36,867 nucleotides of DNA, from the NCBI GenBank assembly GCA_018667855.1, contig JABIRL010000158.1, positions 1 to 36,867 of the forward strand. The letters are read 5' to 3'. Position 1 is the first letter of the stretch. Each line of letters opens with the position of its first letter. The translations under genes and the position numbers were made by a program. Below the pieces are notes generated by a model. The model saw nothing but the letters and a program-made list of their open reading frames with translations. It searched no databases and was not told the origin of the DNA. The DNA comes from Rhodospirillaceae bacterium. Lineage in GTDB: Bacteria > Pseudomonadota > Alphaproteobacteria > GCA-2731375. Shown here piece after piece: positions 1-36,867 of this stretch.

Positions 1-60
1 CCCAAATGAGGACCCAAATGAGGACCCAAATGAGGACCCAAATGAGGACCCCAATAAGGA
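1..60. repeat. 12-bp tandem repeat, about five units, at the window edge
   Basis: Four exact copies of CCCAAATGAGGA (1-12, 13-24, 25-36, 37-48) are followed by a diverged fifth copy CCCCAATAAGGA (49-60) and by CCC at 61-63. The array starts at base 1, so it may continue to the left. No convincing gene covers it. It lies downstream of the tRNA-Leu gene, which is on the minus strand. It could be a variable-number repeat or the tail of a gene outside the window. Confidence 0.9.
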
Positions 61-134
61 CCCATGTCAAAGGCCCGGCAGGTGGCCCATTTCACATCAT
101 TCCCTACCCCTGAACGCCGGGCAAATGAAGGGAA

Positions 135-221
135 TGGTGCCCAGGAGAAGACTCGAACTTCCACGGGGTTACCCCCACTAGCACCTGAAGCTAGCGCGTC
201 TGCCAATTCCGCCACCTGGGC
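135..221 (-). tRNA. tRNA-Leu (anticodon CAG)
   Basis: On the minus strand the sequence starts with GCCCAGG and ends with CCTGGGC followed by A and an encoded CCA, giving a 7-bp acceptor stem. The anticodon loop TTCAGGT is closed by the stem CTAGC/GCTAG, so the anticodon is CAG and the tRNA reads CTG. A long variable arm (GTGGGGGTAACCCC region) marks it as a class II tRNA, as expected for leucine. The T loop TTCGAGT is present. Length is 87 nt including CCA. Confidence 0.97.
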
Positions 222-235
222 CTCAGGGCGGCATC

Positions 236-262
236 GATATAGCGCGGACCGGACCTTGTCAA
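236..262 (-). promoter_or_regulatory. Likely sigma70-type promoter of tRNA-Leu
   Basis: On the minus strand there is a perfect -35 box TTGACA (262-257), a 15-bp spacer and a -10-like TATATC (241-236). The -10 box ends 14 nt before the tRNA 5' end, which fits a short leader. The spacer is shorter than the usual 17 bp; an alternative -10, TATCGA, would give 17 bp but matches less well. Confidence 0.55.
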
Positions 263-406
263 GGGACCTCGCCGTTGGAATGAAGGAACAATTTTTTCGC
301 CCTTGCGCACCTGTTCCCGAATGCTTCTTTTTGGCCGCCAACGAAGGGGCTGTTCTTGCAATGGCGATTATTGGTATAAGGCTGCAGTTACAAAATGCGA
401 GGTAAG

Positions 407-1351
407 ATGGGCAAGGTAACAGTCATCGGCGGCGCCGGCTTTCTGGGCCGGTATCTGATCAGACGCTTGGCGGAACAAGGCCACGGGCTGCGTGTCGCCG
501 TACGCGATCCGGAGGCGGCGAGTTACCTCAAACCCATGGGCGATGTGGGCCAGGTACAACCGATCCAGGCCAATATCCGTAACCAAGCCTCGATCGCCCG
601 GGCCGTGGACGGCGCCGATATGGTGGTCAATCTGGCCGGCGTGATGTTTCCCGGTGGCGCGCAAAGCTTTCAGGCGGTGCATGAATATGGCGCCGAGACG
701 GTGGCCACGGCGGCGGCCAGCGCCGGTGTGGGGCGCCTGCTGCATATTTCAGCCCTGGGGGCGGCTGACGACAGCGAAAGCAAATATGCCCGCAGCAAGG
801 CCGTCGGTGAAGCGGCTGTGCGGGAAGCCTACCCCGATGCCACGATCATCCGGCCGGCAACGGTATTTGGGCCGGAGGACAAATTCTTCAATCTGTTTGC
901 CTTGATCGCGTCCCTGTCACCCGTGATGCCGCTTCTTGGCGGCGGGCACAACCGCATGCAGCCTGTCTATGTGGGCGATGTAGCGAAAGCCATGGCCGCT
1001 TTGTTGCGGGACGAGGCCCCCGTGGGCGGCACTTACGAGCTGGGCGGCCCGCAGGTATTGACCATGGCGGAATTGATGGTCATGGTCTGCGAGCAGACGG
1101 GCCGTAATCGCCTGCCCGTGCCCCTGCCCTATGCCCTGGCCAAGGTGTATGCGTTTTTCCTGCAGCTAACGCCGTGGCATATCCTGACCGTGGATCAGGT
1201 GGAATTGTTGAAATCTGACAATGTAGTCAGCGGCGATCTGCCCGGACTAGCGGACCTTGGTGTGACGCCGACCGCCCTGGCAGCCGTGCTGCCCGGTTAT
1301 TTGCACCGCTACCGCAAGGCGGGACGTCTGCCATCCATTGAACAAGCCTAG
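407..1351 (+). CDS. NAD(P)-binding epimerase-like protein, complex I NDUFA9 family
   Basis: A 314-residue extended-SDR protein. The N-terminal Rossmann motif G-G-A-G-F-L-G is at residues 8-14, and a Y127-x3-K131 pair fits the SDR catalytic dyad. The overall pattern (V-I-G-G-A-G-F-L-G-R-Y start, I-R-P-A-T-V-F-G-P-E-D motif, Q-P-V-Y-V-G-D-V segment) matches the alphaproteobacterial NDUFA9-like group, related to a mitochondrial complex I accessory subunit; the substrate is unknown. I chose ATG 407 because GAGG lies just upstream; ATG 395 in the same frame has no ribosome site. The last base pairs overlap the converging SDR gene: the palindrome CTAG at 1348-1351 supplies TAG to both strands. Confidence 0.85.
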   Translation: MGKVTVIGGAGFLGRYLIRRLAEQGHGLRVAVRDPEAASYLKPMGDVGQVQPIQANIRNQASIARAVDGADMVVNLAGVMFPGGAQSFQAVHEYGAETVATAAASAGVGRLLHISALGAADDSESKYARSKAVGEAAVREAYPDATIIRPATVFGPEDKFFNLFALIASLSPVMPLLGGGHNRMQPVYVGDVAKAMAALLRDEAPVGGTYELGGPQVLTMAELMVMVCEQTGRNRLPVPLPYALAKVYAFFLQLTPWHILTVDQVELLKSDNVVSGDLPGLADLGVTPTALAAVLPGYLHRYRKAGRLPSIEQA

Positions 1352-2223
1352 GTCTCTTCAGGCGGTTCCAATTCCAGATCCAGATGCTCGCGCAGGGCCT
1401 GGTAATAGTCCGGGTCGGCCAGACCGCCCAGGGCGACGAAGTCCTCATCACTCATGTCCGCCCGGCGGGCAATAGCCTGGGCGCCGAAACCGACGGCATA
1501 GCGCAGCTTGGGCTGTTCGCTGGTCAGGGCCTCGGCAATCGTCTCGGCCAAGCGTTCGGCCGGCGTGGCGACGGCGACACCAACATTGTAGAAACGGCCA
1601 TTTCGCCGCATGGCCGGCTTATAGGGCGAGGCCCGGTCGTAATGCACGGGCGTGTTGTCAAAGATGGCGGAGGCAGTAACGCCGGGTTCGATGATCGCCA
1701 CTCGAATGCCGAAGGGCGCGACTTCCTGGGCCAGGGATTCCGAAAATGCTTCTATGGCGAATTTGGAGGCGCAATAAGCCGCCTGATTGGCCCAGGCGAT
1801 GCGCCCCAGCAGGGATGACAGATTTATGATGGCGCCGCGGCCCCTCTCCCGCATGCCCGGCAGCACGGCCTGGGTGAGTTTTACCGGGCCCCAGTAATTA
1901 GCCTCGAACAGGGCGCGATGTTCATCTTCCGGATAAGTCTCGATCGGGGAGGAGGAGGACAGGCCCGCGTTGTTGATCAGGACATCGATGCGGCCCTCGG
2001 CCGCGATGATCCGCTCTATGCAGGCCAGCATGGATTGGTTATCGGAAACATCCAGGGTTTCCACCACCAGATCCAGATTTTCCGCCGCCGCGCCGGCCCG
2101 CAGTGCGTCCCCCTTTGCGGTGTTGCGCATGCTGGCATAGACCTTGTAGCCCCGCCGCGCCAGATGCAGGGCGGCGGCCTGGCCAATACCCGTGCTGGTC
2201 CCCGTAATCAAACAAACTTCCAT
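1348..2223 (-). CDS. Short-chain dehydrogenase/reductase (SDR), classical type
   Basis: A 291-residue classical SDR. It has the cofactor motif T-G-T-S-T-G-I-G at residues 7-14, the structural N-N-A-G at 84-87, catalytic Ser in the S136-S137 pair, and Y150-x3-K154 (Y-C-A-S-K). It is therefore expected to be an active NAD(P)-dependent oxidoreductase; the substrate cannot be told. GGAGGAATTC directly before ATG 2223 is a strong ribosome site and fixes the start. It lies 16 nt after uppP on the same strand and probably shares its transcript. It converges on the epimerase gene with overlapping stop codons. Confidence 0.9.
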   Translation of the reverse strand: MEVCLITGTSTGIGQAAALHLARRGYKVYASMRNTAKGDALRAGAAAENLDLVVETLDVSDNQSMLACIERIIAAEGRIDVLINNAGLSSSSPIETYPEDEHRALFEANYWGPVKLTQAVLPGMRERGRGAIINLSSLLGRIAWANQAAYCASKFAIEAFSESLAQEVAPFGIRVAIIEPGVTASAIFDNTPVHYDRASPYKPAMRRNGRFYNVGVAVATPAERLAETIAEALTSEQPKLRYAVGFGAQAIARRADMSDEDFVALGGLADPDYYQALREHLDLELEPPEET

Positions 2224-2239
2224 GAATTCCTCCGTCTAT

Positions 2240-3040
2240 TCAGGTGTAAACCCAATACAGCAGACCCGCGCCGAGGATCAGGCGATAGATCACGAACGGC
2301 GTATAACTGGCGTGGTGCAGCCAACGCATCATCAGGGCAATGGCCAGCAAGGCGGTGCCAAAGGCCAGCGCGGCGGCAATCAGGGCGTCCAGACCCAGGG
2401 CCAGGTGGCCGCTTTGCACCACTTCGAGGCTTTGATAGCCACCGGCCGCCAGAATGATCGGGATCGACAGCAATAGGGAGATATGCGCCGCGTCCTCACG
2501 CTCGTAACCCAGGGCCCGGGCGGCCGTGATAGTAATTCCGGATCGGGAAGTGCCGGGGATCAGGGCCAGGGTCTGGGCTAGGCCGATAAACAGAATGCCG
2601 CCAAAACTCAATTGATCAACCCGATTTACCCGCAGACACAACCCGTCCACGGCCCACAGCAGGACGCCGAACAGGACTGTCGCCCAGGCGATGATCAGGG
2701 GTGAACGCAATTGTTCCAGATAACCCTGGCTGGCCAGATAATACCCAACCGCCAGCGCCGGCACGGTGCCGAGAGCGATTTGCATGGAGAGCCGCGCGCC
2801 GGGCGTGATATTGCCGCCTGCCAGTTCGAACAACCCCACCACCATGGCGCCCACGTCCCGGCGAAAATACAACAGCACCGCGCCCAGGGTGCCCAGATGC
2901 ACGGCGATATCGACGGTTGGGCCCTGGTCGGGCCAATCGCCGGCTAGGGGCACAAGGATCAAATGCGCCGATGATGAAATGGGCAGAAATTCCGTCAGCC
3001 CCTGGACCATGGCGACGACTATCAAATGCAGCAATGTCAC
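2240..3040 (-). CDS. uppP: Undecaprenyl-diphosphate phosphatase
   Basis: An integral membrane phosphatase of the BacA/UppP family that recycles undecaprenyl pyrophosphate to the monophosphate lipid carrier for peptidoglycan and other surface glycans. The family motif Q-G-L-T-E-F-L-P-I-S-S-S-A-H is at residues 13-26 and the second motif P-G-T-S-R-S-G is present in the middle, with several hydrophobic helices around them. I chose GTG 3040 because GGAG lies 7 nt upstream and the protein then starts a few residues before the first membrane helix, as in the family (266 residues, normal length). A longer frame to 3094 adds a non-conserved N-terminus. It is divergent from the 2OG oxygenase gene. Confidence 0.95.
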   Translation of the reverse strand: MTLLHLIVVAMVQGLTEFLPISSSAHLILVPLAGDWPDQGPTVDIAVHLGTLGAVLLYFRRDVGAMVVGLFELAGGNITPGARLSMQIALGTVPALAVGYYLASQGYLEQLRSPLIIAWATVLFGVLLWAVDGLCLRVNRVDQLSFGGILFIGLAQTLALIPGTSRSGITITAARALGYEREDAAHISLLLSIPIILAAGGYQSLEVVQSGHLALGLDALIAAALAFGTALLAIALMMRWLHHASYTPFVIYRLILGAGLLYWVYT

Positions 3041-3125
3041 ATGAAAACTCCGTCCCGGCCCCCATCGGGGATGGCTGATTCGCGTATCCGCCACAGTGCC
3101 ACAACAGCGGACTTATTACACCATA

Positions 3126-3156
3126 ACCGGCCACCAAAACCGGCCACCATTACCGG
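3126..3156. repeat. 13-bp tandem duplication in the uppP/oxygenase intergenic region
   Basis: ACCGGCCACCAAA (3126-3138) is followed directly by ACCGGCCACCATT (3139-3151) and the beginning of a third unit, ACCGG (3152-3156). It lies between the divergent starts at 3040 and 3192, so it may sit in promoter or leader DNA. No function can be assigned. Confidence 0.7.
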
Positions 3157-3191
3157 ATAGCGCCCAGGGAAAGACCCGGCTACAAGAGAGC

Positions 3192-3905
3192 ATGGATAAC
3201 CGGACAACAGAACAGCTCGCGGCCCTTGATTGGGGCGCCATGGCGGCACAGATCGACGAAACCGGCTATGCCCGCACGGGGCCGCTGCTGAGCGTGGAGG
3301 CATGTGCCGGCCTGATCGCGCTGTATGATCAAGATGCCCGGTTTCGCAGCACGATCGAAATGTCGCGCTATCGCTTTGGCGAGGGGCAATACCGCTATTT
3401 CGACAATCCCCTGCCGCCCCTGGTCGCCGGGCTGCGCAACGACCTGTATTGCCACCTGGCACCCATCGCCAACCGCATGGCTGCCCGGTTGCCCGGCGAA
3501 CAGACGTTCCCCGCCGATCTGAAGGCCTACCAGCGTATTTGTCATCAAGCGGGCCAGTTGCGACCGACGCCCCTGTTGCTGCGCTACGAAGCGGGCGGAT
3601 ACAACCGCCTGCACCAGGATCTCTATGGCGGTGAAAATTTCCCTCTGCAGGCTGTGTTCCTGTTGAGTAGGCCGGGGGAGGACTTCACGGGCGGTGAGTT
3701 CCTGTTGCTGGAAAACCAACCCCGAGCCCAGTCCATCGGCCAGGCCATCGCCCCCGTGCAAGGCGAAATGCTGATAATTCCGGTTAAGGAACGACCCGTT
3801 GCGGGCAAGCGCGGCGATTATCGCGCGCCCATGCGCCATGGCGTGAGCCGCATTCACACCGGCCTGCGCTATACCATGGGCATGATCTTCCACGATGCCG
3901 AATAG
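3192..3905 (+). CDS. 2OG-Fe(II) oxygenase
   Basis: A 237-residue cytosolic protein with the double-stranded beta-helix signature of 2-oxoglutarate/Fe(II) dioxygenases. The iron ligands are H141-x-D143 (R-L-H-Q-D) and H216 (M-R-H-G-V), and R226 ten residues later is the expected 2-oxoglutarate-binding arginine. The order and spacing look like the bacterial COG3826-type group; the substrate is unknown. ATG 3192 follows an AAGAGAG ribosome site; an upstream frame to 3096 lacks one. It ends inside a 12-bp tandem duplication that repeats the stop codon (3894-3917). It converges with the alkyltransferase-like gene. Confidence 0.85.
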   Translation: MDNRTTEQLAALDWGAMAAQIDETGYARTGPLLSVEACAGLIALYDQDARFRSTIEMSRYRFGEGQYRYFDNPLPPLVAGLRNDLYCHLAPIANRMAARLPGEQTFPADLKAYQRICHQAGQLRPTPLLLRYEAGGYNRLHQDLYGGENFPLQAVFLLSRPGEDFTGGEFLLLENQPRAQSIGQAIAPVQGEMLIIPVKERPVAGKRGDYRAPMRHGVSRIHTGLRYTMGMIFHDAE

Positions 3906-3917
3906 GATGCGGAATAG
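3894..3917 (+). repeat. 12-bp tandem duplication carrying a stop codon
   Basis: GATGCCGAATAG (3894-3905) is followed directly by GATGCGGAATAG (3906-3917), with one mismatch. The first unit ends with the oxygenase stop TAG; the second places another TAG in the same frame 12 bp later. Confidence 0.85.
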
Positions 3918-3942
3918 GGCGGGGCGAAACGGAAATCTCGAT

Positions 3943-4386
3943 CTAGAGGTTCCAATTCACCCAGGCCCCGCGTTTGCCCTTGCGTTGGCTGCGCAGGATC
4001 AAATCTTCGATGTCGTAGCCGTTTAGCTCAAGCCATTGCAACGACGGCCCGGGCCAAGCGACCGCCGGCAGGTCGACCCGGCCTTGGCGGTCAAGCCGTA
4101 CGCCCTCGACCCGAAGGCGACGCTTCTGCTCCGGATCCGGGCCGCCGTGGCGCCGGATGGCAATCTTGCCTTGGCTATTTATGATGCGGTGCCAGGGCAC
4201 ATCGGAGCCCATGGGCAGGGTGGCCATGGCGCGCCCGACCCGCCGTGCCGTAATGACCCCGGCAACCAGCGCCACCTGGCCATAGGTTGCCACCCGTCCA
4301 ACCGGGATCTGCCGCGCCACCTGATAGATTCGCGCTTCAAGCTCCCCCGACGGCAATTTTCCCACAGTTGCTTCCGACGGCGCCAT
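3943..4386 (-). CDS. Alkyltransferase-like (ATL) protein of the MGMT family
   Basis: A 147-residue protein with the DNA-binding domain of O6-alkylguanine-DNA alkyltransferases: R-V-A-T-Y-G-Q-V-A at 31-39, the A-R-R-V-G-R-A helix at about 47-53 and P-W-H-R-I-I at 64-69. The alkyl-accepting cysteine of P-C-H-R is replaced by W65. Proteins of this kind (such as E. coli YbaZ) bind O6-alkylguanine without repairing it and hand the lesion to nucleotide excision repair. ATG 4386 is preferred; a TTG at 4398 in frame right after AAAGGG is a less likely alternative. The gene is divergent from the metallophosphoesterase gene. Confidence 0.88.
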   Translation of the reverse strand: MAPSEATVGKLPSGELEARIYQVARQIPVGRVATYGQVALVAGVITARRVGRAMATLPMGSDVPWHRIINSQGKIAIRRHGGPDPEQKRRLRVEGVRLDRQGRVDLPAVAWPGPSLQWLELNGYDIEDLILRSQRKGKRGAWVNWNL

Positions 4387-4512
4387 ATCGGTTCCCAAGC
4401 CCTTTCCCGCTCATCAGTTAAGCCGAGGCCATTTTAGCTCGACCCGGCATTTGCAGCATCATAGCCTTTATAGACCTCCGGGAATCGGAACAAGAAAAGG
4501 AAAGTGACGAGA

Positions 4513-6507
4513 ATGCCCCATCACATAAGCGAAGAGCATCTTTTCACCTTCGCCGTCATCGCCGACACCCATGTCACCGAGGAGGAAGCTTCAGCTATCG
4601 GCGGATACGATGTGGACACCGTGAAGCTGGGCGCGGCGCGATCAGCCTATGTGGTTCGCGAGCTCAATCGTCTGGCGCCCGATTTCGTTGTTCATCTCGG
4701 CGACATCACGCACCCCGAACCGGGCACGCCAGCCTATGAAGATTCGGCGGAACGCTTCCACTCGGTGTACGAAGCGCTCGAATGCCCCCTGTATCTGGTG
4801 GCCGGAAATCACGATATCGGCGAAAAAGCCTATGGTGGTGAACCCCTGCCGCCTCAGCAAACGCAGCTCACTGTCAACGATGACATGATCGCTGAATATG
4901 AGCGGCATTTTCAGGCCCAGTATTATTCCTTCGAACACCAGGACTGCCTGTTCGTGATCATAAACGGCATGATCGTCAACTCCGGCCTGGACTGTGAGGC
5001 GCAACAGCGTAAATGGCTGGAAGCTCTGCTAGCGGAAAACCAGGGCCGGCGCGTCTTCATGTTCTCGCATTACCCAGCCTATCTGTCTCGCCCGGATGAG
5101 CCCGGCCACTATGACGCCACGGACGAGCCGGGTCGGTCATGGCTGCTGGGGATATTGGAGCGCCACAAGGTCGAAGCCTTTTACGCCGGGCATGTCCATA
5201 ACTTCTTTTTCAACCGCCATGGCGCGACCAGTTGTTACGTGCTGCCGTCGGTCTGTTTCCTGCGCCATGACTACCACGAGCTGTTTCGCATCGCGCCGGG
5301 CATGAAACAGGGGCGGCACGACGGCGCCAAGCTTGGCTATGCCGTTGTCCAGGTGCATGACGAGGGGCATCTTAGTCACATCATCCGCACCCATGGTCGG
5401 ACCGATGACCCGGCCGGGGAGGTCGAACATGCTCTGCCGCTGGTTCACGGTCTGGCATCGAGGGGCGGCGGTGTCGGCCTCGATCTGCGTCAACCCTGGT
5501 GCGACAGTGCCAACATACCCACCCCCTGGGGGCTGGATGTCTTTAGACGCAAGCGGGTCCGCAACGACTATCCGCTGTTAGCCCTGTGGGAGATGGGGGT
5601 TCGAAATCTGCGGGTGCCGCTCGACGATCTCGCTGATGCGGAGACGCGCGGCCGCATGGCCGAACTGGCGGCGCTCGGCCACCGCTTCACCGCCTATTCC
5701 TACGGATTGCCCAAGGGCGCGGCGCGGCAGGCGCTGTCCGATCATGGCCACATATTGAGCGCCTGGGAAGTCATCGCGCCGACCACCAGTGCGCCCGGTT
5801 TACTCGCTGACATTGCCGCGCTGAAGGGCGGGACGGCGGTCCTATTCAACGCTTACCGGGCGGATGTGAAGACGTTCAGCGGCAGCCATGGTTTGGGCGC
5901 CGACGAGCGCGGCACGGTCGAGGCGCTGCTTGCCCTCGACGGCGCGAAAGCGGCCATCGACGGCTTGGTCTTTGGCATCGGTTGGCGGGAAGCACCGGTG
6001 CCGGCCATGATCGCGGCCCGGAACAGCGTCGCCGGGTTGGGAGTCATGGCGGCGGTCCATGTGCAGTTCGCCCACCGCAAGCCCCTTGACCAGGATGAAA
6101 CCGCGCGCCACGACGACAACCGTATCGCCGAGGCCGTGCTCGGCGCCCTGGCCCACGATGATATGGCGGTATACCTTGATAATTTCACCGGTATCGATCG
6201 GGGCTATTATTTCAGTGGCGGCCTGGTTGATGGGCTTTACAACCCACTTTCCGGCGCCCACATCGTTCGCCAACTACATGCCGCATTGCCGGATGGCTGC
6301 CAAATCGGTGCGATGAATAAAAATGGTAACGACCGGTCTATTGAGTTGCGGGAACCCGATGGCGCCTTGCTTTTGCCTGCGACCGATCCCGACCCGGCCA
6401 CGCTGCAATCCGCGCCATCGCGCGCAAAGACGCGCTGGATCGATCTGGCCAGCGGAAATACGGCGCCAGAGGGACTCATAGGTCCCACCCTGGTAATTCT
6501 GAACTAG
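4513..6507 (+). CDS. Two-domain calcineurin-like metallophosphoesterase
   Basis: A 664-residue protein. Residues about 10-300 form a calcineurin-like phosphoesterase with all metal-binding motifs: D18-x-H20, G-D64, G-N99-H100-D101, S185-H186 and G226-H227-x-H229. It should hydrolyse a phosphoester with two metal ions; the substrate is unknown. No signal peptide is seen, so it is probably cytosolic. Residues about 320-664 form a second region that I do not recognise. Its alternating helices and strands (for example L-D-N-F-T-G-I-D-R-G-Y-Y-F-S-G-G) could be a barrel fold, but this is a guess. ATG 4513 or the in-frame GTG at 4504 could be the start; both lie after AAAAGGA. No close operon partner. 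Confidence 0.8.
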   Translation: MPHHISEEHLFTFAVIADTHVTEEEASAIGGYDVDTVKLGAARSAYVVRELNRLAPDFVVHLGDITHPEPGTPAYEDSAERFHSVYEALECPLYLVAGNHDIGEKAYGGEPLPPQQTQLTVNDDMIAEYERHFQAQYYSFEHQDCLFVIINGMIVNSGLDCEAQQRKWLEALLAENQGRRVFMFSHYPAYLSRPDEPGHYDATDEPGRSWLLGILERHKVEAFYAGHVHNFFFNRHGATSCYVLPSVCFLRHDYHELFRIAPGMKQGRHDGAKLGYAVVQVHDEGHLSHIIRTHGRTDDPAGEVEHALPLVHGLASRGGGVGLDLRQPWCDSANIPTPWGLDVFRRKRVRNDYPLLALWEMGVRNLRVPLDDLADAETRGRMAELAALGHRFTAYSYGLPKGAARQALSDHGHILSAWEVIAPTTSAPGLLADIAALKGGTAVLFNAYRADVKTFSGSHGLGADERGTVEALLALDGAKAAIDGLVFGIGWREAPVPAMIAARNSVAGLGVMAAVHVQFAHRKPLDQDETARHDDNRIAEAVLGALAHDDMAVYLDNFTGIDRGYYFSGGLVDGLYNPLSGAHIVRQLHAALPDGCQIGAMNKNGNDRSIELREPDGALLLPATDPDPATLQSAPSRAKTRWIDLASGNTAPEGLIGPTLVILN

Positions 6508-6602
6508 GAGACCGAGTCTGTCCCCATAGAACCGGAACCAGAGTTTGCGATCCCTGGTCCTCGAATGACGGCTCCCGACGAAAGAGCATCGTTTGTCGTT
6601 TT

Positions 6603-6625
6603 GGACGAAACGTCCGCAATAATAT
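6603..6625 (+). promoter_or_regulatory. Possible promoter with palindrome ahead of the Nudix gene
   Basis: TAATAT (6620-6625) is a good -10 candidate. Just upstream is the inverted repeat GGACG-AAA-CGTCC (6603-6615), placed where an operator between -35 and -10 would be. No good -35 box is found at 17 bp. If used, transcription would start about 9 nt before ATG 6641, giving a nearly leaderless mRNA, in line with the missing ribosome site. Confidence 0.35.
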
Positions 6626-6640
6626 ACCCTCGCCGCCATT

Positions 6641-7168
6641 ATGATATCGCCACCGCAACCGACCATCACGTCGCAATCGGGCAGCCGGGTTTTCGCCTGC
6701 TTTCCCGCCGCCGTTCTGACCATTGTGCTGAATGACCAGGATCAGGTTCTGCTGCTGTGTCATCCCGACCGGCCCGGCAGATGGGAAGTGGTCAACGGCG
6801 CGCTGGAGGCCGGCGAAACCGTCTGGGACGGCGCCCTGCGGGAATGCCATGAGGAACTGGGTGGTGAAGTGAAAATTCGCCCCATCACCGCCCTGCATGC
6901 CATGACCGTCGCCTATGACGATGCGGTGCCCAACATGATCTCGTTGATTTTTGTCGCCGCCTACGAGGGCGGCGCGGTGCGGCCCGGCGACGACATGGCG
7001 GGCAGCGCCCAGCAATGGGCCGATATTGACGATGTGGTGGCGGGCAAGGTCGACGTCATCGTCCCCCGTAGCCAGCCCTGGCTGTTCAGCCGCGCCCGGG
7101 AGGTCTATCAACTTTGGCAAGCCGACCGGGTAGACTTGCAGATCCCGTTATCCGCCCCCCATAAATGA
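6641..7168 (+). CDS. Nudix hydrolase
   Basis: A 175-residue protein with a complete Nudix box at residues 53-75: G53, E59, R67-E68, E71-E72 and G74 follow the pattern G-x5-E-x7-R-E-U-x-E-E-x-G-U. These residues bind the metal ions for hydrolysis of a nucleoside diphosphate linked to another group. The substrate cannot be predicted. ATG 6641 has no clear ribosome site upstream; a very short leader is possible. It ends 73 nt before the selenoprotein candidate on the same strand, so the two may be co-transcribed. Confidence 0.9.
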   Translation: MISPPQPTITSQSGSRVFACFPAAVLTIVLNDQDQVLLLCHPDRPGRWEVVNGALEAGETVWDGALRECHEELGGEVKIRPITALHAMTVAYDDAVPNMISLIFVAAYEGGAVRPGDDMAGSAQQWADIDDVVAGKVDVIVPRSQPWLFSRAREVYQLWQADRVDLQIPLSAPHK

Positions 7169-7241
7169 AGACGACTTTTTCTTCACATCGCCGCGCCAAT
7201 AGGCGACAGTATCGGGCAAGTGACCAATGGAAGGAAACGAA

Positions 7242-7862
7242 ATGGCTGAACCGATAATCCTGGAAGTCTTCACCGACTACGTTTGACCGTGGTGTTATCT
7301 CAGTACCGGGCGTATTGAAAAACTGAAGCAGAATTATGACATCGAGATGAAGTGGATACATTTTCCCCTGCATCCCGAAACGCCCCAGGAAGGGCAAAGC
7401 CTGGAACAGCTGTTCGCCGGGCGCGGCATGGACATGGACGCCATGTATGCCCGCATGAAGGGCCTAATGGATGTGGAGGGGCTGCCCTATGGCCATCGCA
7501 CCCATACCTACAACAGCCGTCTGGCCCAGGAACTGGGCAAATGGGCCGATACCCAGCCGGGCGGCGAGGCCATCCATGATGCCCTGTATCGGGCTTATTT
7601 CGTCGATGCGGTGAACGTGGGCGATATCGATACCTTGCTGAAGATCGCGGGCGATGTGGGCCTGGATGTGGCGGCGGCGCGGGCAATGCTTGAATCCCGC
7701 AGCTTCTCTGATGCTGTGGACGAAGATTGGGCGCTATCACGGCAATACGGCGTCACCGGCGTACCCACGTTCGTTGCCGGTCGTCAGGGTGTGGTCGGCG
7801 CGCAACCGTATGAGGCGTTGGAGCAGTTGCTGCAGGAAGCCGGCGCCGCGCCGAAGTCTTAG
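7242..7862 (+). CDS. DsbA/FrnE-like thiol oxidoreductase, probable selenoprotein (TGA codon 15 = Sec)
   Basis: A 206-residue thioredoxin-fold protein of the DsbA family, FrnE-like group. AAGGAA lies 5 nt before ATG 7242, a very good ribosome site. The frame reads E-V-F-T-D-Y-V, then TGA (7284-7286, codon 15), then P-W-C-Y-L, and continues without a break to TAG 7862. Relatives have C-P-W-C here, so the TGA sits exactly at the first redox cysteine and reads best as selenocysteine, giving U15-P-W-C18. The cis-proline loop G-V-T-G-V-P175-T is intact, and no other disruption is present. A SECIS-like hairpin follows the TGA. Standard callers would start at ATG 7347 and lose the active site. The protein has no signal peptide and is probably cytosolic. 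The alternative is a pseudogene or sequencing error at one base. Confidence 0.85.
7284..7286 (+). other. In-frame TGA, predicted selenocysteine codon
   Basis: Codon 15 of the gene at 7242-7862. It is flanked by codons for D-Y-V and P-W-C, the conserved surroundings of the first cysteine of the redox motif. TGA differs by one base from both cysteine codons. Confidence 0.82.
7300..7318 (+). promoter_or_regulatory. Predicted bacterial SECIS element (core hairpin)
   Basis: TCAGTAC (7300-7306) pairs with GTATTGA (7312-7318) in seven consecutive pairs including one G-U. The loop is CGGGC (7307-7311) with a G at its second position. The loop starts 20 nt after the TGA. Bacterial SECIS elements lie in the coding region just after UGA with an apical loop about 16-37 nt downstream and a G among the first loop bases; in E. 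coli fdhF the distance is about 18 nt. This is where SelB would bind. The hairpin encodes residues L20-E26 of the protein. Confidence 0.75.
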
Positions 7863-7874
7863 GAACTTAATAGC

Positions 7875-8621
7875 TTAGTGGACAGACTCGTCGTTTCCGG
7901 GCGCTGTCGTCTGGGCGTCCGCCGCGACCCATAGGCCGGTTTCCGTGAAATCTGGTTCGGCCAGGCGAATCATGGTGGCGGCGATGTGTTCGGGTGGCGG
8001 CAATTGCTCCGGGTCCTCGCCTGGAAAGGCGGCCGCGCGCATCTCGGTCCGGGTCGGACCGGGATTGACCACATTGACCCGGATGTTGGTCTTTTCCGTT
8101 TCCTTGGCATACACCAGGGCGATGGCGTCCAGAGCCGCCTTGGTCGAGGCGTAGAGCGCCCAATAGGGCGGCAGGGTGCGCCCGGCCCCAGACGTTACAA
8201 ACAGCGCCCGTCCGGCGTCCGAGCGGCGCAGCAGGCTGTCCATGGAACGGATCAGACGGTAGTTGGCGGTGACGTTCAAATCATAGGCCCGCTGCCAGAC
8301 CTCGGGCCGGATATGGCCCACGGGGGACAGATCGCCCAGAATGGCCGCGTTGCCCACCAGAATGTCCAGCTTGCCCCAGCGTTCGAAAATCTGCCGGCCC
8401 AGATCGTCAATGGCACCGAAGTCGGACAGATCCATGGGCACCAGGGTGGCATTGCCGCCCATCTCGCTGATCTGATCATCCAGCTCTTCCAGGGCGCCGG
8501 TGGTGCGGGCAACAGCGATGACATGGGCGCCTTCCGCCGCGTAGGCCTTGGCAATTGCCGCGCCCAAGCCCCGGGAAGCGCCGGTGATCAGGGCCAGGCG
8601 GTCTTTCAGACGTCCACTCAT
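7875..8621 (-). CDS. SDR family oxidoreductase (downstream of purF)
   Basis: A 248-residue classical SDR: T-G-A-S-R-G-L-G at residues 13-20, the N-A-A-I variant of N-N-A-G at 91-94, S144, and Y157-x3-K161 (Y-A-S-T-K). It resembles the short-chain dehydrogenases that lie next to purF in many alphaproteobacteria; the substrate is unknown. ATG 8621 has GAGGG 8 nt upstream and lies 10 nt after the purF stop, so it is the last gene of the dnaB-purF cluster. It converges with the selenoprotein candidate, 12 bp apart. An open frame continues upstream through purF in another phase, but that is not coding. Confidence 0.92.
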   Translation of the reverse strand: MSGRLKDRLALITGASRGLGAAIAKAYAAEGAHVIAVARTTGALEELDDQISEMGGNATLVPMDLSDFGAIDDLGRQIFERWGKLDILVGNAAILGDLSPVGHIRPEVWQRAYDLNVTANYRLIRSMDSLLRRSDAGRALFVTSGAGRTLPPYWALYASTKAALDAIALVYAKETEKTNIRVNVVNPGPTRTEMRAAAFPGEDPEQLPPPEHIAATMIRLAEPDFTETGLWVAADAQTTAPGNDESVH

Positions 8622-8631
8622 CGCCCAGCCC

Positions 8632-10080
8632 TCAGCTGTGTTCGGCCAGCAGCGACAATTGCGCCGAGGGCCGGCCCTGGGCCAGATCGACCAGGGATAC
8701 GGGATATTCGCCGGTGAAGCAGGCGTCGCAATATTGCGGCGCGCCGATGTCCCGTTCCACGCCGCCGACCGCCGTGTACAGACCGTTGATGGAGATGAAG
8801 GCAAGGCTGTCGACGCCGATCTGTTTCGCCATGGCCTCCACATCCCAGTTGGCGGCCAGAAGTTCTTCACGGCTGGGGGTATCGATGCCGTAAAAACAGG
8901 GATTGGCCGTGGGTGGCGAGGCGATGCGCATATGAACTTCCAGGGCGCCGGCGTCACGCACCATTTGCACGATTTTTGTCGACGTGGTGCCGCGAACAAT
9001 CGAATCATCAACTAGCACCACCCGCCGGCCCTCAATCTCGGCCCGGTTGGCATTGTGTTTCAATTTGACGCCGAAATTTCGAATATTTTGCGACGGCTCG
9101 ATAAATGTGCGACCCACATAATGGTTGCGGATGATACCCAACTCGAACGGCGCCCCGGCCTCTTCCGAATAGCCGATGGCGGCGGGCGTACCCGAATCGG
9201 GCACCGGGATCACCACATCAACCTCCACCGCGCTTTCCCGGGCCAAAATGGCGCCGATCGCCTTGCGCACGGCATAGATGGAGCGGCCCTGGGCGATGCT
9301 GTCGGGACGGGAGAAGTACACGTATTCAAAAATACAAGGTCGGGATTTCGCCGGCGGAAAGGGGCTGAGGCTTTCGATACCGTCGGGTGTGCAAACGACG
9401 ATCTCTCCCGGATCGACCTCGCGCACGAACTCGGCGCCGATGATGTCCAGGGCGCAGGTCTCGGACGTCAGGATCGGCGCGCCGTCCAGATGGCCCAGGA
9501 TCAAGGGCCGCACGCCCATGGGGTCGCGCACGCCGATCAGGCGGTCTTCCGTCATGGCGACCAGACTATAGGCGCCGACCACGGAACGCAGGGCATCGAC
9601 CATGCGGTCAAGCAGGTCGTGATAGGACGATGTGGCGATCAGATGAATGATCACCTCTGAATCCATGGTCGATTGAAAAATGCAGCCCCGTTGAACCAAC
9701 TGGCTGCGCAAGGTGGCGGCATTGGTCAAATTACCGTTGTGTCCGATGGCGAAGCCGCCCGATTGCAGTTCAGCGAACAATGGCTGGACATTGCGCAGGA
9801 TGGTTTCGCCCGTGGTAGCGTAACGGTTATGGCCCAACGCCGCGTCACCGGGCAAGTTGGCGATCACCGCTTCGGAGTTAAAATTATCGCCCACATGGCC
9901 AAGGCTGCGGTGGGAATAGAACTGGCCGTCATCGTAAGTCACGATACCGGCCGCTTCCTGGCCGCGATGTTGTAAGGCATGCAGGCCCAGCACCGTGTTG
10001 GCGGCGGCGTCCGGGCTGCCGATAATACCGAAGACACCGCATTCCTCGTGAAACTTGTCACTGTCGGCGGGATCGACCAT
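8632..10080 (-). CDS. purF: Amidophosphoribosyltransferase
   Basis: Catalyses the first committed step of purine synthesis, making phosphoribosylamine from PRPP and glutamine. The N-terminal glutamine amidotransferase starts with E-E-C-G-V-F-G; this cysteine (residue 14 from ATG 10080) becomes the N-terminal nucleophile after propeptide removal. L-Q-H-R-G-Q-E follows. The C-terminal phosphoribosyltransferase domain has the PRPP loop V-V-L-V-D-D-S-I-V-R-G-T-T. The start is uncertain: ATG 10080 has no clear ribosome site, and the frame stays open to TTG 10179, which overlaps the cvpA stop and would add 33 residues. The cvpA-purF order is common. Confidence 0.93.
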   Translation of the reverse strand: MVDPADSDKFHEECGVFGIIGSPDAAANTVLGLHALQHRGQEAAGIVTYDDGQFYSHRSLGHVGDNFNSEAVIANLPGDAALGHNRYATTGETILRNVQPLFAELQSGGFAIGHNGNLTNAATLRSQLVQRGCIFQSTMDSEVIIHLIATSSYHDLLDRMVDALRSVVGAYSLVAMTEDRLIGVRDPMGVRPLILGHLDGAPILTSETCALDIIGAEFVREVDPGEIVVCTPDGIESLSPFPPAKSRPCIFEYVYFSRPDSIAQGRSIYAVRKAIGAILARESAVEVDVVIPVPDSGTPAAIGYSEEAGAPFELGIIRNHYVGRTFIEPSQNIRNFGVKLKHNANRAEIEGRRVVLVDDSIVRGTTSTKIVQMVRDAGALEVHMRIASPPTANPCFYGIDTPSREELLAANWDVEAMAKQIGVDSLAFISINGLYTAVGGVERDIGAPQYCDACFTGEYPVSLVDLAQGRPSAQLSLLAEHS

Positions 10081-10175
10081 GTAAGGGTGGGTCGTCAGGT
10101 TCAAACTCGGTTCACCGGGATCTTGATCGCACTGGGTCGGATTGTTCGGCTTGTGGTCATCTGCGGGGCGCTGTT

Positions 10176-10886
10176 TCAATTGTCCGTCCGGTTCTGAATA
10201 AGGCGGTTCATGTCTGCGCGCGAGCCAGAGGTATAGCCGCTTTCGCTACGTTTGTCAGTGCCTTGGGTGATGGCCTTCAATTGTTTCGCCGCCTCGCCCG
10301 CCTTGATGGCACCGTCCAAAGTAGATTCGACTTTTTCCCCGCTGACGCGGCCGAATTCCGTGCCCAAATCGTTCAGGCCGGCCAGGCCCTCGCCGACATC
10401 CTCGGGCGCAAGGCGGGCCAGCAGGGCGGCGCTGTACTCAATGGCCGGCATGGCGCGGGCCTGGCGCAGCCAATCGGGTTGTTCCTTGCTGGGCATGAAC
10501 TGCACCAGGACAAGGTAGGCCAGGGCAATGACAAAAACACCCCTGGCCAAACCGAACAGAAACCCGAGGGAGCGGTCAAGAATACCGATTTCGCTGCCCT
10601 GCACCCGCCGCGAAATAAACGAGGACAGCACCGAGGCCAGGGTCAGCACGACGACGAAAATGACCACGAAAGCGATACCGCCCGCGATTAGCGCCTGATC
10701 CACATAGCGTTGCAGATACGGTTGTGCCAGGGGGAACCACGTCAGGGCCGCGAAAGCGGCGACCACCCAGCCAGCGATGGACAACACTTCCTTGACGAAA
10801 CCGCGGCTCAGCGCCAACAGGCCCGAGACCAGCAACAGGCCCAGGATCACCATGTCCGTGACGTTTATGGGTAAATCGCTCAACAT
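10176..10886 (-). CDS. cvpA: CvpA family membrane protein
   Basis: A 236-residue inner-membrane protein with four N-terminal hydrophobic helices (residues about 10-130) including the typical G-F-V-K-E-V-L-S-I-A-G-W and R-S-L-G-F-L-F-G-L-A-R-G segments, followed by a soluble C-terminal tail. CvpA was named for its role in colicin V production and is linked to envelope homeostasis; its molecular role is not settled. It begins 7 nt after radA and ends at purF, in the usual cvpA-purF arrangement. Confidence 0.93.
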   Translation of the reverse strand: MLSDLPINVTDMVILGLLLVSGLLALSRGFVKEVLSIAGWVVAAFAALTWFPLAQPYLQRYVDQALIAGGIAFVVIFVVVLTLASVLSSFISRRVQGSEIGILDRSLGFLFGLARGVFVIALAYLVLVQFMPSKEQPDWLRQARAMPAIEYSAALLARLAPEDVGEGLAGLNDLGTEFGRVSGEKVESTLDGAIKAGEAAKQLKAITQGTDKRSESGYTSGSRADMNRLIQNRTDN

Positions 10887-10893
10887 CGGCGTT

Positions 10894-12276
10894 CTATACG
10901 GCTTTCACCCCGTCCCTGGCAAACAGTTCCACTAATTCCGGCAAACGGCTGATTTCACTGACCGTCATACTGCTTTTCCGGCCCTTGCGCGCGGGCGGTA
11001 TCAGAGCCTTGGTAAAACCCAGTTTGGCGGCCTCTTTCAAGCGCAATTCCGCTTGTGCGACGCCGCGGACTTCGCCCGATAGACTGATCTCGCCAAACAG
11101 CACGGCCTCTTGCGGGACCGGCACTTCCATCATCGAGGACACAAGGGCCGCGGCCACCGCCAGATCCGCCGCCGGTTCGTTGATGCGCAAGCCGCCCGCC
11201 ACATTCAGATAAACATCATGCCCCGCCAAACCAAGGCCGCAGCGGGCATCGAGAACCGCCAGCACCATGGCCAGGCGATTGCCGTCCCATCCCACCACCG
11301 TGCGCCGGGGTGAGCCGGGCGGCGAAGGGGCGACCAAAGCCTGGATTTCCACCAGCACGGGACGGCTGCCTTCCAACCCGGCGAACACGGCACTGCCGGT
11401 GATATCGTCCGTGCTGCCCCGATTGGCCAGGAACAGCGCCGATGGGTTTGTCACTTCCATCAGGCCGCCGTCGCTCATCTCGAACACGCCGATTTCATCC
11501 GTCGGGCCAAAGCGGTTCTTCACCGCGCGCAGGATGCGGAACTGATGGCCGCGCTCGCCCTCGAAATACAGCACGCTGTCGACCATATGCTCCAACACCC
11601 GCGGCCCGGCGATCTGGCCGTCCTTGGTCACATGTCCCACCAGCAGCACGCAAATATCGCGCCGTTTGGCGGCCCGGATCAATTCCTGGGCCGAGGTACG
11701 AACCTGGCTGACCGTGCCGGGCGCCGCCTCCACGCTGTCCACATACATGGTTTGAATGGAATCGATCACCACCACATGCGGCGCTTCCGCCCCTTCCATG
11801 GTGGCAACGATATCCCGCACCGAGGTAGCCGCGGCCAGTTCCAGGGGGGCGCCTTCCAGTCCAAGGCGCCGGGCCCGCATGCGCACCTGGGCCGGGGCTT
11901 CCTCGCCCGAAATATAGGCGCATTTGATGCCTTGCTGGGCCAGGCGGGCCACTACCTGCAACAATATGGTGGATTTACCGATACCCGGATCGCCGCCGAT
12001 CAGAACAGCCGAACCGGGCACCAGACCGCCGCCGCAGACCCGGTCAAACTCTCCCAGGCCCGAGGCCGTGCGTGGGCCTTCGACTTCGCCATGCTGGTTC
12101 AATTTTCGAAAATCGAGGATCCGCCCCTTGCCGCTGCCCAATCCCTTTGGCGGCGCCTCGCGTTGGGCTTCCTCCGATATGGTGTTCCATTCACCGCAGC
12201 CGGCACAGCGGCCCGACCATTTGCCGTGCACCGCACCGCAGCTTTGACAGACAAATTGCTCGACCGCCCTGGCCAC
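10894..12276 (-). CDS. radA: DNA repair protein RadA
   Basis: A 460-residue RecA-related ATPase that helps process recombination intermediates by driving branch migration. It has the N-terminal four-cysteine zinc finger (C-Q-S-C at about 10-13 and C-A-G-C at about 24-27), Walker A G-G-D-P-G-I-G-K-S-T, the RadA motif K-N-R-F-G and a C-terminal Lon-like domain. GTG 12276 is chosen because it gives the family start (M-A-R-x-x-x-x-F-V-C-Q-S-C-G); it lies 4 nt after the mlaF stop. Length is normal for the family. Confidence 0.97.
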   Translation of the reverse strand: MARAVEQFVCQSCGAVHGKWSGRCAGCGEWNTISEEAQREAPPKGLGSGKGRILDFRKLNQHGEVEGPRTASGLGEFDRVCGGGLVPGSAVLIGGDPGIGKSTILLQVVARLAQQGIKCAYISGEEAPAQVRMRARRLGLEGAPLELAAATSVRDIVATMEGAEAPHVVVIDSIQTMYVDSVEAAPGTVSQVRTSAQELIRAAKRRDICVLLVGHVTKDGQIAGPRVLEHMVDSVLYFEGERGHQFRILRAVKNRFGPTDEIGVFEMSDGGLMEVTNPSALFLANRGSTDDITGSAVFAGLEGSRPVLVEIQALVAPSPPGSPRRTVVGWDGNRLAMVLAVLDARCGLGLAGHDVYLNVAGGLRINEPAADLAVAAALVSSMMEVPVPQEAVLFGEISLSGEVRGVAQAELRLKEAAKLGFTKALIPPARKGRKSSMTVSEISRLPELVELFARDGVKAV

Positions 12277-12280
12277 GTTG

Positions 12281-13051
12281 CTATGTCACTTCCAGGGCGA
12301 AGGGTCCCTCTTCGCGACCATGAATAAACTGATCGACGAAGGCATTGTCGCAATCGTCGATCTGATCCACGGCGCCGGCCCAGATAATCTTGCCGTTGTA
12401 CAACATGGCGACCCGGTCGGCGATGGTACGGGCGGACGACATATCATGCGAGATGGTCAATGTGGTCGCGCCCAGATCCTGGACGCATTCGGTGATCAGA
12501 TTATTGATCACATCGCCCATGATCGGATCCAGGCCCGTGGTCGGTTCATCGAAGAAGATGATATCGGGTTCGGTGGCGATGGCGCGGGCCAGGCCCACAC
12601 GTTTGCGCATGCCGCCCGACAGCCCAGCCGGGTCGGCCTCGGCCATATCCTCGCCCATACCGACCTTGGACAGTTTATCGATCGCGATGGCGCGGGCCTG
12701 CTCCCGCTCCATGCCGGCGCCCTCTATCAGGCCGAAGGCGACATTCTCCCAAACCGTCAGACTGTCGAACAGGGCGGCGGATTGGAACAGCATGCCGAAC
12801 TTGGTCAAAACCCGCTCCCGCGCCGCGCCGCGTAAGTCCACCGTGTCCTCGCCGTCAATGCGGATCTGACCCTGATCGGGCTGCAACAGGCCGAGGATGC
12901 ATTTCAACATGACCGATTTACCGGTGCCCGAACCGCCGATCACCACAACCGATTCGCCCTTCGCCAGGGACAGGTTGAGGCCGTCCAGCACCACCTTGGT
13001 GCCGAACGATTTATGCACGTCGATGAGCTCCAGGCGCGGTGTATCGGTCAT
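12281..13051 (-). CDS. mlaF: MlaF-like ABC transporter ATP-binding protein
   Basis: A 256-residue ATPase of the Mla/MCE phospholipid transport family. It has Walker A G-G-S-G-T-G-K-S, the signature L-S-G-G-M-R-K-R, Walker B I-I-F-F-D-E-P and the switch histidine (I-S-H-D). With MlaE it would power lipid movement between the membranes to keep the outer membrane asymmetric. Its ATG overlaps the mlaE stop (ATGA), which suggests coupled translation. No MCE-domain (MlaD), MlaC or MlaB gene follows; radA comes next, so other parts must lie elsewhere. Confidence 0.92.
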   Translation of the reverse strand: MTDTPRLELIDVHKSFGTKVVLDGLNLSLAKGESVVVIGGSGTGKSVMLKCILGLLQPDQGQIRIDGEDTVDLRGAARERVLTKFGMLFQSAALFDSLTVWENVAFGLIEGAGMEREQARAIAIDKLSKVGMGEDMAEADPAGLSGGMRKRVGLARAIATEPDIIFFDEPTTGLDPIMGDVINNLITECVQDLGATTLTISHDMSSARTIADRVAMLYNGKIIWAGAVDQIDDCDNAFVDQFIHGREEGPFALEVT

Positions 13052-13824
13052 TGCGAGAAGAAGGCCTCGGTGACGAAATAGTTGGCGATCAGGATCAGGA
13101 TCAGCGAAGACACCACTGCGTCCGTCGTCGCCCTGCCCACGCCCTGCGCACCGCCCTTGGAGTTGAAGCCGTGATAGCAGCCCATCAGGGCAATCAGGAA
13201 ACCAAACACCGCCGCCTTCACCAGACCCGATGCCACATCCATGGTCTCCATGAAATCGAAGGTATTTTTCAAATATACCGTGGAGTTGAAGCCAAGGCGG
13301 TGAATGCCCACAAGGTAGCCGCCCATGACGCCGATGATATCGGCGATCAGAACCAGGATCGGCGTGGTAATAGTGGCGGCAACCAGGCGCGGGACTACCA
13401 GATAACGGAACGGATTGGTCTGCAGTGTAATCAGGGCGTCCAGCTGTTCCGTCACCTTCATGGTGCCCAACTCGGCGGCGATTGCGGCCCCGACGCGGCC
13501 GCCCAGCATCAGCCCGGCCAGCACCGGTCCCAGCTCACGGGTCAAACCCACGACGACGATATTGGGCACCGCGCTCTCCGCGCCAAACCGGGCCGAGCCC
13601 AGATAGATCTGCAAGGCCAGCACCGCGCCGGTGAACAATGCCGTCATGCCAACCACGGGCAGGGAATAGTAACCGATTGTCATCATCTGCTGCAGGCACA
13701 GGCGCCAATAAAACGGCGGCATGACGATGGCGGACACGGATTTTCCCGTAAAAATGGATAACCTGCCAAAAGTGGCCAGGAAGGCCAGGAAGAACCGCCC
13801 TATAACGGCCAAGGGATTATTCAT
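13048..13824 (-). CDS. mlaE: MlaE-like ABC transporter permease
   Basis: A 258-residue membrane protein of the MlaE permease family, with about five hydrophobic helices and the conserved segments G-L-T-R-E-L-G-P-V-L-A-G-L-M-L-G-G-R-V-G and A-E-L-G-T-M-K-V-T-E-Q-(L-D-A-L). It should form the membrane channel partner of MlaF. ATG 13824 is chosen (AGAGGAA is about 8 nt upstream); an in-frame GTG at 13845 would add seven residues. It overlaps the end of alr by 8 bp and the start of mlaF by 4 bp. Confidence 0.93.
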   Translation of the reverse strand: MNNPLAVIGRFFLAFLATFGRLSIFTGKSVSAIVMPPFYWRLCLQQMMTIGYYSLPVVGMTALFTGAVLALQIYLGSARFGAESAVPNIVVVGLTRELGPVLAGLMLGGRVGAAIAAELGTMKVTEQLDALITLQTNPFRYLVVPRLVAATITTPILVLIADIIGVMGGYLVGIHRLGFNSTVYLKNTFDFMETMDVASGLVKAAVFGFLIALMGCYHGFNSKGGAQGVGRATTDAVVSSLILILIANYFVTEAFFSQ

Positions 13825-14998
13825 GGCCCTGTTCCTCTCCCCCACCCATCAGATACCGTCGGTGATAGCGCCGGCCCAAAGACGTCAGAATTTCATAGCC
13901 GATGGTGCCGGCCCGCGCCGCCACATCGTCCAGGCTGGGCCCGGCCCCACCGATCAGGTCGACAAGCGCGCCGGGATAAACGGCTTCCCTCGGCGCCTCG
14001 GTGACATCCAGCGTAATCAAATCCATGGAAACGCGCCCTACGATTGGTATCGACATTCCGGCAATATTCGCCACTCCCTGCCCGGACAAGGCGCGCAGAT
14101 AGCCATCGGCATACCCCACCGGAACCGTGGCGATGCGCCGCGGTCCCGTAGCCCGATAGGTGGCACCGTAGCCAACGCTCTGTGGGGTGTCAATTTCCCG
14201 CACCTGTATGATTTTCCCGCGCAGGCGGATCACCGCCGCCATGGGGTTTTTCCGGCCCGGCGTCGGATTGCCGCCATAGAGGGCGATGCCGGGACGCACC
14301 AGGTCAAAATGATAGTCGGGACCAAGGAAAATAGCGGATGAATTGGCCAGGGACCGGCCCATCGAAGATCGGTTCGCCAGCAGGCCCTTCGACAGCGATT
14401 CGAACAATTGCCGTTGTTTCCGGTTCAGGGCGTGACCGGGTTCATCGGCGCAGGCCAGGTGGCTGACGACGAAATGCAAATCGATCCCTGATAACCGTTC
14501 CGGCGCCGTTTGCAGACCGGTAGCCTCGTCCGGGCTCAGACCAAGGCGCGCCATGCCGGTGTCGATATGTAAGGCCGCCGCCAGGATCAGGTTTTGTGTC
14601 CGGGCCAACCGGCTCCATTGTTCAATCTGCTGCGGCGAATTCAGTACTGGGATCAGATCACGGGCCTGAAATTCCGCCTCTACATCGGCCGCTTCCTCAT
14701 TCGGTGGGGGTCCATTCAGGACATAAATCACCGCGCCCGGACCGAGAATCCGGCGCAGCTCGATGCCCTCGCCCAGATGGGCGACAAAGAAGGTGCGGCA
14801 GCCCATTTCGGCAAGGGCCGGGCCGACCCGGTCCGCGCCCAGGCCATAGGCGTCCGCCTTCAAAACGGCGGCGCATGCGGCGGGCGCCGCGCGCTTGCTC
14901 AGAATATTGTAGTTGGCTTTCAGGGCGCCAAGGTCGATCTCCAGGATCGCACCGGCTTGGGCGACTGTGGGGCTGGTGGTTGGGCTAGTGGTGGGCAT
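13817..14998 (-). CDS. alr: Alanine racemase
   Basis: A 393-residue PLP enzyme that interconverts L- and D-alanine for peptidoglycan. The PLP-binding lysine is K47 in A-V-L-K-A-D-A-Y-G-L-G, and the C-terminal domain has the S-V-G-Y-G-A-T-Y segment and R-V-S-M-D. ATG 14998 overlaps the last 14 bp of dnaB, and the resulting Thr/Ser/Pro-rich N-terminus (residues 2-11) is not conserved in the family. The open frame goes further up into dnaB, but those residues are not credible. Confidence 0.95.
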   Translation of the reverse strand: MPTTSPTTSPTVAQAGAILEIDLGALKANYNILSKRAAPAACAAVLKADAYGLGADRVGPALAEMGCRTFFVAHLGEGIELRRILGPGAVIYVLNGPPPNEEAADVEAEFQARDLIPVLNSPQQIEQWSRLARTQNLILAAALHIDTGMARLGLSPDEATGLQTAPERLSGIDLHFVVSHLACADEPGHALNRKQRQLFESLSKGLLANRSSMGRSLANSSAIFLGPDYHFDLVRPGIALYGGNPTPGRKNPMAAVIRLRGKIIQVREIDTPQSVGYGATYRATGPRRIATVPVGYADGYLRALSGQGVANIAGMSIPIVGRVSMDLITLDVTEAPREAVYPGALVDLIGGAGPSLDDVAARAGTIGYEILTSLGRRYHRRYLMGGGEEQGHE

Positions 14999-16502
14999 CG
15001 GGATAATGGCCCGCCGCTTCAAGATTGGAGAACTTGGTAAACTCGCGTTCGAACTGCAGGCGCACGGTGCCGGTGGGGCCATGGCGCTGCTTGCCGATGA
15101 TCACTTCGGCGATGCCATGGATTTGATCCGCCTTCTCCAGCCATTTGGCGTGATCGGGGGTGTCTGGTTCGGGTTGCTTCCATTCGTGATAATATTCTTC
15201 CCGATAAACGAACATCACCACATCGGCGTCCTGCTCGATGGAGCCTGATTCCCTGAGATCCGACAATAAGGGGCGTTTATCTTCGCGAGACTCCACCTGC
15301 CGCGACAGCTGGCTCAACGCCAGGACGGGAATATCAAGTTCCTTCGCCAGGGCTTTCAGGCCCTGGGTAATTTCGGAAATCTCCTGGACGCGGTTCTCGG
15401 CCCCCCGCCCCGTACCGCGCAGCAACTGCAAATAGTCAACCACCACCAGACCAAGGTCGTGCTGTCGCATCAGCCGCCGCGACCGGGTGCGTAATGCGGA
15501 AATCGTCAGGGCCGGCGTGTCGTCAATATAAAGCGGCGCCTGTTCAATAGCCTGAGTGGCGGACACCATACGGGAAAATTCGTCTTCGGATATGTCACCG
15601 CGGCGGATTTTCTCCGAATTGATACGGGACTGCTCGGCCAACAAACGAGTGGCGAGTTGCTCGGCGGACATTTCAAGGCTGAAGAACGCCACGACCGCGC
15701 CGTCCACCACTTTTTCCTGCCCGTCTTCCATCTTCTTCCGCTTAATATTATGCGCCGCATGGAAGGCGATGTTGGCGGCCAGGGACGATTTTCCCATGGC
15801 GGGCCGCCCCGCCAGAATGACCAAATCAGAGGGGTGCAGACCGCCTAATTTCTGATCCAGATCGACCAGGCCGGAGGATACCCCCATCATCTGGCCGTCC
15901 CGGTTGTACGCCGCTTCCGCCATGTTGATGGCCGATGCCAGGACCCTGTCGAACGACAATGGCCCCCGGTCGGTTTGACCGTGTTCCGCCAGCTCGAACA
16001 AATTCTGTTCGGCGACTTCGATCTGATCGCCGGCCTCAACCTCCACGTCCGCCTCATAGGCCTGATTGACCATTGCTTCGCCGATCTCGATCAGGCCCCG
16101 GCGCAAGGCCAGATCAAAGATCGCCCGGCCATAATGCTGGGCGTTGATCACCGAGACGGCGGCGCCCGCCAGGCGGGCCAGATATTGCGCCCCGCCAACT
16201 TCGGCCAGGGCCTCGTCCTGATCAAAGAAATACTTCAGGGTCACGGGGTTGGCGATCTGGCCCCGCTCGATCAGCTTCAGGGCAGCGGCAAAGATGCGCT
16301 GGTGGCCCGGCTCCTGAAAATGTTCGGGGCGCAGGAAATCGGTTACCCGGGAGGCCGCTTCGTTGTTGACCAGGATCGCACCCAGCAGGGCCTGTTCGGC
16401 TTCCAGATTGGCGGGCGGCGCACGATAGGCGACGCCCTGCTCATCAATCTCAGGGTCGCCGATGGTTGCCAGGATGGGGCCGTTTGTACTGTCTGTGCTC
16501 AT
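14985..16502 (-). CDS. dnaB: Replicative DNA helicase
   Basis: A 505-residue DnaB hexameric helicase that unwinds DNA at the replication fork. The N-terminal DnaB domain has P-P-x-N-L-E-A-E-Q-A-L-L-G-A at about 29-42. The C-terminal RecA-like ATPase has Walker A G-R-P-A-M-G-K-S-S and the V-V-D-Y-L-Q-L Walker B, and the conserved S-D-L-R-E-S-G-S-I-E-Q-D-A-D motif. Its length is normal and no intein is present. It is the first gene of the dnaB-alr-mlaEF-radA-cvpA-purF-SDR cluster. ATG 16502 has no strong ribosome site. Confidence 0.97.
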   Translation of the reverse strand: MSTDSTNGPILATIGDPEIDEQGVAYRAPPANLEAEQALLGAILVNNEAASRVTDFLRPEHFQEPGHQRIFAAALKLIERGQIANPVTLKYFFDQDEALAEVGGAQYLARLAGAAVSVINAQHYGRAIFDLALRRGLIEIGEAMVNQAYEADVEVEAGDQIEVAEQNLFELAEHGQTDRGPLSFDRVLASAINMAEAAYNRDGQMMGVSSGLVDLDQKLGGLHPSDLVILAGRPAMGKSSLAANIAFHAAHNIKRKKMEDGQEKVVDGAVVAFFSLEMSAEQLATRLLAEQSRINSEKIRRGDISEDEFSRMVSATQAIEQAPLYIDDTPALTISALRTRSRRLMRQHDLGLVVVDYLQLLRGTGRGAENRVQEISEITQGLKALAKELDIPVLALSQLSRQVESREDKRPLLSDLRESGSIEQDADVVMFVYREEYYHEWKQPEPDTPDHAKWLEKADQIHGIAEVIIGKQRHGPTGTVRLQFEREFTKFSNLEAAGHYPDAHH

Positions 16503-16692
16503 ATGCTGGGCAACCTATCACGGCGAAACGTCGCGGTTCTCCGAAAGCTGTGGAAAAGCGGTTCAGGTATCCCATGAATTGCGTGCATAACCGATCTTGG
16601 GCCATGAATTCATGTGGCTTTTCGGAGTTCCTACAAACTGTTCGACAGTCCGAATTAATGCCTGTCGATGGGCAATAGTGGCGTCATTTGTT

Positions 16693-17940
16693 TCAAGCCG
16701 CGCGCGAATCGGATTTGGCATCCTGGCGCGCCCGCCGGCGTTCTTCGTCAAAGATGTAATCACGGGTTTCGGGCAGGGCATCGGCCTGCTTGGCTAGCTG
16801 CACCTGAAACACCACATGCCCGCCATGGCGGAATGTGACCTCGCTGCCGCACAAATAAACATCCCACATGCGATAGAACTGTTCGTCGAAAAGCTCCAGA
16901 ACCCGCTCCCGGTTGGCATAAAACCGTTGCCGCCATTGGCGCAGGGTTTCGGCATACTGCAAGCGGAAAACTTCCACGTCCGTGATGTACATATTGGCTT
17001 TTTCCACCGCCGCCGAAATCTCGGAGAGCGAGGGGCTGTAACCGCCCGGGAAAATATATTTGTTGATCCAGGGGTTGGTGGCGCCGGGGCCGTCGGCCCG
17101 TCCGATGGTGTGCAGGACCGCGATGCCATCGTCGGCCAGCAAATCCCGCACCTTGTTGAAGAATTCGCCATAATGGCCGACGCCCACATGTTCAAACATC
17201 CCGACCGAAACAATGCGGTCAAACGGCCCTTCGACGGCGCGGTAGTCTTGCAGATCAAAGGTGACAAAACCCGCCAGTCCGGCCTGTGCCGCCCGTTCCC
17301 GGGATACTTTGTGTTGTTCTTCCGACAGGGTTACCCCGTGCACCGTGACATGTTCCTGTTGCGCCAGATGCAGCCCCATGCCGCCCCACCCCGAGCCGAT
17401 ATCCAGCACCCGTTGCCCCGGCTGCAGCATCAGTTTCGCCGCCAGATGCTGTTTCTTGCGCAATTGCGCCGTCTCCAGATCATCATCCGGGGATTGAAAG
17501 TAAGCACAGGAATATTGCCGGTCGGCATCCAGGAACAGATCGTACAATGTGCCGGTCAAATCATAGTGGCGCGCCACATTGCTACGGGCCCGGCTGGCCG
17601 GGTTGTATTGCCGCAGGCGGCGCCCGGTTTCCCGCAGCGGCGTGATGATAAATCTTTGCAGCCAATGGTCCGGCTGCCGCCAACCGATATTCAAGGCGAT
17701 CAGATCAAGGAAATCATACAGGTCGCCATCCTCAACCGTCGGCGTGCCGTCGGCGACGGCCTCGCCGGTGTGGAGCATGGGGTTGATAAACAGCTTCCAG
17801 TGCAGGGCGCGGGCATGCAGGCGGATGGTTACTTCCGATCCATCCCGCTGGCCTTTAAAGCGGTGGCGGCGGCCATTTGCATCAATGACTGTCAAGCAGC
17901 CGGTATGAATCAGACGTCTCAAAAATCCAGCTAAAAGCAT
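16693..17940 (-). CDS. cfa: Cyclopropane-fatty-acyl-phospholipid synthase family methyltransferase
   Basis: A 415-residue protein. The N-terminal region (about 1-110) is the lipid-binding part of the CFA family and the C-terminal part is a Rossmann methyltransferase with the SAM loop V-L-D-I-G-S-G-W-G-G, the Y-S-C-A-Y-F and E-H-V-G motifs and an R-L-Q-Y-A-E-T-L segment typical of the family. It should add a methylene group from SAM to double bonds in membrane lipid acyl chains; related enzymes have other roles, so the exact product is inferred. ATG 17940 follows GAGG at 7 nt. It lies between rplI and dnaB. Confidence 0.9.
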   Translation of the reverse strand: MLLAGFLRRLIHTGCLTVIDANGRRHRFKGQRDGSEVTIRLHARALHWKLFINPMLHTGEAVADGTPTVEDGDLYDFLDLIALNIGWRQPDHWLQRFIITPLRETGRRLRQYNPASRARSNVARHYDLTGTLYDLFLDADRQYSCAYFQSPDDDLETAQLRKKQHLAAKLMLQPGQRVLDIGSGWGGMGLHLAQQEHVTVHGVTLSEEQHKVSRERAAQAGLAGFVTFDLQDYRAVEGPFDRIVSVGMFEHVGVGHYGEFFNKVRDLLADDGIAVLHTIGRADGPGATNPWINKYIFPGGYSPSLSEISAAVEKANMYITDVEVFRLQYAETLRQWRQRFYANRERVLELFDEQFYRMWDVYLCGSEVTFRHGGHVVFQVQLAKQADALPETRDYIFDEERRRARQDAKSDSRAA

Positions 17941-17984
17941 GATCAACCTCGTCGCGCTGCGATACTCTGTGATGGGTCCCTTTC

Positions 17985-18012
17985 AAAACATCCGCGACCG
18001 ACGTCGCGGATG
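17985..18012 (-). terminator. Perfect 10-bp inverted repeat, possible second terminator
   Basis: CATCCGCGAC (17989-17998) and GTCGCGGATG (18003-18012) are perfect inverted copies around CGAC. Read on the minus strand, the hairpin is followed by TTTTG, so it could act as a second terminator for the ribosomal operon. It also lies just upstream of cfa and could instead be a regulatory palindrome. Confidence 0.45.
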
Positions 18013-18085
18013 ACAAAAATGTTAGCTCAAACCCGGAGCGGGGGTAAAGTTTTTTTCGGTTATGACAAATTATTGCGGCAGAACG

Positions 18086-18120
18086 AAAAAAAGAGGCGGC
18101 GCGGTAACCCGCACCACCTC
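18086..18120 (-). terminator. Intrinsic terminator of the ribosomal protein operon
   Basis: On the minus strand, GAGGTGGTGCGG (18120-18109) pairs with CCGCGCCGCCTC (18104-18093) over 12 bp with two G-U pairs and a GTTA loop, followed at once by seven T (18092-18086). It starts 25 nt after the rplI stop. Confidence 0.9.
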
Positions 18121-18145
18121 CAATCGATATTTTGCGCGACGGGCG

Positions 18146-18766
18146 TCAGTCTTCTTCGTCTGACCCGCCCTCGCCGTCATCTTCGGTGATTTCCGCGGCC
18201 TCTTCCTCCGCCTCGCCGTCTTCGGCTTCAGTCTCTTCTTCGACCGCTTCCATCTCGAAAATATCATCATCGTCGTCGTCGGCCAGGACATCTTCGCCGG
18301 CGGCCTGACGTTCGGCCTCCGCTTCCGACCGGGCTACGTTGGCGATGACCTCAACATGGACTTCCGGATGCAAATTGACTTGTACCGGATGCAGGCCCAG
18401 GGTTTTAATCGGCTGGTTCAGAACGATCTGATTACGCGCCACCTTATAGCCGACACCGTCCAGACCTTCCACGACATCGCGGGCCTGGACCGATCCGTAC
18501 AACTGGCCGGACTCGCCGGCCTGCCGGATGACGACAAATGTCGCATCCTGCATGGCGGTCGAGACTCCCTGCGCCTCGCCCCGGCGTTCCAGGTTGCGCG
18601 CCTCCAGCTCGACACGTCGTTCCTCGAACGAGGCCAGATTGGCGGCCGTGGCGCGCTGGGCCTTGCCCTGGGGCAACAGGTAGTTTCGGGCGTAACCATT
18701 CTTGACACTGACCACCTCGCCCATCTGGCCAAGTGATTCAATTCGTTCCAACAGGACGACGTCCAT
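18146..18766 (-). CDS. rplI: Ribosomal protein bL9 with a long acidic tail
   Basis: A 206-residue protein of the large ribosomal subunit. Residues 1 to about 150 match bL9: the N-terminal [13 protein letters not shown] motif, G-Y-A-R-N-Y-L-L-P, and the C-terminal domain ending near H-P-E-V-H-V-E-V. The last about 55 residues are an added tail made mostly of Asp and Glu, with a run of six Asp, and look disordered. ATG 18766 shares its A with the TAA stop of the DUF2232 gene and has AGAGAGGA upstream. An intrinsic terminator follows. Confidence 0.96.
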
Positions 18767-19698
18767 TATTCCTCTCTTTCGGCGTTATCGCCGGAGTTAT
18801 CTAATTTTTTTCCGCCACGCAAGCGCAGCAATGCTTTCAAAAGGCCCAAGCCCGCGACCAGCACCGGCAGGGGCCACATTAACAAAAGTCCGTAAAACAG
18901 GATCAGCATGATCCAACGGGCCTTCCACGACCGGAAAAAGTCGTGAACAACGCCCAAACCGAGGAGGAAATACGGCACAATGGCGATCGCTGCAAGGGTT
19001 TTACCAATCACCCCGATCAGTCCGTCCATGGTGGACAATGCCAAAGCCACCGCCAACACCCCGATCCAGGCCGCCGGCAGCTTGATTTCCGCCATTTTTG
19101 GGGTTGATCGCAGGTTCTGACCGAAGCGCACCAACAGTCCCTGAGCCAGAATTCCATTGAAAATCAAACCCAGAATCCAGGACACGGCGAAAAATGCCGG
19201 AACATAATCGGCCAGGGACATCAGCATGTCCTGTTGTTCGGGTACGGGCAGCTGGTTCGCAAATGGTTCGATCACCAGGCGGATTTGTGTCAACAGGCCA
19301 TCGCCAAACAGGCTCAGCCCAACCACCATGACGGCCAGCCCAGCCATGGCGATGCCGGACAACCACAGCAGCAACTGCCCGGCCGGATACCAGTGAACCA
19401 CGCCCTGGCCGTCGGTTCGCGACATCAAAGCCTGGCGGCTCAGGATAATTATGGGCAATCCATAGACCAGAACCTGGATCATCGCATATAGGGGCCCGGC
19501 CAGCGGTACGCTCAAAACCCCGACCACCAACACGGCAACCACTGCGCCCTGCAGACCCATGCCAAGGCCGACCAGAAACAACGGCAGCGGCGCGATATAG
19601 GCCAGTATCAGGGCGCCGGGGCCCGGCAGGATGGCGGCGGACTGCAACAGGCCGCTTACCAGGCCCGCGGTTACCGCTATGAGATAAAATTGCACCAT
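18766..19698 (-). CDS. DUF2232 family membrane protein
   Basis: A 310-residue protein with about eight hydrophobic segments, matching the DUF2232 (YybS-like) membrane family that lies between rpsR and rplI in many alphaproteobacteria. Its function is not known. ATG 19698 lies close after AAGGA; in-frame TTG 19731 would add 11 residues. It overlaps the rplI start by one base (TAATG), so the two are probably translated together. The tail after the last helix is charged. Confidence 0.85.
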
Positions 19699-19790
19699 TG
19701 TCCTTGGCCCGTCGGCTCTCACCCGGGACAACTACTTCGTCCGCCGGGCTACGGCAAAACGCTTAAGATATGAAGCCGGAACAGCCGTTC

Positions 19791-20048
19791 CTACTGCAGA
19801 ACGAAAGGCAGTAGCGCCAAGATCCGCGCCCGCTTAATGGCCCGGGACAACTCCCGCTGTTTCTTGGCTGATACGGCGGTGATCCGGCTGGGTACGATCT
19901 TGCCCCGCTCGGACAGATAACGCTGCAACAGCCTGACGTCCTTGTAGTCGATCTTGGGTGAATTGGCGCCCGAAAAAGGACAGGTCTTGCGCCGGCGATA
20001 GAACGGCCGCCGCAGGGGAAGTTGGGAAATTCTGACATCCTGGGCCAT
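19791..20048 (-). CDS. rpsR: Ribosomal protein bS18
   Basis: An 85-residue protein of the small ribosomal subunit. It has R-R-K-T-C-P-F near the N-terminus, [21 protein letters not shown] and the basic R-A-I-K-R-A-R-x-L-A-L-L-P-F end, as usual for the family. ATG 20048 lies 2 nt after the rpsF stop, the classic rpsF-rpsR order; bS6 and bS18 bind each other in the ribosome. Confidence 0.98.
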
Positions 20049-20050
20049 GA

Positions 20051-20539
20051 TTAATCCTCGACGCTTTCCGCACTTGCAGTGCTTTCACTCTTTTCGGCGT
20101 TTTCGCCGCCGGCCTGTTCGGGTTGATCTTCACGGCGCGGCCGGTCGTCGCGGTCACGGCCGCCCCGCTCGCCCCGGTCGCCCCTCTCGCCACGTTCGCC
20201 GCGGCCACCGCGGCCGCCTCTAGATTGCATCATGGCGGAGGGGCCTTCCTCCAATTCCTCGACGCGGACGGTCATGTAGCGAATGACGTCCTCGTGGATG
20301 CGCATGTTGCGCTCCAGCTCCAGCACCGCATCGGATGGCGCATCCAGGTTCATCAAAACATAATGACCCTTGCGGTTCTTCTTGATGCGATAGGTGAGGC
20401 CGCGCACGCCCCAATATTCGGTCTTGGCCACCTCGCCGCCATTATCGGCCACAAGCTTGGTGAATTCCTCGGTCATGGTATCGACCTGCTGGGATGAAAC
20501 ATCCTGGCGCGCGATGAAAACGTTTTCGTATAACGGCAT
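20051..20539 (-). CDS. rpsF: Ribosomal protein bS6 with a charged Arg/Gly-rich tail
   Basis: A 162-residue protein. Residues 1 to about 97 are the bS6 fold ([11 protein letters not shown] start, [10 protein letters not shown] and G-H-Y-V-L-M-N). From about residue 104 there is a tail of R-G-G, R-G-E and R-G-D repeats, then an acidic Ser/Glu-rich end, probably disordered. ATG 20539 is chosen because it gives the family start; the frame is open to 20575. It is the first gene of rpsF-rpsR-DUF2232-rplI. Confidence 0.96.
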
Positions 20540-20596
20540 CTTTATCCGTTGCTCCTTCGGTATGGTCGGCGGCATCCCTAAGCGATTACTGTGGAT

Positions 20597-20614
20597 ACCC
20601 TGCGGACGTAGGGT
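20597..20614 (-). promoter_or_regulatory. rpsF: Hairpin in the rpsF leader, possible S6:S18 autoregulatory site
   Basis: On the minus strand ACCCT (20614-20610) pairs with AGGGT (20601-20597) around a loop containing CCGC, 58 nt before the rpsF start. In many bacteria the S6:S18 complex binds a structured leader with an exposed CCG. This is a weak resemblance only; the full motif was not modelled. Confidence 0.3.
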
Positions 20615-20753
20615 TGGTACGCCCGACCGAATGTGAATATTGTTGGATCGCGTTGATCCGCTATTTCAATTAAGTCACCCGCCCGAAATTCCGGGCAAGG
20701 CGCGGCATATATACACATATGCGGCACCGGTGCAAGTGATGCCACCGGCCGGC

Positions 20754-20781
20754 TTGACAGGCCCCGATCACCCTTTATGAC
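20754..20781 (+). promoter_or_regulatory. fabD: Sigma70-type promoter of fabD
   Basis: A perfect -35 TTGACA (20754-20759), a 16-bp spacer and TATGAC (20776-20781) as -10, 38 nt before the fabD ATG. It lies in the divergent region shared with rpsF, which also holds the palindrome GCACCGGTGC (20724-20733). Confidence 0.6.
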
Positions 20782-20819
20782 TGATACTGAAATTGATGGT
20801 AACAGTATGGGAGGGGGCC

Positions 20820-21761
20820 ATGGCGCGCGCCTTTGTATTTCCGGGTCAAGGTAGTCAGGCCGTCGGCATGGGCAAGGAGCTTTCCGAGGCCCTGCCGACC
20901 GCGCGGGCGGTGTTCGAGGAGGTCGATGAAGCGTTGAGCCAGAACCTCTCGCGCCTGATGTTCGAGGGCCCGATCGAGGAATTGACCCTAACCGAGAACG
21001 CTCAACCCGCCCTGATGGCCATGAGCCTGGCCGTAACCCGTGTGCTGCGCCAGGACGGCGGCATGGAGTTCGGTAAGCATTGCCAGTTTGTCGCCGGGCA
21101 TTCATTGGGGGAATATTCCGCCCTCTGCGCAGCCGACGCCTTGGCCCTGGATGCCACGGCTCAGCTGCTGAAAAAGCGCGGTCAGGCCATGCAACAGGCC
21201 GTGCCCGTGGGCCAGGGCACCATGGCGGCGTTGCTGGGTTTGGATTTCGAAGCCGCGGCCGGTGTCGCAGCGGATGCGGCGCAGGGCCAGGTCTGCGATG
21301 TGGCCAATGACAATGCGCCGGGTCAGGTGGTGGTCAGCGGCAATGTGGAGGCGGTGGAACGGGCCGTGGAATTGGCCAAGGACAGGGGCGCCAGGCGGCC
21401 CATGCTGCTGCCGGTCAGCGCGCCCTTTCATTGCGCCTTGATGCAGCCGGCCGCCGATATCATGGCCGAGGCCCTGGAAATATCGCCCCCCATTGCGCCG
21501 GCGGTGCCGTTGGTCGCCAACGTGGCGGCGGCGGCGGTCTCCGATCCCGATGAAATTCGCGATCTACTGGTACGGCAGGTGACATCCATGGTGCGCTGGC
21601 GGGAATCGGTGCTGTATATGCGCGACCAGGATGTCGATAATCTGGTCGAATTAGGTGCTGGAAAGGTCCTCACCACCATGTTGAAACGTATCGACAAGGA
21701 GGTTTCCGGTCAGGCCGTCAATTCGCCGGAGGATATCGAAGCTTTTCTCAAAACTATGTAA
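20820..21761 (+). CDS. fabD: Malonyl-CoA:ACP transacylase
   Basis: A 313-residue enzyme that moves malonyl groups from CoA to acyl carrier protein for fatty acid synthesis. It has F-P-G-Q-G-S-Q at 7-13, the active-site serine S95 in G-H-S-L-G-E and the catalytic histidine H204 in A-P-F-H. GGAGGGGG upstream of ATG 20820 fixes the start; the frame is open to 20793. It is the first gene of fabD-fabG-acpP-fabF-mltG. Confidence 0.98.
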   Translation: MARAFVFPGQGSQAVGMGKELSEALPTARAVFEEVDEALSQNLSRLMFEGPIEELTLTENAQPALMAMSLAVTRVLRQDGGMEFGKHCQFVAGHSLGEYSALCAADALALDATAQLLKKRGQAMQQAVPVGQGTMAALLGLDFEAAAGVAADAAQGQVCDVANDNAPGQVVVSGNVEAVERAVELAKDRGARRPMLLPVSAPFHCALMQPAADIMAEALEISPPIAPAVPLVANVAAAAVSDPDEIRDLLVRQVTSMVRWRESVLYMRDQDVDNLVELGAGKVLTTMLKRIDKEVSGQAVNSPEDIEAFLKTM

Positions 21762-21797
21762 TCAGGCCTTATCAGCTCATTCAGGGAACCACGAGCC

Positions 21798-22535
21798 ATG
21801 TTCGATCTTTCAGGAAAGTCCGCTCTTGTCACCGGTGCTTCGGGCGGTATTGGCGGCGCCATAGCCCGGCAGTTGCACGGCGCCGGGGCCGCCGTCGGCC
21901 TATCGGGGACTCGTGTTGATGCCTTACAGGCCCTGGCCGACGACCTGGGCGCGCGTTGCGCGGTGCTGCCATGTGATTTGGCCGATGGCGAGGCCGTGGG
22001 CGCCTTGATCGGCCGGACGGATGAAGCCCTGGGCGCGGTTGACATCGTCATCAACAACGCCGGCTTGACGCGGGACAACCTTGCCATGCGCCTCAAGGAT
22101 GAGGATTGGGAGCAGGTCATGGCGGTAAATCTGACGGCGGCCTTTCGCCTTTCCAAGGCGGCATTGCGCGGCATGATGAAACGGCGCTGGGGCCGAATCG
22201 TCAATATCACCTCCGTGGTCGGGGTCATGGGTAATGCCGGGCAAACCAACTATGCCGCCTCCAAGGCGGGCATCATCGGCTTCTCGAAATCTTTGGCGCA
22301 AGAGGTCGCCTCGCGCAATATTACCGTCAATTGTTTGGCGCCGGGCTTCATCCAGACGCCGATGACCGATGCCTTGGACGAAACGCAACGGCAAGCGCTG
22401 TTGGCTGGTATCCCCGCGGGGCGGCTGGGCGTGGTTGAAGATATTGCCGCCGGCGCCTTATATTTGGCCAGCGACGAGGCCGCATATGTGACCGGCCAGA
22501 CGCTCCACATCAATGGCGGCATGGCAATGATCTAG
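21798..22535 (+). CDS. fabG: 3-oxoacyl-ACP reductase
   Basis: A 245-residue SDR that reduces 3-oxoacyl-ACP with NADPH in the fatty acid elongation cycle. It has T-G-A-S-G-G-I-G at 12-19, N-N-A-G at 86-89, S139, Y152-x3-K156 and the FabG-type C-terminus T-G-Q-T-L-H-I-N-G-G. It lies 36 nt after fabD and before acpP, the normal fab order, which makes the FabG call much firmer than for the two other SDRs here. Confidence 0.97.
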   Translation: MFDLSGKSALVTGASGGIGGAIARQLHGAGAAVGLSGTRVDALQALADDLGARCAVLPCDLADGEAVGALIGRTDEALGAVDIVINNAGLTRDNLAMRLKDEDWEQVMAVNLTAAFRLSKAALRGMMKRRWGRIVNITSVVGVMGNAGQTNYAASKAGIIGFSKSLAQEVASRNITVNCLAPGFIQTPMTDALDETQRQALLAGIPAGRLGVVEDIAAGALYLASDEAAYVTGQTLHINGGMAMI

Positions 22536-22558
22536 GATGGTGAAGACTGCCGTCAAAT

Positions 22559-22564
22559 TTGACA
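22559..22564 (+). promoter_or_regulatory. acpP: Isolated TTGACA upstream of acpP, possible -35 box
   Basis: A perfect -35 hexamer lies in the 163-bp fabG-acpP gap, but the expected -10 position (TTTGCC at 22582-22587) is poor. acpP often has its own promoter because it is needed in high amounts, so a separate promoter is plausible, but the sequence does not prove it. Confidence 0.25.
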
Positions 22565-22698
22565 CAGTGAGGGTCTTGGCCTTTGCCAATGTTCATGCTA
22601 CCAAGCCCCGCCTTTCCCGGCTGGCACCTGCATGGGCCGGTATGGTAGAGACAGTGAATTGAGTTTTTTAAAATTGGACAGCGCGAAGGAATAAACAC

Positions 22699-22935
22699 AT
22701 GAGCGATACTGCCGATCGCGTAAAAAAGATCGTCGTTGAGCATCTCGGCGTGGAAGAAGATAAAGTTTCCGAAGGTGCTTCGTTTATTGACGACCTTGGC
22801 GCAGACAGCCTTGATACGGTTGAACTGGTGATGGCATTTGAAGAGGAATTCGGCATCGAAATTCCCGACGACGCCGCGGAAAAAATTGCCACCGTCAAGG
22901 ACGCCATTACTTTTATTGACGCCAACGCTTCCTGA
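22699..22935 (+). CDS. acpP: Acyl carrier protein
   Basis: A 78-residue acidic protein that carries growing acyl chains as thioesters. The phosphopantetheine attachment serine is S37 in [10 protein letters not shown], and the N-terminus and acidic recognition helix are typical. GAAGGAA ahead of ATG 22699 is a good ribosome site. It is flanked by fabG and fabF. Confidence 0.99.
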
Positions 22936-23018
22936 TCCCGGGTCCGCGCCGCCTTCCCTATAGCGGGCAGGCGGCGGCCCGGAAGGATAGTGTTGTATTG
23001 CGCCGACGGAGGCTGGAG

Positions 23019-24284
23019 ATGAGCGAACGCAGGGTCGTTGTCACCGGAATGGGTCTGGTCACGCCATTGGGTGTGGGGGTCGATGCCGTTTGGCAACGTC
23101 TATTGAATGCCGAGTCCGGGGCTGGTCGAATCAAGAAAATCGACACAACCGATTTGGCCGTCAACATCGCCTGCGAAGTTCCCCTGGGCGAGGCGGTGCC
23201 GGATTTCAATGCCGATTTCTGGGTGTCGCCAAAGGATCAACGCCGGATCGATGATTTCATCATCTTCGGTCTGTCGGCGGCGGAACAGGCCTTGGCGGAT
23301 GCGGAATGGAAGCCCGAGGGTGAGGAAGACCGCCTGCGCACGGGCCTTCTGGTCGGCTCCGGCATTGGCGGACTGCCGAGTATCGAAGCGGCGGCCATTA
23401 CCTTGCATGAGCGGGGACCGCGCCGGATCAGCCCGTTTTTCATTCCCGGCTCCCTGATCAACCTGCTGTCGGGCAATATCTCCATCAAATACGGTTTCAA
23501 GGGGCCCAATCATGCGGTGGTGACGGCATGCTCCACCGGTGCACATGCCATCGGCGATGCTGCCCGGCTGATCATGCTGGATGATGCGGATGTCATGGTC
23601 GCCGGCGGGGCGGAAGCGGCGATCTGCCGTCTTGGCATGGCCGGCTTCGCCGCCTGCAAGGCGCTGTCCACGGGCTTTCAGGACGAACCGACGCGGGCTT
23701 CCCGGCCATACGATAAGCAACGCGACGGCTTCGTCATGGGCGAGGGCTCGGGCATCGTGGTGTTGGAGGAATTGGAGCACGCCAAGGCCCGGGGTGCGAA
23801 AATTTATGCCGAAATTGCCGGTTATGGCCTGTCGGGGGATGCCCATCATATCACCGCGCCGGCGCCGGACGGCGACGGCGGCTTTCGCGCCATGCAAGCG
23901 GCCTTGAAACGATCCAAGCTGAACCCCGAAGACATCGACTACATCAACGCCCACGGCACCTCGACACCGCTCGGCGATGAGATCGAGGTTGGCGCCGTGA
24001 AGCGGTTGTTTGGCACCGCCGTGGATAATATGTCCATGTCATCGACCAAATCCGCGATCGGCCATCTGCTCGGCGCGGCGGGCAGCGTGGAAGCGATATT
24101 CTCCATTCTGGCCATGAACCAGGGCGTGGCGCCGCCGACCTTGAATTTGGATGAACCCTCGGACGGCCTGGATATTGATCTGGTTCCCCATACCGCGAAG
24201 GAGCGGACCATTCGGGCCGTTCTGTCGAACTCATTCGGCTTTGGCGGCACCAATGCCTCGCTGGTGCTGACCCCGGTAGATTAG
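23019..24284 (+). CDS. fabF: 3-oxoacyl-ACP synthase II
   Basis: A 421-residue condensing enzyme that extends acyl-ACP with malonyl-ACP. The thiolase-fold catalytic set is complete: C171 (T-A-C-S-T-G), H312 (A-H-G-T-S-T), K344 and H349 (A-I-G-H-L-L-G). ATG 23019 is chosen because GGAGG lies just upstream and M-S-E-R-R-V-V-V-T-G is the usual start; the frame is open to 22998. FabF ends 11 nt before mltG. Confidence 0.98.
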   Translation: MSERRVVVTGMGLVTPLGVGVDAVWQRLLNAESGAGRIKKIDTTDLAVNIACEVPLGEAVPDFNADFWVSPKDQRRIDDFIIFGLSAAEQALADAEWKPEGEEDRLRTGLLVGSGIGGLPSIEAAAITLHERGPRRISPFFIPGSLINLLSGNISIKYGFKGPNHAVVTACSTGAHAIGDAARLIMLDDADVMVAGGAEAAICRLGMAGFAACKALSTGFQDEPTRASRPYDKQRDGFVMGEGSGIVVLEELEHAKARGAKIYAEIAGYGLSGDAHHITAPAPDGDGGFRAMQAALKRSKLNPEDIDYINAHGTSTPLGDEIEVGAVKRLFGTAVDNMSMSSTKSAIGHLLGAAGSVEAIFSILAMNQGVAPPTLNLDEPSDGLDIDLVPHTAKERTIRAVLSNSFGFGGTNASLVLTPVD

Positions 24285-24295
24285 GCGATCGCGCC

Positions 24296-25282
24296 GTGGT
24301 GGGGCGCCTGCTTCGGCTTATCGGTGTTTTCTGCCTGCTTGCCCTGATCGCCGTCGGTACCGCGCTGGGCTGGGGCTATGCCCAATTCACCCGGCCCGGA
24401 CCCTCGGCGATGGACCGCGCCGTCGTTCTGGCCAAGGGCAGCGGACTACAGGAAATCGCGGCGCGGTTGGCCGGGTCCGGCGTAATTGCCCGCCCTTTGG
24501 TTTTTCGCATTGGCGTACGCCTTGGCAGGTGGTCGCGGGGCCTGCGCGCGGGCGAGTTCCGAATTCCCGCCCGCACCAGCATGCGCGACGTGGTCGCTAT
24601 TCTGCGCAAGGGTGAGACCATTGTGCGCCGGGTCACGGTGCCCGAGGGTCTCAGCAGCACCCGTATTGTCGCCCTGTTGGTTCAGACGGAAGGCTTACAA
24701 GGCACCATCCCTCAGATCCCCGGCGACGGCATGCTGCTGCCCGAGACCTACCATTTTTCCTATGGTGACGCGCGTACGGTGATGTTGGACCGCATGACCA
24801 CCGCCATGGAGAAAACCGTGGACAAGCTGTGGTCATCCCGACAGGCCGGTTTGCCTCTTGCCAGCCCGGGAGAGGCGGTCATTTTGGCCTCCATCGTGGA
24901 AAAAGAGACGTCATTACGCGAGGAACGGGCCCGGGTCGCCGGCGTCTTCATCAACCGCCTGCGACTGGGCATGCGCCTGCAATCGGACCCCACCGTGGTC
25001 TTCGGTCTGACGGGCGGACGCAAGCCCCTGGGCCGCGCGCTGCGCCGTGGCGACCTGGATCAGGCCACGGCCTATAACACCTACCGCATCCCGGGTCTGC
25101 CGCCGGGGCCCATCGCAAACCCGGGACGGGCCGCGCTGTATGCGGTGCTGCACCCGACGGCGGGCAAGGATCTCTACTTCGTCGCCGACGGCACGGGCGG
25201 CCATGCCTTTGCCGCGACCTTCGCGGAGCACAAGAGGAACGTCAAACGCTGGCGCCGCCTCGAAGCCGCCCGGGGCAAGTAA
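24296..25282 (+). CDS. mltG: Endolytic murein transglycosylase
   Basis: A 328-residue inner-membrane protein that cuts new glycan strands and so ends their growth. It has one N-terminal membrane helix (about 8-28), a LysM-like region, and the YceG catalytic domain with the proposed catalytic glutamate in A-S-I-V-E202-K-E-T, followed by F-I-N-R-L and L-Q-S-D-P-T-V. The start is GTG 24296 or the next codon, GTG 24299; neither has a clear ribosome site. It follows fabF as in many alphaproteobacteria. A 12-bp tandem duplication lies 2 nt after its stop. Confidence 0.93.
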   Translation: MVGRLLRLIGVFCLLALIAVGTALGWGYAQFTRPGPSAMDRAVVLAKGSGLQEIAARLAGSGVIARPLVFRIGVRLGRWSRGLRAGEFRIPARTSMRDVVAILRKGETIVRRVTVPEGLSSTRIVALLVQTEGLQGTIPQIPGDGMLLPETYHFSYGDARTVMLDRMTTAMEKTVDKLWSSRQAGLPLASPGEAVILASIVEKETSLREERARVAGVFINRLRLGMRLQSDPTVVFGLTGGRKPLGRALRRGDLDQATAYNTYRIPGLPPGPIANPGRAALYAVLHPTAGKDLYFVADGTGGHAFAATFAEHKRNVKRWRRLEAARGK

Positions 25283-25284
25283 CG

Positions 25285-25308
25285 CCAGATTCGTCCCCAG
25301 ATTCGTCC
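25285..25308 (+). repeat. 12-bp perfect tandem duplication after mltG
   Basis: CCAGATTCGTCC occurs twice in a row (25285-25296 and 25297-25308), starting 2 nt after the mltG stop codon TAA. Confidence 0.85.
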
Positions 25309-25333
25309 TTGTATACAATCCTTTTGTCGCTAT

Positions 25334-25410
25334 CCCTGGATTACCGGGTCAAGCCCGGCAATGACGATGCGTCACCCTGTCATGCCCGCGCCTTACGCGG
25401 GCATCCAGGG
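25334..25410. repeat. 77-bp palindromic intergenic element with terminal inverted repeats
   Basis: The ends CCCTGGAT (25334-25341) and ATCCAGGG (25403-25410) are perfect inverted repeats. Inside are two further hairpins: CCGGG/CCCGG around TCAAG, and ATGCCCGCG/CGCGGGCAT (25382-25390, 25396-25404) around CCTTA. Elements with the core CCGGGTCAAGCCCGG are common between genes in alphaproteobacteria. It lies between the convergent mltG and degP genes and may also act as a transcription stop. Confidence 0.75.
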
Positions 25411-25458
25411 CCATGGAGCCGCACGCCAATGTCCGCGGATTATCGCTCCGCCTGCGGT

Positions 25459-27015
25459 TTATTCCTTTTTCTCGTCTTTCTTCTTTTTCATTTCTTGCGG
25501 CTTGCCGTCAAGTTGCACGGCAACAAAGCGCTTGGTATTGGCGCGCTCGACCAGCAACAGGACGGTTTTAATCTTTTTCGTTGTGCGGGTTTTGTTGCTG
25601 TCGCGAATTTGCTTTATTTGTTTGGCGACATCCTTTGGCGATTCCACCGCGTTCTGCTGCACCTCAACGATCAGGTCCCCCGGTTGCAGGCCCTTCTGCG
25701 CGGCCGAGCTGTCGGCGGCGACTTCCAGCACCAACACCCCTTCTGCATCGTCATCAACCTTGAAGGTCTCCCGCGCCTCTTCGGTCAGGGCGGACAGGCG
25801 CATGCCCAGCAGTTCCACGTCCTTGGCCGGTTCGGGTTTGGCTTCTTCATCGACACTGGCGAGCTTGGCAGCGGTTTCCTCCATCTCGGCGATGGCGACT
25901 TCCAGGGTTTTCAGCGCGCCCTTGCGCCAGACTTCAACGTTCACGGTCTTGCCGATCAGGGTATTAGCGACAATGCGCGGCAGGGCCCGCATTTCGTCCA
26001 CTTCCTGATCGTCAAAGCGCAGGATCACATCACCTTGCTGAATGCCGGCCTTGCCGGCGGGGCCGTCATCGCCCACACCGGCCACCAAAGCGCCGGCAGC
26101 TTTTTCCATGCCAAGGCTCTCGGCGATTTCCTCGGTGACGGTTTGTATACGGACGCCCAGCCAGCCGCGGCGGGTGCGGCCGAATTCAGCCAACTGCTTG
26201 ATCACCCGATTGGCCAAGGTGGCGGGAATGGCGAAGCCGATACCGACACTGCCCCCCGTGGGCGAATAGATCGCGGTGTTGATGCCGATCACCTCGCCGT
26301 CCATATTGAACAATGGGCCGCCGGAATTGCCCCGGTTGATGGAGGCGTCGGTCTGAAAAAAATCATCGTAGGGTCCGGCATTGATATCCCGTCCCCGGGC
26401 GGAAATAATCCCGGCGGTAACGGAACCGCCCAACCCGAACGGATTGCCGATCGCCAGCACCCAATCTCCGACGCGGGATTTGCTTGAATCACCCCATTTC
26501 AACGCCGGCAGGTCCTTCTTCGGCTCGACCCGCAACAGGGCCAGGTCGGTCTTGGCGTCGCGCCCGACCAAAGTCGCTTTCAGACGGGTGCCATCGGACA
26601 GACGGACTGAGATTTCGTCCGCATCGGCGATCACATGATTGTTGGTCACCACCAGACCGGTTTTGTCGATGATAAAGCCGGAGCCCAGTGACGTGGCGCG
26701 CCGGGGGCCGCGGTTCTTGGGTCTGTTGCGTTCCAAAAATTCCTTGAAAAAATCCTCGAACGGAGAGCCGCGCGGCACCATGAATTCCGGCTGGTCCTTT
26801 TTCTCCGAACCCTTAACCACCTGGGTCGTCGAAATATTGACTACCGCCGGATACAGACTGGCGGCCAGATCCGCGAAACTGTCAGGCGCGCCGCGGGCCT
26901 GCCCAGTTACGGGCAACAGCAACAGGCCGATGGTGGCCGCCATTGCGGCCGCGGTTATTGCAACAGGCCGGGTCAGCGGCGTGGTCCGGAGACGGGAAAT
27001 TGTTGTGCCGATCAC
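25459..27015 (-). CDS. degP: DegP/Do family serine endoprotease
   Basis: A 518-residue periplasmic protease and chaperone. An N-terminal signal peptide or anchor (about 18-42, ending near A-R-G-A) is followed by a trypsin-like domain with H127, D157 and S231 (G-N-S-G-G-P-L), then two PDZ domains (about 285-385 and 405-500) and a Lys/Glu-rich tail. GTG 27015 follows AAGGAG at 8 nt. It lies downstream of hflK-hflC-DUF2065, a common envelope quality-control cluster in alphaproteobacteria, but 286 bp separate it from the DUF2065 gene, so it may have its own promoter. Confidence 0.95.
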   Translation of the reverse strand: MIGTTISRLRTTPLTRPVAITAAAMAATIGLLLLPVTGQARGAPDSFADLAASLYPAVVNISTTQVVKGSEKKDQPEFMVPRGSPFEDFFKEFLERNRPKNRGPRRATSLGSGFIIDKTGLVVTNNHVIADADEISVRLSDGTRLKATLVGRDAKTDLALLRVEPKKDLPALKWGDSSKSRVGDWVLAIGNPFGLGGSVTAGIISARGRDINAGPYDDFFQTDASINRGNSGGPLFNMDGEVIGINTAIYSPTGGSVGIGFAIPATLANRVIKQLAEFGRTRRGWLGVRIQTVTEEIAESLGMEKAAGALVAGVGDDGPAGKAGIQQGDVILRFDDQEVDEMRALPRIVANTLIGKTVNVEVWRKGALKTLEVAIAEMEETAAKLASVDEEAKPEPAKDVELLGMRLSALTEEARETFKVDDDAEGVLVLEVAADSSAAQKGLQPGDLIVEVQQNAVESPKDVAKQIKQIRDSNKTRTTKKIKTVLLLVERANTKRFVAVQLDGKPQEMKKKKDEKKE

Positions 27016-27034
27016 GAAGATTCTCCTTGAATGA

Positions 27035-27065
27035 GGCGCCCGGGGTTCGAAATCCCGGCGGCGCC
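27035..27065. other. tRNA T-arm-like hairpin in the degP leader
   Basis: On the plus strand GGCGCC (27035-27040) and GGCGCC (27060-27065) flank CGGGG-TTCGAAA-TCCCG, which has the 5-bp stem and 7-nt TTCGAAA loop of a tRNA T arm and is followed by a C-A. No D arm or anticodon arm is found upstream. It may be a chance hairpin in the degP 5' leader or the remnant of a tRNA 3' end. Confidence 0.35.
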
Positions 27066-27272
27066 AAATCTATTGGCTAAAGGTTTACTTCCCAATATGA
27101 CGCCATTCAAGTCGGTCGCCACCCCGGGTGCTGATCCGTGATTTCGGAAGCGAATGTGACAAAACCATGGCAGCGTTGAAAAATCATCCCTTCGCCGTTC
27201 AATTAAATCATCACTTCACTGTGAATTCAGAACTGAACCGCAACCAGCAACGGCAACGCAAGATCATCAGGC

Positions 27273-27308
27273 GCGGTCTACAATGCGGTCTACAGTGCGG
27301 TCTACAAG
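27273..27308 (-). repeat. 12-bp tandem triplication carrying the DUF2065 stop codon
   Basis: On the plus strand the units are GCGGTCTACAAT, GCGGTCTACAGT and GCGGTCTACAAG. On the coding strand each unit contains TAGACCGC; the first TAG (27304-27302) is the stop of the DUF2065 gene and the next two TAGs follow in the same frame at 12-bp steps. Confidence 0.9.
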
Positions 27309-27493
27309 AATGTCTTTACCATCCAGATGATGCCGACGCCAAAGGTCGCCGCGCCCAACCCGCTGATGCGCAGGGCATCGTCGGGCTGCTGCAGCATGAT
27401 CGCCATCATCCGTTTCATACCGCCCGGAAAGGCCGCATACAGGCCGCCTTCCAATGCCAAGATCAGGCCCACGACCAGCAGGACGTCGACCAT
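27302..27493 (-). CDS. DUF2065 (YjeT-like) small membrane protein
   Basis: A 63-residue protein with two hydrophobic helices (about 3-22 and 42-62) around G-G-L-Y-A-A-F-P-G-G-M-K-R-M and the G-L-G-A-A-T-F-G-V motif, matching DUF2065. Proteins of this family lie next to hflKC (E. coli yjeT is close to hflC) and have no defined function. It starts 20 nt after hflC on the same strand and is probably in the same operon. The stop codon lies in a 12-bp triplication. Confidence 0.88.
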   Translation of the reverse strand: MVDVLLVVGLILALEGGLYAAFPGGMKRMMAIMLQQPDDALRISGLGAATFGVGIIWMVKTFL

Positions 27494-27513
27494 GGCACGA
27501 AACCCCTGCCGCG

Positions 27514-28401
27514 CTACTCCTTGGCCTTGTCGCGCCGGCCCCGGCTATCGCCGAAATAGCTGAAGAAATCACTGTTCGGCGAAAGTACCATGGTCGTATC
27601 ACCCGATTGCAGGGCGGTGCGATAGGCCTGGAGCGAGCGGTAAAAGGCGAAGAATTCCGGATCCTTGGTGTAGGCGTCCGCGAACACCTTGTTTCGCAGG
27701 GCATCGCCTTCACCACGCATGATCTCGGATGACTTCTGCGCATCAGCCAGCAGAACCGTGCGTTGGCGGTCGGCCGTGGCGGTAATCTTCTGACTCCGCT
27801 CCGCGCCCTCGGCCCGGATCTCGGTGGCGATCCGCTTCCGTTCCGCCCGCATCAAATCATACACTGCCTGGCTGTTGGCTTCCGGCAGATCGGCGCGTTT
27901 GATGCGCACATCAATGATCTCGATGCCCAGTTTGCCGGCTTCATCATTCACCAGACCGCGAATTTCATGCATCAATTTGCTGCGCTCACCAGACAGCATG
28001 GTTTCCAGTTTCACCCGGCCGATAACGTTACGCAGGCTGGAATTGACGATCGGCGCCATGCGGTTGCGCGCCGTCACTTCATTATTGACGGTTTGATAGA
28101 ACTTCAACGGATCGGAGATCCGGAACCGGGCATAGGCGTCAACCACGATCCGCTTTTTGTCCGCCGCCACGGCCTCGACCGGCGGGGCGTCGAAATCCAA
28201 AATCCGTTTTTCCATGAACTGGACGTTCTGGACGAACGGCATTTTGAAATTGAGCCCCGAATTCTGAACGGTCTTTATGGGATTACCAAATTGCAGCAGC
28301 AGTGCCTGTTGGGTTTCATGCACGGCAAAAACGCTGCCGTAGCCGATCACGCCGATGACGACCAGGATGATGGCCAGTATTGTTGCGACATTCCGGTTCA
28401 T
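27514..28401 (-). CDS. hflC: Protease modulator HflC
   Basis: A 295-residue inner-membrane protein of the SPFH/stomatin family. With HflK it forms a large complex that surrounds and modulates the FtsH protease. It has an N-terminal membrane helix (about 5-25), the SPFH domain (V-H-E-T-Q-Q-A-L-L-L-Q-F-G start) and a long helical region with R-A-E-R-K-R-I-A. ATG 28401 overlaps the hflK stop (TGATG), so the two are translationally coupled. Confidence 0.97.
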   Translation of the reverse strand: MNRNVATILAIILVVIGVIGYGSVFAVHETQQALLLQFGNPIKTVQNSGLNFKMPFVQNVQFMEKRILDFDAPPVEAVAADKKRIVVDAYARFRISDPLKFYQTVNNEVTARNRMAPIVNSSLRNVIGRVKLETMLSGERSKLMHEIRGLVNDEAGKLGIEIIDVRIKRADLPEANSQAVYDLMRAERKRIATEIRAEGAERSQKITATADRQRTVLLADAQKSSEIMRGEGDALRNKVFADAYTKDPEFFAFYRSLQAYRTALQSGDTTMVLSPNSDFFSYFGDSRGRRDKAKE

Positions 28402-29534
28402 CAATTTGTCCCCGTATTGCGATTGGACTGTTTCTGCAATTCCGGCAAGGGCAGATAAGGCAGAACGCCCTGGCTGCCGCCTTCATTGTCGATCACGATT
28501 TTGTTGGTGCCCTGCAATACGACCTCCATGGTCTCCAGATACAGCCGCTTGCGGGTGACATCCGGGGCCAGTTTATATTCCTTTTGGATGGCCAGATAGC
28601 GGGAGACTTCACCCTCGGCCTGGGCCACGGTCTGTTTCTTGTAACCTTCGGCCTCTTGCAGAATGCGCTCCGCCTCGCCGCGGGCGCGGGGCAGGATGTC
28701 GTTGGAATAGGCCTGGGCCTCGTTCACCAACCGTTCCTCATCCGCGCGGGCCGCCTGCACATCGCGGAAGGAATCGATCACCGCTGATGGCGGATCGGCC
28801 TTGGCCAGCTTGACCTGTGTGATGACGATGCCGGCACCGTATTTATCCAGGGTAGTTTGCATCAAGCCTAGGGTCTGACGCTCAACCTCGTTCCGGCCTT
28901 CGGTCAGAACATCGACGATTTTGGATCGCCCGACCACTTCCCGCATGACGCTTTCCGCCACTGCCTTGACGGTATTTTCAGGCCGCTGGATGTTGAACAG
29001 GAACTTGCCCGCATGGCTGATCTGCCACAACACCGTGAAGTTGATGTCGACGATGTTTTCGTCACCGGTCAGCATCAGGCTTTCTTCCGGCAAATTACGC
29101 AGAGCCGATGAACGGCCGAAATCGCCGGAACTTTGAAAACCCACTTCCACCCTGTTGACGCGGGTCACCTTCGGCGTCAGAGCGCTTTCAATGGGTGAGG
29201 GCAGATGATAACGCAGGCCCGGCGATGTGGAACCGGTATATTTGCCAAAGCGCAGCACGACGCCCTGTTCATCGGGGCCGACCCGGTAGAAGCCCGACGC
29301 CAGCCAGGCCACGATCAGAACCAGGAATACGAGGATGATACCTCGCGCGCCCCAGTTGCCGCCCGGCAGAGCGCCTTTGAAGCGGTCCTGGCCCTTGCGC
29401 AGCAGCTCTTCCAGATTGGGTGGTTGTCCACCGCCGCCGCCGCCCTGTCCCCAGGGCCCCCGGCCACCACCTTGCCAGCCGCCGCCGCCTCCGCCGCCGC
29501 CACTACCACCACCGCCTTGATTGCTCCACGGCAT
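28401..29534 (-). CDS. hflK: FtsH protease activity modulator HflK
   Basis: A 377-residue partner of HflC. The N-terminus (2-36) is a Gly-rich cytosolic stretch with runs of eight and six Gly, followed by the membrane helix at about 65-82 and the SPFH domain (V-G-P-D-E-Q-G-V-V-L-R-F-G). The C-terminal helical region ends with N-R-N-T-G-T-N. Its Gly-rich start is normal for HflK. GGGGAA upstream of ATG 29534 fits a ribosome site. It is divergent from mrp. Confidence 0.97.
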   Translation of the reverse strand: MPWSNQGGGGSGGGGGGGGWQGGGRGPWGQGGGGGGQPPNLEELLRKGQDRFKGALPGGNWGARGIILVFLVLIVAWLASGFYRVGPDEQGVVLRFGKYTGSTSPGLRYHLPSPIESALTPKVTRVNRVEVGFQSSGDFGRSSALRNLPEESLMLTGDENIVDINFTVLWQISHAGKFLFNIQRPENTVKAVAESVMREVVGRSKIVDVLTEGRNEVERQTLGLMQTTLDKYGAGIVITQVKLAKADPPSAVIDSFRDVQAARADEERLVNEAQAYSNDILPRARGEAERILQEAEGYKKQTVAQAEGEVSRYLAIQKEYKLAPDVTRKRLYLETMEVVLQGTNKIVIDNEGGSQGVLPYLPLPELQKQSNRNTGTN

Positions 29535-29695
29535 AGAATTCCCCGTTTCGTTTGGTTCCGTCTAAAAAGACTTGCATTATTGTCAGAATACCCAGCCTGG
29601 CGCGTTGCCACGGCCTGCTAAGACGTTATATGACACCTTGCGGCCTTGGGCGCAACGGATGCGCAAACTTGAAATCAATTTGGGGAAAATAGGTA

Positions 29696-30781
29696 ATGGC
29701 GCGGGTAAGTGAAGACGAAGTGCGAGAGGCGTTGCGCCGCGTTGGTGATCCGGCCCGGGATGGCAATGTCGTGGATTTGGGAATGATCACCGGATTGGTG
29801 GTTCGTGACGGCAATGTGATGTTCTCCATCGAGATCGAGCCCGAACGCGCGGCGGAAATGGAAAGCCTGCGTCTGGCCTGCGAACAGGTGGTCGCGGGTC
29901 TGCCCGGCGCATTGTCCGTTACCGCGGTCCTGACGGCGGAACAGCCGCCGGCACCGCAACAACCGCCGCAACAGCCGCAACAGCCGCCCCAAATCGGCCG
30001 CCATGGCAGTGCGGGCGGTGGCAAGATGGACCTGCCCGGAATTGGCGCCGTGATCGCCGTTGCCTCCGGCAAGGGCGGCGTGGGCAAATCCACGGTGACG
30101 GTCAATCTGGCGGTAGCGCTCAGCCGATTGGGTCTGAAGGTGGGAATTCTGGATGCTGATATCTATGGTCCCTCCATGCCGCGCATGTTGGGTATTTCCG
30201 GGCAGCCACGATCAGATGGGGACAAGCTGGAGACCATGCGCGGGCATGGCGTTTCCTGCATGTCCATCGGCTTTCTTGTCGATCCCGATCAGCCGACGAT
30301 CTGGCGCGGTCCCATGGTCATGGGCGCGTTGGAGCAGTTATTGGGCGACGTCAATTGGGGCGAGCTGGACGTCATGCTGGTGGATATGCCCCCCGGCACC
30401 GGCGATGCGCAACTGACCATGGCGCAAAAAGTGCCCTTGAAGGGCGCGATTATCGTCTCCACGCCCCAGGACATCGCCCTGATCGATGCCCGCAAGGGCC
30501 TGAACATGTTCCGCCAGACGGAAGTTCCGGTCATGGGGATCATTGAAAACATGAGCTATTTTCACTGCCCCAGCTGCGGCGAACGGGCGGAGATATTCGG
30601 CCACGGCGGGGCACGGGAGACGGCGGCTGAGTTGGGCTGTGATTTCCTGGGCGAAATTCCCCTGCATATCAGCCTGCGGGAAACTTCCGATGCGGGGACG
30701 CCGATCACGGCATCCGATCCCGGCTCGGCCGAGGCTCAGGCTTTTATGAAAATCGCCGAACGGGTTCTGGCTGAGCTTTAG
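29696..30781 (+). CDS. mrp: Iron-sulfur cluster carrier protein Mrp/ApbC
   Basis: A 361-residue protein that binds and hands over Fe-S clusters. Residues 1 to about 82 are a MIP18-like domain, a Pro/Gln linker follows (83-99), and the P-loop ATPase has the deviant Walker A G-K126-G-G-V-G-K131-S-T. C291-x-x-C294 is the cluster-binding pair in the dimer. Length and domain order are normal. ATG 29696 has a weak AGG upstream. It is divergent from hflK and converges with cpdR. Confidence 0.96.
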   Translation: MARVSEDEVREALRRVGDPARDGNVVDLGMITGLVVRDGNVMFSIEIEPERAAEMESLRLACEQVVAGLPGALSVTAVLTAEQPPAPQQPPQQPQQPPQIGRHGSAGGGKMDLPGIGAVIAVASGKGGVGKSTVTVNLAVALSRLGLKVGILDADIYGPSMPRMLGISGQPRSDGDKLETMRGHGVSCMSIGFLVDPDQPTIWRGPMVMGALEQLLGDVNWGELDVMLVDMPPGTGDAQLTMAQKVPLKGAIIVSTPQDIALIDARKGLNMFRQTEVPVMGIIENMSYFHCPSCGERAEIFGHGGARETAAELGCDFLGEIPLHISLRETSDAGTPITASDPGSAEAQAFMKIAERVLAEL

Positions 30782-30802
30782 AGCGAAGCGGTTTCTAAGT
30801 TA

Positions 30803-30826
30803 GGCGGCCAATTAGGCCGCCAATTA
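30803..30826 (-). repeat. 12-bp tandem duplication with the cpdR stop codon; forms a 7-bp hairpin
   Basis: On the plus strand GGCGGCCAATTA (30803-30814) is followed by GGCCGCCAATTA (30815-30826) with one mismatch. On the cpdR strand this gives in-frame TAA stops at 30826 and 30814, and a third TAA follows at 30802. GGCGGCC and GGCCGCC also form a perfect 7-bp hairpin between the convergent mrp and cpdR genes; there is no T tract, so a terminator role is uncertain. Confidence 0.8.
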
Positions 30827-31183
30827 AGCTGCCAGGGTCTTGTCGATTTCGTCGACCACGTCGCGCAGGTGAAAGGGCTTTGAAAGTACCTTCGCGTCGG
30901 ACTGGGAGGTCTGGCGATTGCGCAGGGCAACGGCGGCAAATCCGGTGATGAACATGATGCGGATGGCCGGGTCCACGGCCACGGCGCGGCGGGCCAATTC
31001 GATACCGTCCATTTCCGGCATGACGATATCCGCCAGCAGCAGATCGAAGCGGCCTTCCGCCAGGACCGGCAGGGCTTCATCCCCCTGACCCACGGAGAAT
31101 ACGTCATGTCCTGCCCGTTCCAGGGCACGGCCTAGGAAGTGCCGCATGGAATCATCATCTTCCGCCAAAAGGATCTTCGCCAT
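30824..31183 (-). CDS. cpdR: CpdR-like single-domain response regulator
   Basis: A 119-residue receiver domain without an output domain. It has the acidic pair D9-D10, the phosphorylation site D52, T80 and K102 (L-S-K-P-F). The ending K-V-L-S-K-P-F-H-L-R-D-V-V-D-E-I is typical of CpdR. In Caulobacter, unphosphorylated CpdR directs ClpXP to degrade cell-cycle proteins and CckA-ChpT phosphorelay switches this off. ATG 31183 lies 5 nt after AGGA; ATG 31186 is the neighbouring alternative. The stop lies in a 12-bp tandem duplication. Confidence 0.9.
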   Translation of the reverse strand: MAKILLAEDDDSMRHFLGRALERAGHDVFSVGQGDEALPVLAEGRFDLLLADIVMPEMDGIELARRAVAVDPAIRIMFITGFAAVALRNRQTSQSDAKVLSKPFHLRDVVDEIDKTLAA

Positions 31184-31290
31184 CATCTTCCTCTAATCCC
31201 GCTCTTCGGCCAGCCGAGAGCGACCACACGCACAACCTCGCAAGCATACCCATGGTCGCGCCAGTCTGCACACACGATAGTCCGACATGC

Positions 31291-31328
31291 CTAGCAAAGT
31301 GTAAAGATACCGCTAGCAAAGTATTAAG
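31291..31328. promoter_or_regulatory. Direct repeat with 22-bp period between cpdR and the amidohydrolase gene
   Basis: CTAGCAAAGT occurs at 31291-31300 and 31313-31322. The match extends as CTAGCAAAGTGTAAAG against CTAGCAAAGTATTAAG (13 of 16 bases, the second ending at 31328). The two copies start 22 bp apart, about two helical turns, so one protein dimer or two monomers could bind the same face. It lies about 110 bp upstream of both divergent starts. Confidence 0.5.
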
Positions 31329-31442
31329 AAATTTCTCATTTCTCCCGGAATTTTGCGCGTTTGGCTCTATGGTTTTCTGCTCGGTGCATGCTAGCATTGC
31401 ATCACTGGGGAGCCGAATTGCGACAATATGGGGTTAACGCAC

Positions 31443-32372
31443 ATGCATGACACGGATGCTTTGCCGGCGCCTTACGATGTGGCCTCCCCCGTCCGGCAGC
31501 AGGTTGGACTGGTTTTTGCCTCGCCTCATAGCGGGCAGCACTATCCGGAAGATTTAATGGCCGCCACCGATCTGTCCAAGCTGTCATTGAGCCGCTCGGC
31601 CGATAATTTCGTCGATGAATTGTTTTCCGACGCGCCCGATCATGGCGCTCCGTTGCTGCGCGCCGCCTATGCCCGGGCCTATCTGGATTTGAATCGGGAG
31701 CCGTGGGAGCTGGACCCACAGATGTTTGACGAGGAACTGCCCGACCATGTCAACGGTACCTCGCTACGGGTGGCCGGCGGTCTGGGCACCATTCCCCGAC
31801 TGGCCGCAGACGGCAGCCGGATCTATCGTGACCATCTGGATTTCGCCGAGGTGCGTGAACGCCTGAACCGGGTCTATTTTCCCTATCATCATTGTTTGGC
31901 CCGCATGGTGGAAGACACGCAACTGGCGTTTGGTCACTGTGTGTTGATTGATTGTCATTCCATGCCGTCGGCGGGGGGCATGACGCCGGGTCGGGGCGAT
32001 GACATTCGCGTCGGCGATAGCGGTCGTGGAATTGGCCGCGATCAACGGGCCGACATTGTGCTGGGCGACCGATTTGGCACCGCCTGCGCCCCGGAACTGA
32101 TAGATTGCGCTTATCGCACATTGTCCGGTCTGGGTTTGCGGGTGCAACGCAATAATCCCTATGCGGGCGGTTTTACCACATATCATTACGGCCGGCCCGG
32201 CACCGGGGTTCATGCCCTGCAGATCGAGATCAACCGGCGCCTCTATATGGACGAGGTGCACGTCCGCCCGGCATCGGGCATGACACGTATGCGCGATGCC
32301 ATGTCGGCCCTGATCTCCGCCCTAAGCCACTTGCCGACAGCCTATTTCAAGACCCAGGAAGCGGCAGAATAG
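31443..32372 (+). CDS. N-formylglutamate amidohydrolase family protein
   Basis: A 309-residue protein of the N-formylglutamate amidohydrolase (HutG-like) family: S-P-H-S-G near the N-terminus, D-L-N-R-E-P-W-E-L-D, D-C-H-S-M-P-S in the middle and L-Q-I-E-I-N-R near the end, which carry the expected metal-binding and catalytic residues. No other histidine-degradation gene is nearby, so the true substrate may differ. ATG 31443 follows GGGGTT; ATG 31428 in the same frame is possible. Confidence 0.88.
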   Translation: MHDTDALPAPYDVASPVRQQVGLVFASPHSGQHYPEDLMAATDLSKLSLSRSADNFVDELFSDAPDHGAPLLRAAYARAYLDLNREPWELDPQMFDEELPDHVNGTSLRVAGGLGTIPRLAADGSRIYRDHLDFAEVRERLNRVYFPYHHCLARMVEDTQLAFGHCVLIDCHSMPSAGGMTPGRGDDIRVGDSGRGIGRDQRADIVLGDRFGTACAPELIDCAYRTLSGLGLRVQRNNPYAGGFTTYHYGRPGTGVHALQIEINRRLYMDEVHVRPASGMTRMRDAMSALISALSHLPTAYFKTQEAAE

Positions 32373-32433
32373 GCGAACTTGGCATGGTTCCTGCATCCCG
32401 TTAACCATAGAATTTGCAGGGACCCGTGGTGAA

Positions 32434-33111
32434 ATGATCAACAAGCATGAATTTGGAACGATGACAGCGCTTTTCTTAGCTTGTTGCTGGCTTGTCCAGG
32501 CGTCGCCGGCAACCGCGCGAAGCGCGCTGAAAACGGCTGAAATTCGCCAAATAGAACTTTTGAGCGAGGCCTATGCACCCCAGGACTGCCGGCGCCTGAT
32601 CGGTGCCGCGGAACGCCGCCACCGCATTCCGGCGCAATTACTATCGGCCATATCATTGGCGGAATCCGGCCGTTGGATGACCGATGTACGGGCAACAATT
32701 GCCTGGCCCTGGACGGTTTATGCCGAGGGAGAAGGCCGAATACTCGCCAACCAGAAAGAGGCGGAAGCGGCTGTCCGGGCCTTGTCACGCTGTGGCGTGC
32801 GCAATATCGATGTCGGCTGCATGCAGGTTAATCTGCAACATCATGGCGCCGCTTTTGCAGACCTGAAAGAAGCTATATCCCCGGTCAGCAACATTGACTA
32901 TGCGGCCGGGCTGCTGCGTCGGCTATACGTGAAACATCGTTCATGGCAGCAGGCCGTGGCGCATTATCATTCGGCCACCAAGGCGTTGAACGTGCCTTAC
33001 AGCAGGAAGGTCATGCGATTGTGGCACAAGGAGCGGCGCTGGGCCATGCATGAGAGGCGGCGTCTGGTTCAGGCCACCTATAACCGCCGACGGGCCGCCA
33101 GATCCAAGTAA
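32434..33111 (+). CDS. Small lytic transglycosylase-like protein with SLT fold
   Basis: A 225-residue exported protein. A signal peptide (about 10-29, ending near A-T-A-R) is followed by an SLT-type lysozyme domain with the catalytic glutamate E77 in A-I-S-L-A-E-S-G-R and the pattern N-I-D-V-G-C-M-Q-V-N. Such enzymes cleave peptidoglycan glycan strands, often to let envelope machines pass. The last about 30 residues are very basic (W-H-K-E-R-R, R-R-R). No secretion or flagellar gene is adjacent, so its job is open. ATG 32434 has a GGTGA upstream. Confidence 0.8.
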   Translation: MINKHEFGTMTALFLACCWLVQASPATARSALKTAEIRQIELLSEAYAPQDCRRLIGAAERRHRIPAQLLSAISLAESGRWMTDVRATIAWPWTVYAEGEGRILANQKEAEAAVRALSRCGVRNIDVGCMQVNLQHHGAAFADLKEAISPVSNIDYAAGLLRRLYVKHRSWQQAVAHYHSATKALNVPYSRKVMRLWHKERRWAMHERRRLVQATYNRRRAARSK

Positions 33112-33117
33112 ATTCGG

Positions 33118-33231
33118 CTAGCGCATTTCCGAATTGGAAACGCTCCGATCTTTAAGAATAGAGCAATTTTTCCAATCACTTAGATTCGTCCCGATTGGTT
33201 TGGGTGAATCACAATTGATCGGAATTGCTCT
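33118..33231. repeat. Palindromic intergenic element, possibly dispersed repeat
   Basis: A first hairpin is AGCG-x-ATTTCC/GGAAA-CGCT (about 33120-33144). A second, larger inverted repeat has AGAGCAATT (33160-33168) and AATTGCTCT (33223-33231), with GATTC/GAATC and CCC/GGG pairs inside. Compound palindromes with these sequences are common between genes in alphaproteobacteria. It fills the gap between the convergent transglycosylase and universal stress protein genes and reaches into the stop codon of the latter. Confidence 0.6.
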
Positions 33232-33718
33232 AAGTAATTTCGTCGATCTGATCGAATGTCAAGGTGCCCGGAACCACGGTAATCGGCACCGGCAACTGGC
33301 CCGACATGGGCCCGGCCAAGGCGCTGACCAGGGGCCCGGGGTTGTCTTTTTCGACAGAAGCGCCCAGCACCAGCAGGCGGATTTCCGGTTCATCATCTAG
33401 CAGGGCGATTACCTGTTCCTGGCTGCGGCCCTCGCGAATGGCGAATTCCGGCATGATACCGGACCACTGACTGACTTCGTCCGCCAAGGTATGCAGGATT
33501 TCCTCAGCCGCCTCCCGCGCCTCTTCGCGCATCAGGTTTTCCACCGCCATCCAATGCTGAAAATCCGCCGGTTCGATTACATAAAGCAATACAACGCCGC
33601 CGCCCGTCCGCGCCGCCCGGCGAAAGGCAAAGCGCAGGGCCAACCGGCATTCCGGAGAATCATCCACCACGCACAGAAATTTTCGCCGTGCGAGTGTCGC
33701 GTGTTGAAAATCTTCCAT
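33230..33718 (-). CDS. Universal stress protein (UspA family)
   Basis: A 162-residue single Usp domain. The first strand is K-F-L-C-V-V-D-D-S-P-E-C at about 13-24 and the later part has V-L-G-A-S and a P-V-P-I-T-V-V-P-G end. The usual ATP motif G-x2-G-x9-G-S/T is only partly present (S-V-E-K-D-N-P-G...), so ATP binding is unsure. Its function is general stress response, not further defined. Its stop TAG (33230-33232) lies at the edge of the palindromic element. Confidence 0.88.
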   Translation of the reverse strand: MEDFQHATLARRKFLCVVDDSPECRLALRFAFRRAARTGGGVVLLYVIEPADFQHWMAVENLMREEAREAAEEILHTLADEVSQWSGIMPEFAIREGRSQEQVIALLDDEPEIRLLVLGASVEKDNPGPLVSALAGPMSGQLPVPITVVPGTLTFDQIDEIT

Positions 33719-33798
33719 TGCTCGGCCCTCATTCCCGGCAATATGGTGCCAGCAAGGGCGCTTCAGGGCAACCGATATGAACCGATTTGAATGGGCGC

Positions 33799-34782
33799 CT
33801 ATTTCAGCAGGATATTGGTGATCTCGCGAATTTTGGTACGGGCCCGCATCAGGTAAAAGCCCTGCGCCGCCAAATGACTGGGCACAGCCTGGGAATCCGG
33901 GCTGCCGTTGGCCACCACGAAAGGCGATAGCTCGGCCGCATGGCGCAGACTGTCCAGCATTTCGGCCCAGGCGTTGGTCAGTTCCCGTTCGCCCAGAACC
34001 TTGGCGTAGTCCAAGCCCAATTCCCGGATGATCAGGTAGTAGGCGTAGCTTTGCCCCTTAACGCCGTAAAAGATATCGTCCGCAAGGGTATCAATCATGT
34101 CGCCGGAATGTTCGTGGATATGACGGTCCAGGGCGGCGGAGGATGCCCCCATGTCCAGGGCGAAGCGATCAAGGGTCGCGAGCAGATTATCGGCCCGCCG
34201 CTCGAACACCGCGTTGCCCTTCGCCAGGCGTTGATTATAGCTTCTTAAGGACCGCGCGGCTTTGCGGTATCGGGCTTCCGAGGTGGTGGTCGGCGCCAGG
34301 GAGGTTGAGAGGTCGAACACCCAGACATTGCCGGCATATTGCAGTTGCCCGGAAGCTTCCTGCAGATCCTTGTCGGTCTGCGAAGTGCCCCGGGTACGGC
34401 CGATTTGATCCGTCAACTCAAAGGCAAATCTGGCCAGGGCCGAAATTATGCCTTGTTGATAGTTGGGCATATTGTCCAACGCCGCCGGCGGCAGAAAGAA
34501 CGGGTCGTTGGCGACCCAACGGTGTTCGTCCACTTCCCGAGCGATCAGGGCGGCGGCCACGGCGACCGCACGGCTGCCGCCGTCGGGCATATCGGCCGCC
34601 GGTGTCTGGTACGCCGGATCATCGTCGATCGCGTGGGTGATCGCCATGCCGATGGGGTAATACAACACGGCGGCGACTACCACCGCGACGCCGATGCCCT
34701 TGGCGGTGCGCATACGGCCGCCGCTGAAATCCGGCAGCAGCTTTCTGGCCTGCCCCATCAACCGATCCGTGACCATGGTCAT
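33799..34782 (-). CDS. DUF2333 family protein
   Basis: A 327-residue protein with one membrane helix (about 28-48, V-A-V-V-V-A-A-V-L-Y-Y-P) followed by a large periplasmic part. Motifs such as W-V-A-N-D-P-F-F-L-P-P, D-N-M-P-N-Y-Q-x-G and Y-A-Y-Y-L-I-I-R-E-L-G match DUF2333, which has no assigned function. ATG 34782 has AGGA 5 nt upstream. It has its own transcription unit, divergent from the EthD gene. Confidence 0.88.
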   Translation of the reverse strand: MTMVTDRLMGQARKLLPDFSGGRMRTAKGIGVAVVVAAVLYYPIGMAITHAIDDDPAYQTPAADMPDGGSRAVAVAAALIAREVDEHRWVANDPFFLPPAALDNMPNYQQGIISALARFAFELTDQIGRTRGTSQTDKDLQEASGQLQYAGNVWVFDLSTSLAPTTTSEARYRKAARSLRSYNQRLAKGNAVFERRADNLLATLDRFALDMGASSAALDRHIHEHSGDMIDTLADDIFYGVKGQSYAYYLIIRELGLDYAKVLGERELTNAWAEMLDSLRHAAELSPFVVANGSPDSQAVPSHLAAQGFYLMRARTKIREITNILLK

Positions 34783-34999
34783 GTTGTCCTGCTTTTATCC
34801 GTGCGCCGAACCACGCCGTCCGCCCCTCACATAATAGGCCTTGATGGCGCAATCAACCGGCCATGCACACGGATTGTGACGCGGGAAATCCGGATACCCC
34901 AATGGCGCTTCCAGGCGCAGCCAATCGCGGTCGGTGGAAACGATAAACCTTTTGCCCTAAGGAGCCGGGCCCGGCATCATTGCGGAAAGGGAGAAAACC

Positions 35000-35674
35000 A
35001 TGATCAAAGCCATCACCTGCATCAAACGCAAACCGGGAATTTCGGTTGAGGATTTTCAGGACTATTGGCGCGGCAAGCATGCCGAAGTGGTCAAAGGCTT
35101 GCCTCATATCCGCCGCTATATTCAGTCCCATGCCCTGTTGGGCGGCTACCGCAAGGGCGAGTTGCCCTGGGACGGCATTGCTGAAATTTGGGTCGACAGC
35201 GTCGATACCATGCGCGCCTGGGCCGGCGGCGATGCCTATGGGGCAGTGCAGCGGGACGAGGAGAATTTTATCGATCGCGGCAAAATGGCGTTAATTCTGA
35301 CCCAGGAGCATGTCATCAAGGATGGTGCCGTGCCCGACGGCGCCCTGAAGAATATCGAATTCGTGCCCCGCAAACCAAGCATGGAAGTTGCCGAATTTCA
35401 GGCTTATTGGCGCGACGTGCACGGCCCCATCGCCGCCGAAATCGACGTGATCCGCCGCTATGTGCAAAGCCATACCCTGCCCGGCGCCTACCGCGACGGC
35501 CGCCAGCCGGCCATGGACGGCTGCGCCATCACCTGGTTCGACAGCATCGATACCATGCGCCAATCGGCGCAAAGCCCTGCCTATGACCGCACACGCAAGG
35601 ACGAGCCGAATTTCATCGATACGGAAAACGAGATCGATTTCATCATCACCACCGAACATGTCATCGTCGCCTGA
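35000..35674 (+). CDS. Tandem EthD-domain protein
   Basis: A 224-residue protein made of two ferredoxin-like EthD repeats. The first (about 1-105) has R-K-P-G-I-S-V-E-D-F-Q-D-Y-W-R-G-K-H and R-R-Y-I-Q-S-H; the second (about 115-220) has R-K-P-S-M-E-V-A-E-F-Q-A-Y-W-R-D-V-H-G-P and R-R-Y-V-Q-S-H. A fused pair could fold as one dimer-like unit. EthD proteins occur next to degradation enzymes, but their reaction is usually unknown. AGGGAG before ATG 35000 is a strong ribosome site. The carboxyltransferase gene follows after 21 nt, so they are probably one operon. Confidence 0.88.
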   Translation: MIKAITCIKRKPGISVEDFQDYWRGKHAEVVKGLPHIRRYIQSHALLGGYRKGELPWDGIAEIWVDSVDTMRAWAGGDAYGAVQRDEENFIDRGKMALILTQEHVIKDGAVPDGALKNIEFVPRKPSMEVAEFQAYWRDVHGPIAAEIDVIRRYVQSHTLPGAYRDGRQPAMDGCAITWFDSIDTMRQSAQSPAYDRTRKDEPNFIDTENEIDFIITTEHVIVA

Positions 35675-35695
35675 AGAGCTGGAGCAATAAGAAGT

Positions 35696-36867
35696 ATGCG
35701 TAAGGATGTTGAAAAAATTCGGGAACTGCGCGCAGCAACCCTGGATGCGGCCCGGCCAGAGGCGGTGGCCAAACGGCGCAAGACCGGCCATTGGACCGCC
35801 CGCGAACAGATCGATGCTATGCTCGATCCCGGCAGCTTCGCCGAATACGGCGCCCTGACCCGGCCGATCCGCGATGATATGGAAGGCGCGGCGGACGGCC
35901 TGATCACGGGTACGGGACAAGTGGATGGCCAGTCCTGCGCCATAATGGCCTATGACTACACCGTCTATGCCGGTACCCAGAGCCTGATCAATCACAAGAA
36001 ACATGACCGAATATTCGAGGTGGCGGAACAGCTTCAACTGCCCATGGTCTGCTGGTTGGAAGGGGGCGGCGCCCGGCCCCATGATTTGAACGCGGGTTCC
36101 GGTTTAGGTTTGGATCTGACCACCTTCATGGCGTTTGCCCGGCTTTCGGGCCAGGCGCCCCTGGTGGGCATCGTCACGGGGCGCTGTTTCGCCGGCAATG
36201 CCAATCTGGCCGGCATGTGCGATGTGCTGATCGCCACGCCCAAGGCCAATATCGGCATGGCGGGACCGCCCCTGGTCGCCGCCGCCCTGGGTGAAACCTT
36301 CACGCCGGAGCAGATCGGCCCAACGGATGTCCACGAACCCAATGGCGTGATTGATCTCCTCGCGGCGGACGAAGGCGAGGCCATTGCCCTGGCCAAGAAA
36401 TACCTGGCCTATTTCAGGGCCCCTTCCGAAAGCTGGCAGGCGCCGGACCAAGACGCTTTGCGGGAGATCATTCCGGATAATCCGCGCCGGGCCTACAACG
36501 TGCGCAAGGTGATCGAAGGCATCGCGGATGTAGATTCAGTCCTTGAATTGCGCCCCAAGTTCGGCCGCGCCATCGTCACGTCGCTGGCCCGGATCGAGGG
36601 TCGCGCGGTGGGCGTCATTGCCAATCAGCCGATGTTCCTGGCCGGCGCCATCGACAGTCCGGCCTCCGACAAAGCCTCCCGCTTTATCCAGCTCTGCGAT
36701 GCCTACGACATTCCCATGCTGTTCCTCTGCGATACCCCGGGCCTGATGGTGGGGCCGGAGATCGAGAAGACTGCCCTGGTTCGTCATTCGGGGCGTTTGT
36801 TGATCAATCTGGCCGCCGCCACAGTGCCCTTCATGACCGTGATCCTGCGCAAGGCCTATGGCCTGGG
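35696..36867 (+). CDS. Acyl-CoA carboxylase, carboxyltransferase subunit (partial, runs off the window)
   Basis: The frame starts at ATG 35696 and is still open at the last base, giving at least 390 residues. It begins M-R-K-D-V-E-K-I-R-E-L-R and has the biotin-dependent carboxyltransferase fold: T-G-H-W-T-A-R-E-Q-I-D near the start, A-Y-D-Y-T-V-Y-A-G-T-Q, E-G-G-G-A-R-P, G-V-I-A-N-Q-P in the second half and C-D-T-P-G-L-M-V-G near the edge. Such subunits transfer carboxyl from biotin to an acyl-CoA (acetyl, propionyl, methylcrotonyl or other). The E-G-G-G-A-R-P and G-P-P-L-V segments do not settle the substrate. The biotin carboxylase partner would lie beyond the right edge. Confidence 0.92.
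   Translation, partial: MRKDVEKIRELRAATLDAARPEAVAKRRKTGHWTAREQIDAMLDPGSFAEYGALTRPIRDDMEGAADGLITGTGQVDGQSCAIMAYDYTVYAGTQSLINHKKHDRIFEVAEQLQLPMVCWLEGGGARPHDLNAGSGLGLDLTTFMAFARLSGQAPLVGIVTGRCFAGNANLAGMCDVLIATPKANIGMAGPPLVAAALGETFTPEQIGPTDVHEPNGVIDLLAADEGEAIALAKKYLAYFRAPSESWQAPDQDALREIIPDNPRRAYNVRKVIEGIADVDSVLELRPKFGRAIVTSLARIEGRAVGVIANQPMFLAGAIDSPASDKASRFIQLCDAYDIPMLFLCDTPGLMVGPEIEKTALVRHSGRLLINLAAATVPFMTVILRKAYGL

Follow-up and report, generated by a model that had tools for sequence, protein, structure and literature searches.

DsbA-like selenoproteins with a UxxC active site have been in print since 2005. They appear in the table of the Sargasso Sea survey, as a DsbA-like selenoprotein of COG2761 with 9 sequences (PMC1088965), in that of the GOS survey, as 'DsbA 1' with 63 sequences (PMC2398784), and in review tables of 2022 and 2026 (PMC9312934, PMC13188914). 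The Sargasso table describes their Cys homologues as widespread while the GOS table gives 704, broadly counted, and a bacterial SECIS was predicted for the Sargasso member. Among Cys-type proteins, FrnE of D. radiodurans is described as a cytoplasmic protein with a CP(W/F)C site that acts as a disulfide isomerase and reductase in vitro. Its mutant is sensitive to cadmium and diamide, and regeneration through a C-terminal CXXXXC has been proposed (PMC8945050).

The gene analysed here lies in a window of 36,867 nucleotides, which is the whole stretch of DNA under study. Its frame (Table 1) has a single interruption, the TGA at codon 15, before it ends at a TAG (7860-7862). The start codon, TGA and stop all lie where the earlier note had placed them, and the ribosome site and cis-proline loop (V174-P175) that it describes are present. 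The active site reads D-Y-V-U-P-W-C, with P16, W17 and C18 following codon 15. C18 is the sole Cys of the 206-aa protein, and U or C occurs at residues 15 and 18 only. The read-through frame is no accident of sequence: when the TGA is translated as an amino acid, the Pfam DSBA profile (PF01323) matches residues 7-198 (E 3.8e-37), compared to E 1.4e-23 for the truncated ORF. This ORF is the one obtained without read-through, as had been foreseen for a normal gene caller, and its start removes 35 residues including the whole active site. Standard annotation is therefore expected to mis-call the gene, with the start at 7347, the active site gone and no NCBIfam model at its cut-off. The best NCBIfam selenoprotein model for the window protein, NF041057, scores 41.5 bits, short of its curated cut-off of 190; it is also the best model across 35 members of the group (best E 7.9e-12).

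Table 1 Features of the candidate selenoprotein gene (positions in the window)
Feature	Position	Strand	Evidence
Predicted Sec-containing FrnE-like DsbA CDS, 206 aa, via TGA read-through	7242..7862	+	Frame, DSBA match, conservation, fold
AAGGAA, probable ribosome-binding site, 5 nt 5' of ATG 7242	7231..7236	+	Sequence
TGA codon 15, predicted to encode the selenocysteine that opens the U-P-W-C redox motif	7284..7286	+	Conservation
TGT, codon 18, inferred resolving cysteine	7293..7295	+	Invariant in two alignments
SECIS-like hairpin, stem 7300-7306 / 7312-7318, loop CGGGC 7307-7311	7300..7318	+	Folding, covariation
V174-P175, predicted cis-proline loop (thioredoxin fold)	7761..7766	+	By homology
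Truncated ORF expected from a standard gene caller, ATG 7347, 171 aa	7347..7862	+	Frame without read-through

Like the DsbA-like protein form 1 as it is described in print, the window protein belongs to PF01323 and has a single Sec as the first residue of UxxC. Its group is possibly the same as this published form (representative NIP15863.1), the two being likened by description only. Since DsbA-like UxxC selenoproteins were already published, the window protein is an addition to a known kind, and the novelty attributed to a UPWC protein of DsbA type by the earlier note was overstated. The window group differs from the Sargasso and GOS families in that no close Cys orthologue was seen. The published accounts, as far as their tables and descriptions of DsbA-like selenoproteins go, make no mention of a Sec-only group. 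Among the papers listed in literature searches, judged by title and abstract opening, none concerns this orthologous group; absence in print is not claimed.

Of 15 order genomes, 13 have the gene. Each copy has one TGA, at the same codon, and is 72-85% identical to the window protein; one is split across two contigs (G007) and another begins at a contig end (G008). A search of the 15 genomes found no orthologue in G011 and G014, which are of the same family and have selA and tRNA-Sec despite this. In a sample of 385 genomes of the class, the 17 matches at E <= 1e-30 correspond to 16 orthologues and one TGA-free relative at 32% identity. All 16 orthologues, our own included, have one TGA, and the other 15 show 62-84% identity. 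In the phylum sample (398 genomes searched, E <= 1e-25), the orthologue was found in none of the 397 other genomes, the 33 matches listed all being from the own genome or the same class, and 12 other genomes carry TGA-free relatives (30-37% identity). A scan of named genomes identified 423 relatives. The best 80 of these 423 (66-86% identity) all carry UxxC and all are titled metagenome-assembled. One of the two scan patterns used Cys codons (DYVCPWC) and the scan was thus not tilted to TGA. Some named records and sampled genomes are the same organisms, and sequence tests were therefore run on distinct rows. In the plasmid collection 95 records matched, all below 60% identity, with a best value of 33.2% among the 25 matches listed.

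The full-length relatives seen are either Sec proteins with at least 62% identity or TGA-free proteins with at most 37%. Partial TGA-free matches reach 42% identity, spanning only residues about 127-200 with the active site outside. At the aligned site, CPWC is found in 26 of the 29 distant TGA-free relatives extracted, one of these 26 being from the source genome, and the other three have no such motif. The expectations that other homologues would share the TGA codon and that Cys homologues would carry CPWC were thus borne out, and the order, class and 80 named copies are free of further in-frame stops.

Coding constraint was estimated from 11 rows. pS is 0.559 before the TGA, 0.128 across the hairpin and 0.511 after, and the corresponding pN values are 0.104, 0.035 and 0.122. 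The resulting pN/pS ratios, 0.19 before the TGA and 0.24 after, indicate protein-level selection on both sides, and a conserved in-frame UGA with coding selection on either side is a pattern expected of a bacterial selenoprotein. As TGA is one base from TGC or TGT and the source genome is a draft (5.3 Mb, 371 contigs, 94.2% complete), the codon might be a sequencing error, or else a young nonsense mutation in a pseudogene. With the same TGA in 13 order, 16 class and 80 named orthologues (some of them from the same organisms) and both ratios low, this has a negligible probability and is refuted by the independent conserved copies.

The same data bear on the position of the start. The working protein could begin at 7347, where an ATG opens the 171-aa ORF, the upstream region then being a leader and the TGA a true stop. 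However, codons preceding the TGA evolve as protein (see the pS and pN values above), and the residues that they encode align with DSBA. An AlphaFold2 model (35-row alignment, Cys standing for Sec; mean pLDDT 94.5) predicts a strand at residues 5-11 and a helix at 16-31 in this part. Moreover, the truncated form would be without both redox residues. Coding selection before the TGA, the DSBA alignment and the predicted fold lead us to reject this start as very improbable.

The SECIS-like hairpin has a stem of 7 bp which begins 13 nt 3' of the TGA. In 61 distinct sequences, 99.3% of stem cells are paired, 16 stem cells carry a change in both partners and covariation scores 0.123; for each of these values, none of 500 shuffles was as high. 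Slid versions of the stem are 23-44% paired, with scores of at most 0.083. The pair-count and pair-type measures are unremarkable (65 and 486 of 500 shuffles as high, respectively), and the minimum-energy fold of the single sequence is no stabler than shuffles (z +1.02). Five of the seven stem pairs are invariant and one pair is broken in three rows. The changes are concentrated in two column pairs: 21-31 is UA in 48 sequences and CG in 13, and 19-33 is AU in 55, UA in 3 and unpaired AC in 3. At the codon level, AGC at codon 21 occurs with GTT at codon 25 (13/13 rows) and TGT with ATA (3/3). In each coupling, one arm of the stem changes silently while the other alters the encoded amino acid. 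Codon usage is frozen in this region, with CTC in 89/89 Leu rows at codon 20, CGT in 89/89 Arg rows at codon 24 and ACC in 86 of 90 Thr rows at codon 22, and regains ordinary variety a few codons further on. The loop is CGTGC in 32 of the 61 rows, CGGGC in 25 and different in 4. Judged by sequence comparison, the hairpin, with its short distance 3' of the UGA and its G-containing loop, has the layout of a SECIS, and the compensatory changes and frozen codons are as expected of a bacterial one.

The source genome encodes the tRNA-Sec, SelB and SelD that a bacterial selenoprotein calls for. The tRNA-Sec scores 68.2 bits with anticodon tca (L001, contig C343), the next two matches of the model being tRNA-Ser. 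SelB scores 361 bits, above the cut-off. Contig C34 ends precisely where the SelB match opens, at position 28 of the model, and the gene is truncated. SelD (L020:1501-2430, contig C289) contains an in-frame TGA (GGUGCK) and is itself a selenoprotein. A second SelD-type gene, a 755-aa ORF (L021:1390-3657, contig C49), combines an N-terminal pyridine nucleotide-disulphide oxidoreductase domain (Pfam, 11-317) with SelD sequence at its C-terminus (AIRS domains, 451-745). The genome search for selA, selB, selC and selD suggested by the earlier note therefore succeeded for the last three, while a profile search of the source draft did not find SelA. Every other order genome (14 of 15) has SelA, and in the four where both genes were placed (G002, G003, G006 and G014) a gap of 42-45 nt separates the selA match from the selB match downstream. 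With selB truncated by a contig end and selA directly before it in those four relatives, a lost contig end is probably a better explanation for the missing SelA than real absence. The tRNA-Sec gene lies apart from selAB, about 55 kb from selA in contig C1 of G002; other Alphaproteobacteria, by contrast, are reported to have selABC clusters and a nested selC (PMC8124441, PMC1794560). The formate dehydrogenase alpha model TIGR01553 reaches at best 201.9 bits in the source genome against a cut-off of 814.2.

Across the class sample, selB was identified in 55 of 385 genomes at E <= 1e-60, 54 of them above the cut-off. It is present in 15 of the 16 genomes with the orthologue compared to 40 of the 369 without (Fisher p 4.9e-13, relatedness ignored; 9.7e-10 after removal of the four orthologue genomes in the genus of the source genome, relatedness again ignored). 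The remaining orthologue genome in which selB was not found, G025, is a draft, 77% complete. tRNA-Sec was detected in 21 of the 24 other orthologue genomes searched and not in G005, G012 and G025, all drafts.

TGA is reassigned in some bacteria, and on this precedent a near-cognate or suppressor tRNA could insert tryptophan or some other standard residue at the codon. Such decoding does not account for a gene that tracks selB across genomes, for a hairpin with compensatory changes 3' of the TGA or for Cys as the aligned residue in 26 of the 29 TGA-free relatives extracted, and a TGA (7166-7168), the predicted terminator, closes the frame of the adjoining Nudix ORF. This alternative was rejected and its probability is negligible. 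The window gene is very probably a genuine selenoprotein gene. That the TGA codes for selenocysteine, as first proposed from the frame, is supported by the Sec machinery (SelA apart), the conserved TGA and the covarying hairpin, all of them genomic evidence. SelB would bring Sec-tRNA-Sec to the UGA and hold the hairpin during its decoding as Sec.

Among solved folds, the best match to the predicted model is D. radiodurans FrnE (PDB 5cnw, 5co3; E 1.9e-15, TM 0.88), followed by S. coelicolor SCO1869, and a profile search agrees (FrnE, E 1.9e-32). We take COG2761 to be the FrnE group. The D. radiodurans protein, at 35-36% identity in the structural alignment, has Cys where the window protein has Sec, and its longer C-terminus carries CXXXXC while the window protein has only U15 and C18. 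The window protein thus has the DSBA thioredoxin-fold domain and the CxxC-type site of the FrnE subfamily and does not have its C-terminal CXXXXC. Some FrnE proteins are described without this motif (PMC8945050), so the missing pair does not exclude membership. A tree built from 89 Sec proteins and 26 Cys proteins parts the two groups by one branch (support 100/99); its Cys branches are long, its bootstrap did not reach convergence and the three motif-less TGA-free relatives were left out. The same genome contains a Cys-type FrnE-like paralogue (L009, contig C2) with a DSBA domain and CPWC at the same place. It is 30% identical to the window protein, has no TGA and falls on the opposite side of the Sec/Cys branch.

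The gene product is almost certainly a selenoenzyme of the FrnE subfamily (DsbA family), with a U15-P-W-C18 site, and probably a cytosolic thiol-disulfide oxidoreductase. By analogy with the family, Sec15 would attack the substrate disulfide, and a selenenylsulfide would close between Sec15 and Cys18, the resolving residue. Thioredoxin or glutathione would then reduce it, an external reduction suggested by the absence of any other Cys and of a C-terminal CXXXXC. The reaction may run in the direction of a reductase or isomerase rather than an oxidase. By analogy with FrnE, the likeliest role would be protection from oxidative or metal stress.

The unusual part is that, from the sequences compared, the orthologous group looks Sec-only. 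If so, it is a natural experiment on why Sec cannot give way to Cys in some enzymes. We suggest tentatively, and at somewhat less than even probability, a FrnE branch locked to Sec across bacterial phyla, in which Sec is not replaced by Cys. Its range would include Alpha-, Beta- and Gammaproteobacteria, to which the titles of metagenome-assembled records add Rokuibacteriota, Deltaproteobacteria and Acidobacteria. In such a branch the reaction would be one that Cys cannot adequately support, and the enzyme would be lost, not converted, once the Sec machinery goes. A survey of 2006 gives one selenoprotein family for alphaproteobacterial lineages (PMC1794560), and the gene supplies these lineages with another conserved selenoprotein.

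The ORFs on either side of the gene were clustered across the 80 named loci, many flanks ending at contig ends. Each neighbour family occurs in 9 of the 80 loci at most, so gene context gives no substrate. Elsewhere in the window, a 667-aa protein (4504-6507, + strand) carries a metallophosphatase domain at residues 15-233, with about 380 aa past residue 285 that match no Pfam profile. A tRNA-Leu gene (cag) is located at 135-221 on the - strand.
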